62,014 bases of DNA from NCBI GenBank assembly GCA_945830395.1, contig CALZYE010000010.1:1-62014 (forward strand), given 5' to 3'. The notes below the pieces were generated by a model. That model did no database searches. It saw only the letters and a list, made by a program, of their open reading frames with translations, and was not told the origin of the DNA. Positions 1 through 62,014 of the stretch are shown one piece after another. This DNA is from an uncultured Clostridia bacterium. GTDB taxonomy: Bacteria > Bacillota > Clostridia > Peptostreptococcales > Anaerovoracaceae. Numbering within the stretch: the stretch's first letter is position 1; every line of letters begins with the position of its first letter. Position numbers and translations under genes: made by a program.

Positions 1-7
1 GTGCCTT

Positions 8-217
8 ATGGACTTTTTTACTTTACATGTTCAACTTGATTTTACAATCGGCGTAAATATTTTAAATCAAAGTTTTAAGGTTTATGGAGAGAGGGGGAAA
101 TTGTTTTCAGTAGACAATTTATGTGTTTGCTATGGAAACTTCATAAGGCGCTGTAAGAAAGAGGGGATAGAAGTCAGAGTTAACGGAGAGAAGGTAGAGG
201 AAGAAGAAAAGAGTTGA
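8..217 (+). CDS. Short hypothetical ORF or 3' remnant at the left edge
   Basis: An open frame of 69 codons that stays open to the left edge, so it may be the tail of a longer gene lying outside the window. I recognise no domain. The C-terminus is highly charged, with a run of Glu before the final Lys-Ser. Its stop codon falls a few bases before a 171-base foldback repeat, so the element may have inserted at, or truncated, the end of this gene; that is inference. No ribosome-binding site can be judged so close to the edge. It may not be a gene at all. Confidence 0.15.
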   Translation: MDFFTLHVQLDFTIGVNILNQSFKVYGERGKLFSVDNLCVCYGNFIRRCKKEGIEVRVNGEKVEEEEKS

Positions 218-219
218 TG

Positions 220-390
220 ATACTCTGTATGCATGAATATTGCTTGACGATTCCCTACAAGAAGAGATGCTATTGGGAGGAAATTGGCACTTGCGAATAT
301 ATGAGCAAGAATTGCCAATTTACGACATAGGCAATAGCAGAAACTGATTGTAAAGGGAATAGTCGCAGATATGATATGCATACAGAGTAT
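220..390. repeat. MITE-like foldback element with 15-bp perfect terminal inverted repeats
   Basis: The ends are perfect inverted repeats: ATACTCTGTATGCAT at 220-234 and ATGCATACAGAGTAT at 376-390. Between them the two halves stay complementary in blocks: ATTCCCT/AGGGAAT (250-256 and 354-360), GCTATTG/CAATAGC (269-275 and 332-338), AAATTGGCA/TGCCAATTT (281-289 and 313-321) and CTTGC/GCAAG (290-294 and 305-309). The whole 171 bases can fold into one long imperfect hairpin. It encodes no credible protein and lies just upstream of the riboswitch promoter. A non-autonomous mobile element is the simplest reading; a structured RNA is the alternative. No second copy was noticed in the window. Confidence 0.6.
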
Positions 391-414
391 TTCAATCTTT
401 TATGCTGCTTTTAG

Positions 415-444
415 TTGCATGCTTACAATGTGTAATGTTATACT
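415..444 (+). promoter_or_regulatory. Sigma-A type promoter of the riboswitch-led surface protein cluster
   Basis: TTGCAT (415-420) and TATACT (439-444) are separated by 18 bases. The expected transcription start near 451 lies about 23 bases before the first stem of the cobalamin riboswitch, a sensible leader layout. Confidence 0.5.
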
Positions 445-473
445 GAACGTATAACTTTGAAAAATTAAATAGA

Positions 474-619
474 CTCTTCGGTTAACGGAAAGAAGTGAGA
501 ACCTTCTACGGGAAACCGCTGTAAAGATGACGAAGCAGAATATGTCATTGAATTTCGCATAGACGGGATTTGAGAAGGCCTGCGGAGGATGAATCTAAGT
601 CAGAAGACGAATCGGAGAG
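474..619 (+). promoter_or_regulatory. Cobalamin (B12) riboswitch
   Basis: The leader follows the cobalamin aptamer consensus in order. Closing stem P1 is CTCTTCGGTT (474-483) with AATCGGAGAG (610-619), ten pairs including two G-U. Then come ACGGAAAGAAGTGAGAACC near 485-503, the core CCGCTGTAA with GACGAAGCA (517-537), a degenerate GTCATTG where GCCACTG is usual (544-550), GAGAAGGC followed by GGAGGATGAATC, and the B12-box-like AAGTCAGAAGAC (597-608). It lies between a promoter and an intrinsic terminator, so it should act by B12-induced premature termination on the surface protein gene that follows. The B12 box and GCCACTG variations do not disturb the overall match. Confidence 0.88.
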
Positions 620-692
620 AGCAAATATACGACTTTATATTTGGATTAAGGCGGTTATTTGCCGGCGTGCTGTAACCGGTTTTCATGTTACG

Positions 693-718
693 CTCTCTCT
701 ATTTAGGGAGAGTTTTTT
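693..718 (+). terminator. Riboswitch expression-platform terminator
   Basis: CTCTCTCT pairs with AGGGAGAG (693-712, one G-U pair), followed by six T and a second T-rich run. It lies between the cobalamin aptamer and the first structural gene, 73 bases upstream of its start, as expected for a terminating riboswitch. Confidence 0.72.
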
Positions 719-790
719 ATTTTTTCAGAAGTTGAATTTGACAGTTATTGTAATTGAGAGTTATTGTAGTTGAACAAAAAGGAGGATGTT

Positions 791-3700
791 GTGCAAAATA
801 AGTTGAGGAAGGCAGCGGGCATACTGATTGCGATGCTTGCGGTTATTGCAATGATACCTGCGGAGTTTTTATGGGCGGAGGCAAAGGAATTTAATAAAGT
901 AGAGGATTTCTTTAGCGATTATGCAGACTTTGTGGATGTGAAAAAACCGTCGAAGGGAGATGTAAGCGTTGTTGACAGAAACGGCACTCCCGCTGTTAAG
1001 ATGACTATGGGAGGTTCTGAGGGAGAATGCCAGTTTGAAATCACATTCAAGAAGGCGGCTGTAATGTCCTTTGATTATGAAATAGACGCCGATAAGAAGG
1101 GCGGACTGGAAGTAAAGAAAAGCTATTTCAATATGATTTATACATATAAGGACGGCAATGCCTCAAAAGGAAAAAATATAAACGGTAAGTCTAAGGGAAG
1201 GGCTGAGTATGGAGATAAAGCGAAAGAGACTGTAAAAGTAGGTTATGGACAGGGATACACAAGTGCGGCCGACAAGAAAAACCATTGTATGTATATAACT
1301 AATATTAAATTTAGAGAACCCGTTAAGGTAATTTTCCATTCCAATAATGGAGAGGATAAAACGGTTGAGCAGCCTATTTTAGAGGGAAAAGAAAAGCTTT
1401 ATTATTACGGTAAGGTAGGCTTTAAATATGAAAATCATATTCAAAAAGGCTGGTCAAATACCCCTGAGGGAGACGTGGATTATAAAAATGAAGAGATTGT
1501 AGAACCTTCTTCAGACCTTAACATATACGCCGTATGGGTGCCGGTTTATACAGCAAGTTTCAATATTCCCGATGGAACGAAATTTACCCTTTTTAAGGAT
1601 AAAGACCATAAAGAAAAGATAGATGCAGATATGGGAAAAATGTACGACTACACTTTGGAAAAGGGTACATACTACTACCATGTTGAAGGCTTTGGATATA
1701 AAGATTTAGATGAGAAAATTGAAATCGAAAATCAGAATATAACGAAACAGGTAACACCGGAAAAGATGCCTAAAGAGACAGTTACATTTACTTTGGGAAA
1801 AGGAAATGAGCCTGCAGAGGATGTTAGAATTTCCGTTAATTCCGGCGAACATAAGATAAAGGCAAATGAAGGCTCTGACGGCAAAGTCTTTGAACTTCCG
1901 CTGGGCAATAAGTTCAATTATGTTTTTAAATCTAAAAATTACAGCAAGCAGTCAGGAGAAATAGACTTAACAAACCAGACGGAAGAGGGAAGCAGGGAAA
2001 TAATGATTCCTTTAAATGTGAAAACTGCATGGGATGGAGCAGGTGATGTTAAGGAGCCTGAGAAAATTGATGAGGTATATCAGATTTCCAGCGGAGCCGA
2101 GCTTGCCTGGTTTGCAAATAAAGTTAATGAGAAAAGAGACGGCAGATTTAATGCCGTTTTGACCAAGGACATTGATCTGGGAGATGAAGAATGGACTCCT
2201 ATCGGAAGAAAGTCAGGTTCAATTTATCCTTTTACGGGAATCTTCGACGGTAACGGAAAGACAATTAAGGGCTTGAAAGTCGCAGGAGATAATAAGACGC
2301 CGGGACAAGGATTGTTCGGCTTTGTGGATGGTGCAACAGTGAAGAATCTTACGGTGAAAGGCGAGGTTGAAAGTAAGTTCAGCAGCACTACAGATTCTTC
2401 GGCTTCTACGGGAGGAATTATAGGGTATCTGTCCAGTAACGGCACCGATTTCAGCGTGGAAAACTGCATAAGCTATGTAAATGTAAAGGGACAGAGCCAG
2501 GTGGGAGGTATTGTAGGCAGACTGCCGGGCCATAGAGTCAGCGGAAAAATCAGTAGGTGTGTAAATTACGGAACTGTTTCAGGAGTTAACAGCGTAGGCG
2601 GAATTCTCGGAAGAATGGAGGGAAGCGCCAAGGTTACAGATTGCTATAACAGAGGTGATATTACTGCAAGTGGCTGGAAAGTCGGTGGAATAGTCGGGTA
2701 TCTGGAGAAGGGAAGCGCAGAAAACTCCTACACCACAGGAACCACAACGGGCAAAGATAATCATGCCGTGACAGGTAAGAAGGAAAATGGGGGGAATGTT
2801 TCAAACTGTTACTATTTGGAGGGGCTTGTAGAAGATACCAATGCAAAGGCTATAAGCAGCCAAGATTTAAAGGATATGAAGTTTGAAAAGGAAATTCCGT
2901 CATTCCGAAAGTCCACAGGAGATAAATTAAATGACGGGTATCCTGTTACGGAAAAGCAGCTTAATGAAAATAACGCGGCAGTTTTGGATCAGGAAGCAAA
3001 GGATGCCGCCGTTAAAAAAGCGGAAGCAGATGTAAAAATGCTGGAAGCAAAGCTGAATGAAGCAAAATCTGATTTTGCGGAGCTTGCAGAAGCTGAAAAA
3101 AGGGCAAAGTCTGATGTTGAAAAGCTGGAAGGAAAACCTGTAAACACGGAGGAAAGCAAAAAGGCGTTACAGCATGCAAAGGAGGAGCTTGAGAAAATAG
3201 AAACGGCTCACAAATCTGCCGAAGAACTGGTTTACACCTTTAAAGACGACTTGGCACAAACGGAAGAGGCCCTGGAAGAAATCAAGTCGGCAGAAAACGA
3301 CGAAAATGTTAATGCAGCTGCAGAAAAACTGCAGGATAAGATAAAAAAATTATCAAAAAAGGCTTCGGAACTGGAAAAAATAAACTCCGAGATTAAATTT
3401 TCGGCAGACAAAGTTGCAGAGGCGATTGAGATTTTTGAGAAAGCCGAAAAGAAGTTCCTCGATGAAAAAAATGCTGTGTCGCTTCCAAATGATGAGGCGG
3501 ATAGAGTTTCAGAGGATAAGAGCGTTTCAAAGGCAGAAGGGATTAAGATAAAGGGAAGCCTGAAAAAGAAAGAACTTTACATTTCATTTAAGAAAGATAA
3601 AAAAGTTACAAATTACAGGCTTGGCTATCAGAAAGCAGGAAGCAGAACATGGACTTATGTTTGGCTGAACAAATCTGATAAAAAAACTGTTTCCAAAATA

Positions 3701-4087
3701 AAAAGCAGTGGAATGTACGACATAAAGCTTGCCAAATACATAAACAAAGACGGGAAGTGGTCAAGAAGTCCATGGACGATGAACAGGGTATTTTTCACTG
3801 CAGGCTCCTCAAGCTTAAAAGGCGGTAAAAAGGCTTTTGTCGCTAAATTTAAGACGGTCAAAGGCGCTTACGGATATATTCTGAAGTATTCAAAGAAAAA
3901 GAATATGAAGGGAGCAAAGTCCAAGTTATACAAGGCATCTGTAGTAAAGAAGAATAAGCGCGGCATTGTAATTAAGAAGCTTGGACAAAAGTTGAATTAT
4001 TATGTGACGGTTAAGCCCGTAAAAAAATATTCGGGAAAATATTACTACGGATTGGATTCTTCCGTAATGAAAGTTAAAACAAAATAG
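791..4087 (+). CDS. Secreted GLUG-repeat surface protein, first gene of the B12-riboswitch cluster
   Basis: The start is GTG 791, chosen because GGAGG lies five bases upstream; the in-frame TTG at 770 has no site. The 1098-residue product starts with a signal peptide (residues 1-30). Residues 176-247 resemble a Listeria-Bacteroides (InlB B-type) repeat ending in a YAVW motif, followed by beta-rich segments. Residues 410-680 are GLUG-type repeats (GGIIGYL, GGIVGRL, GGILGRM, GGIVGYL). Residues 730-905 form an alanine- and glutamate-rich coiled coil, and 917-1098 a very basic FN3-like tail. There is no LPXTG motif. It should sit on the cell surface under B12 control. The ligand is unknown; neighbouring DUF4430 proteins suggest corrinoid capture or scaffolding. 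Confidence 0.85.
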   Translation: MQNKLRKAAGILIAMLAVIAMIPAEFLWAEAKEFNKVEDFFSDYADFVDVKKPSKGDVSVVDRNGTPAVKMTMGGSEGECQFEITFKKAAVMSFDYEIDADKKGGLEVKKSYFNMIYTYKDGNASKGKNINGKSKGRAEYGDKAKETVKVGYGQGYTSAADKKNHCMYITNIKFREPVKVIFHSNNGEDKTVEQPILEGKEKLYYYGKVGFKYENHIQKGWSNTPEGDVDYKNEEIVEPSSDLNIYAVWVPVYTASFNIPDGTKFTLFKDKDHKEKIDADMGKMYDYTLEKGTYYYHVEGFGYKDLDEKIEIENQNITKQVTPEKMPKETVTFTLGKGNEPAEDVRISVNSGEHKIKANEGSDGKVFELPLGNKFNYVFKSKNYSKQSGEIDLTNQTEEGSREIMIPLNVKTAWDGAGDVKEPEKIDEVYQISSGAELAWFANKVNEKRDGRFNAVLTKDIDLGDEEWTPIGRKSGSIYPFTGIFDGNGKTIKGLKVAGDNKTPGQGLFGFVDGATVKNLTVKGEVESKFSSTTDSSASTGGIIGYLSSNGTDFSVENCISYVNVKGQSQVGGIVGRLPGHRVSGKISRCVNYGTVSGVNSVGGILGRMEGSAKVTDCYNRGDITASGWKVGGIVGYLEKGSAENSYTTGTTTGKDNHAVTGKKENGGNVSNCYYLEGLVEDTNAKAISSQDLKDMKFEKEIPSFRKSTGDKLNDGYPVTEKQLNENNAAVLDQEAKDAAVKKAEADVKMLEAKLNEAKSDFAELAEAEKRAKSDVEKLEGKPVNTEESKKALQHAKEELEKIETAHKSAEELVYTFKDDLAQTEEALEEIKSAENDENVNAAAEKLQDKIKKLSKKASELEKINSEIKFSADKVAEAIEIFEKAEKKFLDEKNAVSLPNDEADRVSEDKSVSKAEGIKIKGSLKKKELYISFKKDKKVTNYRLGYQKAGSRTWTYVWLNKSDKKTVSKIKSSGMYDIKLAKYINKDGKWSRSPWTMNRVFFTAGSSSLKGGKKAFVAKFKTVKGAYGYILKYSKKKNMKGAKSKLYKASVVKKNKRGIVIKKLGQKLNYYVTVKPVKKYSGKYYYGLDSSVMKVKTK

Positions 4088-4164
4088 GTTTAGAAAAGAG
4101 CGCGGGCTGTTGTACGGTCCGTGCTCGCAGTGCTGTTGAGAGAATTTTTATTGAAAAAGGATGA

Positions 4165-7100
4165 ATGATGAAACACGGGACAGATAACAATTTTAGAACA
4201 TATATTAAGGTGCTGCTGATTTTTGCCGTGATTTTTGCCTGTGCTGCTCTCTTTACAGATCAGGCATCTGCTGAAGGACATAGACCTGAGACAAAGAATG
4301 GGATTTATCAGATAACATGCGCCGAAGATTTGGTTTGGTTTTCAAATTATGTAAATGGAGACCTGAAAGACGGAAGTCAGAAAGTTTCAGATGCAAAGGC
4401 TGAGCTTGCAGAAGATATAGATTTATCGCAGACAGAAGATTTTATACCCGTCGGTAAAAAATATGGCTTTGAATTTACGGGAACCTTTGATGGCAACTGC
4501 CACAAGATAACGGGGCTTAACCTTGATAAAGAAGATGCAGTCTTGGGACTGTTCGGGGAGATAAAGGATGCTCGTATTTCCAATTTAACCGTAGAAGGAA
4601 AGATAACCGGAAACGGCAGCGTAGTGGGAGGTATCGCAGGAAAATCTTCAGGCAGCACGGAGATCAAAAACTGCGGAAGCCTGGTAAATGTGGAAAACAA
4701 GAAAAAATCCGGCACGGCGGCGGGAATTTTAGGCAGATCCGACGGGAAGGCGAACATAGAGAATTGCTTTAACAGAGGTAATATAACCGCAGGAGACAGA
4801 GCATCGGGAATTCAGGCCGATGCCAGCTTCGGAAAGCTGGAGAATTGTTACAATACGGGAACTGTCAAAGGTGAAAAGGCATCGGGGGTAGGTTCATTCT
4901 TCGGCGTAACATATGTAAATTGTTACAATGCAGGTAAAGTCATTTCAACATCGTCACGCCCTGCGTATTCTATAGGAGGTTCAAAGAACTCTGAATACAA
5001 CAATACATACTATTTGGAAGGCTGCCCCGCAGGCGATCCTTTAGAACCTGCAGCAAGCAAGTGCATAAAGGCGGAAGATTTTAAAAAGAAAAGTCTTGTG
5101 ACCGGGCTTGGAGAGGAAAACTGGAAATTAGACAGGAGCAGTATAAATTCGGGATATCCGATTTTATCATGGGAGAAAGAAAAAAGCATAGAGGTTAAAA
5201 CCTTAAATAGTCCGGTGAACTTGGTTTGGAATGTCAAGCAGGGAAACGGCAAAGAAATTTTGAACGACAAGTTTGCTGTTTCTTGGGATAAAGTGGAAGG
5301 CGCGGAAGGTTACAGGGTAAAGCTTTATAGAGATGGCGAAACTGTGCAGGTATTTACCTCAGATAAAATCGATTCCACAAGTTTTGATCTGACAGAGCAG
5401 TTTGCCGAGATTAAGGGAAAAGAAGGAGTTTACCGTTTTACGGTAACAGCCTTGGGAAACGGCGAAAATTATAAAGACAGCAGAGAGTCAGGCAGGGATG
5501 AAAAGGGATTCAGATTTAATCCTGAAGAGTTTGTAGGTAAGAGTGCATCTCTCATTTGGAATCAGGTCTCAAAGGTTGCAGTTTGGACTGCTGTGGAGGG
5601 AGCGGACTTCTATAATGTCACACTTTATTATGAGGGTGACAAAGCGGTTGAATTTCGTCTTACGAAGGAAATGTTCGGTAAAGATGAAAATAGAATAACT
5701 ATGCACTTTCTTCACAGCATGGCACGAGACGGAAATTATTATTTTACTGTTCAGGCGGGGAAGGAAATTTCAAAGGATCAGGACGGACATATGAGAACCG
5801 CCTTGGGAGGCGTAGCCAAAAGTAAGAGCGAAAATTTTGAGGGTGAAAAAGGTGAAACCGTAAAGATATCTTCGGTAGAGGACTGGATGTCTATAGTCAA
5901 TATAGACGGAAAAGGCACAGAATATAAGACGGAAGCGGATGCACAGAATGCATTGTGGGCAAGGTCCTATGAACTTACGGCGGATCTGGACTTCAGCGAT
6001 TATGTAAAAGAAGACGAAAAGCTTACTTTGAGCTGGGGAAATATAAATGCCATGTTCAACGGCAGACTTGACGGAAAGGGACACAGCATAAAAGGCCTTA
6101 AACTGAAAGGCGGCGAATGTGGACTTTTCTCGTACATAGGACCTTTGGGAGTAGTTAAGAATCTGAAAATTGACAGTCCGAATGCCCTAATAAACGACAA
6201 TGCAGGTATACTGGCTCTGTATAACTACGGGCAGATTAGAAACTGCACTGTTGATAATGCAAACATAACTTCCGATCTCGGAGCGATAATAGGCGGCATG
6301 CTGAGCAGAAACTACGGAACGGTGGAAGACTGCTGCGTAAGAGGAGGAGAACTGACAGCCCGCTCTGACACGGGAAACGGACATTCCGGCTTTGTGGGGA
6401 ACAATTTCGGGAAAATACGCAGGTGTTATTCCTCCATGAACATATCCACAGAGAGTTTTTGTGCAGGGGGATTTGCAGGTTGGGCAGATGAAAGCGGAAA
6501 AGGAGCCGGCAGCTTTGAAAACTGCTTTGCGGCGGGAGATATAAGTGCAAAGAAAGGTTGGAGCGGCGGATTCATAGGAAGAGTCAATTCCAAGGGCGTT
6601 AAGTTTAAAAACTGTTATGCATCAGGAAAGGTTACATCTCTGACTAAACCCGATAAAGCTTTTGGCTTTACCGGTTCCCTGAGCGGTGAAAGTTTGCTGG
6701 ACATAAACGGAAGCAGCATGTTCAACGAGACTATTCCAAAAGAAAATTTTGTGAACTGTTTTTATGTAAGCGATATAAACGGAAGAGAAAACCCTAAGAG
6801 CGGAGCAGCGGGAAAAACTTCTGAGGAGATGAAGGGCGCAGATGTAATAAAGATACTTGGAATTGACTGGAGCAAAGCCGAAGATAAGAACGGGGGAATG
6901 CCTTATCTGGCGGAGCTTCCCATCCCCAAGATTTTCAGTTTTCAAGATATATTTGTAAGGATTATGGTAGCGAAATATGATAGAGATTTATATGACTTCA
7001 GAAGAGACGGAGAGATTGTCAATGTGAAGGTTAAAAGCAGAGGCAATACGAGAGTAACGGATGTAATGGAAGCTGCCGAAAAGGCGGGGCAACTTAAGTA

Positions 7101-8868
7101 TGAGTACGAGATTTCACCGTCATATGGAAGCTTCATAAGTTCAATAAACGGTATGAAGATGAAAGCACCTGACGGATGGATGTTCAAGGTGAACGATGTT
7201 TTATCGGATATATCCGCATCTCTTGCCAATGTGAAAGACGGCGACGAAATTTTGTGGTATCAGGGCACTACCCAAAATCTGTTTAAGGGGCCTTCATGGG
7301 AGCAGATGAAATCGGGAAACGGTCAGAAAGAATATGTAAAAATATCCACAAAGGACGAGCTCATAAAATTAACCGAGGCTGATGCAGATTTGAGCCGTCA
7401 CTATAAGATTACTAAAGATATAGATCTTGACGGAGTGCAGTTCAAAGGTATAGGCTCATTGGAAAATCCGTTCAAGGGAGTCTTTGACGGAGGCGGGTTT
7501 ACCATATACAATGTGAAAATTGACGGAGGAAAGAGGCACAATGTGGGATTTTTCAATTTCATAAAGGGTGCGAGCATCATAAATGTATCTTTGAAGGATG
7601 TTAATGTGAAAGGATACTACAGTGTCGGAGGGCTGGTAGGTGTTGCAGATGTCAAGGTTTCCCAAAATAAACTGACAGAGAGCATAGGTAACAACATAGG
7701 AAACTGTCATGTTACAGGAAGAGTAGAGTCCACCAACAAAGACAATTCGGAAAAAAGTCGGGGTGCCTATGTGGGAGGACTGATAGGTTTCAATAACGGA
7801 GACAGAAACGATAAAATCTATGCAAGTGTGTTGAGCTCTGTAGACAAGTCCACAGCAAATGTAAGCGTGAAAGCCGGGGCGATTTATGCAGGAGGTCTTG
7901 CAGGAGGCAATTTTGGGAACATAACTGAATGCAAAGCCTTTGGAAATGTTGAAGGAACCAAGGTTGTAGGAGGTTTTGTCGGCGGAAACAGAGGCGGAAT
8001 ATATGGTTCATGTGCCTATGGATATGTGATGGGAAAAGAAGATGTAGGAGGGTTTGCCGGTCATAATTATGAAGCCACAATAAGAAGGTCATACTCCCTT
8101 GGAGATGTGAAAGGAAAAGGAACTCAGATAGGAGGCTTTATAGGCGCAGGTGAAGGTTATATAAAGGAATGTGTAAGTGCAGGAACTGTGGACGCAGGGA
8201 GTAAATCCGGAAGCACAGGAGGTTTTATAGGCGTTTACAGAGGAATTATTGCAGGTCTTGCAAAGGATATTCAATTTAAGGATAACTATGGCTGGAGCGT
8301 TTCCCCTGAGAATGAACATTATCTTGGAATGGGCAATGGAGAAAATACTGATAACAGAAGTGAAAAGGAACTGGAAGAAATAGCGAAAATTCCGCTGTAC
8401 GACTGGAGGGATGTACAGGAAAAATTTAAAACTATGTACGGGCTTACTTTGACAGATGATAAAAGAATTGCTGAAGAAAAAAACTCTGCCAAGGACAAGC
8501 CTAAACCGGATGATGCAGCAGATTCAGATAATAAAAAGGATAAAGATGATAAAGATGATAAAAAAGGTCCTAAAAAGAAGATTTCCGTAAGTGGAACCAA
8601 GATTATAAAGGTTAAAAAATTAAGTCAAAATAAATTTAAAGTTTACTGGAAAAAAGGAAGGTCAGCCTGCGGCTATGAGATAAGGTACGGACGGAAGCTT
8701 CCGGGCAAAAAAATCAAAAAGATAAGAATTAAAGGAAGAAATATCATAAGCAAGATCATAACGAAAAACCGGAAAAGTCGCGAAATCAGTATTCAAATCA
8801 GAGGATATAAGGTAGTAAAGGGAAAAACCTATTATTCTCCATGGTCAAAGGTAAGGAGGGTGAAATAA
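4165..8868 (+). CDS. Giant secreted GLUG-repeat protein with a DUF4430 (transcobalamin C-terminal-like) domain
   Basis: 1567 residues with an N-terminal signal (AACAALFTDQASA). ATG 4168 is an equally good start for the AAAAAGG site. Three GLUG-type blocks (about 45-320, 570-910, 1050-1440) are separated by two FN3-like modules (345-560) and a DUF4430-like domain at about 925-1033, with its hallmark WMFKVNDVLSD and DGDEILWYQG. DUF4430 is the fold of the C-terminal cobalamin-contacting domain of transcobalamin. After an Asp/Lys-rich linker the protein ends in a basic FN3-like tail like those of its neighbours. It is the second gene of the riboswitch cluster, 77 bases after the first; I see no clear terminator between them. 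It probably acts at the cell surface; corrinoid binding is inferred. Confidence 0.85.
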   Translation: MMKHGTDNNFRTYIKVLLIFAVIFACAALFTDQASAEGHRPETKNGIYQITCAEDLVWFSNYVNGDLKDGSQKVSDAKAELAEDIDLSQTEDFIPVGKKYGFEFTGTFDGNCHKITGLNLDKEDAVLGLFGEIKDARISNLTVEGKITGNGSVVGGIAGKSSGSTEIKNCGSLVNVENKKKSGTAAGILGRSDGKANIENCFNRGNITAGDRASGIQADASFGKLENCYNTGTVKGEKASGVGSFFGVTYVNCYNAGKVISTSSRPAYSIGGSKNSEYNNTYYLEGCPAGDPLEPAASKCIKAEDFKKKSLVTGLGEENWKLDRSSINSGYPILSWEKEKSIEVKTLNSPVNLVWNVKQGNGKEILNDKFAVSWDKVEGAEGYRVKLYRDGETVQVFTSDKIDSTSFDLTEQFAEIKGKEGVYRFTVTALGNGENYKDSRESGRDEKGFRFNPEEFVGKSASLIWNQVSKVAVWTAVEGADFYNVTLYYEGDKAVEFRLTKEMFGKDENRITMHFLHSMARDGNYYFTVQAGKEISKDQDGHMRTALGGVAKSKSENFEGEKGETVKISSVEDWMSIVNIDGKGTEYKTEADAQNALWARSYELTADLDFSDYVKEDEKLTLSWGNINAMFNGRLDGKGHSIKGLKLKGGECGLFSYIGPLGVVKNLKIDSPNALINDNAGILALYNYGQIRNCTVDNANITSDLGAIIGGMLSRNYGTVEDCCVRGGELTARSDTGNGHSGFVGNNFGKIRRCYSSMNISTESFCAGGFAGWADESGKGAGSFENCFAAGDISAKKGWSGGFIGRVNSKGVKFKNCYASGKVTSLTKPDKAFGFTGSLSGESLLDINGSSMFNETIPKENFVNCFYVSDINGRENPKSGAAGKTSEEMKGADVIKILGIDWSKAEDKNGGMPYLAELPIPKIFSFQDIFVRIMVAKYDRDLYDFRRDGEIVNVKVKSRGNTRVTDVMEAAEKAGQLKYEYEISPSYGSFISSINGMKMKAPDGWMFKVNDVLSDISASLANVKDGDEILWYQGTTQNLFKGPSWEQMKSGNGQKEYVKISTKDELIKLTEADADLSRHYKITKDIDLDGVQFKGIGSLENPFKGVFDGGGFTIYNVKIDGGKRHNVGFFNFIKGASIINVSLKDVNVKGYYSVGGLVGVADVKVSQNKLTESIGNNIGNCHVTGRVESTNKDNSEKSRGAYVGGLIGFNNGDRNDKIYASVLSSVDKSTANVSVKAGAIYAGGLAGGNFGNITECKAFGNVEGTKVVGGFVGGNRGGIYGSCAYGYVMGKEDVGGFAGHNYEATIRRSYSLGDVKGKGTQIGGFIGAGEGYIKECVSAGTVDAGSKSGSTGGFIGVYRGIIAGLAKDIQFKDNYGWSVSPENEHYLGMGNGENTDNRSEKELEEIAKIPLYDWRDVQEKFKTMYGLTLTDDKRIAEEKNSAKDKPKPDDAADSDNKKDKDDKDDKKGPKKKISVSGTKIIKVKKLSQNKFKVYWKKGRSACGYEIRYGRKLPGKKIKKIRIKGRNIISKIITKNRKSREISIQIRGYKVVKGKTYYSPWSKVRRVK

Positions 8869-8869
8869 G

Positions 8870-10492
8870 ATGAGAAGCTGCAATTGCAATAAATTTAAAA
8901 AGCCGTTGCTATTTCTCGGGCTTACGCTTTCCATGCTCGTTGCAGCATGTTCTGCATCGCATTCCCATGCAGGTACGGATTTTCCCAAAGATGTGGTTGA
9001 ATCCACAATATTGCAGCCTGAGAAAATTATTGAGAAAAATCTGTTTGGCAGAAGAGAAAGAAGTGCGGAATATCAACGCTACCTTTTGGGAGAATATATC
9101 AAAGAACAGGCATCGCTTAAAGCAGGCACCGATGCCGTAGAGGACAGCAGAAGCCTGAGACAAAAGAGCCGCCTGACAAAGCAGGAATTTGAAATATATA
9201 AAGCCATAAGTAGATTGGCGATCAGGGTGGCTCAAGGAAAGGAAGAAAGTACCGTAATAAGTTTATCCATCGGAGAACTGGGGATTAAAAACAGCTACTC
9301 GGCAGATGAACTGGGCGTAGATAAGATCTTTGACGAAAGCGGAAAAAACATGACAGAATCTGCGATAAAGGCTATAAATCAAAAGCTTGATGTGAAACTT
9401 GAAAAAATCGTAGGCGTTGTGAATGCGGATATGCCGTTTGAACTTTACTGGTTTGACAAGACGCAGGGTATTGCCTATCAGCCACCGAAGCTTGGAGCCG
9501 CACGAACTTCAAAGGGAGACTTTATCGTATTTGAAAAGGATGCTGAAGTGGTATTTTCAATGTCTGTGTCAAGGGAATACGGAACAGGATTTCGTGCTGA
9601 CTGCGGTATAACGGGAGAAGCATATAAGGCTTCCGTAAATGCAGGTAAAATAGTAAAAAAGCATAAAAATAAGTCTGATCTCAAAAAACTCGAAGCTTAT
9701 AGAGACGAGATTATAAATTCAGTAGACTATAATTACGATGCAGTTAAAAAGTATCTGGAGGACGGAATTTACGGAAATCCATGGCAGGTAATATATGTGT
9801 TTGACAACAATAAAGATACAAATGTAGTTTGCGAAGGGTATTCCAAAGCTTTCCAATATCTGTGCGACTTATCGCAGTTCGATGACAAAACCTTGTTATG
9901 CAGCAGCGTATCGGGAGATATAATGTCGGATTCAGGCAGCGGTCCCCATATGTGGAATACCGTGAAAATAGGGAAAAAGGCATATCATGTTGACCTTACG
10001 AACATGGACACAGAAAGCGCTCCTAAACATAACGAGCTGTTTTTGAACGGAGTCAACGGTTCTGTAGAAAAAGGCTATAGATTCTCATGGAACAAAAGCT
10101 ACATATACTACAGCTACGATAATTTGACAAGACATGTTTTTCCGCAAGACATATTGAGTTTGTCTGCCGGAAGTTACTATAAAGACATGAAAAAGCCTTC
10201 AGAGAACAAAAAACATGCAAAGATAAAAGTAGGCAGCGTTAAGAGGCTTACTGTCAGAAAGAGACAGGGAAAAAGACTGCTGCAATGGGAGAAGGCTAAA
10301 AATGCAGGAGAATACCGTGTTGCCTACAAGACAGTCGGCGCAAAAAAATGGACTTACATAACCACAAAGAGCAGGAAGATTGCCATTAAGAAGCTGAGCA
10401 AATATAAAAAGTATTGTTTCAAGGTAAGAGCGGTTAAAAGAGTTAATAAGAAGATTTCCTGCGGAAAATGGACGGCGATTAAGAAAAATTAA
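8870..10492 (+). CDS. Transglutaminase-like lipoprotein with basic FN3-like tail
   Basis: The 540-residue product begins with a lipoprotein signal whose lipobox LVAAC places the lipidated Cys at residue 27. A transglutaminase-like core is visible: Cys321 in VCEGYSKAF, His360 in PHMWNTV and Asp375 in HVDLTNMD, in the right order and spacing for the catalytic triad. The last 90 residues are a basic FN3-like module (AYKTVGAKKWTYI) also found on the three flanking proteins. The gene starts one base after the previous stop, so translation is probably coupled. It could cross-link, process or anchor the neighbouring surface proteins, or be an inactive peptidase-fold binding domain; the sequence cannot decide. 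Confidence 0.82.
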   Translation: MRSCNCNKFKKPLLFLGLTLSMLVAACSASHSHAGTDFPKDVVESTILQPEKIIEKNLFGRRERSAEYQRYLLGEYIKEQASLKAGTDAVEDSRSLRQKSRLTKQEFEIYKAISRLAIRVAQGKEESTVISLSIGELGIKNSYSADELGVDKIFDESGKNMTESAIKAINQKLDVKLEKIVGVVNADMPFELYWFDKTQGIAYQPPKLGAARTSKGDFIVFEKDAEVVFSMSVSREYGTGFRADCGITGEAYKASVNAGKIVKKHKNKSDLKKLEAYRDEIINSVDYNYDAVKKYLEDGIYGNPWQVIYVFDNNKDTNVVCEGYSKAFQYLCDLSQFDDKTLLCSSVSGDIMSDSGSGPHMWNTVKIGKKAYHVDLTNMDTESAPKHNELFLNGVNGSVEKGYRFSWNKSYIYYSYDNLTRHVFPQDILSLSAGSYYKDMKKPSENKKHAKIKVGSVKRLTVRKRQGKRLLQWEKAKNAGEYRVAYKTVGAKKWTYITTKSRKIAIKKLSKYKKYCFKVRAVKRVNKKISCGKWTAIKKN

Positions 10493-10507
10493 GTGAGGAG
10501 GAAGAAA

Positions 10508-13500
10508 ATGTACAGCAAAGGATGTTACGGCATAAAAAGAATTTTAAGCATATTGTTTGTTTTGGCAATGGCGCTTAGTCTGTCAGCCGTTAAAGAACAA
10601 AATAGTATTTTTGTTCATGGTGCAGGCAATGATGAAATTCATTATATAAACAGTGCAGAAGAATTTCAGAAGCTGGGAGGACAGGAGCTTAAAGGAAATT
10701 ATGAGTTGACCTGCGATATAGATATAACCGGAAGGGATATGAAGCAGATTAAAAGTCTGGATGGATCTTTTGAGGGAAACGGTTTTGAAATAAAAGGATA
10801 TAAGCAGGAAATAAAAGGGGAAAGCGGAATTAACGCTCAAGCAGAGTACGGAGGACTTTTCAGGTCTGCAAAGGGTAAAATCAGTAACCTTATTTTAGAG
10901 AATGTGAAAATTACGGCGGAAAAAGGCAGCAGCATATACATAGGAGGTATGGCAGGTTATTCCGCCGGGGATTTAGCACTGCAAAGATGCAGCGTGAGCG
11001 GAGAAATTTCACTGGGAAATTCAGGCACATATGCAGGTGGATTCTTGGGAATGACCTCAGAAAATAAGATTGAAATCAAGGCGTGCAATGTATACGCTAT
11101 GAGTATAAGCGGAGATAAATCCAAAAGTTATGTAGGAGGTGTAATCGGAAATTCGAGAAAAAGTGATATAAGCCTAAACCAAAGCTGTATCAGAGCTGAA
11201 TTGACGGGAAATTACACTTCGGGCATCGTGGGAAATATGTATACCGCAAAGGGTGAGATAAAAAACACCTTGGTATCAGGAGCGGCAAACGGCAGGGAAA
11301 AGTATGTTGTTTCAAGAAACGGCACCACATCTCCAAGCTTTAATGTTAACTTCGACATCGAAAATTGCTGTCACGACAATTTCGGTGTCAAAATATCCGC
11401 ATATACAACGACTAAAGATTTCAGCGGAATCAATAAAGGTATGGGAGAATTCAAAGCCTTAAATACCGAAAACTTTAAGGCTGTTGCAGACAATGAAGAC
11501 TCCGGCTTTGCAGCAGGTCAAGCATCTTATCCTCGGCCGAAGTGGATGGTTTTGAAAAAGGAGCTGAAGACATTAACGGTGGACGCAGAGGAGTTCAAAT
11601 CCATAACCTTGAAAAAAGGAAATGAAAAAACTGAACTTGTGAAAAAAGGCGACAAATTTACAGCCGCCTTAAAACCGGGGGAATACCGATATGAAGCTGT
11701 TTACACCGACGAAGCTAAGGGGTCTGTAAAAGGAAAACTCTTTATCGGAAAAGCTGATAAGGATATGAAGCTTATTACTTCTAAGGCTTTGGAGGAGGAA
11801 GAGCAGGAAGATCCGGAAGAGCCGGAAGAAAACTTTGCTGTTACAGAGAAGCCAAGCAGTTTTGAGGGCGAAGGCAGCAAAGAATCTCCTTATATAATCA
11901 AGGATAAAAAAGCTTTGAGATACCTGGTTCACATGGTGAATCAGGGAGATAAGAAATTTTCCTTTGCACATGTGAAATTGGCAAATGACATTGATTTGGA
12001 AAATGAGTCATGGACCCCTTTGGGAATGAACTCCGTGTATCCGTTCCAAGGTGTGTTTGACGGCAACAATAAAGTGATACGAGGACTTAATGTTGTCAAG
12101 GCAAGAAGTTATTACGGATTCTTCGGAGTATTGAAAAACGCGGCAGTAAAGAATCTGACTGTTAAGGGACAGGTATATTCAGGCGAGCCCTACGCTATGG
12201 CGGGAGGACTTGCCGGAAAAGCGATAGGCGATGTCAAGATACTAAGCTGCGCAGGACTTGTAAATGTTTCAGCCTTGGCAAGGGGCAGTGAAGGTGTAGG
12301 AGGCCTTATAGGCGCTTACGAAGACGGAGTTGATTACAAATGGGAAAATCACAGCTTAGATATAGAGCAGTCTTATAATGGCGGAAATGTGGTTTGTGTA
12401 GGCAAAGATGTGAATACTACCATAGGCGGTCTTGTGGGAGGAAATAAAAACTGCGTTAGAGTTAAAGATTCCTATAATGCAGGATATGTATACGGCCCGG
12501 GAGTTACGGCGGGAGGAATACTGGGAAATGCAGGTTACAGAACCGGAGATGATTGCAGCCCGGGAATAAAGTCATCTTATAACTCGGGAAAAGTAGTGGG
12601 TGCCGAAGGTCACGAGTTTGATTTTTACGGAAAAGGAACTATAACTAAAGATAACTTGGTAAACAGCTTTAGTGAAGATACTGCAGAGGGTAAAAACAAC
12701 TACGGTACGACTGTAACCGACGAAAACAGAGAAGAAATTGCAGGAAAGCTTGGAGAAAAGTGGACAGTTTCCAAGGATAAAAATGGAGGGAAACCTTACC
12801 TGAAGAATAAGGACCCTCAGGTTAATGATGCCTCTTTGATTAAGGAACTGGAAAAGTATTCAAAGGTTATACCTATACCGCAAGGTGCCAAAGTGGGATA
12901 TAAGGCACGGCTTTCGGAAGATGAGGCAAGCCTTGATGCGGATGTTGTCGTAACGCCGTCGCAGAGCAAAGAGGATATTAAAAAAGGCTATATAAAAGTT
13001 ACCGATCAGGGAATATTCCTTAAAAAGGTGAATTCCGGAAATAAAGCTGTTACGGAGACGGCATCTTTGCTGTTTGAAAAAAGCGGGCAGAGAATTTTTG
13101 TTCCGGTGGAGGTTATAATCTATCCCGATAATATCCGGGGTGGAGAGCTGATTGACAGAATTGCGAAATCCTATGTCAAAAAATCTGATGAATGGATTGT
13201 ATTTGACATGGAGATTTATTCAAAGCTTAAAAGGAAGAAATACGACACTTCAGAGAAAGCAAGGACAAACTACATAAACTTAGCCATAAATGACTTGGAG
13301 AAGAAAAATTCCTCTGCAAATGACAGAGCTAAGGGAGAAATTATACTGGGAAGTTTAGGACTGGACACGACAAATCTGAAAGCTTACGGCAAGGAAAAGG
13401 CTTTTAACAACGGAAAGCTTTTGAAAGAGATGTCCTCATACGGAGATTACTATACGGTGCCTTGGATTCTGCTGGCAGATCAGAGAGGAAAGGTGAATTT

Positions 13501-14731
13501 GTCCAAGGAGCAGGTTCAGAACTTTGTAAGTGAGCTGATTAAGAAACAAGGTTCAAACGGGCTTTGCCGAATGAAGTATTTGGGAAAAACTTATGATGAT
13601 GTTGACACCACGGCTGCTGCAATATCCGCGCTTGTAAAATATACTAAGGGTGAGGACAAGTACGGCGTGCAGAGCATGTCGAAAACTTTTGTGGAGAAGG
13701 CATTGAAAGGTCTTAAAAATGCCCAGGGCGAAGACGGCAGCTTCGGAAATGTTAACTCAGATGCAATGACGATAATAGGACTTATCGCCGCAGGAGAGGA
13801 CCCTGACAAATTTGCAAATAAGGGCTGCAGCTTGGCTTCTGCACTGAGTCTTTATATAAACGACAGCAACGACGGTTTCGTTGCCGATATGGGTCACGGC
13901 ACAGCGGGAGAAAAGGCCTACAATCTGGCTACTGAGCAAGGCTTCAGGGCGCTGGTGGCGATGGCAAGGTATGAGGAGCTTGGGAAAAACCCTTACAATA
14001 TCTATCTGGAGAGCAGAGATAAAGAAGTACCCGGAGAGGCTGACGATGAAGGGGAGGTAGAAGATGGCGAAAATGTCCAGAGCAATGTTGTAAATATAGC
14101 TGTGAAGGTTGTAGACGACCAAGGAAAGGTGTGGTTTGAAAGAGGATCGGTGAAGGTTGGAGGCAGCATAAGTTTAACAAAGGCAATAGAGGAAAACTTG
14201 GCTAAGGAGAACATCAGCTGTGAATTTAAGGCAGGTTATCTGAAAGCTGTAACCTATAAGGGAATCAGGTTGGCAGAGTTTACCAAGGGCAAGAAAAGCG
14301 GTTGGATATACAGGCTCAACGGAGAATTGAAAAAGGTGTCTTTGGGAGACTTAAAGGTCAGCGACGGAGATAGTATAGAGCTTATATACACAGATGATTA
14401 TTCCAAGGTTTTGGGAAAAGATGATAAACAGGCAAAGCCTTCTAAACTGAAGAAACCGGGAAAAGTCAAGATGCTGAAAGTGAAAAAGTCCGGAAAAAAA
14501 TATGTTCTTTCGTGGAAAAGCGTGAAAGGTGCGTCAGGGTACCAAAAACAGGTAAAGGGAAAGAAAAAATGGACGGGCCTTGTTAGAGGCAGAAAAATAT
14601 CTAAAACGAAATTCAGAACGGTGAATTTCATAAAAGGTAAAAAATACCGTTACAGAGTCCGTGCATACAGAATATATAAAGGCAAGAAAATTTACGGAAG
14701 ATGGTCCGATGTAGCTGCAATAAAGTCATAA
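10508..14731 (+). CDS. Surface protein with intrinsic-factor/transcobalamin-like toroid plus DUF4430 domain
   Basis: The start is ATG 10508 behind GAGGAGG; the GTG at 10493 would swallow that site. The 1407 residues run: signal peptide, GLUG block (45-300), acidic linker (about 428-443), second GLUG block (447-775), Ig-like domain (780-875), alpha/alpha toroid (880-1168), DUF4430 domain (1190-1298) and a basic FN3-like tail. The toroid carries the repeats of the prenyltransferase/squalene-oxidase-like family next to DUF4430 (DTTAAAISALVKY, AQGEDGSFGNVNSDA, ATEQGFRALVAMARYEEL). DUF4430 shows GWIYRLNGEL and DGDSIELIYTDD. Toroid followed by DUF4430 is the layout of vitamin-B12-binding intrinsic factor and transcobalamin. 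With the riboswitch upstream, corrinoid capture is the leading role; other ligands remain possible. Confidence 0.85.
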   Translation: MYSKGCYGIKRILSILFVLAMALSLSAVKEQNSIFVHGAGNDEIHYINSAEEFQKLGGQELKGNYELTCDIDITGRDMKQIKSLDGSFEGNGFEIKGYKQEIKGESGINAQAEYGGLFRSAKGKISNLILENVKITAEKGSSIYIGGMAGYSAGDLALQRCSVSGEISLGNSGTYAGGFLGMTSENKIEIKACNVYAMSISGDKSKSYVGGVIGNSRKSDISLNQSCIRAELTGNYTSGIVGNMYTAKGEIKNTLVSGAANGREKYVVSRNGTTSPSFNVNFDIENCCHDNFGVKISAYTTTKDFSGINKGMGEFKALNTENFKAVADNEDSGFAAGQASYPRPKWMVLKKELKTLTVDAEEFKSITLKKGNEKTELVKKGDKFTAALKPGEYRYEAVYTDEAKGSVKGKLFIGKADKDMKLITSKALEEEEQEDPEEPEENFAVTEKPSSFEGEGSKESPYIIKDKKALRYLVHMVNQGDKKFSFAHVKLANDIDLENESWTPLGMNSVYPFQGVFDGNNKVIRGLNVVKARSYYGFFGVLKNAAVKNLTVKGQVYSGEPYAMAGGLAGKAIGDVKILSCAGLVNVSALARGSEGVGGLIGAYEDGVDYKWENHSLDIEQSYNGGNVVCVGKDVNTTIGGLVGGNKNCVRVKDSYNAGYVYGPGVTAGGILGNAGYRTGDDCSPGIKSSYNSGKVVGAEGHEFDFYGKGTITKDNLVNSFSEDTAEGKNNYGTTVTDENREEIAGKLGEKWTVSKDKNGGKPYLKNKDPQVNDASLIKELEKYSKVIPIPQGAKVGYKARLSEDEASLDADVVVTPSQSKEDIKKGYIKVTDQGIFLKKVNSGNKAVTETASLLFEKSGQRIFVPVEVIIYPDNIRGGELIDRIAKSYVKKSDEWIVFDMEIYSKLKRKKYDTSEKARTNYINLAINDLEKKNSSANDRAKGEIILGSLGLDTTNLKAYGKEKAFNNGKLLKEMSSYGDYYTVPWILLADQRGKVNLSKEQVQNFVSELIKKQGSNGLCRMKYLGKTYDDVDTTAAAISALVKYTKGEDKYGVQSMSKTFVEKALKGLKNAQGEDGSFGNVNSDAMTIIGLIAAGEDPDKFANKGCSLASALSLYINDSNDGFVADMGHGTAGEKAYNLATEQGFRALVAMARYEELGKNPYNIYLESRDKEVPGEADDEGEVEDGENVQSNVVNIAVKVVDDQGKVWFERGSVKVGGSISLTKAIEENLAKENISCEFKAGYLKAVTYKGIRLAEFTKGKKSGWIYRLNGELKKVSLGDLKVSDGDSIELIYTDDYSKVLGKDDKQAKPSKLKKPGKVKMLKVKKSGKKYVLSWKSVKGASGYQKQVKGKKKWTGLVRGRKISKTKFRTVNFIKGKKYRYRVRAYRIYKGKKIYGRWSDVAAIKS

Positions 14732-14822
14732 TAACCAAATGTCTCATTAAATGCGGCTTAGACAGCCGAAAGCGTAGTTTTAAATCGTCGGAATTAATCC
14801 TGATTAACTAAATTACCATTTA

Positions 14823-14851
14823 TTGCTTGCATAGTTATATATAAGTATGAT
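14823..14851 (+). promoter_or_regulatory. Promoter between the surface cluster and the flavoprotein genes
   Basis: TTGCTT (14823-14828) and TATGAT (14846-14851) are 17 bases apart. The expected start near 14858 lies only about ten bases before a hairpin with a T-tract, so transcripts would meet a terminator at once. Either the hairpin ends the upstream operon and this promoter is attenuated by it, or the promoter match is fortuitous. Confidence 0.4.
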
Positions 14852-14866
14852 AGAATGTAGTAGAAA

Positions 14867-14896
14867 GTTGCATAGTGTGTTCTATGCAGCTTTTTT
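14867..14896 (+). terminator. Intrinsic terminator after the surface protein cluster
   Basis: GTTGCATAG (14867-14875) pairs with CTATGCAGC (14882-14890), one G-T pair, and is followed by six T. It separates the surface protein genes from the FMN-binding genes, so the latter probably have their own transcription control or depend on read-through. Confidence 0.72.
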
Positions 14897-14966
14897 ATAT
14901 CGAGATTTACAATTTTTTATTGTTTTGTCATTGACTTTACTATAACCGACGGAAAAGGAGATTTGA

Positions 14967-16361
14967 ATGAAAAGAATTATAGGAGAATTAAAAGCAGTTT
15001 CTGTTTTTTTGCCGGCGATTTTAGTGGTTGCCTTGGTGGTAACCGGGATTAATTCCTTGAAAGTACCCACATATTCAGGCACAAGTAAAGATGATAAGGA
15101 AGTTGTTGCTGAAGCAAAGACAAAGAAATCTTTAACAGGCAAGAAGAAAATCCTTTCAGCTGCAAAGGCTGCAGCAGCTAAAGGCTCTCCCTCAAAGCTT
15201 GGAAAGTTTAACGAAAAGGGCAGTTATGCAGACGGCACATACACCGGAAGTGCTCAGGGATTTCAGAGTACAATAACAGTTTCTGTTGTGATTTCAAAGG
15301 GCAAAATTTCCGATGTTTCAGTGGTAAGCCAGGGAGAAACGCCAAGCTACTGGGAGAGGGCAAAGGCGGTTGTTCACAGAATCAAAAGAAGTGAATCGAC
15401 TAATGTAGATATAGTTTCAGGAGCTACATATTCCTCCAACGGGATAATAAATGCAGTTCGCAATGCGCTCAGAAAAGCTCAGGGAAAATCCCGAAATATT
15501 TCTAAAAAGATTTTTCCTAAGAAGCCTAAACCTCTTCCAAAACCTCCGGTAGGAGGAAAGGTTTATACCGTTAAGAACATAACGGTTAAGCCTGACCATA
15601 AAAAGCAGTTTGATGAATATCCTTTAAACAATGTGAATATACACATAAAAAAGGGGAAAATTATCGGGTTCAGTAAGATTAAGTGGGGCTCCAAAAAACC
15701 TGTGGATGTTCTTTGTCAAAAGAGAATTGAGACGGAGATGCTGCCTAAAGTTTTGAAAACCGATAACTATTCCAAAATAGATAATGTGACAGGAGCTACC
15801 TGTTCTGCAGATGCAATGAAAACCGCCATCAGAAAGGCAGTTGACGATGCCAAGAAAGATGGCAATGTATCAAAGAAATCCGATAAAAAGAAACCGGGAA
15901 AACCTAAGAAAGACGGCAAAAAGCCGAAGTCCGATAAAAAGGACGGAAAGAAGCCGAAGAAACCTAAGAAGCCCGGTAAACCGAAGAAACCGAAGAAACC
16001 TGATAAAAAGGACGATAAAAAGCCGGAGAATCCAAATGAAGAGGTTTTCTCATATACTGTAACGAATATAAACGGAGAACCTATCAGAGTGGTTCCGACT
16101 AATTATGACTTCGGGGAATACAAGTTATACAGCATAGGCGTTAAAATTAAAAATCAGAAGATAATAGATATATTTGATCCGAAATGGGAGAAAAGCCCGA
16201 ATAATGAGTGGTGGCAAAAAAATGCTTTTGATCAGATGAGGGGAAACCTTGTCAGAAAAGGTACATTAGATGCAGTCGCAGGAGCAACCTGTACTTCCAC
16301 AGCTATAAGAAATGCAGCAAATGAAGCTATGAGGCTGCATTCTTTAAAGCAGGGCGGGTGA
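14967..16361 (+). CDS. Exported protein with three FMN-binding (flavinylation) domains
   Basis: The 464-residue product has an uncleaved signal anchor (residues 10-30) and three FMN_bind domains. Each ends in the motif recognised by ApbE-type flavin transferases: DIVSGATYSS (Thr154), DNVTGATCSA (Thr278) and DAVAGATCTS (Thr441). The first domain opens with the classic ADGTYTGSAQGF. A Lys/Pro/Gly-rich linker of about 60 residues (roughly 295-355) separates domains two and three, a likely wall-spanning segment. AAGGAG precedes the start. With the next two genes it should form an extracytoplasmic flavin relay; covalent FMN is predicted, not shown, and no ApbE gene is in the window. Confidence 0.88.
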   Translation: MKRIIGELKAVSVFLPAILVVALVVTGINSLKVPTYSGTSKDDKEVVAEAKTKKSLTGKKKILSAAKAAAAKGSPSKLGKFNEKGSYADGTYTGSAQGFQSTITVSVVISKGKISDVSVVSQGETPSYWERAKAVVHRIKRSESTNVDIVSGATYSSNGIINAVRNALRKAQGKSRNISKKIFPKKPKPLPKPPVGGKVYTVKNITVKPDHKKQFDEYPLNNVNIHIKKGKIIGFSKIKWGSKKPVDVLCQKRIETEMLPKVLKTDNYSKIDNVTGATCSADAMKTAIRKAVDDAKKDGNVSKKSDKKKPGKPKKDGKKPKSDKKDGKKPKKPKKPGKPKKPKKPDKKDDKKPENPNEEVFSYTVTNINGEPIRVVPTNYDFGEYKLYSIGVKIKNQKIIDIFDPKWEKSPNNEWWQKNAFDQMRGNLVRKGTLDAVAGATCTSTAIRNAANEAMRLHSLKQGG

Positions 16362-16399
16362 TTTTACAATGACAGAAAACAGAAAGAGAATGAATAAAG

Positions 16400-16855
16400 A
16401 TGAAAACTAAAATATTTTTAATTTCCATGATTAACCTTTTGATAATTATCGGAGCGGTTGGGCTGTATCAGGCAGCAGCAGTACATAAGGCGGATGCCGA
16501 AAAGATTGTGGCCCTTGAGAAAAAAATAGAGAAGCTTAAATCAGGAACAGGTTCAAAGGCGGATGGCGGAGGATCCAAAGGTTCCGCATATAAGGACGGC
16601 AGCTATGAGGGCAGTGCAAAAGGTTTTGGCGGAAATATAGTCGTCAGGGTTACTGTAAAAAACGATAAGATAGAAAAAATCGATTTAGTGGATGCATCTA
16701 AGGAGGACGGCTCCTATCTTGCTTCCGCAAAGGGAGTGATAAACAGCATTTTGGACAAGCAGAGTACGGATGTGGATACGGTCAGCGGCGCCACCTTTAC
16801 ATCCACCGGAATAATCAACGCAGTGATTTCGGCACTGGAAAAGGCGGCAAAATAG
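16400..16855 (+). CDS. Membrane-anchored single FMN-binding domain protein
   Basis: 151 residues: an N-terminal membrane anchor (5-24), a short Lys/Glu coiled coil, a Gly/Ser linker and one FMN_bind domain (65-150) starting at KDGSYEGSAKGFGG and ending in the flavinylation motif DTVSGATFTS (Thr132). It resembles the first domain of the preceding protein. It lies between the three-domain flavoprotein and a membrane polyferredoxin, so it is the likely first flavin acceptor outside the membrane. The partner genes RnfG or NqrC use the same fold and motif but are larger. Confidence 0.88.
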   Translation: MKTKIFLISMINLLIIIGAVGLYQAAAVHKADAEKIVALEKKIEKLKSGTGSKADGGGSKGSAYKDGSYEGSAKGFGGNIVVRVTVKNDKIEKIDLVDASKEDGSYLASAKGVINSILDKQSTDVDTVSGATFTSTGIINAVISALEKAAK

Positions 16856-16858
16856 ACT

Positions 16859-17767
16859 ATGAATATGAACAAGAATATTAAGGATTTTAAGAATATATCG
16901 TTTTTGGTGAAGGTGATAGTCAGAGGCTTGTTCTTCTTTATTTTCCCCGCTGCGTATTCTTCGGCTTTTTCAGGGGCGAAGTATGCCGTAAGCCGGATAT
17001 CGTCGGGAGAGCCCATTGAACTTAACCCGTTTGTAATGATTTTGATTGGGCTTCTTGCCTTTACGATTCTGTTTGGACGATACTTCTGCGGCTTTGCCTG
17101 TGCCTTCGGAACCTATGGAGATGTGCTTTATGAAATTTCTGTAAGAGTAAGGAAGAAATTTAAGAAAAAACCATTTGCCTTCTCCATTGAATCGGGCTTG
17201 TGGCTTAAATACGGTAAATATATCTGTGCAGTTGCCTTGCTTGCCCTCTGTTATTTCGGGAAAGAATCCATAATAGGCAAAATCAGTCCTTGGACGGTTT
17301 TTTCAAGACTTGAGGCTCTGAGCCTGCCGGATAAAGGAAATATTATCGGAGTATTCATATTTTTAGCGTTATCGATTCTGATGCTCTTTGAGAAACGCTT
17401 TTTTTGCAGATTTCTATGTCCGATGGGAGCCATATTTGCCATAATGCCGGTGTTTCCGCCCTCACAGCTTGGAAGGAACAGAAGCAGATGCTTTGGAAAG
17501 TGTAAGCAGTGCATAAATGTTTGCCCTGCCAATATAACTATCACAGACACTACCTGTGATGAGAACGGTGAAGCTGATATTCCGGAAATTCCCATACAGT
17601 TGGGGGACAGCAGTATGGGGGAATGTTTTGCCTGTGGGAAGTGTGTAGAATCTTGTCCTGCAAATAATATTAAGTCGGTTACGATTTTGAAAGAGTACAA
17701 GGGACTTATGTGGATTGTAATAAAGGGCGCAGTTTTGGCGGTTCTATTATATTTTCTGATGTTTTAA
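16859..17767 (+). CDS. NapH/YccM-like membrane protein with two 4Fe-4S clusters
   Basis: 302 residues with about five membrane segments. Two CxxxC motifs lie at membrane edges (CGFACAFG, CRFLCPMGA), followed by two ferredoxin motifs: CFGKCKQCINVCP and CFACGKCVESCP. A further membrane helix closes the protein. This is the layout of the NapH/MauN/NosR-C family, which passes electrons from the quinone pool or cytoplasmic donors across the membrane. It starts three bases after the FMN_bind gene stop, so the two are almost certainly co-expressed. Electrons would flow to the flavinylated proteins; the terminal acceptor is unknown. Confidence 0.87.
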   Translation: MNMNKNIKDFKNISFLVKVIVRGLFFFIFPAAYSSAFSGAKYAVSRISSGEPIELNPFVMILIGLLAFTILFGRYFCGFACAFGTYGDVLYEISVRVRKKFKKKPFAFSIESGLWLKYGKYICAVALLALCYFGKESIIGKISPWTVFSRLEALSLPDKGNIIGVFIFLALSILMLFEKRFFCRFLCPMGAIFAIMPVFPPSQLGRNRSRCFGKCKQCINVCPANITITDTTCDENGEADIPEIPIQLGDSSMGECFACGKCVESCPANNIKSVTILKEYKGLMWIVIKGAVLAVLLYFLMF

Positions 17768-17817
17768 AAAACAGGTGGATAGGATGAACTTTGTACATTC
17801 CTATCCACCTGTTTTTT
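17766..17817. terminator. Bidirectional terminator between convergent genes
   Basis: A perfect 19-bp inverted repeat (arms 17766-17784 and 17799-17817) has six A on one side and six T on the other, so it works in both directions. It separates the polyferredoxin gene from the convergent acyl-CoA synthetase gene; the left arm overlaps the last codon of the former. Confidence 0.92.
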
Positions 17818-17820
17818 CTC

Positions 17821-19563
17821 TTACTTTTCTATGTATCTCTTCACCTTGCCTGTGGTGGTCTTCACCATTTCCTGATGGGTAACCGTAAGGCGATGGATTC
17901 TCTTATATGCCGGCATACTGTCTGACAGCTTATCAATATCGCGGGAAATTATGCGTTGAATCTTATCACTATCCCAAGTTCCGAAATTGGATTTGAAGTA
18001 GTCCTTGTCGTAGACTATTTTCGCGCAGAGAACTAAATCTTTTGTATCTCCGTCTCTGTGCCTTGGACTTCCGTAGACGAGGCTTTCTTTGACATAAGGA
18101 AAGCCTGCGATCAGCGTTTCTATTTCCTCGGGATAAATATTTTTGCCGTTTTTCAGTACGATCACATTTTTTGCACGACCGCGAAGGAATACGAAGCCGT
18201 CGCTGTCCGTTTCGGCAAGGTCTCCTGTATGGAGCCAGCCGTCTATGAGTGTCTCTGAGGTTGCTTCGTAATCTTCGTAGTAGCCTGCCATAATATTGGA
18301 GCCCTTTGCAATTAGCTCACCCACGCCCTCCTCATTGGGGTTTATGATTTTAAGAGAAACTCCGGGCATGGCCTTGCCTATGGAACCTGCTTTTCTCGTG
18401 TTAGGATTTTCGGCTGTAAGTACGGGGGATGCCTCCGTCATACCGTAGCCCTGCACCAAGTCTATTCCAAGCTGATCAAAACCCTTTGCAACTTCAGGAT
18501 CAAGAGGAGATGCGCCGCTTATAATAAACCTCAGAGATCCGCCAAACTCCTTTATGATGTCGGAAAATATTTTTCTTCTGACATCTATGCGATGCCTGCG
18601 AAGAAAGTTTGATATTTTGATTCCTCGTGCCAGAGTTTTCTCTTTTTTCCTCTTCTTAACTCCCGCAAGGAGTTTTTTGTACATGGCCTCTATGAGAAGA
18701 GGAACGCAGATAAAGATGGAAACCTTGTATTCTGCCATGTTTTTCTGTATGTATTTCAGACCGTCGCAGAAAGTGGTGGTAACGCCTCTTGCCAGCATAA
18801 GCGTCTGTCCGGTGGAGCCGAATGTGTGGTGGAAAGGGAGAAATGCCATGTTTACATCGCCGGGCTGTATATCCTCAACCAGTTCCAGAGAATAGACATT
18901 TTCCAGAATATTAAATTGAGAAAGCATGACGGCCTTTGCATTGCTGGTGGTTCCTGAGGTGAAGAGCAGAACGCTTATGGCTTTCGGGTTAATCGGAAGC
19001 GTTCCGAATTCTTTATAACCGTTTTGCACAGCCTGTTTCCCCTTGTGGAGAATCCATGAGAAAAGCTCGTATCCTCTGATGTCCTCCATGCAGATATATG
19101 TGGAAATGCCGGTGTTTTCTGAAGCCTTTATTTTTCTTGCCATATCTTCATGTTCTTCGTCGAAGATTAGAATTTCAGACTTGCTTTTTATGAGGGAAGT
19201 TTCCACCTCATCGTATGGAAGTCCCTTGTCCAAAGGTACACAGACGCCGAGGCCGCAAAGGACTGCATAGTATGAAACCAGCCATTTATAGCTATTTTTG
19301 CCTATTATGGCAAAGCGTTTTCCGATAAGCTTTGACTTCATAAGTCCGGCGCCGAAGTTATCTATATCTTGTTTGAACTTCTTATACGAAATATGTTTGT
19401 ACTCTGCAGGCTTTCCTCCCTTGGCTTTCTTCTTCTTGAGGATGAAGGCGTCGCTGCTGCCGTAGTTTGATGCGGCGAAATTAATCAGGTCTCTAAAGTT
19501 TTCGTGCTTTGTGGCAGGATAGATAGGTGTTAGCTCAGGTACTGATATTACTTTATTTTCCAT
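17821..19563 (-). CDS. Long-chain acyl-CoA synthetase (AMP-binding)
   Basis: ATG at 19563 is preceded by GGAGA at good spacing; the longer open frame to 19647 crosses the promoter. The 580-residue enzyme shows the adenylation motifs of the AMP-binding superfamily: TSGTTSNAK (about residue 205), YGMTEASP, GWLHTGDLAETDSDGF (about 444) and GRAKNVIVLKNGKNIYPEE. It should activate fatty acids with ATP and CoA in the cytoplasm; FadD15-like long-chain synthetases are the closest type I recognise. It is transcribed alone and divergent from the aromatic operon. The exact substrate chain cannot be read from sequence. Confidence 0.87.
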   Translation of the reverse strand: MENKVISVPELTPIYPATKHENFRDLINFAASNYGSSDAFILKKKKAKGGKPAEYKHISYKKFKQDIDNFGAGLMKSKLIGKRFAIIGKNSYKWLVSYYAVLCGLGVCVPLDKGLPYDEVETSLIKSKSEILIFDEEHEDMARKIKASENTGISTYICMEDIRGYELFSWILHKGKQAVQNGYKEFGTLPINPKAISVLLFTSGTTSNAKAVMLSQFNILENVYSLELVEDIQPGDVNMAFLPFHHTFGSTGQTLMLARGVTTTFCDGLKYIQKNMAEYKVSIFICVPLLIEAMYKKLLAGVKKRKKEKTLARGIKISNFLRRHRIDVRRKIFSDIIKEFGGSLRFIISGASPLDPEVAKGFDQLGIDLVQGYGMTEASPVLTAENPNTRKAGSIGKAMPGVSLKIINPNEEGVGELIAKGSNIMAGYYEDYEATSETLIDGWLHTGDLAETDSDGFVFLRGRAKNVIVLKNGKNIYPEEIETLIAGFPYVKESLVYGSPRHRDGDTKDLVLCAKIVYDKDYFKSNFGTWDSDKIQRIISRDIDKLSDSMPAYKRIHRLTVTHQEMVKTTTGKVKRYIEK

Positions 19564-19600
19564 AAGTTCTCCAATCGTTTTTTTACATATAAGCACATAA

Positions 19601-19630
19601 ATTATACCATAATGTTGATGAATTATGTAA
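19601..19630 (-). promoter_or_regulatory. Promoter of the acyl-CoA synthetase gene
   Basis: On the minus strand TTACAT (19630-19625) and TATAAT (19606-19601) are 18 bases apart, about 38 bases upstream of the ATG. A 22-base stretch covering most of it recurs with three changes at 19889-19910 in the aromatic leader. Confidence 0.55.
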
Positions 19631-19793
19631 AATAATTTTATTGTCAAAATTTTTTAAAAGCCTCTCGAAATTGTTTGCAGGCAACAAAAAAACTTGCAGG
19701 AGTTTATGAAATTTGTAAAAAAATAATATAAAGCCTTGAAAACATAATAAAAATATGTTAATGTGTTACTACGAAACGAAAGGTAGAAATGTG

Positions 19794-19883
19794 ATGAAGA
19801 ACTTGTATTACACAGCAGAATATTATTACAGCTTTTTCTTATTAAACATAGAAAAGGCATTTTGCTGTACAGAGATTCTTTAG
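19794..19883 (+). CDS. Tyr/Phe-rich attenuator leader peptide (29 residues)
   Basis: A 29-codon ORF begins at ATG 19794 behind AAAGGTAG and ends at TAG 19881. Eight of its 29 residues are aromatic: Tyr codons 5-6 and 10-12, Phe codons 14-15 and 23; it has no Trp. The core reads YYTAEYYYSFF. It lies 93 bases upstream of the DAHP synthase gene and overlaps alternative RNA stems and an intrinsic terminator, so the ribosome would sense charged tRNA-Tyr and tRNA-Phe by stalling here. It is too short to be found by ordinary gene callers. Confidence 0.82.
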   Translation: MKNLYYTAEYYYSFFLLNIEKAFCCTEIL

Positions 19884-19944
19884 ATTTAACCCATATTGTT
19901 GATGAATTATAAATCCTTACAGCAGATGTTGTAGGGATTTTTTT
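19812..19944 (+). promoter_or_regulatory. Ribosome-mediated transcription attenuator of the aromatic operon
   Basis: Four segments alternate. Segment 1 is ACAGCAGAA (19812-19820) and TACAGC (19827-19832), inside or beside the Tyr codons. Segment 2 is TTTTGCTGTA (19860-19869). Segment 3 is TACAGCA (19918-19924). Segment 4 is TGTAGGGATTT (19930-19940). Segments 3 and 4 lie in the terminator: AAATCCTTACA (19911-19921) pairs with 19930-19940 over eleven pairs before a T-run. Segment 2 can pair with segment 1 or with segment 3. Stalling at the Tyr or Phe codons would free segment 2 to pair with 3 and block the terminator; fast translation to the stop would cover segment 2 and let it form. No T-box motif is present. 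Confidence 0.82.
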
Positions 19945-19975
19945 ATGAATCAACCGAAAGACTTTGGAGGTAGTT

Positions 19976-20977
19976 ATGGTTACGGTATTAAAGGCGGGTA
20001 CATCTCATGAACAAAAACTAATGCTCATACACTGGTTTGAGGAACAGGGACTTCGCGTCCACGAATATGAAAATGACAATCAGGTTGTCATAGGCCTCAT
20101 CGGCGATACATCGGCAATAGACATGGAAATGCTGGAACTTTTGGATATAGTGGACCATGTTGCGGAAATTTCCGAGCCGTTTAAGAAAGCCAACCGAAAG
20201 TTTCATCCCGAAGATTCTGTTATAGATGTGAAAGAAAACAAAATCGGAGGCGGAAACTTTGCCGTTATTGCAGGTCCCTGCTCCGTTGAAACGGAGGAAC
20301 AGATCATAGAGGTTGCAAAGTCCGTAAAGAAGTCGGGGGCAGCTATGCTTCGCGGAGGAGCGTTCAAACCCAGAACATCACCCTATGATTTTCAGGGGCT
20401 GAAGGCGGAAGGCCTTAAGCTTTTGCTTGAAGCAAAGAGAGCTACAGGGCTTCCCATCGTAACGGAGATAATGAATCAGGATCACCTTGATTTATTTGAA
20501 GATGTGGATGTGATTCAGGTGGGAGCAAGAAACATGCAGAACTTTGAGCTGCTCAAGGAACTCGGCAAGACGAAAAAGCCTATTCTGCTCAAAAGAGGGC
20601 TTGCAAACACCATAAAGGAGCTTTTGATGAGCGCAGAATATATAATGAGCGGAGGGAATGAGAACATTATTCTTTGCGAGAGAGGAATAAGAACCTTTGA
20701 AACATATACGAGAAATACTCTGGATCTATCGGTGATTCCCGTTTTACACAATTTGACCCATCTTCCGGTGGTGGTTGATCCCAGTCATGCAACGGGACAT
20801 GCAAACTTGGTTGAGCCTATGGCAATGGCAGCTGCGGCATGCGGGGCTGACGGCATCATGATTGAGGTTCACAATAATCCGCCTATGGCACTGTGCGACG
20901 GTGCTCAATCTCTGACGCCGGATCAATTTAAAAATACGATGGAAAAAATTTTGAAGATTAGGAAGGTGCTGATATGA
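19976..20977 (+). CDS. aroF: 3-deoxy-7-phosphoheptulonate (DAHP) synthase
   Basis: It catalyses the first step of the shikimate pathway, joining PEP and erythrose 4-phosphate. The start is ATG 19976, six bases after GGAGG, giving 333 residues. An N-terminal ferredoxin-like regulatory domain (1-70) precedes a class I-beta barrel with AGPCSVE (about 98-104) and RGGAFKPRTSPYDFQG. The catalytic and metal-binding residues of the barrel (VDPSHATG, KRG) are present. This small type with an N-terminal domain is common in Firmicutes, where that domain can mediate feedback control. It is the first structural gene behind the Tyr/Phe attenuator. Confidence 0.95.
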   Translation: MVTVLKAGTSHEQKLMLIHWFEEQGLRVHEYENDNQVVIGLIGDTSAIDMEMLELLDIVDHVAEISEPFKKANRKFHPEDSVIDVKENKIGGGNFAVIAGPCSVETEEQIIEVAKSVKKSGAAMLRGGAFKPRTSPYDFQGLKAEGLKLLLEAKRATGLPIVTEIMNQDHLDLFEDVDVIQVGARNMQNFELLKELGKTKKPILLKRGLANTIKELLMSAEYIMSGGNENIILCERGIRTFETYTRNTLDLSVIPVLHNLTHLPVVVDPSHATGHANLVEPMAMAAAACGADGIMIEVHNNPPMALCDGAQSLTPDQFKNTMEKILKIRKVLI

Positions 20978-21837
20978 GGATTGGAATAGTAGGATTGGGA
21001 CTTATAGGAGGCTCACTTGCAAAAGCCTATAAGAGTGTAGGCGCAAGGGTTTTGGGATATGATACGGATAATGTTATTCTGGACTATGCCAAAATAGCAG
21101 GTGCAATAGATGAAAGCCTTGATGACGATAATGTGAAATTATGTGATTTGATTTTGGTTGCAATAACACCACAAAAAGCGATAAAATGGTTTCAGGAGAA
21201 AAGCCCCCTTTTGTCCGGGGACACGGTTATAATTGACTGCTGCGGAACGAAGGAATTTGTATGCAGCGAATGCTTTCCCATAGCGAAAAAGTACGGACTT
21301 ACCTTTATCGGCGGACATCCCATGGCAGGAAAAGAAAAGGGAGGCTTTAAGAACAGCTCCAAGGATCTTTTCAGAAATGCACCGTTCATATTGGTGCCGG
21401 AGAAGGCGGAGAATATTGAGCTTCTGATGAAGGTGAAAGCGATGCTCATGTTGGCGGGATTTGGCAGAGTCGGCATTACTACAAGTGAGAATCACGACAA
21501 GGCCATCGCCTTTACATCCCAGATGCCTCACATCGTCTCAAACGCTTTTATAAAAAGCGATACGGCGCTTATGGACAGCCAGATGATTTCGGCAGGAAGC
21601 TATCAGGACTTCACCAGAGTGGCGTATCTGGATGAGCAGATGTGGTCGGAGCTTTTCTTGGAAAACAAAGAGAATTTGCTGCAGGAAATAAAGGGATTGA
21701 TGGACGAGCTTAAGAAGTATGGAGAAGCTATTGAGAAGGGAGACAGAAAGCTCCTTGAAGATTTGCTTTCGGAGGGAAAGAGAGCGAAGGTAAGGGTGCT
21801 TGAAAAATGCGGGCCTGCCCAATTGAACGGAGAATAA
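20974..21837 (+). CDS. tyrA: Prephenate dehydrogenase
   Basis: 287 residues. It converts prephenate to 4-hydroxyphenylpyruvate with NAD(P), the tyrosine branch. The Rossmann motif GLGLIGGS is at residues 7-14, the GGHPMAGKEKGG active-site segment follows, and the C-terminal helical dimerisation domain includes TSQMPHIVS. No ACT domain follows, so feedback through an appended domain is not expected. The ATG overlaps the aroF stop (ATGA), showing tight coupling. Confidence 0.94.
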   Translation: MRIGIVGLGLIGGSLAKAYKSVGARVLGYDTDNVILDYAKIAGAIDESLDDDNVKLCDLILVAITPQKAIKWFQEKSPLLSGDTVIIDCCGTKEFVCSECFPIAKKYGLTFIGGHPMAGKEKGGFKNSSKDLFRNAPFILVPEKAENIELLMKVKAMLMLAGFGRVGITTSENHDKAIAFTSQMPHIVSNAFIKSDTALMDSQMISAGSYQDFTRVAYLDEQMWSELFLENKENLLQEIKGLMDELKKYGEAIEKGDRKLLEDLLSEGKRAKVRVLEKCGPAQLNGE

Positions 21838-21840
21838 ATT

Positions 21841-23040
21841 TTGAGTATAAATATTGAAATCATACCATCTAAATCATATGCACACAGGGCGCTTATATGT
21901 GCCGCTCTGTCGAAAAATAAAAGCAGGGTTATCTGTGATTTTCCCTCGAAAGACATAATGGCAACAAAATCATGTGTGGAGGTTTTGCGAAAGGGAGGAA
22001 CTCTTCTTGACTGCGGAGAAAGCGGATCCACATTGCGTTTTTTGCTGCCGGTGTTCGGTGCTCTGGGGCGAAAGGGTATTTTTATGGCGGAAGGAAAACT
22101 TCCCCAAAGACCCTTGTCACCGTTGTATGAGGAATTGGAAAAGCACGGCTGCAGGCTTAGCCCCAAGGGAGAAAATCCCATTGTAATCGATGGAAAATTA
22201 ACTACCGGAGACTTTAAAATTTCCGGAGATATATCCTCTCAATATATAAGCGGTCTTATGATGGCTTTGCCCCTTTTGGAGGGAAACAGCAAAATTGAAA
22301 TAGAGGGAAAGGTGGAGTCTGCGGCCTATATTGAAATGACACTTGATGTCCTTGCAAAATACGATATAGTCTGGATTAAAAAGGTGACAAAATCAGGCGT
22401 TACATACGAGATTCCCTATAAGCAGGTATTTAGCGGACCGGAGGAATTTTATGTTGAGGGAGACTGGTCGGCGGCGGCTTTTTGGCTCTGTGCAGGAGCA
22501 ATCGGAAGAGAAAAAATCACGGTGTCCGGACTTAACTTAAAATCGGTACAGGGGGACAGACAGATAGTTGATATTTTGAAAGGTTACGGTGCAGAGGTTT
22601 TGGAAAACGAAAACGCGGTGACCGTATTCCCGTCAAAACTTCAGGCATGCGATGTGGATTTGTCTCAAATTCCTGATTTGGGACCTGCCATAGCCCTTCT
22701 TGCAGTTGCCGCCGAAGGAAAAAGCAGACTGAAGAATGGAGCAAGGCTCAGACTTAAGGAAAGCGACAGACTGAGAGCAATTACAAAGACTCTGAAAGTT
22801 CTTGGAGGCAAAGTCAAAGAAAAGAAAGACGGACTTATTATAAAGGGCTTGGCAGGCGGCATGCTGAGAGGCGGAATGGTGGAATCTTTCAACGATCACA
22901 GGATCGTTATGATGGAGGCAGTTGCTTCTTTGATTTCGGATTCGCCGGTTGTAATAAACGGCAGAAACGCCGTGAATAAATCATATCCGGGATTTTTCGA
23001 GGTAATGAAGAATAAAAAGATTGACGGAAATATCGGATAG
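21841..23040 (+). CDS. aroA: 3-phosphoshikimate 1-carboxyvinyltransferase (EPSP synthase)
   Basis: 399 residues from a TTG start, with GGAG eleven bases upstream and only three bases after the tyrA stop. It joins PEP to shikimate 3-phosphate. Visible motifs are PSKSYAHRALICAAL (substrate loop), SGSTLRFLLP, the core GDWSAAAFWLCAGA and FNDHRIVMMEAVA near the end. It is somewhat shorter than the usual 425-440 residues, mainly at the N-terminus, where the common LPGSKS is IIPSKS, as in other clostridial enzymes. No start other than TTG fits. Confidence 0.94.
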   Translation: MSINIEIIPSKSYAHRALICAALSKNKSRVICDFPSKDIMATKSCVEVLRKGGTLLDCGESGSTLRFLLPVFGALGRKGIFMAEGKLPQRPLSPLYEELEKHGCRLSPKGENPIVIDGKLTTGDFKISGDISSQYISGLMMALPLLEGNSKIEIEGKVESAAYIEMTLDVLAKYDIVWIKKVTKSGVTYEIPYKQVFSGPEEFYVEGDWSAAAFWLCAGAIGREKITVSGLNLKSVQGDRQIVDILKGYGAEVLENENAVTVFPSKLQACDVDLSQIPDLGPAIALLAVAAEGKSRLKNGARLRLKESDRLRAITKTLKVLGGKVKEKKDGLIIKGLAGGMLRGGMVESFNDHRIVMMEAVASLISDSPVVINGRNAVNKSYPGFFEVMKNKKIDGNIG

Positions 23041-23168
23041 CAGGTTTGCCTTTGAGAGATTTAACCATTTAACTTATAAAGGAACAGACCGCTAAAAGAA
23101 CAAGACTGTATTTGAAAGTATGAAATTATGGATATAGGTAAAATCACCTATCATCGGTAGGAGGAAAA

Positions 23169-24155
23169 ATGTCATCTACTTATGGCGAAAATATATTAGT
23201 TTCAATCTTCGGGGAATCCCATGGAAGTGCGGTGGGAGTTACCGTAAGCGGAATCCCTGCAGGAATAACTTTGGACATGGACAGGCTGAAATCATTTATG
23301 GAGCGCAGAGCCCCCGGAAACAGCAGATATTCCACTCCAAGAAAGGAAGGGGATGAACCTTGTTTTATCAGCGGCGTCGTAGATAGTGTTACATGCGGAA
23401 GTCCCATAACGGCAATTATAAAAAATAATAACACTAAATCTGCAGATTATGGCGAGATTGCAGAATGTCCGAGACCGGGGCATGCAGACTTTACCGCGCA
23501 CATCAAATACGGCGGTCACGAGGACTACAGAGGAGGAGGTCACTTCAGCGGAAGGCTTACAGCTCCCCTTTGTATCGCCGGAGGAATTTTTATTCAAATT
23601 TTGGAAGGCAAGGGAATACGCATCGAGGCAAAAATTCTGGAAATCGGAGGTAATGCCGAGACTCCCTTTGAAGAAATTGACAGAGCAAAGGAAAAGGGGG
23701 ATTCTGTAGGCGGAATTGTATCCTGTGAGATTACGGGGCTTCCTGTGGGGATAGGTGAACCTATTTTTCACGGTCTTGAAAATAAAATTGCACAGGCGGT
23801 TTTCGGCATTCCGGCAGTCAAAGGAATTGAATTTGGCAGAGGTTTTGATTCCGCAAGAATATCGGGAAGCGAGAATAACGATGTTTTCTGCTGTGAGGAG
23901 GGAAAACTCATTACAGAAACAAATAATCACGGAGGGATTCTCGGAGGAATTTCAAGCGGCATGCCGTTGACCTTCAATGTGGCGTTTAAACCTACGCCTT
24001 CCATCTCCCTTTGTCAGAACACCGTAAATTACAGGGGAGAGAGTGTGGAGCTGAAAGTGAAAGGACGACATGATCCCTGCATAGTGCCCAGGGCTTTGCC
24101 CTGCGTTGAGTCCGCCGCCGCCATGGCGATTATCGATCTGATGAATATTATGTAA
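23169..24155 (+). CDS. aroC: Chorismate synthase
   Basis: 328 residues. It converts EPSP to chorismate using reduced FMN. The N-terminal signature FGESHGSAVGVTVSGIPAG, the histidine-rich GHADFTAHIKYG, RGGGHFSGRLTAP and the C-terminal RHDPCIVPRALPCVESAA are all clear. It is at the short end of the family (usually 350-390), missing the last helix. A GGTAGGAGGAA site precedes ATG 23169. The 128-base spacer after aroA contains the small hairpin ATAGGT/ACCTAT (23134-23151) just before the ribosome-binding site. Confidence 0.95.
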   Translation: MSSTYGENILVSIFGESHGSAVGVTVSGIPAGITLDMDRLKSFMERRAPGNSRYSTPRKEGDEPCFISGVVDSVTCGSPITAIIKNNNTKSADYGEIAECPRPGHADFTAHIKYGGHEDYRGGGHFSGRLTAPLCIAGGIFIQILEGKGIRIEAKILEIGGNAETPFEEIDRAKEKGDSVGGIVSCEITGLPVGIGEPIFHGLENKIAQAVFGIPAVKGIEFGRGFDSARISGSENNDVFCCEEGKLITETNNHGGILGGISSGMPLTFNVAFKPTPSISLCQNTVNYRGESVELKVKGRHDPCIVPRALPCVESAAAMAIIDLMNIM

Positions 24156-24224
24156 AATGCGTGATAATACAATGCAAAACAGTGCAGTGGCAGAATGTGA
24201 ATACAACATTAATTTGGAGAGATT

Positions 24225-24773
24225 ATGAATTTGTTAGCTGAATTATTTATAGCATTTGCAAGGATTGGAGCGTTTACCTTCGGAGGCGGATATGCTATGC
24301 TTCCCATGATTAAGCGAGAGATTGTGGAAAAACACCATTGGGCATCGGAGCAGGAGGTGCTTGACTATTTTGCAATAGGTCAGGTTACACCGGGGATAAT
24401 AGCTGTTAACACGGCAACCTTTATAGGCTATAAGATGGCAGGAGTTGCCGGCGGCGTAGCGGCAACCGTGGGTGTGATTTTTCCGTCGGTGGTGATAATA
24501 AGCATAGTGGCGGCTTTTTTTACAAGCTTTGCCGACTTGCCGGTGGTTGCCCACGCCTTTAACGGAATAAGGGCGTGCGTCTGTGTGTTGATTTTAAGTG
24601 CGGTATACGATATGGCAAAGAAATCTGTAATAGATTTTCCGGCGGCGATAATTTTTATAGCGGTTGCAGCCGCTGCCGCAATGAATATAATTTCACCTTT
24701 TTTTCTCGTGGTGATTTCGGGGGCTTTCGGCGTGGTTATACAGCTTATTAAGGCAAGAAAGCAGGTAAAGTAA
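24225..24773 (+). CDS. Chromate-transporter family protein, half 1
   Basis: 182 residues, about six membrane helices. The CHR signature FGGGYAMLPMIKREIVE sits in the first helix region, followed by the PGIIAVNTATFIGY motif. Half-size CHR proteins work as pairs, and the second half follows without a gap. Chromate is an unlikely physiological substrate here. Both lie inside the aromatic operon between aroC and pheA, so transport of a pathway-related anion is a possible role, by context only. Confidence 0.88.
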   Translation: MNLLAELFIAFARIGAFTFGGGYAMLPMIKREIVEKHHWASEQEVLDYFAIGQVTPGIIAVNTATFIGYKMAGVAGGVAATVGVIFPSVVIISIVAAFFTSFADLPVVAHAFNGIRACVCVLILSAVYDMAKKSVIDFPAAIIFIAVAAAAAMNIISPFFLVVISGAFGVVIQLIKARKQVK

Positions 24774-25331
24774 ATGAATGAAATTTTCCTGCTCGCATAT
24801 CATTTTTTTATTACAGGGCTCTTTGCAGTTGGCGGAGGCCTTGCAACACTCCCGTTTCTGTACGACATGGGGCGTAAAACGGGGTGGTTTGATGCGGCTG
24901 ATGTGGCGAACATGGTGGCAATAGCCCAGAGCACGCCCGGTCCTACCGGAATAAACATGGCTACATATGTGGGATTTCATCGGTTTGGAATCTTGGGAGC
25001 CGTTGTAGGCACAGCCTCCATAGTTTTCCCCTCAATAGTGATAATAATCATAATCTCCAAAGCGCTGACCAGATTCAAAGAATCACAGTTGGTACAAGAT
25101 ATATTCTACGGGTTGAGACCTGCCTCCACAGGACTTATCCTTGCAGCAGCATTTGGCGTAATACAAATATCTCTGATTAATATGGGAAATACGGGGGATT
25201 TTATCGGTTATTTCAGATTTCCCGAATTGACACTTGCGGCATTAATTTTTCTACTGCATAAGTGGAAAAAGCCTCATCCGATTTTTCTCATAGTTATGGC
25301 AGGGATAATCGGAGTGGTTTTTAAGATATAG
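24774..25331 (+). CDS. Chromate-transporter family protein, half 2
   Basis: 185 residues with about six membrane helices, starting on the base after the stop of the first half. The second-half signature GGGLATLPFLYDMGRKTGWF and the PGPTGINMATYVGF motif are present. The two halves together make up one typical full-length ChrA transporter, so a heterodimer is expected. Its place in an amino acid operon suggests a substrate other than chromate. Confidence 0.88.
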   Translation: MNEIFLLAYHFFITGLFAVGGGLATLPFLYDMGRKTGWFDAADVANMVAIAQSTPGPTGINMATYVGFHRFGILGAVVGTASIVFPSIVIIIIISKALTRFKESQLVQDIFYGLRPASTGLILAAAFGVIQISLINMGNTGDFIGYFRFPELTLAALIFLLHKWKKPHPIFLIVMAGIIGVVFKI

Positions 25332-25348
25332 TTCAAAAAGGAAAGTAA

Positions 25349-26515
25349 ATGAAAAGTTTAGATGAAAAAATTTGCGAAAAAATTCGTATGACGGAAAGCA
25401 AAATAGACGAAGTGGACGGCAAAATAGCGGAACTTTTGGAGGAGAGACTTAGACTTTCAAGGGAAGAAGCTGTTTTGAAGAACAGGGAAGGCTTGCAGGT
25501 TCCCGATTTGGTGAGAGTCAGAACGAAAACCGAGGAGCTTGTGGCAAGGGGTTGTGATGAAACGGCACATTACAGGAAGCTTTGTTACATGGCGATTAAC
25601 GAGCTGACATTCGATTATCAGAAAAAAGCGGTTTTGCCGGAAAGTGAAATGTATACGAAAGTGAAAACTGCATTGAAAGACAGTACTAAGAGCTTTCCGG
25701 AAAAGGCTGTGGTAGCATGTCAGGGCGTTCAGGGAGCCTATCAGCAGAAAGCCTGCGATAAGCTTTTTTCCATGCCGAAAATAATGTACATGAAGAATTT
25801 TAACGGGGTTTTTGCCGCTGTCGATAAAGGGCTTTGTGAGTACGGCGTGCTTCCGTTAGAAAACAGTACGGCAGGTTCTGTAAACTCGGTATACGATTTG
25901 CTGAGCAAATACAAGTGCCACATAGTGCGAAGTGTACGGCTTAAAATTGACCACAGCTTGTTGGCAAAAAAGGGAACGAAGTTGGAGGACATAAGAGAGA
26001 TTTTTTCTCATGAGCAGGCCATTCTCCAGTGCGAGGACTACCTGAAAAATTTCAACAAGGTAAAGGTAACGGTTTGTTCCAATACGGCAGAAGCTGCGGA
26101 GTTGGTTGCCGAATCCGAAAGAACGGATGTTGCGGCTTTGGCGGCATATGAGTGCGCACAGCTTTACGGTCTGGAATGCATTGAAGAATCTGTTCAGGAT
26201 AACGGAAATAACTATACGAGGTTTATATGTATAAGCAAGGAGCTTGAAATCTATCCCGGAGCCAATAAGACCAGCCTCATGTTTACGGCAGCCCATAAGC
26301 CTGGAGCCCTGTACAACATATTAGCCAGATTTTATGCTCTTGATATAAATATTCAAAAAATCGAATCCAGAACAATTCCGAACAGAGATTTTATCTATCG
26401 CTTTTATTTTGATATAGAAGCGGATGTCTATTCAGAGAAATTTGCAGATTTGATGAATCAGATAGAGGAGCTTTCCAAGGATATGTGTTATTTGGGAAGC
26501 TATGTGGAGATATAA
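25349..26515 (+). CDS. pheA: Chorismate mutase / prephenate dehydratase (P-protein)
   Basis: 388 residues in three parts: an AroQ-type chorismate mutase helix bundle (1-95), a prephenate dehydratase domain (about 118-290) with the NNYTRFICIS motif, and a C-terminal ACT domain (305-388) with GALYNILARFYALDINIQKIESR. It makes phenylpyruvate for phenylalanine; the ACT domain usually gives feedback inhibition by Phe. It lies 17 bases after the transporter pair. Confidence 0.93.
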   Translation: MKSLDEKICEKIRMTESKIDEVDGKIAELLEERLRLSREEAVLKNREGLQVPDLVRVRTKTEELVARGCDETAHYRKLCYMAINELTFDYQKKAVLPESEMYTKVKTALKDSTKSFPEKAVVACQGVQGAYQQKACDKLFSMPKIMYMKNFNGVFAAVDKGLCEYGVLPLENSTAGSVNSVYDLLSKYKCHIVRSVRLKIDHSLLAKKGTKLEDIREIFSHEQAILQCEDYLKNFNKVKVTVCSNTAEAAELVAESERTDVAALAAYECAQLYGLECIEESVQDNGNNYTRFICISKELEIYPGANKTSLMFTAAHKPGALYNILARFYALDINIQKIESRTIPNRDFIYRFYFDIEADVYSEKFADLMNQIEELSKDMCYLGSYVEI

Positions 26516-26604
26516 TGCGTACAATACGGCAAGTCAAATAATTAAATCCCGGTTATTCGGGATATGCTCAGGATATAAAGTTAGGTATTAAAAAAAGGTG
26601 CGTT

Positions 26605-26871
26605 ATGAATATTCAAACGATAGAGAAATTGAGAGGAGAAATTGATGTAATAGACGAAGAAATCGTCAATCTTTTTCAAATGAGAATGAAGCTTAGTCGT
26701 GCAATAGGCGAATTTAAAAGTATTCACGAAATTCCCGTTTTGGACCACCGCAGAGAAGAGGAAAAGTTAAAAAAAATATCTGAATTGGCTGATAAAGATA
26801 TGGAAGAATATTGTCACATATTATATAATAAGATACTGGAGATGAGCAGAGACTATCAGAACAAAATATAA
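26605..26871 (+). CDS. Free-standing chorismate mutase, AroQ type
   Basis: 88 residues, entirely helical. It matches the AroQ mutase fold (LRGEIDVIDEEIVNLFQMRMKLSRAIGEFK, given here as overlapping landmarks RGEIDVIDEEIV and MRMKLSRAIGEFK), with the conserved Arg and Lys residues that bind chorismate. It rearranges chorismate to prephenate. Since the upstream pheA gene already carries a mutase domain, this second copy probably feeds the tyrosine branch through TyrA, which lacks a mutase. The spacer before it holds a small hairpin (ATCCCG/CGGGAT at 26546-26563) without a T-run. Confidence 0.88.
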   Translation: MNIQTIEKLRGEIDVIDEEIVNLFQMRMKLSRAIGEFKSIHEIPVLDHRREEEKLKKISELADKDMEEYCHILYNKILEMSRDYQNKI

Positions 26872-27010
26872 CCTGAAAAGTAGCTGCTGTGATTTCGGTG
26901 CAGGGATGTCTTGATAGGATATGCAGGAAATTCAGGCATTTGTTAGGGCATTTGTATGTACGGAAATTTGCTTAGAAGTTTTAAACTGAATTGAGGAATA
27001 TGGTGCTGAA

Positions 27011-28198
27011 ATGTATAATTTTGCTTTAATTGGGGGAAGTCTTTCCCACAGCTATTCTCCGATGATTCACAGTAAGTTCGGAGATTACAAGTATGAACTT
27101 TGCGAAGTGGAAGAAAAAGACTTGGAAGATTTACTGATGTCGGGTAAATATGACGGATTCAATGTAACCATTCCGTATAAAGAAAAAATTATGGATTATT
27201 GTGATGAAATAAGCAACGACAGCCGCCGCATAGGAGCGGTGAATACTATAGTGAGAGATGCAGACGGCAGGTATGTGGGGTATAATACGGATTATTTCGG
27301 TTTCAGATATCTTTTAGAAAACAGCGATATTGATGTGGCGGGAAGAAAATGTTTGATTCTCGGTTCCGGCGGCGGTTCTAAGACCGTCTCGGTAGTACTT
27401 CAGGATTTAGGAGCCAGAGAAATTATTGTGGTATCGCGAAAAGGCGAAGTTAATTACAGAAGCATTAAAGAGCAGGAGGATGCGGAGATAATAGTAAATG
27501 CCACACCTGTGGGTATGTTCCCAAGTAACATGGTTAGCCTGATAAATCTGAACGATTTTCCAAATTGCGCAGGAGTGGTGGATTTGATTTATAATCCATA
27601 CAGAACGCAGCTGATTTTAGATGCCATGGAGAAACAAATACCGGCAGTTTCGGGACTTGGCATGTTAGTTGCTCAGGGATTTAGGGCAAGTGAACTTTTT
27701 CAGGGGAAGGAACTTGATGCAGATGAAATTCCCATTGCCATTGAAGAAGTGAGAGATGCAACTTTGAACAGAATCTTAATAGGAATGCCGGGGGCAGGAA
27801 AGACTTTTTTGGGAGCAAAAATGGCAGAAGGTACCGGCAGAGAGTTTGTAGATATAGATGATGAAATTGAGTCTGCCGAAGCCATGAGTATTCCGCAAAT
27901 TTTCAAAGAAAAGGGAGAAGCCTATTTCAGAAAACTGGAGACAGAAAAGCTCAGAGAAACCTGCAAACGCAGAGGGCTGATAATCGCCACCGGGGGAGGC
28001 GTCGTAACGGTGAAAGAAAACTGCAAAATTATGAGGCAGAACGGCACGGTCATATGGGTTAAGCGAGATTTGGACAAACTTGAAACGCAAGGAAGACCCA
28101 TTTCAAAATCAGTTCCCCTGTACCGGCTGTATGACCAACGAAAGGACGCATACGAGGGTTGGAGCGATTTTTTCATAGACAACAATGAAGATCTGTAG
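27011..28198 (+). CDS. aroE-aroK: Shikimate dehydrogenase - shikimate kinase fusion
   Basis: 395 residues. Residues 1-245 are shikimate dehydrogenase: GGSLSHSYSPMIHSKF, NVTIPYKEKIM with the catalytic Lys, GAVNTIV, the nucleotide loop GSGGGSKT, and NATPVGMFP. From about 255 a shikimate kinase follows: P-loop GMPGAGKT, the DIDDEIE shikimate- and Mg-binding motif, YFRKLETEKL and TGGGVV, ending without the usual full C-terminal helix. Steps four and five of the shikimate pathway are thus in one chain. The operon has no separate aroE or aroK, so the fusion is presumably active in both parts. Confidence 0.93.
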   Translation: MYNFALIGGSLSHSYSPMIHSKFGDYKYELCEVEEKDLEDLLMSGKYDGFNVTIPYKEKIMDYCDEISNDSRRIGAVNTIVRDADGRYVGYNTDYFGFRYLLENSDIDVAGRKCLILGSGGGSKTVSVVLQDLGAREIIVVSRKGEVNYRSIKEQEDAEIIVNATPVGMFPSNMVSLINLNDFPNCAGVVDLIYNPYRTQLILDAMEKQIPAVSGLGMLVAQGFRASELFQGKELDADEIPIAIEEVRDATLNRILIGMPGAGKTFLGAKMAEGTGREFVDIDDEIESAEAMSIPQIFKEKGEAYFRKLETEKLRETCKRRGLIIATGGGVVTVKENCKIMRQNGTVIWVKRDLDKLETQGRPISKSVPLYRLYDQRKDAYEGWSDFFIDNNEDL

Positions 28199-28302
28199 TA
28201 AATGGAAAGAACTGTAGTAAGATGGAAGCGGAATTTTTAAGAACAAGCTCAATTTACATTTATAAGCGGCACTTATAAGTGTATAAGATGACGGAGACAG
28301 AC

Positions 28303-28737
28303 ATGAAAGTAATTGTAATTAACGGACCTAATATAAACATGCTGGGAATAAGAGAACCTGAAGTTTATGGAAACAGAAGCTATGAAGATTTGATAAACTA
28401 TATTGAGGGAGCGGCAAAAGCTCTTGATGTTCAGGTAACATATTTCCAGTCTAACCATGAGGGTGATATAGTTGACGAAATTCAAAAGGCCATGGGAAAC
28501 TATGACGGGATTGTTATAAATCCGGCAGGGTACACCCATACCAGCGTGGCAATTTTGGATGCGCTTAAGGCTGTGGGTCTTCCGGCAGTCGAAGTTCACA
28601 TTTCTGATATAGATAGCCGTGAGGACTTCAGAAAAATTTCTATAACCAAAGGAGGCTGCATAGCCGGTGTGGTGGGAAAAGGTTTTGACGGTTATGTCGT
28701 AGGAATTAAGCTTCTTAAAAATCACCTTGAAGTTTAA
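28303..28737 (+). CDS. aroQ: 3-dehydroquinate dehydratase, type II
   Basis: 144 residues from ATG 28303, preceded by GGAG; the upstream in-frame GTG 28279 and ATG 28288 would add residues not seen in the family. It shows INGPNINMLGIREPEVYG, the catalytic Tyr, SNHEGDIVDEIQKA, INPAGYTHTSVAI and VEVHISDIDSREDFR, all typical of the dodecameric type II enzyme. It dehydrates dehydroquinate. It is the last gene of the aromatic operon. Confidence 0.93.
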   Translation: MKVIVINGPNINMLGIREPEVYGNRSYEDLINYIEGAAKALDVQVTYFQSNHEGDIVDEIQKAMGNYDGIVINPAGYTHTSVAILDALKAVGLPAVEVHISDIDSREDFRKISITKGGCIAGVVGKGFDGYVVGIKLLKNHLEV

Positions 28738-28780
28738 TGAGAGAAGGACCGTAGATATTATATGCTACAATACTGGACAA

Positions 28781-28808
28781 TTGTAGTAAATTTAGACAAA
28801 TATATAAA
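28781..28808 (+). promoter_or_regulatory. Promoter of the RND exporter gene pair
   Basis: TTGTAG (28781-28786) and TATAAA (28803-28808) are 16 bases apart. The expected start near 28815 lies eight bases before a hairpin, so the leader may be structured. Confidence 0.4.
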
Positions 28809-28822
28809 ATTGTATAGAAAGA

Positions 28823-28856
28823 AAAGCCGAGGCAATATTGAATGTGCTTCGGCTTT
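28823..28856 (+). terminator. Hairpin between aroQ and the exporter genes, probable terminator
   Basis: AAAGCCGAGGCA (28823-28834) pairs with TGCTTCGGCTTT (28845-28856), one G-T pair. Only three T follow the stem base, so termination may be partial. It lies 85 bases after aroQ and 40 bases before the next start. Confidence 0.5.
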
Positions 28857-28895
28857 GTGCTATTATCTTCACTGAATTTGGAGAGGGGGTATAGC

Positions 28896-31004
28896 ATGAA
28901 ACTGGGCGAAAAGGTGGTAAAGCACCGTACACTTATTTTATTGATATCTGTTTTTCTGCTGATTCCTGCAGCTATAGGTTATTTATCCACAGGTATAAAC
29001 TACGATATGCTTTCATATTTACCTAAGGATATGGAAACCATGAAGGGACAGGATCTGCTTTTAAAGGAATTCGGAAAAGGCGGATTTTCAATAGTGGTTA
29101 CGGAGAACATGTCCAAAAAAGATGTGGCAAGGGTCGCAGCCGAGTATAAGAAGATTAAGCATGTTGATTCGGTTTTGGACTTGAACAAGGTTATAGATCC
29201 TTCGGTACCGAAAAGCATGTATCCGGAACTTGTGAGAAAAAACTTTGATAATAAAAACGCTTCGATGATTGTAGTATTCTTTGATACATCCACATCGGAC
29301 TCAGGCTCTCTTGAGGCGATTAAGGAGATCAGGAATGTCAGTACAAAAAATTGTTATGTTTCCGGAATGACGGCGTGTATTCAGGATTTGAAAACACTTT
29401 GCGAGGGCGAGGAGTTGAAGTATGTGGTTATTGCCGTAGTTCTCTCGCTTCTGGCGATGATGCTTTTGCTGGATTCTTATGTTGCGCCTGTTATATTTCT
29501 TGCCTGCATAGGAATGGCAATACTGTATAACATGGGAAGTAATATTTTCTTCGGAGAAATTTCTTATATAACACAGGCCATTGCGGCTGTGCTTCAGCTT
29601 GGAGTCACAATGGACTATTCCATATTCCTGTGGCACAGCTATATGGAGAACTTAGATGACGGAGAAGATGATGAACTTGCAATGTCTCAGGCGGTAAACG
29701 ATACACTAATTTCCGTAACGGGAAGTTCCATAACCACGGTTGCAGGCTTTCTGGCGCTTTGCTTTATGACATATACCATGGGAATGGATCTTGGTATAGT
29801 TATGGCAAAGGGAGTGATACTTGGTGTAATCTCAAGTGTGACTATTCTTCCGTCAATGCTGTTGTTTTTCAGAAGAACGCTTAAGAAGACAAGACACAGA
29901 ACACTTATTCCGGACACCCATAACTTGGCAAAGGGACTGACCTCAAGGTACGGTCTGTATATAATTATATTTTTGCTTCTGGCAGGCCCTGCAATTTACG
30001 GCTATGAAAAGAATAATGTTGTATATGACTTTGAAAGAATTTTAAACGGAAGCCAGGGTCTGTCCGTTCAGCAGGCTCCTTTTCTGGAGGCAAATAAAAA
30101 GCTTGAAAAACATTTTCACATAGGAACGACTCACATGATTATTGCGGATGCAAAGCTTTCCGGCGAAAAGAGCAGCTCCATGATTAAGGATATCGAAAAG
30201 ATTCAGGGTGTAAAAAATGTGATAGGTGCAGATACCTTTTTAGGTTCGGCGCTTCCAAAGGAAATTTTGCCCGGCGAGATTAAGAGCTCTTTGATCGGCG
30301 ATAAGCACCAGATGATAATGGTGAACTCGGAGTATAAAGTATCTACACCGGAGTGCAATTCACAGATCGACAAAATCAACAAGGTCACGGAAAAATATGA
30401 TGTGTCTGCCAAGGTAATCGGTGAGGGGCCTGCCATGAAAGACCTTATAAATTTAACGGAAAATGATTTCAAAGTCGTAAATATTATTTCGATAATTGCG
30501 GTATTTTTCATAATAATGTTTGTACTTAAATCTGTAACTCTGCCTATCATACTGGTTGCCGTCATAGAATTTGCAATCTATATAAATATGGGGATTTCAG
30601 GATATACGGGCCTTGAGCTGGCATTTATCGTGCCGGTCTGCATAAGCACGATTCAGCTTGGTTCCACCGTGGACTATGCGATATTAACATCTACAAGGTA
30701 TAAGGCGGAGAGGATGGCGGGAAAGGACAAGCGAGATGCCATAGTAACGGCAGCTGCGGTGTCCATGCCGTCGATTATAACAAGCGCCGTAGGATTTTTT
30801 ACGGCGACCTTCGGTGTAGGGCTTTATTCCGATATAGGCGTAATAAGTACCATGTGCACTTTAATGGCGAGAGGAGCCTTGATCAGCATGGCAACGGTAA
30901 TCTTGATTTTGCCGGCAATGCTTATGGCATTTGATAAAATAATTTGTAAAACGACGCTCGGAATGAGAAATTTATATAAAGAGAGTGAGGGGAAAACAGC
31001 ATGA
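28896..31004 (+). CDS. MMPL-type RND superfamily transporter
   Basis: 702 residues from ATG 28896 behind GAGAGGGGG; the open frame to 28842 lies upstream of this site. It has the two-fold RND layout: one membrane helix, an extracytoplasmic domain, then five or six helices, repeated, with the proton-relay-like segments LGVTMDYSIF and LGSTVDYAIL in helices four and ten. Gram-positive members move lipids, peptides or drugs. It overlaps the next gene (ATGA), which encodes a likely extracellular partner. The substrate is unknown. Confidence 0.85.
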   Translation: MKLGEKVVKHRTLILLISVFLLIPAAIGYLSTGINYDMLSYLPKDMETMKGQDLLLKEFGKGGFSIVVTENMSKKDVARVAAEYKKIKHVDSVLDLNKVIDPSVPKSMYPELVRKNFDNKNASMIVVFFDTSTSDSGSLEAIKEIRNVSTKNCYVSGMTACIQDLKTLCEGEELKYVVIAVVLSLLAMMLLLDSYVAPVIFLACIGMAILYNMGSNIFFGEISYITQAIAAVLQLGVTMDYSIFLWHSYMENLDDGEDDELAMSQAVNDTLISVTGSSITTVAGFLALCFMTYTMGMDLGIVMAKGVILGVISSVTILPSMLLFFRRTLKKTRHRTLIPDTHNLAKGLTSRYGLYIIIFLLLAGPAIYGYEKNNVVYDFERILNGSQGLSVQQAPFLEANKKLEKHFHIGTTHMIIADAKLSGEKSSSMIKDIEKIQGVKNVIGADTFLGSALPKEILPGEIKSSLIGDKHQMIMVNSEYKVSTPECNSQIDKINKVTEKYDVSAKVIGEGPAMKDLINLTENDFKVVNIISIIAVFFIIMFVLKSVTLPIILVAVIEFAIYINMGISGYTGLELAFIVPVCISTIQLGSTVDYAILTSTRYKAERMAGKDKRDAIVTAAAVSMPSIITSAVGFFTATFGVGLYSDIGVISTMCTLMARGALISMATVILILPAMLMAFDKIICKTTLGMRNLYKESEGKTA

Positions 31005-32932
31005 ACAGAGATTTGAAAACTATAGGAAAAAGGATTTTAATTTTAATGCTGATATTGAGTTTGACCTGTGCATTTACATTACCTTCGGCTTTTGCAAAGT
31101 CGGAAGCTTCCGATATGAGAAAAGGTACGAACTCAGAAAAAAGGGAATCCTCAAAGGATGAGCATAAGGAAACCGTGTACATAATGCAGAATCATGAAGG
31201 CTCCGAGTACAAGAGAATTGTAAGCCATGATAATAAGCTTTATTACAAGGGTTTTGAGGAGGCAAGACTTCCTGTAACCATGAAAGTTTCTTATAAATTG
31301 GACGGAGAGCCTGTTCAGGCGGAAAAGCTTGCAGGCATCAGCGGAAAGGTGAATATACGCATTCAATACGAAAATCATATAAAGGATGGGAATGTGTATG
31401 TTCCTTTCATGGTGATAACAGGAATGATTCTTGATGGAGATAAATTCTCAGATGTAAAAATCGACAGCGGCAAAGTAATAGATGACGGCGATAAGAAAAT
31501 GGCAGCAGGCTTTGCTTTTCCGGGAATGAATGAAAGTATAGGCTTGAAATCAAAGGGACTTGATTTTCCCGAGGAGGTTAATATACAGGCTCATGTAAAG
31601 AATTTTAAACTCAATGAAGTGTACTCAGTAATTTCTACAGATGTTTTCAAAAACATAGACATGAGCAAGGTAAAGGATATGGAGGGGCTGCAGAGCAAGA
31701 TTTCACAGCTTGAAAAAGGTGCAAATCAGCTTCTTCAGGGGGCTTCACAGCTTGAAAAGGGAAATGCTCAGATGGCGAATGGAGCTTTACGGCTGACAGA
31801 GGCCGGTAGAAAAATTTCAAAGGCGGCAAAGCAGGTGGCTGAGGGAAACGGAGCTCTCAATGAAAAAGCGCCGGCGCTTTCGTCGGGAATCGGAAAACTT
31901 CAGCAGGGCTCTCAGAAAGTTTACGAAGGAAACAGTCAGCTTTTGGCCGGGCTGAAGCAGCTTCAGGGGACAGAGCCGAGCGCGGAAAATAAAACGGGCA
32001 GCGGACTTAAGGCGTTAGAATTTGGGGCAGGTCAGGCCGAGGCAGGAAGTGAAAGACTTTTTCAGGGAGTTAAATCTTTGGACGGGGGGTTAGCAAAGCT
32101 TACCCAAAATAACGATGGATTAAAGAGCGGACTTACCCAAATAATAGGAAATGTCGAGACCTCTTATGCAAAACAGAAGAACTCGGCGGCAGCAGCGGAA
32201 AGCGGTATAGCTGCAGCAGATAAAGAAGTTAAGGACCTTGAGGCGGCGGGAAAAACCGGAACGGAAAGCTATATAGCAGCTGTCAATAAGAGGGCAAGGC
32301 TTATGGCACAGAAAGAAGTTCTGACTCAGGCAGCAGTGGAAAGCGAAAATTTGATCAAGGGTCTTAAGGCTTATCAAAAAAATGCCTCCGGCTATATTGA
32401 CGGCGTTGCAGCTGTAAAGGACGGAATCGACAAAAATGAACTTGTGAAGGGTGCAGGTACACTGGCAGCAGGAAGCAAAGCCTTGGCAGCAGGTACCAAG
32501 TCGGCAAATTCGGCTGTGGAATCTCAGCTTATACAGGGTGCAGGCAGTTTGGTCAAAGGCTCAGGCGAGCTTAATGCGGGAATCACTTCCCTTCAGGGAG
32601 GCAGCAGCACATTGGTAAAGGGAATAAGCAAATTAAGCCAAGGTTCTATGAAACTCTATAACGGTACGGTTATTTTTTCCAACAAGGAAGAAGAACTTGC
32701 CAAGGGAGCATCAAAACTTGCAAGAGGCTCAAAAGCTCTTAATCTGGGGATGTCCAAAATGGTAAGTACATTGAAGTCGGAAATAGCAAAACTTGATGCC
32801 TGGGGAATAGCGAGGGCTGTAAACAACGCGAAGGCCCTTCAAAAAGCGGCGGAGCAGTATAACAGCTTTGAAGAATCGGGAAATTATGATAAACTGACAT
32901 TTATTTACAAGATGGACGAAATAAAGAAGTAA
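31001..32932 (+). CDS. Secreted heptad-repeat protein (YhgE/Pip-like), RND partner
   Basis: 643 residues with a signal peptide cleaved near FTLPSAFA. After a beta-rich domain (50-215), residues 235-610 hold many Leu-x-x-Gly-type heptads (QLEKGANQLLQG, KLSQGSMKLYNG), which form long coiled coils as in the YhgE/Pip and phage-infection-protein family. There is no C-terminal membrane domain, unlike YhgE. Its start overlaps the stop of the MMPL transporter, so it is probably a periplasm-equivalent or wall-spanning adaptor for that exporter; the role is inferred from the pairing. Confidence 0.8.
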   Translation: MNRDLKTIGKRILILMLILSLTCAFTLPSAFAKSEASDMRKGTNSEKRESSKDEHKETVYIMQNHEGSEYKRIVSHDNKLYYKGFEEARLPVTMKVSYKLDGEPVQAEKLAGISGKVNIRIQYENHIKDGNVYVPFMVITGMILDGDKFSDVKIDSGKVIDDGDKKMAAGFAFPGMNESIGLKSKGLDFPEEVNIQAHVKNFKLNEVYSVISTDVFKNIDMSKVKDMEGLQSKISQLEKGANQLLQGASQLEKGNAQMANGALRLTEAGRKISKAAKQVAEGNGALNEKAPALSSGIGKLQQGSQKVYEGNSQLLAGLKQLQGTEPSAENKTGSGLKALEFGAGQAEAGSERLFQGVKSLDGGLAKLTQNNDGLKSGLTQIIGNVETSYAKQKNSAAAAESGIAAADKEVKDLEAAGKTGTESYIAAVNKRARLMAQKEVLTQAAVESENLIKGLKAYQKNASGYIDGVAAVKDGIDKNELVKGAGTLAAGSKALAAGTKSANSAVESQLIQGAGSLVKGSGELNAGITSLQGGSSTLVKGISKLSQGSMKLYNGTVIFSNKEEELAKGASKLARGSKALNLGMSKMVSTLKSEIAKLDAWGIARAVNNAKALQKAAEQYNSFEESGNYDKLTFIYKMDEIKK

Positions 32933-33011
32933 TTTGATTTATGACATTTTTTAATCGCGGATTTCAGACAGATGGAAAGAAGGGTCTTTCTGATTTGCGA
33001 TGTAACGATTT

Positions 33012-33062
33012 ATGCATCGGTTGTATTGCGGCGTTTAGTCGCTTGAACCGATGCATATTTTT
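33012..33062 (+). terminator. Terminator after the exporter pair
   Basis: ATGCATCGGTT (33012-33022) pairs perfectly with AACCGATGCAT (33046-33056) around a 23-base loop, followed by ATTTTTT. It lies between convergent genes and mainly serves the plus strand, as the opposite side lacks a T-run. Confidence 0.75.
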
Positions 33063-34252
33063 TATTCCATGTATTCTGTTATCGCCTCTCCCAGTAACCT
33101 TATGCCCTCTACTATCTTTCCATCAGGCATGCAGGAGAAATTCAGACGAAAGTTGTTTTTTATTTTACCGTTGGGATAAAAGGATTCCCCCGGCACAAAT
33201 GCAACTTTTCTCGGTATGGCTTTCTCCGTCTGCAAAACAGCGGCATCTATATTTTCGGGCAGAGTAACCCATGTGAATAATCCGCCTTTAGGATTCGTAT
33301 AGGTGACGCCTTTGGGAAAATATTTTTTCATCGCATCAATCATCACATTCTTTCTATGAGAATATACCTTTTTAATAGATGAGATATGAGATTCTATATC
33401 GTATGCATCAAAATATGCGCAAACCTCAATTTGAGAAATCGTAGAGCTTTGCAGATCGGCTGCCTGTTTTATCGTTTTGAAGATTTGAATAAGTTCTTCA
33501 CAGGCATAAATCCAGCCAAGACGGTAGCCCGGACATAGAATTTTGGACAGAGTTCCCAGAAAAATCACATGTCTGCCGTCATCCATGGACTTTATGGAGG
33601 GAAGCTCGCTGCCCTGAAAGTAAAGCTCTCCGTATGGATTATCCTCTACAATAAGCGTGTCATATTTTTTTGCAAGTTCTATAAGTCCTTTTCTTCTCTC
33701 TAAAGACCATGACCTGCCGCTGGGATTTTGAAAGTCAGGGTTTACATATATGAATTTCATGTTGCCGCAGACTGCAAGGGCCTTTTCAAGCTCTGAAAGT
33801 ATCATCCCATGCTCATCTGTCGGAATCTCGACAAAACTTGGCTCGTAAGCACGAAAAGCGTTTATCGCTCCCAGATATGTGGGACTTTCGCATATTATGG
33901 TATCGCCGGGATTAATCATTGCCTTGGCAACAAAGTCCAGTCCCTGCTGGGAGCCGCAGGTTATGAGAATTTCCTCGGTGGAAACACGGCGGTTTACCTT
34001 TTTTTCCATTCTGCATGCAAAATGTTTTCTAAGGGGAAGATACCCCTCGGCCCCGGAGTATTGAAGGGCTATATGGGGCATTTCCTTCAGTATCTTTTTA
34101 GAGACTTCCGCCATTTCTTCGGAGGGAAAAAGTTCCGGTGCCGGAAATCCTCCCGCAAATGAAATCATTTCAGGTATTTGGGTGGCTTTCAGAAGATCTA
34201 TCATTGAACCCCCATCCATATTTTTTAGACGATTAGCCGTTTTGAGTTTCAT
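33062..34252 (-). CDS. PLP-dependent class I aminotransferase
   Basis: 396 residues, fold type I. It shows SFAGGFPAPELFP, the YSGAEGYLPLR motif, NPDFQNPSGR, EDNPYGEL, the PLP-binding Lys in GTLSKILCPGYRLGW (about residue 237) and the C-terminal RLNFS Arg. The group includes 2-aminoadipate/LysN-type and aromatic aminotransferases; it lacks a GntR helix-turn-helix. It could provide the transamination missing from the Phe/Tyr operon, but this is inference. GGAGG precedes the ATG at suitable distance. Confidence 0.85.
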   Translation of the reverse strand: MKLKTANRLKNMDGGSMIDLLKATQIPEMISFAGGFPAPELFPSEEMAEVSKKILKEMPHIALQYSGAEGYLPLRKHFACRMEKKVNRRVSTEEILITCGSQQGLDFVAKAMINPGDTIICESPTYLGAINAFRAYEPSFVEIPTDEHGMILSELEKALAVCGNMKFIYVNPDFQNPSGRSWSLERRKGLIELAKKYDTLIVEDNPYGELYFQGSELPSIKSMDDGRHVIFLGTLSKILCPGYRLGWIYACEELIQIFKTIKQAADLQSSTISQIEVCAYFDAYDIESHISSIKKVYSHRKNVMIDAMKKYFPKGVTYTNPKGGLFTWVTLPENIDAAVLQTEKAIPRKVAFVPGESFYPNGKIKNNFRLNFSCMPDGKIVEGIRLLGEAITEYME

Positions 34253-34341
34253 GTATCATTCCTCCATGAATTTAAATTATTCATATAAAGCGATATAATC
34301 ACGAGACATTATTATAGCATGTTTTACAGAATTTTTCATAC

Positions 34342-34370
34342 TTGATTTACAATCCTTGCTGTGTTAAATT
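34342..34370 (+). promoter_or_regulatory. Promoter of panG-panB
   Basis: TTGATT (34342-34347) and TAAATT (34365-34370) are 17 bases apart, 99 bases upstream of the panG start and divergent from the aminotransferase gene. Confidence 0.4.
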
Positions 34371-34468
34371 TATTTTGGTGGTATTCCATGGAAACTACAC
34401 ACTTTTATAATCGTATTTTTTTATTTAACAGGCAAACCGGTATTACACTCTAACGGAGGTGATAACTG

Positions 34469-35410
34469 ATGTACAAGGTTGGCGTTATCGGTGCGGGCAA
34501 GGTCGGTGTCTCACTGAGCAGGTATTTTTTTTCAAATTCCGACAGAACCTGTGATACGCATTGCTCTCAGCAGAAGAAGCAGTCTGATTCAGAGGATGTT
34601 TATGCGGGTAATCTTGAAAATTATATATTTCAAGGGTTTTACAGCAAAAGCTTCCACAGCGCACAGAATGCGGCGGAGGTTACAGGATCGGAAGTATATG
34701 ATGCTGTAGAAAATTTAGTGGAAAAATGTGATGTTCTTTTTATCACAACCCCGGATGATGAGATAAAAACAGTTTGGGGAGAAATCAGCAGTTTTTTTAT
34801 CGAAAACAAAATAATTTGTCATTGCAGCGGCTCTCTTTCATCGGAGGTGTTTTTCGGTGCGGAAGAAAAGGGTGCAAAGGTATGTTCGCTTCATCCGCTG
34901 CTGGCTATAAGTAATAAGGCTGAATCCTATATGGATTTAAAAGATGCCTTTTTTTCATTAGAAGGAGATGAGTATGCCATAGCCTTTTTTTCAGAACTGC
35001 TTGACAGGAAAGGCAACAGATATAAAATACTGAGTCAGCAGGACAAGACGAAGTATCATGTGGCATCTGTTTTTATGAGCAATCTCATAATTGGGATGTA
35101 TCAGATGGCATCAGAGCTTCTTGAAAGCTACGGCTTTTCCGAAGATGATGTATTGCAGGGATTTAAAACTTTGGCAACGGGGAATATGTCCGGGCTGATG
35201 GAAAAAGGAGCGAGAGAAAGTCTTACAGGTCCTGCGGAGCGATGTGATATAGGAACGATAACCAAACATCTGAATACGCTTTCAAATGACGGATATAAAG
35301 ATATTGAAACGGTTTACAGGCTCCTTACCTTGGAGATAATAAAGACAGCAAAGGAAAAAAATCCCGAAAGGGATTATACGCAATTAGAAAGAGTTTTACT
35401 GAAAAAATAG
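34469..35410 (+). CDS. panG: Rossmann-like DUF2520 protein, probable PanG-type ketopantoate reductase
   Basis: 313 residues. A GVIGAGKVGVSLSRYF Rossmann motif at the N-terminus and the C-terminal DUF2520 helical domain (HVASVFMSNLIIGM, LTGPAERCD) place it in the family that includes PanG, the ketopantoate reductase of Francisella, Enterococcus and Clostridioides. It would reduce ketopantoate to pantoate, the step between PanB and PanC. The context agrees: panB follows 42 bases downstream, panC and panD are nearby, and no panE is seen. GGAGGTG precedes ATG 34469. The assignment is family plus context, not tested. Confidence 0.78.
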   Translation: MYKVGVIGAGKVGVSLSRYFFSNSDRTCDTHCSQQKKQSDSEDVYAGNLENYIFQGFYSKSFHSAQNAAEVTGSEVYDAVENLVEKCDVLFITTPDDEIKTVWGEISSFFIENKIICHCSGSLSSEVFFGAEEKGAKVCSLHPLLAISNKAESYMDLKDAFFSLEGDEYAIAFFSELLDRKGNRYKILSQQDKTKYHVASVFMSNLIIGMYQMASELLESYGFSEDDVLQGFKTLATGNMSGLMEKGARESLTGPAERCDIGTITKHLNTLSNDGYKDIETVYRLLTLEIIKTAKEKNPERDYTQLERVLLKK

Positions 35411-35452
35411 AAATGATAAGGAGGAAGACACTAACTATGTGTCGAGGAAACT

Positions 35453-36280
35453 ATGAAAAACACGGTACTGACATTTAAACAGGCAAAGGAAAATAAGGAA
35501 AAGCTGACAATGATTACAGCATACGATTACTCTACGGCAAAGATTTTCGACGAAGAAGGGATAAATTCAATTCTCGTCGGAGATTCTTTAGGTATGGTGA
35601 TGTTGGGATACGAAGATACATTGAAAGTTACAATGGAAGATATGATTCATCATACGGCGGCAGTTTCAAGAGGTGCAAAAAACGCTCTTATCGTTGGAGA
35701 TATGCCATTTATGTCATATAGCACAGGGATAAGAGATGCTGTGATAAATGCAGGAAGACTCATGCAAGAAGGCGGAGCGGACTGCGTAAAGCTTGAGGGC
35801 GGGGCAGAAGTCTGTGATGTCATCAAGGCGATAGTAACAGCGAAAATTCCCGTCTGCGCTCATATAGGGCTTACTCCTCAGGCGGTCAACGCCCTGGGCG
35901 GTTTTAAGGTTCAGGGAAAGGATGTGGAGTCGGCAAACAAGCTTATAGGGGATGCCCTTGCAGTTCAAGAAGCGGGAGCTTTTGCGGTGGTAATTGAATG
36001 TGTTCCTGCGGCTTTATCAAAGAAAATCAGTGAAATGCTTGATATTCCAACCATAGGAATAGGAGCAGGTCCGGATTGCGACGGTCAGGTTCTGGTTTAT
36101 CAGGACATGCTTGGGATGTATACAGACTTTAAGCCTAAATTCGTTAAACGATTTGCAGATGTGGGAAAGGAGATGAGAAAGGGAGTGCAGGATTACATCG
36201 CTTCCGTCCAAAGCGGAAGCTTCCCGGAAGAAGAGCACTGCTTTAAAATAGGCAGCGATGTCATCGAGAAGCTTTATTAG
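35453..36280 (+). CDS. panB: 3-methyl-2-oxobutanoate hydroxymethyltransferase
   Basis: 275 residues. It adds a hydroxymethyl group from methylene-THF to ketoisovalerate, giving ketopantoate. Family motifs: [31 protein letters not shown] with the Mg-binding Asp, [24 protein letters not shown] and [15 protein letters not shown]. Length is normal. It forms a two-gene unit with panG, whose product would use the PanB product. Confidence 0.95.
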
Positions 36281-36309
36281 CGGGTATAGTTGAGAAAGCA
36301 GGTGTTGGG

Positions 36310-37071
36310 CTAAGTCGAAATGTGTTTTTTCTTTATAAATATTGCCGCAAGAATTGTTGCCGCGGGAACTACAAGACAGCAGCCTATACCGCTTAAGGAA
36401 ACGGAAATAAGCTCTTTGGCAAGGGATTTGCTGTTGAGTACGGTTACGAAGGAATACTCACTTATGTACTGTATGAATAATGTCAGATATTCTGCAATAT
36501 AAATATAAAAAATGGTGTGGATAGATGTAGCAAGTATGGACTTACTCACCACAAATGATGATTTCATCAGCTGTGGCAGGGTGAGTCCTTTGTTATTTGC
36601 CGATATTTCAAATACGGAGCTTATAATTGCCACAGAAGTATCCAAAAGAACTCCAACAAGGGCTATTATCATCGTGGAAATTTGAAGGGTGAGCATGCTG
36701 ATTGCTATATTTCTGGTATAACCGTTGGAGTCGGTAACTTCATATTCTTCAGGTGGAAATCCCTGACCGTGTGAGTTTAGGGCAAACCAGTATATTATCG
36801 GAATCATAACGATGAATACCGCAACAATGGATATCAGCGCAATATGTGCTTTTATCCCTCCTTCGTTCTGATAGTAGAGCGTAATAAGGCTTATTATCAT
36901 ACATGAAATCAATGTTATAAATATGGGAGATGCACCGTTATATATTAAAAAAATTGCGGCAAGAAGAAGTCCTCCGTTCATGGCGGTGGTTATAATGGAT
37001 TTTGCCCCCTTTTCTCCACATATTAAAAGGATTGACGCTATTAATATTCCTGTTAAAATTATTAAGATCAT
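36310..37071 (-). CDS. YibE/F family membrane protein (short)
   Basis: 253 residues with about seven membrane helices, matching the C-terminal YibE/F membrane domain (LVGVLLDTSVAIISSVFEI, in which the acidic DTSVA is conserved). It has no extracytoplasmic domain. It is transcribed after the longer paralogue 92 bases upstream, so the two probably work together. The function of this family is unknown; a transport role is likely. Confidence 0.8.
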   Translation of the reverse strand: MILIILTGILIASILLICGEKGAKSIITTAMNGGLLLAAIFLIYNGASPIFITLISCMIISLITLYYQNEGGIKAHIALISIVAVFIVMIPIIYWFALNSHGQGFPPEEYEVTDSNGYTRNIAISMLTLQISTMIIALVGVLLDTSVAIISSVFEISANNKGLTLPQLMKSSFVVSKSILATSIHTIFYIYIAEYLTLFIQYISEYSFVTVLNSKSLAKELISVSLSGIGCCLVVPAATILAAIFIKKKHIST

Positions 37072-37163
37072 TTGAAAATTCCTTCCCCGTCAGTCTCTTA
37101 AAAACTGTTATTCATGAGCTTGATAAAGCGCAAATTTGATAAAACCGCAGGCTCGATGAACTT

Positions 37164-38279
37164 TTATTTTGAGGCAAACCTTCGGTAATAATAGATTGCT
37201 ATAGCTGCAGATATTGGAATTGCAAGAACTATGCTTATCGAGCCTGTTAAGAATCTTGAAAGTTCAAAGAAACTGTTATATTTTAAGATGGTTCTAAAGC
37301 CTATTCCGTTTCTAAGTGACAGAATCAAATTAGGTATGCCTGCCGCAACATTTGTAAAAAACATCAGGGTAATCATAGTGCCGACAAGATCATCCCCCAC
37401 TTCCCTGCAGGAGGCTATAAACTCTTTTCTGCCGGGTGATTTGGCAGTTTCCGAAATCTGATCCACCGTCATCACCATCGTTACTACAACATCCATTACG
37501 GCGCCCAGACATCCCACAAGAATTTCCGACATAAAAATGAAGCCCGCATCCCTTTGGGAATATGGCATTATAAGGTAATCCATGAAATCGTAGTCCACTT
37601 TCCCTCCGAAATAAATCACTGCCGAAGATATGATCAATGTGATCAGTACAGTTACAACGGTGGCAATGAAAGACAGACAGCTTCGCATGTTCTTCCCGTA
37701 CATGAAGAAAAGCAGCATGGCTGTAAAGAAAATACTCATGGGAATCATTGTAAACAGCAGGTTTACCCCTTTTAAATATAAGATTAATACACCGTAAAAC
37801 GCAGCCATGTTAAGCACAAGGCTGAAAATAGTAAGGATTCCGTGTTTTCCTCCTGTGAGAAGAAACATCCCGAACAGAAAGACCAAAGCGAGGACTACGA
37901 AGGTATCCCGCTTGATTCCGCCTATTAAACCGTGAAGCTCACCGTTTTTCAGAGAAATATTTTCCACAAATATTTTATCCTTTAAACGAAGCCGGGCAGT
38001 GTAGACCTCGGATTTTTCATATTCGTTTTCTGCAAGAAGGATTTTACCCTTTTCTTTTCCGTTAAGCAGTTTTACCTTCAAATATTGTTTTACATATTTT
38101 TCGTCGTATGTATGCCTTCCATCATCCCCTGTAACCGTACGATAAGCAGATTCCTTCATTGAAACCACCTCGCCGATGTTCTTTTCATAGAGAAAAGAAT
38201 TATTTTCCATGAAAAAATAAGTTGCAAGCAGTATGACAATAAATATTAATATGTGTATAATCAACAATTTTTTATTCAT
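37164..38279 (-). CDS. YibE/F family membrane protein (long)
   Basis: 371 residues from ATG 38279; a TTG 33 bases upstream has no ribosome-binding site. An N-terminal membrane helix leads to an OB-like outside domain (35-120), then about seven helices of the YibE/F fold with CLGAVMDVVVTMVMT. It is paired with the short family member just downstream, a common arrangement in Firmicutes. The substrate is unknown. Confidence 0.82.
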   Translation of the reverse strand: MNKKLLIIHILIFIVILLATYFFMENNSFLYEKNIGEVVSMKESAYRTVTGDDGRHTYDEKYVKQYLKVKLLNGKEKGKILLAENEYEKSEVYTARLRLKDKIFVENISLKNGELHGLIGGIKRDTFVVLALVFLFGMFLLTGGKHGILTIFSLVLNMAAFYGVLILYLKGVNLLFTMIPMSIFFTAMLLFFMYGKNMRSCLSFIATVVTVLITLIISSAVIYFGGKVDYDFMDYLIMPYSQRDAGFIFMSEILVGCLGAVMDVVVTMVMTVDQISETAKSPGRKEFIASCREVGDDLVGTMITLMFFTNVAAGIPNLILSLRNGIGFRTILKYNSFFELSRFLTGSISIVLAIPISAAIAIYYYRRFASK

Positions 38280-38306
38280 TTTTTGTATAAAACTCCAAAA
38301 TTTTGT

Positions 38307-38334
38307 TTGCAATAAGATAAAAGTGGTATATAAT
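38307..38334 (+). promoter_or_regulatory. Promoter of the homocysteine synthase gene
   Basis: TTGCAA (38307-38312) and TATAAT (38329-38334) are 16 bases apart, 39 bases before the ATG. The short leader leaves no room for a SAM riboswitch. Confidence 0.65.
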
Positions 38335-38372
38335 GTCCATTATACTATAAAATACAAAGGAGGAGTTAGCGT

Positions 38373-39647
38373 ATGAGACAAGAAACTAAATGTATACAGG
38401 CAGGATACAATCCGAAGAATGGAGAACCCCGCATGATACCTATTATACAGAGTACCACATTTAAGTATGATTCAAGTGAACATATGGGGAAACTTTTTGC
38501 GCTGGAGGACACAGGTTATTTTTATACCAGATTGCAGAACCCGACTAACGATATGGTAGCTGCAAAAATAGCCGATTTGGAAGGCGGCACGGCAGCAATG
38601 CTGACATCCTCCGGACAGGCGGCTTCATTTTTTTCCGTATTTAACCTTGCAGGAAATGGCGATCATGTAGTTGCTTCCACCGCGCTTTATGGAGGAACAT
38701 TTAACCTGTTCGATGTGACGATGAGAAGAATGGGAGTCGATTTTACCTTTGTGGATCCCGACTGCACCTGCGAAGAGTTCAATGCGGCTTTTAAGCCTAA
38801 TACCAAGCTGGTATTTGCCGAAACTTTATCCAATCCGTCATTGGTGGTACTGGATATAGAGAAATTTGCCAAAACAGCGCATGAACATGGAGTTCCTCTG
38901 ATTGTGGATAATACCTTTGCGACGCCTATTAACTGCAGACCTTTTGAATGGGGGGCAGATATCGTTATTCATTCTACCACAAAATATATGGACGGACACG
39001 ATGCAGGGGTAGGCGGAGTTGTTGTGGACAGCGGCAATTTTGATTGGATGGCACATAAAGAAAAATTTTCCGGACTTTGTAGCCCGGATGAATCATATCA
39101 TGGTATAATATACGCAGAGACTTTCGGAAAAGAAGGGGCGTATATCACTAAAGCCACAACACAGCTTATGAGAGATTTGGGAGCGATTCAGGCGCCACAG
39201 AACGCATTCTATCTTAATTTGGGGCTGGAATCCCTTGCACTTCGCGTTCAGAGACATTGTGCAAATGCACTGGCGGTGGCGGAATTTCTCGAAAAGCATC
39301 CTAAGGTTGCATGGGTAAACTATCCGGGGCTTGAAAGCAATAAGTACCATGAAAGAGCGAAGAAATATCTTCCGGATGGAAGCTCAGGCGTCGTTTCCTT
39401 CGGACTCAAAGAGGGAAGAGCCGGAGCCGAGAAATTCATGGGAAAACTTGAGGTTGCCATGATTGCAACTCATGTTGCCGATGCCCATACCTGTGTTTTG
39501 CATCCCGCAAACTCAACCCACAAACAGTTAAATGATGAAGACCTTTTGGCGGCAGGTGTAACCCCTGACTTAATCCGATTCTCGGTAGGTATTGAAAATA
39601 TAGATGATATAATTGAGGATTTGAAACAGGCTTTGGAAGCGGTATAA
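38373..39647 (+). CDS. metY: O-acetylhomoserine aminocarboxypropyltransferase (homocysteine synthase)
   Basis: 424 residues of the Cys/Met metabolism PLP family. Landmarks are YFYTRLQNPTNDMVAAKIA, the SSGQAA motif, VDNTFATP and the PLP Lys in HSTTKYMDGH (about residue 207). The length and the insert after residue 230 (HKEKFSGLCSPDESYHG) fit MetY rather than MetB or gamma-lyase. It makes homocysteine from O-acetylhomoserine and sulfide. GGAGG precedes the start. A methionine gamma-lyase activity cannot be excluded by sequence. Confidence 0.88.
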   Translation: MRQETKCIQAGYNPKNGEPRMIPIIQSTTFKYDSSEHMGKLFALEDTGYFYTRLQNPTNDMVAAKIADLEGGTAAMLTSSGQAASFFSVFNLAGNGDHVVASTALYGGTFNLFDVTMRRMGVDFTFVDPDCTCEEFNAAFKPNTKLVFAETLSNPSLVVLDIEKFAKTAHEHGVPLIVDNTFATPINCRPFEWGADIVIHSTTKYMDGHDAGVGGVVVDSGNFDWMAHKEKFSGLCSPDESYHGIIYAETFGKEGAYITKATTQLMRDLGAIQAPQNAFYLNLGLESLALRVQRHCANALAVAEFLEKHPKVAWVNYPGLESNKYHERAKKYLPDGSSGVVSFGLKEGRAGAEKFMGKLEVAMIATHVADAHTCVLHPANSTHKQLNDEDLLAAGVTPDLIRFSVGIENIDDIIEDLKQALEAV

Positions 39648-39707
39648 GCTGTAAGCAAAACACTGAGAAAAGCCTCTTTCGGATTAACGAAGTTAAAAGG
39701 AGATAAC

Positions 39708-40856
39708 ATGGGAGCTATTGAAATAATTTTATTGATTTTACTGGTGATTTTGATTTGTGTTTCGGTATTTCTTCTCAGCCGTTTTACAGGGCTGTACAGA
39801 GAGCTGAACGATTACAAGAAGGAAACCGGCAGGGCAATCAATGATTCTTTCAATAGCTTTTCTAATATGCTTTATAATTCCCAGAAGAGCACCATGGAAT
39901 CACAAGAAAAGAGATTGGATGAAATAACCGGACAGTTCAATAAGATGCAGGCTGACAACAACCGAAGGCTGGAAGAAATGAGAAATACCGTTGACGAGAA
40001 ACTGCAAAAAACATTGGAAGAGCGTATAGGTCAGTCATTTAGAACGGTAAATCAGAGTTTATCCAAGGTGGCTGAAGGCCTTGGGGAGATGCAGACAATA
40101 GCAGGAAGCGTGGGAGACCTAAAAAAGGTGCTGTCGAATGTAAAGACGAGAGGCGTGCTGGGAGAAATGCAGCTTGCTGCGATTCTTGAGGAAATTCTGG
40201 CTCCCGAACAATACGAAAGAAATGTCAACACCACAGGTGAGGGTAGAAACATAGTTGAATTTGCGGTAAAACTTCCGGGAAGCGGAGAAAACACCGTATG
40301 GCTTCCCATAGACTCCAAGTTTCCGGCAGACACATACAATAAGCTTTTAGACGCCTATGAAACAGGAGATTCAAAAATTGTTTTATCAGCCCAAAAAGAG
40401 CTTATTTCTGTAATTAAGAAAGAAGCAAAGGATATTAAGGAGAAATATATTGCGCCTCCTAAGACCACAGACTTCGGAATAATGTTTTTGCCATTTGAGG
40501 GACTTTACTCCGAAGTTGTGAGGCTTGGTATGGTGGAGACTTTGCAGAGAGAATATAAGGTCAATATAGCAGGGCCTACCACCATGGCGGCGACCCTCAA
40601 CAGTCTTCAGATGGGTTTTAGAACCCTTGCAATACAAAAGCGCTCCGGAGAAGTATGGGAAATATTAGGTGCAGTAAAAACCGAATTTGCAAAGTTTGAA
40701 TCTGAGCTGGAAAAAGCTCAGAAGAATTTGAATCAGGCAAATAACAATTTGGAGAATTTAATCGGCACGAGAAGCAGGATGATGCGCAGCAAACTCAAAA
40801 CGGTGGAGGAACTTCCGGGAGACAGGGCGCAGGAAATATTGGATTTAGATAATTAG
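39708..40856 (+). CDS. rmuC: RmuC family DNA recombination protein
   Basis: 382 residues: an N-terminal membrane helix (3-23), a coiled coil (25-130) and the RmuC nuclease-like domain with GVLGEMQLAAILEEIL, DSKFPADTYN and FLPFEGLYSEVV. RmuC limits DNA inversions and is thought to act as a structure-dependent nuclease. It may be co-transcribed with metY 60 bases upstream, though the two are not functionally linked. Confidence 0.92.
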   Translation: MGAIEIILLILLVILICVSVFLLSRFTGLYRELNDYKKETGRAINDSFNSFSNMLYNSQKSTMESQEKRLDEITGQFNKMQADNNRRLEEMRNTVDEKLQKTLEERIGQSFRTVNQSLSKVAEGLGEMQTIAGSVGDLKKVLSNVKTRGVLGEMQLAAILEEILAPEQYERNVNTTGEGRNIVEFAVKLPGSGENTVWLPIDSKFPADTYNKLLDAYETGDSKIVLSAQKELISVIKKEAKDIKEKYIAPPKTTDFGIMFLPFEGLYSEVVRLGMVETLQREYKVNIAGPTTMAATLNSLQMGFRTLAIQKRSGEVWEILGAVKTEFAKFESELEKAQKNLNQANNNLENLIGTRSRMMRSKLKTVEELPGDRAQEILDLDN

Positions 40857-40935
40857 AACCGTTAGAGTATCAGAGAATTGAAGTAAGCGGATGGATTAGG
40901 ATATCAGCTCTAAAGAATTGGGAGAAAAGAGGTAC

Positions 40936-41637
40936 ATGAGTATATTTGCTGTTGGCGATTTACACCTTGCATTTGATTCACGGATAGAAAAGCCCATGGA
41001 CATCTTCGGTGATAAATGGAAAAATCATCCACAAAGATTGAAGAAATTCTGGACTGAGAATGTCAAAGAAAATGACACCGTGATAATAGCCGGAGATATT
41101 TCATGGGGGCTTAGGCTGCAGGAGGCTATGGCTGACTTTGAATGGATTCACGGTCTGCCGGGAAAGAAAATAATAACTAAAGGAAATCATGATTTATGGT
41201 GGAACTCCATCAACAAGATGAACAGCCTTTTCGACGACATTACTTTTCTTCAAAATCACTGTTATGTAGTGGAGGATATGGATGTCGGAATTGCCGGAAC
41301 CAGAGGATGGATTTGTCCGGGAACGGAGGGCTTTGATGCGCATGATGAGAAAATTTTCACCAGAGAACTTATAAGACTCGAATTTTCCCTGAAAGAAGCT
41401 AAAAGTTCAGGTGTAGGGGACATTATTGCGGCGCTTCACTATCCTCCCACCAATGATAAGCATCAGCCGTCGCAGTTTACTGAAATGTTGACGGACTATG
41501 GTGTGAAAACCTGTATTTATGGACATTTACACGGAAAAGATTCATTTAAGAGAGGTTTTCAGGGAGTTCTTGACGGGGTTGAATATAGATTGGTTTCGTT
41601 GGATTATTTGGAGTGTAAACTGAAGATTTTGAGGTAA
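40936..41637 (+). CDS. Calcineurin-like metallophosphoesterase
   Basis: 233 residues from ATG 40936 behind AAAGAGG. All metal-binding motifs are present: GDLHL, AGDISWG, KGNHD, ALHYPP and GHLHGKD. It groups with the small YkuE/YfcE-like predicted phosphohydrolases. The natural substrate is unknown. It lies between rmuC and the deo genes and is likely co-transcribed with the latter. Confidence 0.86.
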   Translation: MSIFAVGDLHLAFDSRIEKPMDIFGDKWKNHPQRLKKFWTENVKENDTVIIAGDISWGLRLQEAMADFEWIHGLPGKKIITKGNHDLWWNSINKMNSLFDDITFLQNHCYVVEDMDVGIAGTRGWICPGTEGFDAHDEKIFTRELIRLEFSLKEAKSSGVGDIIAALHYPPTNDKHQPSQFTEMLTDYGVKTCIYGHLHGKDSFKRGFQGVLDGVEYRLVSLDYLECKLKILR

Positions 41638-41687
41638 AATATAGTCAGATAGATAGAATGTTTGATCGCATTTGAGAGGGGGAGATT

Positions 41688-42866
41688 ATGAGAAGAGTCA
41701 TTCTAATCATTGCAGACAGCCTTGGAGTGGGAGCCGGACCGGATGCGGCAAAGTACGGCGATTCGGGAGCCGATACATTTTTGCACGCTTCGGAAAATAC
41801 CGAGGGGTTCAATATTCCCAACCTTGCAAATCTCGGAATGGGAAATATAGATGGGGCAGCGAAGGGAAGATATGCCATACCGGATTCTGATGTGATAGGG
41901 TGTTACGGTAAGATGCAGGAACTTTCAGCGGGAAAAGACACCACAACCGGACACTGGGAAATCGCAGGAATTGAAACCAAGGTTCCCTTCAAAACATACC
42001 CTGAGGGCTTTCCGAAAGAATTTATTGAAGCTTTTCAGAAGCGAATCGGTACTGAGGTCTTGGGCAACTATCCGGCTTCAGGAACTGAAATTATAAACAT
42101 TTACGGTGAGGAACACGAAAAAACCGGAAAACCTATAGTCTACACTTCGGCAGACAGCGTTTTTCAAATTGCAGCCGATATGGAAGTGATTTCTCTTGAG
42201 CGGCTTTATGAGATATGTGAGATTGCAAGGAAGATGCTTGTTGGAGATTGGGCATGCGGAAGAGTGATTGCAAGACCGTATATTAAAGAAAACGGAAAGA
42301 GAGTAAGAACTACAGACAGAAGAGACTATTCGGTAACACCGCCGGAGGAAACTCTTCTTGACAAGATAGAAAAATCCGGTAAAAGAGTTCACGCTGTCGG
42401 GAAAATCAGAGATATTTTTAACGGAAGAGGATGTACTGCATCGGTGCATACAAGTGGAAACATGGACGGTGTGGACAAAACACTTGAAGCGATGAGAGAA
42501 AATTTCACAGGATTGATTTTTACCAATTTAGTTGATTTCGATTCCCTTTACGGACACAGAAGAGATCCTGAAGGATACGGTAAAGCCATTATGGATTTGG
42601 ATGACAGGATTCCGGAGATAATCGCGGAAATGAAACCGGAGGATATGCTTATAATTACCGCTGACCACGGAAATGATCCTGTGCACAGCGGCTTCAACCA
42701 CACGAGAGAATATGTTCCGATTTTGATTTACGGGAAAAATATAAAATCCGGCTATAACATCGGGATAAGAAAGTCTTTTGCAGACTGCGGGCAGACCGTT
42801 TCGGATTATTTGGGAGTGGAACCTACCAAGATAGGACAGAGCTTTTTGGAGGATATTATTCTATGA
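41688..42866 (+). CDS. deoB: Phosphopentomutase
   Basis: 392 residues. It interconverts ribose or deoxyribose 1- and 5-phosphates with two Mn ions. Alkaline-phosphatase-superfamily motifs DSLGVGAGPDA, GKDTTTGHWEIAG (with the phosphorylated Thr) and ADHGNDP are clear. AGAGGGGG precedes the ATG. With pdp, which overlaps its stop, and deoC further on, it forms the deoxynucleoside salvage route. Confidence 0.95.
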   Translation: MRRVILIIADSLGVGAGPDAAKYGDSGADTFLHASENTEGFNIPNLANLGMGNIDGAAKGRYAIPDSDVIGCYGKMQELSAGKDTTTGHWEIAGIETKVPFKTYPEGFPKEFIEAFQKRIGTEVLGNYPASGTEIINIYGEEHEKTGKPIVYTSADSVFQIAADMEVISLERLYEICEIARKMLVGDWACGRVIARPYIKENGKRVRTTDRRDYSVTPPEETLLDKIEKSGKRVHAVGKIRDIFNGRGCTASVHTSGNMDGVDKTLEAMRENFTGLIFTNLVDFDSLYGHRRDPEGYGKAIMDLDDRIPEIIAEMKPEDMLIITADHGNDPVHSGFNHTREYVPILIYGKNIKSGYNIGIRKSFADCGQTVSDYLGVEPTKIGQSFLEDIIL

Positions 42867-44164
42867 ACATGGAGGAAATAATCAGGATAAAAAGAGAGGG
42901 CGGTGTTCTGACCCCATCAGAGTTAAAGTATTTTGTCCGGGGTTATGTTGCCGGAGAGATTCCGGACTATCAGGTTTCCGCCTTGCTTATGGCAATATAC
43001 TTTCAGAAACTCACAGATACCGAAACTGCAGAGCTTACGAATCTTATGAGATACTCAGGAGACACGGTGGACCTCAGGGAAATTCCCGGGGTAAAAGTGG
43101 ACAAACATTCCACAGGCGGTGTCGGTGACAAGACCACCCTTATAGCCGCACCTATAGCCGCATCCGCAGGTATCCCCGTGGCAAAGATGAGCGGGAGAGG
43201 TCTTGGATTTACAGGAGGAACGATAGATAAACTTCAATCTATCCCCGGCTTTAGAACTGCTCTAAGCCCTGCGGAATTTATTGAACAGGTTAAAAACATA
43301 GGAATCTCAATAATCGGACAATCCGGCAATTTGACACCGGCAGATAAAAAATTATATGCACTAAGGGATGTTACGGCGACGGTGGATGATAAAAGCCTTA
43401 TTGCAGCCTCTATAATGAGCAAGAAGCTGGCGGCAGGAAGCGATGCCGTAGTTTTGGATGTGAAATGCGGCAAAGGTGCATTTATGAAGACTTTGGAGGA
43501 TGCACGAACCCTTTCGAGGCTTATGGTGGATATAGGAGCTTACGCCGGCAAAAAAACGATAGCTGTTATATCCGACATGAATCAACCATTGGGATGTGCT
43601 GTGGGAAACGCTTTGGAAGTACGCGAGGCAGTTGAAATCCTAAAAGGACGAGGGCCTTCCGATATAAGAGAATTGTCCATAAAACTGGCAGGAATAATGA
43701 TTTACGCAGGCAAGGCGGCAGCTTCCATTGACGAAGGATGTGAAATGGCAGAGTCAGCCATATTGAGCGGAGCTGCTTTGGATAAATTCAGGGAATTGAT
43801 AAAAGCCCAGGGAGGAATGCCGGAAGTCTGTGATGACACTGATCTTTTGGCATTAAGCGATAAACAAATAGAGGTACATTCTGAATTTGAAGGCTATGTA
43901 AACGAAATCGACGGAGAAAAGGTGGGGCTTGCCTCTCAGCATACCGGGGCAGGAAGGGTCACAAAGGACGACGAGGTGGATCATGGCGCCGGAATTTTAC
44001 TGAACAAAAAGGTTGGTGATTTTGTTAGGCGAGGGGAGCTTTTGGCAACTGTTTTCAGTAGTGATTTGGACAAGGCTGAATCGGCTGAAAGGGAGGTTAT
44101 AAAATCATATCGCATTGGAGATGGAAAAGCCGGTGAGATGATGCTGATAAAAGACATAATTTAA
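42863..44164 (+). CDS. pdp: Pyrimidine-nucleoside phosphorylase
   Basis: 433 residues. It splits uridine, thymidine or deoxyuridine with phosphate. The signature SGRGLGFTGGTIDKLQSIPG, the phosphate loop KHSTGGVGDKT and the C-terminal biotinyl-like domain identify the Pdp/DeoA family. Its ATG overlaps the deoB stop. The choice between Pdp and thymidine phosphorylase DeoA follows the usual Firmicute type and is not certain. Confidence 0.93.
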   Translation: MNMEEIIRIKREGGVLTPSELKYFVRGYVAGEIPDYQVSALLMAIYFQKLTDTETAELTNLMRYSGDTVDLREIPGVKVDKHSTGGVGDKTTLIAAPIAASAGIPVAKMSGRGLGFTGGTIDKLQSIPGFRTALSPAEFIEQVKNIGISIIGQSGNLTPADKKLYALRDVTATVDDKSLIAASIMSKKLAAGSDAVVLDVKCGKGAFMKTLEDARTLSRLMVDIGAYAGKKTIAVISDMNQPLGCAVGNALEVREAVEILKGRGPSDIRELSIKLAGIMIYAGKAAASIDEGCEMAESAILSGAALDKFRELIKAQGGMPEVCDDTDLLALSDKQIEVHSEFEGYVNEIDGEKVGLASQHTGAGRVTKDDEVDHGAGILLNKKVGDFVRRGELLATVFSSDLDKAESAEREVIKSYRIGDGKAGEMMLIKDII

Positions 44165-44205
44165 TCAATATGTGACTGTAATATTACGAATTTAAGGAGG
44201 CTTGT

Positions 44206-44913
44206 ATGAAAAAGTTTATTAGTGAACCTATTCCGATAATCGGAGATCCGGGAAATTGTGAGAGGAGAGCTTTCATCGACTCGCCTTTAGTTGAAATTCA
44301 TCAGAGCGAAAAAATTTTAATAGATATGCAGTACCCGGCTTTAGGCTTTAAGAACGGAGAAAAGCGCTGCATGGCAAGAAAAGAAGTTGTTGAAATGTTG
44401 TATAAGGCGGCGGATCTGCTTCCGAAAGGATACAAATTTGTAATTTGGGATGCATGGAGACCTTTTGCACTTCAGAAAGAACTGTTTGTCTATTACAGCG
44501 AAAGAATAATCAAAGAGTTTCATCTTGAGAATAAAACCAAGGAGGAACAGGAAATTGAGATAGGCAAATTTATAGCTAATCCTGTTTTCGACAGAGAACT
44601 TCCCCCTGCCCATACCACAGGAGGAGCAATTGATTTGACAATAATGGGACCGGATGGAAAGTATCTTGAATTCGGCACGAAGTTTGATGCATTTACAGAA
44701 AAGACAAGAGCGGGATATTATGAAACCATAAATGTGGACAATAATCCGAAAGCAGAGGAAATAAGGAATAATCGCAGATTTTTATATAATCTTATGAAGG
44801 AAGCCGGCTTCGGGAATCTGCCGTCTGAATGGTGGCACTATGAATACGGCGATAAAAATTGGGCTGATATCCAGGGAAAAGCCGCAATTTATGACGGGAT
44901 TTTTGAATATTAA
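44206..44913 (+). CDS. VanX-like D-Ala-D-Ala dipeptidase (M15D)
   Basis: 235 residues without a signal peptide, so cytoplasmic. The zinc site HTTGGAIDLT (first His and Asp), the catalytic Glu and last His in SEWWHYEYG and the WDAWRP Arg are all present. VanX-type enzymes split D-Ala-D-Ala. No vanA or vanH ligase or dehydrogenase is near, so vancomycin resistance is not implied. The next gene is a DUF819 transporter-like protein, which suggests cell-wall dipeptide recycling. Confidence 0.85.
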   Translation: MKKFISEPIPIIGDPGNCERRAFIDSPLVEIHQSEKILIDMQYPALGFKNGEKRCMARKEVVEMLYKAADLLPKGYKFVIWDAWRPFALQKELFVYYSERIIKEFHLENKTKEEQEIEIGKFIANPVFDRELPPAHTTGGAIDLTIMGPDGKYLEFGTKFDAFTEKTRAGYYETINVDNNPKAEEIRNNRRFLYNLMKEAGFGNLPSEWWHYEYGDKNWADIQGKAAIYDGIFEY

Positions 44914-44986
44914 TTGTTAATTCAGTGAAGGTGATGTATAATAATAAACAAATATTTATTTTTAGCATTAGAAAGGAGACTCAATT

Positions 44987-46231
44987 ATGCTAAGTTCGTT
45001 CTTTCGCAGCACTATTGGCAGAGATACTTTGGTAGCAGCAGACGACACATGGACTCTTTTGTTCGTGCTTGTTGCAGGTGTTGCCGCAGCCATTTTTTTA
45101 GAGCAGAAATATGCGTGGGCTTCTAAAGTTTCAGGAGCTATTATTGCACTCATCATGGCACTCGTACTTTCAAACTTGGGAATTATTCCTATTCACAGCG
45201 TTCTGTATGATGATATCATTTGGGGATATGCGGTTCCTATCGGAATTCCGCTCCTTCTGCTTCAGTGCAACATGAAGAAAATCTGGAAGGAAACAGGCAG
45301 AATGATGGTTGTATTCCTGATCGGAGCAGTGGGAACCTGTTTAGGCGCATTGCTGGCATACACACTGCTTCATAATTCTATTCCGGAGGCGCCGGGAGTA
45401 TCTGCCATGATGACGGGTACATACATAGGCGGCGGTGTGAACTTTGCAGCCCTGGCAACTCAGTTTAATGTGTCAGGTCAGACGGTGGGAGCTGCAACAG
45501 TTGCAGATAACCTTCTTATGGCGCTGTATTTCTTTGCATTGATTATGTTTGCAGGAATGAATTTCTTCCGCAGTCATTTTTCCCATCCTCATATTGACGA
45601 AGTTCAGCAAAACGGAATCGGTGATTCAAAAACACAGGCGGCGGCATATTGGAGCCGTAAAGATATTTCCCTTAAGGATATTGCTTTTAATATAGCTTAT
45701 GCGGTTACGGTAGTTTTCTTGGCGAATATAATTTCTCAGGCTATTGCAGGTGCAATTCCGACAACCAGTACGATTCTAAAGATGTGCAACACATTCTTCG
45801 GATCTCAGTATGTGTGGATTACAACTCTTTCAATGATAGTTGCCACATACGGTGAAAAACATGTTGAGAAGATGAACGGTGCACAGGAAATCGGTACATA
45901 TTTTATATACATGTTCTTGTTTGTAATCGGCGTTCCGGCATCAATTGTTGAGATTATTACAAATACGCCGGCGCTTCTGTTATTTGCGGCTATAATGGTA
46001 GCAGTAAATATGATATTCTGTTTCGTAGGCGGAAAACTTCTGAAATTTGATTTAGAAGATTGTATTCTGGCTTCAAATGCAAATATAGGAGGTCCGACCA
46101 CGGCAGCAGGAATGGCGATTTCTCAAGGATGGAGCAAGCTGGTAGGACCTGTTATGCTTATAGGTACATTCGGGTATGTAATAGGTACATATTTGGGGGT
46201 TATTATAGGAGGAATTCTTGGAGCATCCTAA
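44987..46231 (+). CDS. DUF819 family membrane protein
   Basis: 414 residues, about twelve hydrophobic helices in two halves. Landmarks of the DUF819 (YjcL-like) family include GTYIGGGVNFAAL and ASNANIGGPTTAAGMAI. The fold resembles sodium-coupled transporters. It follows the VanX-like dipeptidase gene 73 bases downstream, so it could bring in the substrate or export the product; this is inferred from context. Confidence 0.84.
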   Translation: MLSSFFRSTIGRDTLVAADDTWTLLFVLVAGVAAAIFLEQKYAWASKVSGAIIALIMALVLSNLGIIPIHSVLYDDIIWGYAVPIGIPLLLLQCNMKKIWKETGRMMVVFLIGAVGTCLGALLAYTLLHNSIPEAPGVSAMMTGTYIGGGVNFAALATQFNVSGQTVGAATVADNLLMALYFFALIMFAGMNFFRSHFSHPHIDEVQQNGIGDSKTQAAAYWSRKDISLKDIAFNIAYAVTVVFLANIISQAIAGAIPTTSTILKMCNTFFGSQYVWITTLSMIVATYGEKHVEKMNGAQEIGTYFIYMFLFVIGVPASIVEIITNTPALLLFAAIMVAVNMIFCFVGGKLLKFDLEDCILASNANIGGPTTAAGMAISQGWSKLVGPVMLIGTFGYVIGTYLGVIIGGILGAS

Positions 46232-46297
46232 GCCGTAGAGCGTCCTAAAACCCTGAAATACATGTGTTTTGTAAATAATATGAATATATGAATTTAA

Positions 46298-46329
46298 AAA
46301 TCTCAAGTTCCCGGGAGCTTGGGATTTTT
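46298..46329 (+). terminator. Terminator after the DUF819 gene
   Basis: AAATCTCAAG (46298-46307) pairs with CTTGGGATTT (46318-46327), one T-G pair, with further A and T runs on both sides. Confidence 0.72.
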
Positions 46330-46399
46330 GTATGCAGATTTTAGGAAGGCTTTCTCGACGCGGCGTTCAATATTTTTTTGTCATTCTTAAATTTGCTAA

Positions 46400-46428
46400 T
46401 TGACAAATATAAGAGGGTATGTTACGAT
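46400..46428 (+). promoter_or_regulatory. Promoter of the Ig/FMN_bind surface protein gene
   Basis: TTGACA (46400-46405) and TACGAT (46423-46428) are 17 bases apart. The expected start falls at the left arm of the palindrome just downstream. Confidence 0.6.
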
Positions 46429-46433
46429 TTTTT

Positions 46434-46457
46434 CAGTTAGTTAATTTGAACTAACTG
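46434..46457. promoter_or_regulatory. Operator-like palindrome at the transcription start
   Basis: CAGTTAGTT (46434-46442) and AACTAACTG (46449-46457) form a perfect 9-bp inverted repeat with a 6-base spacer, covering the likely start site. There is no T-run, so it is not a terminator; it fits a dimeric repressor site. Confidence 0.5.
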
Positions 46458-46484
46458 TTTAAAAATTCTAAGGGGGAGAATATT

Positions 46485-48587
46485 ATGCTAAGAAAAAAAA
46501 GGTTTGGACAATCATTCTTGCTTCTGGCTGCAGTTACGACTGCCGTTTTAAGCATGGCGGTTGTCATGTCACAGATAGCCTACGGAGCGCCGAAGCTTAA
46601 TGTTAAGGCTTCCGCAAAGGTGATTGACATTAAGGGTGTTGCCAATATTTCTGTTAAAGGAGTTAAGGCAGATTCAATTTCTAAGAAGGTTTATTTCAGA
46701 TCGAGCAATCAGAAGGTTGCAAAGGTTAATAAGAACGGAGAAGTTAAAGGTCTGAAGAAAGGCGCTGTAAAAATCGCAGTCATATCTAAGAAGAATAAGA
46801 AGATTAAATCTACGATTAAGATTACGGTAAAAGATATAAAGCCTGTTAAAATTGTTTTATCACAGAAGAAAATCAGTCTGAATGTGGGACAAACATATAA
46901 GAAGCTTTCAGTTAAAGCATCTCCTGCAGGGGTGTATTGCCCTGTTTCCTTTAAAAGTACAAACTCCAAAGTGCTTACAGTTGATTCAAAGGGAGTACTT
47001 AAGGCAAAGATGCCGGGAACAGCTAAGGTAGAAGTAAAATCAAAGGAAAAGAATAAAAAAGGAAAGCTGTTAAAGGCTCAGGTCAAGGTAGAGGTTAAGG
47101 ACAATAAAGTTTTAGCAAACGGTACTTGGTATGGTACGGGAACTGAAGCTTACCACTATGACTCATTTGGACCTGACATTGTAAAGGTTAAGATTGACAA
47201 TAAGAAAATATCAGGTGTTGAGGTTATCAAGGCAACGGAAGATGCCGGCTATGAATATGGTCAGAATATCATAAAGTTTGCAGTGGGACTGAAAGATGTA
47301 AGTAGCTTGGAAAAGCAGCTGCAGGAAAGAAAGGGAAAAGCTTTCGACTCCGTTACGGGAGCTACATTGACAGCCAAAGGGCATCTGAGCGCTATAAAAA
47401 ATGCAATTCAAAGGTCTCAGAAATTTAATAATGACAAAAAAGTTCAAAAGGTTAATTACATAGATTTCGTAAAGAGACCAAATGCACAGCAGACCAGCGG
47501 GAAACTTGATTTGACCGGCACTGTTTTAAAAGTTTTCTTAAATGACGGAACGGAGAAGCAACTGGGTTACAAGGAACTTGACAAGTACGGCATCGCGATT
47601 TCACCGAGCCACGGTTCAAAACTTCCTGAAATCGGAACATCCTTTGCCGTGCACTTCCTAAACAAAGACTCGCTGATAGACATGCCGAGCCGCGTACAAG
47701 TTCAGAAACTGCTAAAGCATTGCTACCCTACACATGTAACGGTTTCTCTGAAAAACAACAAAAAGGTTGAAGTAAAACTGGATGAAAGCAATTTCAGATT
47801 TGAAACGGATGTTGATGACGAAGTGGAAAAGATGGAAATATTCCATAAGGATACTAAACTTGCAGAAGGGAAGAAAGCAAGTTTTGATAAGAAACTGTGG
47901 CAGTTTGAATTGAAAGATGTACCGCTTCCTGCAGGTGACTATACGAATTGGAGATTCAATACCTACTTTGTAACTGCCAATATTTTGAAACACAATCTCG
48001 TTTCCTTTGAACTTAATTTAGATAAAGTGAAGAAGGAATATACTGTTGGAGAAGCTTTCAGTATTAAGGATATGGCAATAAAGGGGAAAGACGAAAAACA
48101 GGAAGATGTTGAATATAAAGGTTGGGAAGCTTGCCAGCTGGCAGGTTTTACATCAAGCTTAAGAGACGGTTACATATTTGCGGAAACGGACACCGGTGAA
48201 AAAGAAATCGAAATACGCTATGAAAATGAAAAAGGGACCAAGTTGAGCAAAACCTTTAAAGTTACAGTTAAAGAAAATGAGGATCAGATTCCTGCAAAGA
48301 TAGAACTGTATGATAAAGGAAAAAGTATTAAAGAAGTGCCTGTTTCAAAAGAGGAGTTCACTAAAGCGAACGGCTATTTGAAAATTTTCAATGTTGAGAT
48401 TCCAAAGGAGTATGAAGGCAAATGGACAGAAGATACCTTCAAGGCAAAGGTTACCAATGCCAAAGGTAAAGATCTGGAAACCTCACTAAAGAAATTTACG
48501 AAGGATTCACTGCAGGTTAATCTGAAAAACTATAAGACCACTTATGGCGGCAACGGTTATGTCGTACTGATATTTACCTACAAATAA
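46485..48587 (+). CDS. Secreted protein with Ig-like (BIg2) domains and an FMN_bind domain
   Basis: 700 residues with a signal peptide cleaved near QIAYGA. Residues 33-200 hold two bacterial Ig-like (BIg2-type) domains (FRSSNQKVAKVNKNGEVKGL, FKSTNSKVLTVDSKGVLKA). Residues 205-310 are an FMN_bind domain ending in DSVTGATLTA (Thr294). The rest is beta-rich, with a Big3-like segment near 505-595. It is very lysine-rich. GGGGGAG precedes ATG 46485. It is a single transcription unit with its own operator. Being the fifth predicted flavinylation site in this window, it may accept electrons from the NapH-linked flavoproteins; not shown. Confidence 0.83.
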   Translation: MLRKKRFGQSFLLLAAVTTAVLSMAVVMSQIAYGAPKLNVKASAKVIDIKGVANISVKGVKADSISKKVYFRSSNQKVAKVNKNGEVKGLKKGAVKIAVISKKNKKIKSTIKITVKDIKPVKIVLSQKKISLNVGQTYKKLSVKASPAGVYCPVSFKSTNSKVLTVDSKGVLKAKMPGTAKVEVKSKEKNKKGKLLKAQVKVEVKDNKVLANGTWYGTGTEAYHYDSFGPDIVKVKIDNKKISGVEVIKATEDAGYEYGQNIIKFAVGLKDVSSLEKQLQERKGKAFDSVTGATLTAKGHLSAIKNAIQRSQKFNNDKKVQKVNYIDFVKRPNAQQTSGKLDLTGTVLKVFLNDGTEKQLGYKELDKYGIAISPSHGSKLPEIGTSFAVHFLNKDSLIDMPSRVQVQKLLKHCYPTHVTVSLKNNKKVEVKLDESNFRFETDVDDEVEKMEIFHKDTKLAEGKKASFDKKLWQFELKDVPLPAGDYTNWRFNTYFVTANILKHNLVSFELNLDKVKKEYTVGEAFSIKDMAIKGKDEKQEDVEYKGWEACQLAGFTSSLRDGYIFAETDTGEKEIEIRYENEKGTKLSKTFKVTVKENEDQIPAKIELYDKGKSIKEVPVSKEEFTKANGYLKIFNVEIPKEYEGKWTEDTFKAKVTNAKGKDLETSLKKFTKDSLQVNLKNYKTTYGGNGYVVLIFTYK

Positions 48588-48611
48588 TTTCGGCATAAAA
48601 TAATAACATAT

Positions 48612-48645
48612 AAAGAATCGCTCAAATTTGGGCGATTCTTTAATT
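48612..48645. terminator. Bidirectional terminator between convergent genes
   Basis: AAAGAATCGCTC (48612-48623) pairs with GGGCGATTCTTT (48630-48641), one T-G pair, then TAATTTT. It lies between the Ig/FMN_bind gene and the convergent deoC gene. Confidence 0.75.
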
Positions 48646-48719
48646 TTAAGCTTTGACGCAGGTTCGTCAAAGGCATGCGTGATAAGCAAGAAATCGGCAG
48701 CTGAGTCTGTGGCTTAAAA

Positions 48720-49397
48720 TTATTGCGAAAGCTGATTCATTATCTGCAGACATGAACTGCAGCCCAGTCTGTCTGCACCGGCAGAAATCATCTCCAGTGC
48801 CGTATTCAAGTCTCTGATTCCGCCGGAAGCCTTGATTTTCATGGAATTTCCGACTGTTTTTTTCATCAGCTTTACTGCATGGACAGTAGCTCCGCCGGAA
48901 TTGAATCCGGTTGATGTTTTTACGAATGCGGCTCCGGCTCTTTTAGATAAAAGACAGCCTGATACAATTTCATCGTCTGCCAAAAGGCAGGTTTCAAGGA
49001 TAACCTTTACTGTTTTTCCACGGGCTGAAGTTTCATTGACAACTTCTGAAATATCCCTTAAAACATATTCATTTTCACCGGCTTTCAGCATACCGATATT
49101 TATTACCATGTCTATCTCATCTGCTCCGTTATCCAGGGCATTTTTTGTTTCAAAAATTTTGGATTCAGTAGTATTTGCACCAAGCGGAAATCCTACTACA
49201 GTTGCAACGGCAGTCGTTCTTAAGTCGCTGCAGGCAAGGCTTTCCAAGGTTTCCTTTGCTAATTTTACATAGCACGGATTTACGCATACTGCAAAGAATT
49301 TATTGTGGAAAGCTTCTCGGCATAGGGTTATTATCTGCTCCGGACCGGCTTCAGGTTTTAAAATTGTACTGTCAAAGTACCTGTTCAAATTTTTCAT
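48720..49397 (-). CDS. deoC: Deoxyribose-phosphate aldolase
   Basis: 225 residues. It cleaves deoxyribose 5-phosphate to acetaldehyde and glyceraldehyde 3-phosphate. VNPCYVKLAKETL, VVGFPLGANTTESK, EIDMVINIGML and the Schiff-base Lys in FVKTSTGFNSGG are clear, with a further Lys in IKASGGIRD. It completes the deoB-pdp route, 4.6 kb away and on the other strand. GGAGAG precedes its ATG. Confidence 0.95.
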   Translation of the reverse strand: MKNLNRYFDSTILKPEAGPEQIITLCREAFHNKFFAVCVNPCYVKLAKETLESLACSDLRTTAVATVVGFPLGANTTESKIFETKNALDNGADEIDMVINIGMLKAGENEYVLRDISEVVNETSARGKTVKVILETCLLADDEIVSGCLLSKRAGAAFVKTSTGFNSGGATVHAVKLMKKTVGNSMKIKASGGIRDLNTALEMISAGADRLGCSSCLQIMNQLSQ

Positions 49398-49419
49398 TTG
49401 CGCACTCTCCTAATATGAG

Positions 49420-49454
49420 AAATTCAGTAAAAACACTGTGCTTTTACTGAATTT
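49420..49454. terminator. Hairpin between panC and deoC
   Basis: AAATTCAGTAAAA (49420-49432) and TTTTACTGAATTT (49442-49454) form a perfect 13-bp stem in the spacer between two minus-strand genes. It probably ends panD-panC transcription before deoC, although the following T-run is short. Confidence 0.6.
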
Positions 49455-49469
49455 ATTCTTTCAAGGGTT

Positions 49470-50309
49470 CTAAAATTCGTAGAAGAAATTGTCTATCAGA
49501 CGGGTTTTTCCGATATATACAGCCATGGCTACGAGAACAGGCTCATGGATTTCTTCAAGGGGCTGCAGATTTTCCAAGTCTACAACAGAGAGATAGTCTA
49601 TCTTTGCCATGGGTTCGCATGTTATTATACGGCTCATAAGGCTTTGCAGTTCACATACCTTCATTCCCTTATGGATGGCATCTTTCCCGGCAAAAATAGC
49701 TTTTGAAAGGCATAGTGCCGCCTTTCTTTCAGCTTCATTCAGATATGTATTTCTCGATGACATTGCAAGTCCGTCCTCTTCTCTTACGATAGGGCAGCCT
49801 ATAACTTCCACATCGAAATTCAAGTCTTTGACCATCTTCTTGATAATTGCAAGCTGCTGAGCATCCTTTTGACCGAAGTATGCCCTGTCGGCTTTGGAAA
49901 TATTGAATAGCTTTGAAACGACAGTACATACCCCCTTAAAGTGTCCCGGTCTCTTGCTGCCGCAAAGTCCGTCGGAAAGAAGGCTTATGTCGACGGTTGT
50001 GTGAGGGTTTTGGTACATTTCTGACGGCTCAGGGTGAAAGATTAAATCTGCTCCAAGGCTTTCGCATAATTTGCAGTCGGCATCAAAATCTCTCGGGTAA
50101 CTTTCCAAATCTTCGTTAGGTCCGAACTGAATAGGGTTTACAAAGTCTGAGACGATGACGAAATCATTTTCTTCACGAGCTTTTTTTATAAGGCTTCCGT
50201 GACCCTTATGAAGAAATCCCATTGTCGGCACCAATCCTATTGATTTTCCCTCGGCTTTGCAATGCTTTACCAAGTTTCTTACTTCTTCGACAGTCTTAGC
50301 TGTTTTCAT
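49470..50309 (-). CDS. panC: Pantoate-beta-alanine ligase
   Basis: 279 residues from ATG 50309 behind AAAAGGAG; the open frame continues to 50327 but lacks a site. It joins pantoate and beta-alanine with ATP. The nucleotidyl-transferase motifs are LVPTMGFLHKGH, FVNPIQFGPNEDLESYPR, YFGQKDAQQLAII and MSSRNTYL. It lies downstream of panD on the same strand, 28 bases apart. Confidence 0.95.
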   Translation of the reverse strand: MKTAKTVEEVRNLVKHCKAEGKSIGLVPTMGFLHKGHGSLIKKAREENDFVIVSDFVNPIQFGPNEDLESYPRDFDADCKLCESLGADLIFHPEPSEMYQNPHTTVDISLLSDGLCGSKRPGHFKGVCTVVSKLFNISKADRAYFGQKDAQQLAIIKKMVKDLNFDVEVIGCPIVREEDGLAMSSRNTYLNEAERKAALCLSKAIFAGKDAIHKGMKVCELQSLMSRIITCEPMAKIDYLSVVDLENLQPLEEIHEPVLVAMAVYIGKTRLIDNFFYEF

Positions 50310-50337
50310 ATTTTTCTCCTTTTTCACCGGAACTTTT

Positions 50338-50730
50338 CTATTGCATATCCTTCAGCAAACCATGTTTTTCGTAGTTTGTAATTCTTGAAATTCTATTTTC
50401 ATCATCCACAAAGACAACTACAGGTTTATGGGCGCTGATTTCACTTTCGCTGCAGGTTCCGTATGCCATTATAATCACTTTATCCCCCACGCATACACAT
50501 CTTGCGGCGGCGCCGTTCAGGCAGATGATACCGCTGTTTTTTTCTCCGGCAATAACATAAGTTTCAAATCTGCTTCCGTTGTCAATATCTACTATCTGGA
50601 CTTTCTGATATTCGTGTATTCCCGAGGCAGCCATAAGCGCCTCATCGATTGTAATGCTGCCTACATAATTTAGATCGGCCTGAGTAATAGTTGCTCTATG
50701 GATTTTTCCATATAACATTTCCAAGTTCAC
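50338..50730 (-). CDS. panD: Aspartate 1-decarboxylase, pyruvoyl-dependent
   Basis: 130 residues from a GTG start (50730). It decarboxylates aspartate to beta-alanine. The self-cleavage site is intact: Gly24-Ser25 in [10 protein letters not shown]; Ser25 becomes the pyruvoyl group. Lys9, Tyr22 and Arg12 positions and the NGAAAR motif are conserved. It starts the panD-panC unit. Confidence 0.95.
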
Positions 50731-50936
50731 GGAGTTCCCCTTTCCATCAATAAAAAAGAGCCTGATTTTCAGCAGAACTTAATCTGTAACGATTTCAGCA
50801 AAAGTCCACGCTAAAAGCAGTCTCACATTCTTCTTCTCTACACAGAGTCTCATTTGGTTACAATATAAGCTCGTAAAAAATTTTTATAAAAAAATATATA
50901 TCGGAGTATGGCTTTACCTGTAAATGCCATCTCCAC

Positions 50937-50964
50937 TGGTAGTTTAACATATACGAGGTATAAT
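50937..50964 (+). promoter_or_regulatory. Weak promoter of the sialyltransferase-like gene
   Basis: TATAAT (50959-50964) is a perfect -10 box. The best -35 match (TGGTAG, 50937-50942, spacer 16) is weak, so an activator may be needed. The rest of the spacer from 50731 to 51001 shows nothing else that I recognise. Confidence 0.4.
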
Positions 50965-51073
50965 GCAAGCGTTTTTTTAAAAGGTGGAAGGAGTTAGTTG
51001 TATGGACATTCTCTCAGAGAATATGTATAATAAAGGAAAAATATATAAAATTAAGGAGTATAAGAGGGCAAAA

Positions 51074-52867
51074 ATGAAAAAAATATCAAAAGGAATATCA
51101 TTAATTATGATGATTACAATGATTATTCAAGGATTTGCATTTGTCGGTTCTAAAGAAAATATCAAGGTGCATGCTGCTTCATCGAGTAAGGTTAAAGTGA
51201 AAGCAGTGTACTATAAGAAAAAAGCGCCTTATAAGGTAAAAATTTCTCAGAAGAAAATTAACTATAGAGATGGGTATTTTAAGTTTTATAATGTGAAATC
51301 ATTAAAAAAGAAAAAAATAGGCAAAATCAGAGTTGGGTTGAAGATGCTGGATGGCAAGAAAGTAAGATACAGCAAGACTCGAAACATTAATGTCAAAAAA
51401 ATTACTAAATCTGGAGTATATAACCTGAAATTTCCCCATTATGGAGAATATGTTGCAACCTTTAAATACTATAAGGGTAAGAAGGCTGTATACTCATATA
51501 AAGTGAAAAATATCGGAATCATTGCAGAAAAATATAACATTGTGGCATTAGGGGGAACCTTTGGACCTATGTTATATACGATGACACTTTGGAAAGACGG
51601 CGTTAGAATTCAGGATGGAAATCCTGTTCCTACGATAATTGCCCTTTCAAGACCAAGTGCGTATGACTGGAAAAAGTTGCCGAAACATGTATACAAGAAT
51701 CCGTATCAGAAGTATAACAAGGATGAGAACTTTGAAGCGAAAGTTAGGGAAATGGCACGGTATGTTAAAACACTTCACAAGTTAAACAGATATTCAAAGT
51801 TTCATGTTGTTACTACTGATCCGTCTTTAAGAATAATATTTAACTTAATGTATGAAAATAAAATAAGCGATAAAATGTTTGATGCCGATTTATATACGGA
51901 TGGTACATCAACATATTTTTACTTTAATGAAATGTATGAAAAGGGTCAAGATCAGGAGAAAAAAACTCAAATAATGGTAGATGCATGGAATAAGGCTAAA
52001 AGGAAAGCACTCAAAGGAAAAAAAGTTGATTTCAATAAGATGCCTTATTATAGAGAAAACAGCACTACATGGGTTTTGGCCAGATACACATATGCATCAG
52101 TGGTTGCAAACTCAAACTTCAGATGGTTTGTAAGCAGAGTTAACGATACATTTAAGTGTGAAAATAAGGAATTTCTGGAGAAGGCTAAACAGAAGGCGAC
52201 AATAGTAAATACTAAGGATGCACTAAATGAGCTAAGCCTGACAGGTGAAAAAAACCTTGCTGAATTCAAGGCTCTGTATCATTTCAACGACAAGATGTTT
52301 GAAAAAGCGAGAAAAAACAACAAAAAAGTTATGCTTCTGATGGGGGGAAGAGCTGATAAGGAAGTTAACTTTGCAGAGTTTACAAAATTCCTTAAGAAGT
52401 ATTATGGAACACAATACGAGTATTATTATAAGGGTCATCCGGGAACACCGACAAAATTATTCCCTGAAAAACAGAAGCAGTTGGATGAGCTAAAGGTTAT
52501 AGATGTTGAAAGTTCTATTGCAGCAGAGTTGATATTGTTCTTTAACCCGGATGTTTATATTTCGGGAATGTCGGACAGTACATTGAACGGAGCGTATAAA
52601 AAAGGCCATACATTTGCATTTTTAGGTAAGCGAGTTTCGGAAATCAATACGATAAATAATGGTCAGGTGTTTAAATACTTCTTTACTAAAATTACTAAGG
52701 ATTATGAACAGAAAATCAAAGAATTATGTACAGAAGATGGTGCATTTGAAAGCTCATTTTTAGTTGAAGACAGAGATAGCAGTGACATAATGATTTATAA
52801 CAGCAATAACGAAACTATTAAACAGTATCAGAAAAACGATAATGGCGAATATATGCTTAAGCAGTAG
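51074..52867 (+). CDS. Exported GT80-type sialyltransferase-like protein
   Basis: I prefer ATG 51074 (AAGAGGG site), which gives a proper signal peptide; ATG 51002 behind GGAAGGAG would add 24 residues. The 597-residue product has a signal (1-37), a basic Ig-like beta domain (40-155) and a GT-B region that matches the GT80 sialyltransferases of Pasteurella and Photobacterium: LYTDGTSTYF (the DDG-type catalytic Asp motif), HFND, YYYKGHPGTP (the nucleotide-binding HP motif) and SGMSDSTLN near the Ser pair. Photobacterial members have the same signal plus Ig-like plus GT-B layout. It would transfer or exchange sialic acid on surface glycans. Donor supply outside the cell is unclear. Confidence 0.75.
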   Translation: MKKISKGISLIMMITMIIQGFAFVGSKENIKVHAASSSKVKVKAVYYKKKAPYKVKISQKKINYRDGYFKFYNVKSLKKKKIGKIRVGLKMLDGKKVRYSKTRNINVKKITKSGVYNLKFPHYGEYVATFKYYKGKKAVYSYKVKNIGIIAEKYNIVALGGTFGPMLYTMTLWKDGVRIQDGNPVPTIIALSRPSAYDWKKLPKHVYKNPYQKYNKDENFEAKVREMARYVKTLHKLNRYSKFHVVTTDPSLRIIFNLMYENKISDKMFDADLYTDGTSTYFYFNEMYEKGQDQEKKTQIMVDAWNKAKRKALKGKKVDFNKMPYYRENSTTWVLARYTYASVVANSNFRWFVSRVNDTFKCENKEFLEKAKQKATIVNTKDALNELSLTGEKNLAEFKALYHFNDKMFEKARKNNKKVMLLMGGRADKEVNFAEFTKFLKKYYGTQYEYYYKGHPGTPTKLFPEKQKQLDELKVIDVESSIAAELILFFNPDVYISGMSDSTLNGAYKKGHTFAFLGKRVSEINTINNGQVFKYFFTKITKDYEQKIKELCTEDGAFESSFLVEDRDSSDIMIYNSNNETIKQYQKNDNGEYMLKQ

Positions 52868-53151
52868 TGGAGTATCGTATAAAACTATAGTTAAGTGATT
52901 GGACTAAAAAGTTATCGCGGACCGGAAAAAAGGTTTTCACACATACTATCAAATTATCAAAAAGGAAAAGCATCATTTTTTCAAGAGAGAAAAGTCGAAT
53001 TTTATACTGATTTTTGCAAGAAAGAAATCTAAGAAATCCATGGGAAAGGATAGCAATGTTTCTGCATTGTTTAAATTTGTAGGTGAAGCTTCATAAAACA
53101 ACAAGTAAGTCTTGGAAATTATCAGTGTAAGAATTACGGAAATTTATGGAT
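52868..53151 (+). other. Gene-free spacer before the rimP operon
   Basis: I see no ORF or known RNA here. A weak hairpin CAATG/CATTG followed by a T-rich run near 53055-53085 may end the upstream transcript. The stretch is A/T-rich and otherwise unremarkable. Confidence 0.3.
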
Positions 53152-53180
53152 TTGACAGTACCTCATATATATGTTAATAT
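53152..53180 (+). promoter_or_regulatory. Promoter of the rimP-ribF operon
   Basis: TTGACA (53152-53157) and TAATAT (53175-53180) are 17 bases apart, a near-consensus housekeeping promoter, 100 bases before the rimP start. Confidence 0.75.
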
Positions 53181-53206
53181 GTGTGTAAGTTAATAAGTCG
53201 GGCTAT

Positions 53207-53228
53207 AAGAGTGGGTTGTCCCACTCTT
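53207..53228 (+). promoter_or_regulatory. Leader hairpin of the rimP operon
   Basis: AAGAGTGGG pairs perfectly with CCCACTCTT around TTGT (53207-53228), followed by a modest T-rich stretch. A similar strong hairpin often precedes rimP in Firmicutes and may attenuate the operon or stabilise its mRNA. Confidence 0.6.
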
Positions 53229-53279
53229 TCAATTTTATATGTAGGAAATTTTAAACGGACATCTTTTATAAGGAGAATT

Positions 53280-53759
53280 ATGGCAAAAGGACAGATAAAG
53301 GAGTTAGTAGAAAAATATCTAAAGACCTTCTTGGAGGAGAATAATTTGGAGCTGTATAATTCCGAATTTAAAAAAGAGGGAAGAGACTGGTATCTGAGGA
53401 TTTATATCGACAAAAAAGACGCTGAAAAAAATCAGTATGTCAGTACTGACGACTGCGAGAAAGTGAGCAGATTTCTATCAGAATGCTTGGACAAAGACGA
53501 CCCTATTTCGCAAAACTACATGCTTGAGGTAAGTTCTCCGGGAATGGACAGACAGCTTTTTGAGCAGAAAGACTATGAAAAATTTACAGGTGAGATGGTT
53601 GATGTGAAATTATATAAAGGCATTGAGGGGTGCAAGGAGTTTCAGGGAATCCTAAAGGGAATAAAGGATAACAGGATTGAGATTGAAGAAGCTGAAGGCA
53701 AGTGCCGTTTCTTTGAACTCGAGGAGGTTGCCAAGACCAGCCTTGCCGTAGTATTTTAA
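53280..53759 (+). CDS. rimP: Ribosome maturation factor RimP
   Basis: 159 residues from ATG 53280 behind AAGGAG; the open frame upstream crosses the leader hairpin. It helps 30S subunit assembly. The N-terminal domain has YLRIYIDK and TDDCEKVSRFLSE, and VSSPGMDRQLFE starts the C-terminal SH3-like domain, all typical. It opens the conserved translation operon. Confidence 0.94.
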   Translation: MAKGQIKELVEKYLKTFLEENNLELYNSEFKKEGRDWYLRIYIDKKDAEKNQYVSTDDCEKVSRFLSECLDKDDPISQNYMLEVSSPGMDRQLFEQKDYEKFTGEMVDVKLYKGIEGCKEFQGILKGIKDNRIEIEEAEGKCRFFELEEVAKTSLAVVF

Positions 53760-53786
53760 TCAGTTAAATAATGGAGGTAAACATAG

Positions 53787-55001
53787 ATGAACAAAGAATT
53801 TATCGATGCTATGGAGGCTTTAGAAAAGGAAAAAAATATTTCTAAAGATGTTTTGTTGGAAACCATAGAATCAGCGCTGGTGTCAGCCTATAAGAAGAAT
53901 TACGGCACAGCGGAAAATGTTAGGGTTTCAATCGATCCTGTTACAGGCGACATTGCGGTCTTAATGAGAAAAGACATTGTTTCTGATGAAGAGTATTTTG
54001 ACAATATGACTCAGATGACACTGGAAGAAGCTCATGAAATCGACGCAAGGTATGAGATTGGCGATGCCATTGAATTTGCAGTCGCACCCAGGGAGTTTGG
54101 AAGAATTGCCGCGCAAACTGCAAAGCAGGTGGTTATTCAGAGAATAAGAGAGGCGGAGAGAACGATGGTTTATGACCAGTTCGTTACAAGGCAGGGCGAA
54201 ATTATGACAGGAGTCGTTCAGAGAAAAAGCGGAAATACCATGTTTGTTACGGTGGGAGGTGCCGAAGGAATTTTGCCTGCCAGTGAGCAGGTGCCGGGGG
54301 AAAGATTCAATGTTCATGACAGACTGAAGGTTTACATTATGGATGTGAAAAAATCCACCAAGGGACCTCAGGTATTCTTATCAAGATCTCATCCGGGGCT
54401 TGTGAAGATGCTGTTTGAACTTGAGATACCTGAGATTCAGGACGGAACGGTTGAAGTGAAGGGGATTGCCAGAGAGGCAGGCTCCAGAACTAAAATGGCA
54501 GTGTATGCAGAGGATGAGAATGTGGATCCGGTAGGAGCATGCGTAGGACCGAGAGGAACCAGAGTACAGAACATAGTTGATGAACTTAGCGGGGAAAAAA
54601 TCGATATTATCTCATGGAGCGAGGATCCGGCAGAGCTTATAAGCAATGTACTGAGTCCTTCAACAGTTGAAGAAGTAATTGTAGAGGACTATGAAGAAAA
54701 GATTGCAACTGTCGTAGTTCCTGATTATCAACTTTCACTTGCTATAGGAAAGCAGGGACAGAATGTTCGCTTGGCGGCGAAGGTCAGCGGATGGAAAATA
54801 GACATTAAGAGCAACAGCCAGTTCTATAGTGAAGAGGATGAAAATGAGATCGCAGATATGGATGAATCTTCGGAAGATGGCTTATGCTATGATGACGACA
54901 ATTTGGCAGAAGATGTGGCAGAGGCTGCAGAAACCGTTATTGGAGCAGCAGCTTCTGAAGATGCTGCGGAGGAGGAAACTGTTGAGCAGACACAGGAGTA
55001 A
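53787..55001 (+). CDS. nusA: Transcription termination/antitermination factor NusA
   Basis: 404 residues: N-terminal RNA polymerase-binding domain, S1 domain (about 130-200) and two KH domains with VDPVGACVGPRGTRVQ and LAIGKQGQNVRLAAKVSGW. The last 55 residues are very acidic. It controls pausing, termination and antitermination. The last codons overlap the rnpM start. GGAGG precedes ATG 53787. Confidence 0.96.
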   Translation: MNKEFIDAMEALEKEKNISKDVLLETIESALVSAYKKNYGTAENVRVSIDPVTGDIAVLMRKDIVSDEEYFDNMTQMTLEEAHEIDARYEIGDAIEFAVAPREFGRIAAQTAKQVVIQRIREAERTMVYDQFVTRQGEIMTGVVQRKSGNTMFVTVGGAEGILPASEQVPGERFNVHDRLKVYIMDVKKSTKGPQVFLSRSHPGLVKMLFELEIPEIQDGTVEVKGIAREAGSRTKMAVYAEDENVDPVGACVGPRGTRVQNIVDELSGEKIDIISWSEDPAELISNVLSPSTVEEVIVEDYEEKIATVVVPDYQLSLAIGKQGQNVRLAAKVSGWKIDIKSNSQFYSEEDENEIADMDESSEDGLCYDDDNLAEDVAEAAETVIGAAASEDAAEEETVEQTQE

Positions 55002-55272
55002 TGCCACAGAACCCATGAGACGCTGCATAGGATGTATGGAATCCAAGGCTAAGTCGCAGATGTACAGAATTGCAATGAAGGACGGAAATCTCACATTTGA
55101 TGCAAACGGAAAAGAGCCGGGCAGAGGAGTGTATCTGTGCAAGAGTAAGGAATGTATAGAGACGGCGAGGAAGAAAAACGGATTACAGCGAGGGTTTAAG
55201 CGCAGCTTTTCAAAGGAGATAACGGAAGCAATTTTTAAGAGAGCCGATGAGGAAATTAGTAATGCTGAGTAG
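54982..55272 (+). CDS. rnpM: YlxR-family RNase P modulator RnpM
   Basis: 96 residues from a TTG start behind GGAGGAGG, overlapping the last 20 bases of nusA; the first ATG (55015) lacks a site. The family motif PMRRCIGCMESKAK, then GRGVYLCKSKECI and the C-terminal FKRSFSK, identify YlxR, recently described as RnpM, which binds RNase P RNA. Confidence 0.88.
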   Translation: MSRHRSNATEPMRRCIGCMESKAKSQMYRIAMKDGNLTFDANGKEPGRGVYLCKSKECIETARKKNGLQRGFKRSFSKEITEAIFKRADEEISNAE

Positions 55273-55594
55273 TAAGCTGTCGGGATATTTAGGTTTTGCC
55301 GCCAAGTCCAGAGGTTTGCAGACAGGATATAACACAAATTTACTGTTGATAGAGAAGAGAAGAGTTAAATTATTGATTGTAGCGGAAGACGCTTCTCAAA
55401 ATACGAAAAAAAAGATGACTCAAAAGTGTAAAGCCAATGAAACAGAGTATAGAATATTTGGAACTAAAGAAGATTTATCCAAGATTACAGGAAGATATGA
55501 AAGCAGTACTTTTGCAATCACGGATGATAACTTTTCCAAAGTGATTAAAGATGAAATTGACCGCATACAATCAGAAAGAGAGGTGTTCTTATGA
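55262..55594 (+). CDS. ylxQ: YlxQ, L7Ae/L30e-like RNA-binding protein
   Basis: 110 residues from ATG 55262, placed by the GAGG eight bases upstream; ATG 55247 is an alternative. It shows the L7Ae fold start SKLSGYLGFAAKSRGLQTGY and VKLLIVAEDASQNTKKK. It binds kink-turn-type RNA in other bacteria. It overlaps both neighbours by a few bases. Confidence 0.88.
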   Translation: MLSSKLSGYLGFAAKSRGLQTGYNTNLLLIEKRRVKLLIVAEDASQNTKKKMTQKCKANETEYRIFGTKEDLSKITGRYESSTFAITDDNFSKVIKDEIDRIQSEREVFL

Positions 55595-58440
55595 AGAAAA
55601 AGGTATACGAACTTGCAAAGGAAATGGGTATACAGAGCAAGGACCTTATCGCAAAAGCAGGCGCCCTTGGAATTGAAGTAAAAAGTCACATGAGTGCTTT
55701 AACCGATACAGAGGTTGATAAAATTAAGGGAATAAACAGCAATGCAGTAAAAAGCGGCGGAAGAAAGGCTCCTATCGGAAAGCCTGTCATTAACAATGAA
55801 TATCCGGCAAACAAGCCTAAACCGCCGGTCGGAAAACCTATTGTCGATGAATCTCTTTTTGCTAACCGCAATAAAGCAGAGAAAAATGAGAACGCAGACA
55901 TAAAGACCGGGAAAGAAGCAAAGAACGATGTGAAGTCTGCCAAGAAGAGTGAGCTTAAAAAAGATGTTAAGAAGACTGATGCAGAGCCTGAAAAGGCGGG
56001 GGGTTCCAAAGAAACCCAAAAGGCTGAAGCAAAGAAAGAAGAGCCTAAAACCGTAAGAAAACTTGCATCGGAGAAAGAGAGCATGCCGCGGATTAAAATC
56101 GTTGCAAGAGCTGAGGATGTAGTGCAGGAAGAAACCGCAAGGAAGGCCGCAAGAGCTGAAAAAGCAAGGAAAGAAGCTGAGAGAAAAGCAGAAGAAAAGA
56201 AATCTGAGCGCAAAAATTCCGGTGAACGCAGAGATGATAAGAGAAGCGGCAATCGCAGAAGTGAAAGCGGAAACGGTTCAAGAAACGACAGAGCCGACAG
56301 AAGCGGCAGCCGAAATGACAGAACCGGCAGAAACGCCGGAAGAGCCGGAGCAGAAGGCAGGGACAGTCGTAACCACAGAAACGATAAAAATGATCGCAGA
56401 AGAAATGACCGCGGAGAAGGCAGAGACTCCGGCAGAGAGGAACGCAGCGCAAACAGACCGCAGAGAAGTTCAGCGCCTCAGGGAAGAGGCGGCAGTGCAG
56501 CAGCTTCGGGCGCAGAGGGAAAGAGCGGAAGAAACAGAAGAGACGATCGCAGAAATCATGGAAAGAAGGAAGAACATAACAAATTCTCAAAGCTTGAGAG
56601 AAAATCTCTGGAGAAGAAAGAGAGAAAGAAGTATGTTAAGCCTAAGCAGGAAGCTCCTGTTGAAGTGGCGGAAGAAATCTTACCTGAGGGTACATTTAAG
56701 GTTGACCTTCCTATTACAGTTGCAGGCTTCTGTGAGCAAACTGAAATTTCAACATCAAAAGTCATTATGAGTTTGATGAAGCTTGGAATTATGGCTAATA
56801 TAAACCAGAACATTGACGAAGACACTATGATGGTACTTGCAGAGGAACTGGGTATAAATGTAATTGCCGGAACCGTTGAGGAAGAAATCGTAGAAGAAGG
56901 AATAGAGGATTTTGTTGACAGGGAGAAAGACCTTAAGGACAGACCGCCTGTAATTACGGTAATGGGTCATGTTGACCACGGTAAAACATCCCTTCTTGAT
57001 GCCATCAGATCGACAAATGTGACAGAGAGTGAGTCCGGTGGAATTACACAGCACATCGGTGCTTCCGAGGTTAGTGTTAACGGACAGAAGATTGTATTTT
57101 TGGATACTCCGGGGCATGAAGCCTTTACGGCAATGCGTGCTCGCGGCGCTCATGTTACAGATATTGCAGTTTTGGTAGTTGCAGCTGATGACAGTGTAAA
57201 ACCTCAAACCATTGAGTCCATAAGTCACGCAAAGGCTGCCGGAGTTCCTATAATTGTTGCGATTAACAAAATGGATAAGCCGGGAGCAAATCCTGACAGA
57301 GTTAAAAAGGATTTGGCTGACCATGAAGTCTTGGTTGAAGACTGGGGTGGAGAAGTTATATCCGTTCCGGTTTCGGCAAAGACAGGAGAAGGAATACAAA
57401 ACCTGTTAGAAATGATACTTCTTCAATCAGAGGTTATGGAACTGAAGGCAAATCCAAGCAGGCTGGCTCTGGGTTCGATTATAGAGGCACGACTTGATAA
57501 GGCAAAGGGGCCTGTTGCATCCCTTCTTGTGTTAAACGGGACTTTGCAGGCAGGTCAAAGTATAGTAGCCGGAACATGCTCCGGCAGAATACGATTGATG
57601 ACGGATTACAGAGGCAAGCAGATAAAGAAAGCCGGTCCTGCAACTGCTGTTGAAATCTTGGGATTAACAGATGTACCGCAGGCAGGAGACGAGTTTAACG
57701 CCGTTAGGGATGACAAAACCGCAAGAGAAATAGCAGGCAGAAGACAGGAAAAGCTTCGTGAAGAAGTTCTTGCAAAGAATTCCAGCATGACCCTCGATAA
57801 ACTTTTCAGCCAAATTCAGGATGGAGAAGTGAAAGAACTGAATATGATCATCAAAGGCGATGTTCAGGGTTCAGTGGGTGCGCTTATTTCATCTCTTGAA
57901 AAGCTGAACAACGATGATGTCAAGGTGAATGTGGTTCACTCAGGAGTCGGTACGGTAACCGAGTCGGATATAATGCTTGCTGAAACCTCCAATGCCATTA
58001 TAGTAGGCTTCAATGTGAGACCAAGCACTGCAATTTCAACTATGGCAAGTCAGCATGGTGTTGAGCTGCGTCTTTACAGAGTTATCTACGATGTAATTAA
58101 CGATGTTGAGGCTGCTATGCAGGGAATGTTGGACCCTGAATTTAGAGAGGAAGTTCTCGGTAAGGCACAGATTAGAAATACCTTTAAGGTTCCGGGAGTG
58201 GGAATCATAGGTGGCGCCTACATTACAGAGGGCAAGGTTGTGAGGAATCAGTTGATTCGTCTTGTGAGAGACGGAATCGTAATTCACGAAGGAAAGATTT
58301 CTTCACTGAAGCGTTTCAAAGACGACGCAAAGGAAGTTGCACAGGGTTATGAGTGCGGAATCGGCATCGAAGCTTATAACGACATCAAGGAAGATGATAT
58401 TATAGAATGCTTTGCAATGGTTGAAATTGAAAGGGCGTAA
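55591..58440 (+). CDS. infB: Translation initiation factor IF-2
   Basis: 949 residues. An N-terminal IF2_N domain (1-55), a second near 370-425, and between them a long low-complexity charged linker with many Asn, Arg, Asp and Gly (about 190-330). The GTPase carries GHVDHGKTSLLDA (about residue 463), DTPGHEAFTAMRARGA and NKMD. It brings fMet-tRNA to the 30S subunit. The start overlaps the ylxQ stop (ATGA). Confidence 0.97.
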   Translation: MKKKVYELAKEMGIQSKDLIAKAGALGIEVKSHMSALTDTEVDKIKGINSNAVKSGGRKAPIGKPVINNEYPANKPKPPVGKPIVDESLFANRNKAEKNENADIKTGKEAKNDVKSAKKSELKKDVKKTDAEPEKAGGSKETQKAEAKKEEPKTVRKLASEKESMPRIKIVARAEDVVQEETARKAARAEKARKEAERKAEEKKSERKNSGERRDDKRSGNRRSESGNGSRNDRADRSGSRNDRTGRNAGRAGAEGRDSRNHRNDKNDRRRNDRGEGRDSGREERSANRPQRSSAPQGRGGSAAASGAEGKSGRNRRDDRRNHGKKEEHNKFSKLERKSLEKKERKKYVKPKQEAPVEVAEEILPEGTFKVDLPITVAGFCEQTEISTSKVIMSLMKLGIMANINQNIDEDTMMVLAEELGINVIAGTVEEEIVEEGIEDFVDREKDLKDRPPVITVMGHVDHGKTSLLDAIRSTNVTESESGGITQHIGASEVSVNGQKIVFLDTPGHEAFTAMRARGAHVTDIAVLVVAADDSVKPQTIESISHAKAAGVPIIVAINKMDKPGANPDRVKKDLADHEVLVEDWGGEVISVPVSAKTGEGIQNLLEMILLQSEVMELKANPSRLALGSIIEARLDKAKGPVASLLVLNGTLQAGQSIVAGTCSGRIRLMTDYRGKQIKKAGPATAVEILGLTDVPQAGDEFNAVRDDKTAREIAGRRQEKLREEVLAKNSSMTLDKLFSQIQDGEVKELNMIIKGDVQGSVGALISSLEKLNNDDVKVNVVHSGVGTVTESDIMLAETSNAIIVGFNVRPSTAISTMASQHGVELRLYRVIYDVINDVEAAMQGMLDPEFREEVLGKAQIRNTFKVPGVGIIGGAYITEGKVVRNQLIRLVRDGIVIHEGKISSLKRFKDDAKEVAQGYECGIGIEAYNDIKEDDIIECFAMVEIERA

Positions 58441-58442
58441 TC

Positions 58443-58826
58443 ATGGGAAAAGGATATAGACAGGGCAGATTAGGTGAAGAAATTCGCAAGATAATCAGCC
58501 GGATGTTACTTAGAGATCTGAAAGATCCCAGATTCGACGGCAGAATGATAAGCGTTTCGGCAGTTGATGTGACAAGGGATAACAGCTATGCCACCTGTTA
58601 TATCACGGTTTTGGACATGGCGGGAAACGAGGAGAAAGCTGATATGCAGAAAAATGAAATCATTGACGGTTTCAATAATGCAAGGGGAATGATAAGAAAA
58701 GAAATCGGAAGCAAAATCAAACTTCGCCATGTTCCCGAGTTGATTTTCAAAATAGACGAGTCCCTTGAGTATGGCAGAAGAATAGACGAAGTGATTAGAA
58801 GTTTAGGAAAAGAAGATGAGCAATGA
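58443..58826 (+). CDS. rbfA: 30S ribosome-binding factor RbfA
   Basis: 127 residues, KH-like fold. Landmarks YRQGRLGEEIRKIISRMLL, LKDPRF, VTRDNSYATCYITVL and the C-terminal VPELIFKIDESLEYGRRID. It helps 16S rRNA maturation in the cold. It lies two bases after infB and overlaps the next gene. Confidence 0.95.
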   Translation: MGKGYRQGRLGEEIRKIISRMLLRDLKDPRFDGRMISVSAVDVTRDNSYATCYITVLDMAGNEEKADMQKNEIIDGFNNARGMIRKEIGSKIKLRHVPELIFKIDESLEYGRRIDEVIRSLGKEDEQ

Positions 58827-59793
58827 TAGCTTTAAGACAATTGGAAATGCATTGAAGGCGGCAAACTCAATTTTGATTTTCCCTCATGTGAACGGTGACG
58901 GTGATGCCATAGGCTCAGCCGTTGCCCTTTGCAGAGCCTTGAGAAAATCGGGAAAGACGGCATATATTCTGGTGGAAGATTCCATCCCGCAAAATCTTAA
59001 ATTTATCGCCTTGGACTATGCCACCTGCAATTTCCATGTTATTGCAGAGCCCGATGTTTGCATTTGTGTAGACTGCGGAGATTACTCCAGATTTCCGAAG
59101 AGAAAAGATAAATTTTTGTCCGGGAAGAAAACCATTTGCGTGGATCATCACGGAACTTCAAAACCGTTCTGCAATTACAATTACATAGATTCTGCCGCCG
59201 CAGCTACAGGCGAACTTATTTACAAGCTTTTGGCGGAGATGGATGCCCCTATGGATAAAGAAATAGGAGAAGCTCTGTTTACTGCCATCACAATGGATAC
59301 AGGAAATTTTCAGTATTCAAACACGACAAAAGAAACTCATGAGATAGTTGCAAAGCTTTACGAGCTTGGTATTGATGCCAATCGTATCAGCATAGAACTT
59401 TACGAAAGCATAAGTCCGGAAAAGATGAGACTGGAAAGCAAAATCCTGTCTAAGGTGCAGTTTTTCGGAAAGGGAAAACTTGCAATAGGCTTTGTTTCGC
59501 AGGATATGCTGAAAGAAACGGGAGCGAAATTGGAAGACGCCGAAGGTGTGGTTTCACAGATAAGGAGTATAAACGGCGTAGAGATAGCCGTATTAGTAAA
59601 AGAAAAGGAAGAACTTGTTTGCAGGGTCAGCCTTAGAGGTAAAAAATATGCAGATGTCTCAAAGATTGCAGAGTCGTTTCACGGCGGAGGACACAAGAAA
59701 GCTGCCGGCTGTACCGTTGAGATGTCGTTGAGCGATGCGATAAAAGCTATAGAAGAAAAGGCACTGGAGAGTTTATCCGAATATGCAAATTGA
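58816..59793 (+). CDS. nrnA: DHH/DHHA1 phosphoesterase, NrnA type
   Basis: 325 residues. Metal sites HVNGDGDAIGSAVAL, CVDCGD and VDHHGTSKPF belong to the DHH domain; the DHHA1 domain ends with GGGHKKAAGC. NrnA removes oligoribonucleotides and dephosphorylates pAp. It overlaps rbfA by eleven bases and truB by the same. Confidence 0.92.
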   Translation: MSNDSFKTIGNALKAANSILIFPHVNGDGDAIGSAVALCRALRKSGKTAYILVEDSIPQNLKFIALDYATCNFHVIAEPDVCICVDCGDYSRFPKRKDKFLSGKKTICVDHHGTSKPFCNYNYIDSAAAATGELIYKLLAEMDAPMDKEIGEALFTAITMDTGNFQYSNTTKETHEIVAKLYELGIDANRISIELYESISPEKMRLESKILSKVQFFGKGKLAIGFVSQDMLKETGAKLEDAEGVVSQIRSINGVEIAVLVKEKEELVCRVSLRGKKYADVSKIAESFHGGGHKKAAGCTVEMSLSDAIKAIEEKALESLSEYAN

Positions 59794-60763
59794 TGGAATA
59801 ATTATCGTTAATAAAGAACAGAACATGACCTCTCACGATGTGGTAGCCCGCATGAGAAGAATTTTAGGCACCAAGAAAATAGGGCATACAGGTACACTGG
59901 ACCCTATGGCAACAGGTGTCCTTCCTGTTTGTATAGGAAAAGCCACGAGAATTATCGAATATCTTGATACAGACTTTAAGACCTACAGATGCCGGATGAC
60001 CTTGGGTAAAGAAATGGACACTCAGGATGCTTGGGGGAAGGAACTTCGCAGAACATCCGAAGAGGAAATAAATAAGGTTGATGAGGAAAAGGTTGCAAAG
60101 GTTTTTTCTGAATTTACCGGAATCGTGAGTCAAAAACCTCCCATGTATTCTGCGCTGAAGATAAATGGAAAGAAGCTGTATGAATATGCGAGAGCCGGTG
60201 AAACGGTTGAAATAAAGAGCAGAAATATTTTTATAAAGAGCATTGCAATAGATTCCATGGAAATTGGCAAAGGCTACGAATCAAAAATATCCTTTACGGT
60301 AACATGCTCAAAAGGAACATACATAAGGGCGATTTGCCACGATATAGGGATGAAATTAGGCGTTTACGGATTTATGAATTCATTAGAACGCAGGGCAAGC
60401 GGTAAAGCCCGCATCGAAAATTCCATAAAGCTGGATGAAATTTCCGAGATGAGCCCGGCGGAAATAGAAAATAAGGTTATGAGACCTGATTCCTTAATCG
60501 ACTGCTTCGGAGAAATAGTCCTTAAGGATTTTGATATAAAGCGATTTACAAGCGGACTTTCAGTTTGGACAAGCAGCTGCAATATCGTAAAGGAACCGAG
60601 ATACAAGAAGGAAAGCTTCCCTCTGCCCATAAGAGAAGAATTTTCAAGAGCGTATGTTACTTACGGAGAAACAGGCGGTGTGAAAACTTTTCTCGGAATC
60701 GCCTTTATGGATGAGGATGGGAAGAATATCAAGGCGGACAAAGTTTTCTATCAAAGCAGGTGA
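59783..60763 (+). CDS. truB: tRNA pseudouridine(55) synthase TruB
   Basis: 326 residues. KIGHTGTLDPMATGVLPVCI holds the catalytic Asp; KPPMYSALKINGKKLYEYAR and KGTYIRAICHDIG are also typical. A C-terminal PUA-like region follows (about 240-326). It makes pseudouridine 55 in tRNA. It overlaps nrnA. Confidence 0.96.
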   Translation: MQIDGIIIVNKEQNMTSHDVVARMRRILGTKKIGHTGTLDPMATGVLPVCIGKATRIIEYLDTDFKTYRCRMTLGKEMDTQDAWGKELRRTSEEEINKVDEEKVAKVFSEFTGIVSQKPPMYSALKINGKKLYEYARAGETVEIKSRNIFIKSIAIDSMEIGKGYESKISFTVTCSKGTYIRAICHDIGMKLGVYGFMNSLERRASGKARIENSIKLDEISEMSPAEIENKVMRPDSLIDCFGEIVLKDFDIKRFTSGLSVWTSSCNIVKEPRYKKESFPLPIREEFSRAYVTYGETGGVKTFLGIAFMDEDGKNIKADKVFYQSR

Positions 60764-60819
60764 ATTAAGCTCCACATGTCTATAATTTAAGATGTTTGGC
60801 AGATTACGGAGGTATAAAG

Positions 60820-61758
60820 TTGGTTATATTTGAAAGTTTAGGCGATATTTACGGTCTGGAGGAAACTGCAGTTGCGCTTGGCAATTTTGACGGAGTTCAT
60901 CTCGGACATCAAAAATTGATAAAGGAAATGGTTGAATGCAGCAGGGCAAAAGACCTTAAGTCTCTGGTTTTTACCTTTTCAAATCATCCAAAGGATTTAC
61001 TTCCCGGTGCGGTTAAGGTGAAAAATATACTGTATCAAAATGAAAAGGCGGAAATTGTTCAGTCCTTAGGTGTGGACTATTTGGTCAATGTACCCTTTAC
61101 CGCCGAAATTATGAACATGGAGCCGAAGAACTTTATTGAAAAAATTCTTCTGAAAAAATTCAATATGAAAGCGGCATTTTGCGGATTTAACTACAGGTTT
61201 GGTCTGAAAGCGGCTGGAAATCCCCATGTATTGAGGGAATACGGCGAAAGATACAGCTTTACGGTGTCAGAAATGGAACCTTTTAAAATAAAGGATGAGG
61301 TTGTCAGTTCATCTCTGATAAGAACGCTTATAGCTTCGGGGCAGGTAGAAAGATGTAAGACATACATGGGAAGAAACTATGAGATAGGCGGAGATGTTGT
61401 AGTGGGCAACAGACTTGGAAGAAAACTGGGATTTCCCACTTCAAATCTGGTCATTGATGAGAGCATGGTGACTCCTCCAAACGGAGTTTATGTAACATAT
61501 GTTGATTATAACGGCAAGCGTTACCCCAGTGTTACAAATGTAGGAACCAAACCGACAATAGGAGAATATGACAAGAATGTTGAAACCCATATCTTTGATT
61601 TTGATAAAGAACTTTACGGAAAGAGAATAATCGTAGAATTTCTGAAGAAAACAAGAGATGAGGTTAAGTTTGACGACTTTGAAGACCTTTCGGCGCAGAT
61701 TATAAGAGACTGTAAAGAGGCAAAGGAATTTCACAGTAATTTGAGAAACAAAGATTGA
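60820..61758 (+). CDS. ribF: Bifunctional riboflavin kinase / FAD synthetase
   Basis: 312 residues from TTG 60820, placed by GGAGG at 60808-60812; an upstream TTG at 60796 has no site. FAD synthetase domain: ALGNFDGVHLGHQKLI, FCGFNYRFG and SSSLIRTLI. Riboflavin kinase domain (about 180-312): GRKLGFPTSNL, PPNGVYVTYV and VTNVGTKPT. It supplies the FMN and FAD needed by the flavoproteins of this genome. Confidence 0.95.
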   Translation: MVIFESLGDIYGLEETAVALGNFDGVHLGHQKLIKEMVECSRAKDLKSLVFTFSNHPKDLLPGAVKVKNILYQNEKAEIVQSLGVDYLVNVPFTAEIMNMEPKNFIEKILLKKFNMKAAFCGFNYRFGLKAAGNPHVLREYGERYSFTVSEMEPFKIKDEVVSSSLIRTLIASGQVERCKTYMGRNYEIGGDVVVGNRLGRKLGFPTSNLVIDESMVTPPNGVYVTYVDYNGKRYPSVTNVGTKPTIGEYDKNVETHIFDFDKELYGKRIIVEFLKKTRDEVKFDDFEDLSAQIIRDCKEAKEFHSNLRNKD

Positions 61759-61876
61759 AACAGGTGAGTTTCATATAACTGTATATGTTTATTCCATTAA
61801 AGAAATATTTAAAACTGATTATATAATTAAAAATGTGGATAAAAGTTTTGATGATAATTATTAAGCGATACTGTTG

Positions 61877-61908
61877 CTCCGGTTGAACCGACCGGAGATT
61901 TTTTATTT
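61877..61908 (+). terminator. Terminator after ribF
   Basis: CTCCGGT (61877-61883) pairs with ACCGGAG (61891-61897), loop TGAACCG, then ATTTTTTATTTT. It closes the rimP-ribF operon; rpsO often comes next in Firmicutes but is off the contig. Confidence 0.82.
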
Positions 61909-61967
61909 TAAGAAAGAGATTTATATAGGAACTATGTATTTTGCAAATGATATGATGGGTAAAACAG

Positions 61968-62014
61968 CTGTCTCTTATACACATCTCCGAGCCCACGAGA
62001 CCTCTCTACATCTC
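61968..62014. other. Illumina Nextera adapter and index (assembly artefact)
   Basis: From 61968 the bases match the Nextera transposon end CTGTCTCTTATACACATCT, then the i7-side CCGAGCCCACGAGAC, then CTCTCTAC, which is the i7 index known as N707, and finally ATCTC, the start of the P7 flow-cell sequence. None of this is genomic. Any reading frame entering it from the right is artefactual. Confidence 0.98.

Follow-up and report, generated by a model that had tools for sequence, protein, structure and literature searches.

A putative Tyr/Phe leader-peptide attenuator upstream of the aroF operon in Clostridia

The classical amino acid attenuators of Proteobacteria include pheL, trpL, and hisL, and attenuators are generally assumed to switch kinetically. 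Leader-peptide attenuation has also been described in Firmicutes, with his leader peptides of bacilli that stand in place of T-boxes (PMC2965389), an ilv-leu leader peptide of S. aureus (PMC5794164), and the tabulated Leu/phe leader RF01743 of Lactococcus (PMC2864571). For aroF itself, the uORFC-13-1 motif is described as an upstream ORF (uORF) with at least one Phe codon just before a terminator 5' of Acholeplasma aroF; its 24 representatives come only from Acholeplasma and environmental sequences, and the authors propose attenuation (PMC8632094). A study of five genomes, one of them that of Clostridium novyi, lists two uORFs with Phe and Tyr codons for shikimate genes, and these may be of the same kind as the clostridial aroF leaders discussed below (PMC6429828). 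Predicted histidyl-tRNA-dependent structures lie 5' of hisZ of C. difficile and bacilli (PMC4833913), and an unassigned cis element lies 5' of aroFBC-tyrA in Enterococcus faecium (PMC4448216). The locus considered here is located in a stretch of 62,014 nucleotides (the window) from an uncultured member of the Anaerovoracaceae (GCA_945830395.1, contig CALZYE010000010.1).

The leader and the operon behind it

Translation of the region upstream of aroF returned the ORF with five Tyr and three Phe codons that the first-pass annotation had described (Table 1), and the codon pattern TAYTAYTAYNNNTTYTTY matches it at 19821-19838. Two features by which attenuators are recognized, a short ORF with a ribosome-binding site 5' of an operon and codons for the amino acids made by that operon, are both present. 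The upstream neighbor of the leader is a long ORF at 17821-19647 and, because this ORF lies on the other strand, the terminator hairpin behind the leader does not belong to it. A search of 19600-20000 for a sigma-70 consensus promoter gave no match.

The aroF gene encodes the first enzyme of the shikimate pathway and is followed by further aromatic biosynthesis genes, with which it presumably forms one transcript. Among them are genes for prephenate dehydrogenase and prephenate dehydratase, matching the Tyr and Phe codons of the leader. Assignments for aroA, aroC, and the dehydroquinase exceeded the NCBIfam cut-offs, and most other downstream genes were assigned from best-ranked matches below them. 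Two short chromate-transporter-like genes are inserted between aroC and the prephenate dehydratase gene (24225-25331), the first with a chromate efflux family match below cut-off and the second judged by eye. In the ORF at 27011-28198, a match to shikimate dehydrogenase is followed by one to shikimate kinase, which makes it an apparent aroE-aroK fusion. Elsewhere in the window, a cobalamin riboswitch (462-630, plus strand) and a pan motif (50841-50933, minus strand) scored over their Rfam cut-offs.

Table 1. Features of the leader region and the aroF operon in the window
Feature	Position	Strand	Remarks
SD-like GAAAGG	19778-19783	+	ten bases 5' of the leader ORF
Leader ORF	19794-19883	+	29 codons, translation MKNLYYTAEYYYSFFLLNIEKAFCCTEIL
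Regulatory codons Tyr5, Tyr6, Tyr10, Tyr11, Tyr12, Phe14, Phe15	19806-19838	+	from the translation
Segment 1, CACAGCAGAAT	19811-19821	+	minimum-energy fold; partner of segment 2 when ribosome-free
Segment 2, core ATTTTGCTGTACAG at 19859-19872	19857-19877	+	from folding; partner is segment 1 (protector) or segment 3 (antiterminator)
Phe23 codon of the leader ORF	19860-19862	+	
Leader stop codon	19881-19883	+	just past segment 2
Intrinsic terminator (segments 3:4)	19911-19944	+	13 pairs in 19911-19940, loop of 4, T-run to 19944
Segment 3, core TTACAGCAGATG at 19917-19928	19912-19929	+	shared by the antiterminator (3' side) and the terminator (5' arm); nascent-RNA fold
aroF, DAHP synthase	19976-20977	+	333 aa; NF006421 490 bits, TIGR01361 404 bits, both over cut-off
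Downstream same-strand genes	from 20974	+	prephenate dehydrogenase, aroA, aroC, two chromate-transporter-like genes
Further downstream genes	to 28737	+	chorismate mutase/prephenate dehydratase, chorismate mutase, shikimate dehydrogenase-shikimate kinase fusion, type II dehydroquinase

Alternative structures of the leader RNA

The leader RNA folds far more stably than its dinucleotide shuffles (z -6.1), none of 200 being equally stable. In the minimum-energy fold, 19812-19821 pairs with 19859-19868 within a long hairpin, which also joins the Phe-codon stretch to a purine-rich stretch. The repeats on which the first-pass annotation had commented, TACAGC (19827-19832), GCTGTA (19864-19869), and TACAGCA (19918-19924), are located as claimed, and the two mutually exclusive pairings proposed there, 1:2 and 2:3, were both seen in simulated folds. 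Two details had to be corrected: TACAGC at 19827, taken for segment 1, does repeat, but in the minimum-energy fold segment 2 pairs with CACAGCAGAAT instead, and the terminator, given as eleven pairs, was computed with 13. This intrinsic terminator lies between the leader ORF and the first gene, as in an attenuator; four of its pairs are G-C, and it is the one terminator-like site found in the leader, against a shuffle mean of 0.1.

Simulated ribosome positions gave distinct folds of the nascent RNA. When transcription has reached 19929 and the ribosome sits on Tyr10 or Tyr5, the 2:3 antiterminator forms, which for the Tyr10 ribosome consists of 19857-19877 paired with 19912-19929, while the untranslated RNA forms 1:2. 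A ribosome at the stop codon leaves nascent RNA with only a weak hairpin of -2.8 kcal/mol, made of segment 3 and the spacer, and the full RNA adopts the terminator once this has been transcribed. The share of the terminator 5' arm that is paired upstream was 0.90 in the stalled state, 0.63 without translation, and 0.48 with the ribosome at the stop codon; shuffling the spacers in the stalled state reduced it to 0.38. In full-length RNA with a stalled ribosome the terminator is still favored at equilibrium, and the switch must therefore be kinetic, being decided during transcription.

Occurrence and pairing of leaders in relatives

Homologs of AroF were found in 120 of 148 genomes of the family, 147 of 196 of the class, and 109 of 119 of the phylum. 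The upstream regions read comprised 110 from the family (109 usable, the window, L082, among them), 87 from the class outside the family (85 usable), the 29 best-scoring new loci of the phylum (28 from other classes), and the best 80 of at least 585 confirmed stretches from a named collection, two of which were too short. Second copies from some genomes are in the family set, from which short-type homologs and some other second copies were left out; the sets overlap through near-identical loci (e.g., L002 and L083) and favor better-scoring loci. A leader was accepted as an ORF of 10-45 codons that has at least six Tyr plus Phe within a stretch of 12 codons as well as an SD-like motif, and whose terminator reaches at least -8 kcal/mol in stability.

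Under this definition, a leader with terminator precedes aroF in 51/109 family loci (window included), in 49 of the 78 loci usable among the best 80 of at least 585 named-collection stretches, in 45/85 better-scoring loci of the class outside the family, and in 6/28 better-scoring loci from other classes; at least one leader occurs in 24 of the 38 families in the class sample. The ORF and its Tyr/Phe bias recur in front of aroF, and the check that was to refute the first-pass reading, a lack of either in relatives, did not do so. Shuffled controls passed in 0/545 (family), 1/390 (named collection), 0/425 (class), and 0/140 (other classes) cases, the reverse strand yielded no leader in any of the four locus sets, and natural 400-nt stretches away from the aroF upstream region passed once in 1070. 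In each sample, no leader could be detected at about half of the aroF loci, and none was found at the 20 divergent aroF loci L297-L316. With a lenient criterion, a hairpin and T-run followed 114 of 115 leader-like ORFs in relatives, a few of these being false leaders. Seven loci with a Tyr/Phe-rich ORF 5' of the same aroF type carry unexpected contig labels (L005, L008, L044, L054, L057, L066, and L080; Treponema, Treponemataceae, Lentisphaerae, Sutterella, and Thermoguttaceae), with an SD-like motif in L005, L044, and L054 only; they reflect either transfer or mis-binned contigs.

Among the matches listed, the closest named AroF is that of Aminicella lysinilytica (83% identity), and the nearest relative found (L320, AroF 85% identity) has a leader reading MKNLSVAAKYYYYYYFFFNNREEAFCCTERSREI. 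A codon pattern of five Tyr and two Phe occurs once each in 8 of 17 genomes of the genus, in all eight just 5' of aroF, and the same pattern read backward has no match in the 17. In the window's own genome the pattern takes a looser form, whose only other match there lies inside a long ORF, and one member of the genus (G004, locus L152, AroF 63% identical) has aroF without a detectable leader. Leader peptides of the genus conserve a FAAEYYYYYFFF-like core. Across 13 aligned leaders, the CAGC of segment 1 never varies and the TTTTGCTGYA of segment 2 hardly does; at the latter motif the peptide reads CCT, FAA, or LLQ in three frames, or has already ended. Since the motif stays constant while the reading frame shifts, it is the RNA and not the peptide that is conserved. 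One genus member carries a second aroF-like stretch upstream of its leader-controlled aroF (L319, 1721-2443, minus strand; 70% identity over query 89-329).

Judged by eye, the leaders fall into two layouts. In the short form, to which the window belongs, the peptide has a FAAEYY-like start, segment 1 lies where the Tyr/Phe run begins, and segment 2 lies at the stop codon. The longer form, found in several families, has two Tyr/Phe blocks, with segment 2 about a dozen codons further on, near the far end; in L242, for instance, TAATGAGTC near the end of the ORF and GACTCATTA in the terminator are exactly complementary. A GYF- or GYL-like tail is common to the longer leaders L242, L251, L267, and L277.

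For tests of pairing, 150 leaders were kept, of which 119 remained as a non-redundant set once near-duplicate peptides had been taken out. ORFs lacking an SD-like motif and terminators weaker than -8 kcal/mol had been filtered out beforehand, as had seven rows by hand, namely L269 (T-box), L196 (T-box-like by eye), L055 (terminator misplaced), and L063, L232, L218, and L220 (not leader-like by eye), some of which fail the SD or terminator filters anyway. The removal of L218 and L220 may have been wrong, given the peptide tail that they have in common with L050: all three are small ORFs 5' of aroF with a SAFY...RWRKF tail and Trp codons, with no clear terminator assigned, and may represent a further leader type. 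The 119 leaders contain 515 Tyr, 563 Phe, and 25 Trp among 3439 residues.

In these 119 loci, segment 2 paired preferentially with its own terminator arm (mean rank 0.25 among the arms of other loci), and the residual of the 2:3 interaction was -2.93 versus 0.02 kcal/mol, with 0/20,000 permutations as low. The residual amounted to -3.78 in the 67 loci without TGCTGY and -1.85 in the 52 that have this motif. The first sets, tested earlier with 107 leaders and without hand removal, led to the same outcome (mean rank 0.27 for both 2:3 and 1:2, KS p <1e-12). Shared ancestry is a caveat for such tests, yet it should weaken rather than create the 2:3 signal, because relatives served as swap partners. 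The variable base of segment 2 (TGCTGC/TGCTGT) was associated neither with segment 3 (Fisher p 0.35) nor with segment 1 (Fisher p 1.0) in the non-redundant loci, and the motif is absent from 81 of the 150 loci in the single-site table. Single-site covariation, not being significant, was set aside as support, and the case is carried by the energy-based, locus-specific tests. The compensating stem changes that the first pass had proposed to look for are borne out as locus-specific complementarity, not by the single-site table; 2:3 is exclusive with 1:2 and 3:4 and is kept by compensating changes.

Across the 119 leaders, too, the fate of the terminator 5' arm depended on where the simulated ribosome was placed. 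Its share paired with upstream RNA was 0.73 in the stalled state, 0.47 without translation, and 0.34 with the ribosome at the stop codon, and it was 0.51 when spacers were shuffled. The stalled value exceeded the untranslated one in 110/119 leaders; for single leaders, p<=0.05 was reached in only 59/119, and some, such as L277, were without effect.

Interpretation and comparison with known systems

It is very improbable that the window carries a T-box or another tRNA- or metabolite-binding leader that ends in the terminator, with the ORF there by coincidence. T-box elements do occur elsewhere: in the window's genome, four T-box-like leaders, none of which reaches the Rfam cut-off, lie 5' of genes that by eye look like valS, ileS, thrS, and a trpB-like gene, with none 5' of aroF, and a T-box over the cut-off lies on the aroF strand in 6 of 80 aroF upstream regions scanned (60 from the class, 20 leaderless ones from the family), namely L254, L261, L262, L269, L161, and L164, of which L161 and L164 stem from the 20 family loci chosen for scanning as leaderless. 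However, none of these six loci has a Tyr/Phe leader under the above definition, and the ORF recurs at aroF against almost no hits among shuffles and natural stretches. On the window leader itself no Rfam family, T-box RF00230 included, reached its gathering threshold, in line with the first-pass statement that no T-box is present. No T-box match exceeded the cut-off anywhere in the window, and none is among the nine weak matches (E<=5) in the leader region. The same holds for the amino acid leader families (Phe, Leu/phe, Trp, and His leaders): none scored over its cut-off and none is among the nine. A weak match to ncr1575 does cover the leader (30.5 bits, E 0.0099), but this family needs 60 bits and the match was taken as chance. 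Among 59 class loci, a T-box was present in 0/29 with a leader versus 4/30 without (p 0.11), counts that are consistent with mutual exclusion of leader and T-box at aroF and are not significant alone. In the two family members L161 and L164, a tRNA match lies on the strand opposite to the aroF T-box (559-620 and 531-603, respectively).

Two other readings place the function in the peptide. A functional small hydrophobic protein, with the hairpin simply its terminator, would account for the core that is constant in the genus, and is nevertheless highly improbable: the peptides differ widely by eye apart from their Tyr/Phe richness, their tails change frame over a constant RNA motif, all eight strict-pattern matches in the genus stand before aroF while the other looser-pattern match in the window's genome sits within a long ORF, and the terminator arm pairs specifically with the RNA of its own leader. 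A TnaC-like peptide-arrest switch, in which the nascent peptide would sense free Tyr or Phe in place of codons sensing charged tRNA, could be suggested by the GYF-like tail that follows the Tyr/Phe run in some longer leaders. By eye, however, no position outside the Tyr/Phe run is common across families, and Tyr and Phe differ in number and order from leader to leader, as codon sensing predicts, which makes arrest quite improbable.

Judging from sequence and computation, the window leader is very probably a ribosome-mediated classical transcription attenuator that is predicted to sense charged tRNA-Tyr and tRNA-Phe and to control the aroF operon. The interpretation as classical leader-peptide attenuation, already put forward at first pass, is supported by the relatives, the pairing tests, and the simulated folds; its basis comprises the leader ORF with its Tyr/Phe cluster, the terminator, and the exclusive 1:2/2:3 pairings, together with the recurrence of this arrangement and its locus-specific complementarity in relatives. 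When Tyr and Phe are plentiful, the ribosome would reach the leader stop codon and cover segment 2, allowing the 3:4 terminator to form. When Tyr or Phe is short, it would stall on the Tyr/Phe run and cover segment 1, whereupon 2:3 would pair and transcription would proceed into aroF. If the leader is not translated, 1:2 and 3:4 would form and transcription would end. The leader would be expected to respond to both amino acids.

Beyond this locus, it seems rather likely that predicted ribosome-mediated attenuators with double Tyr/Phe sensing form a largely undocumented class that in Clostridia controls the entry enzyme of the shikimate pathway more commonly than any other recognizable element, reaches neighboring classes, occurs in at least two layouts, trades places with T-boxes at the same gene, and has kept its pairings through extensive sequence turnover. 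Clostridia are reputed users of T-boxes; if this view is true, translation-coupled attenuation would be common in many clostridial families, a natural series would be available for studying the exchange of T-boxes and leader peptides at a single gene, and it could be predicted how many gut Clostridia tune their Tyr and Phe synthesis.

In the openly readable literature searched, no account of a clostridial aroF attenuator with Tyr/Phe codons was found. The novelty claimed at first pass holds to that extent, and is narrowed by what has already been reported, namely leader-peptide attenuators in Firmicutes (PMC2965389), a uORF at Acholeplasma aroF (PMC8632094), and the two Phe/Tyr uORFs for shikimate genes (PMC6429828). 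New aspects seem to be the gene and the lineage concerned, the combination of Tyr and Phe, and how widely such leaders occur, the mechanism itself being classical.

Compared by description only, uORFC-13-1 and the window leader both combine a uORF with a terminator 5' of aroF, and the part of the description at hand mentions no Tyr run, unlike the window leader (PMC8632094). The his leaders of bacilli, the ilv-leu leader of S. aureus, and the Leu/phe leader of Lactococcus likewise represent leader-peptide attenuation in Firmicutes and concern other amino acids, genes, and lineages. The T-box RF00230, found 5' of aroF in six relatives, also controls amino acid genes by termination, but it binds tRNA directly without translation, unlike the window leader. 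With pheL, trpL, and hisL the leader has in common an ORF rich in codons for the product, the alternative pairings 1:2, 2:3, and 3:4, a stop codon at segment 2, and a terminator before the operon; it differs from them in its host lineage, in combining Tyr and Phe in one leader, and in preceding the first gene of a whole shikimate operon.
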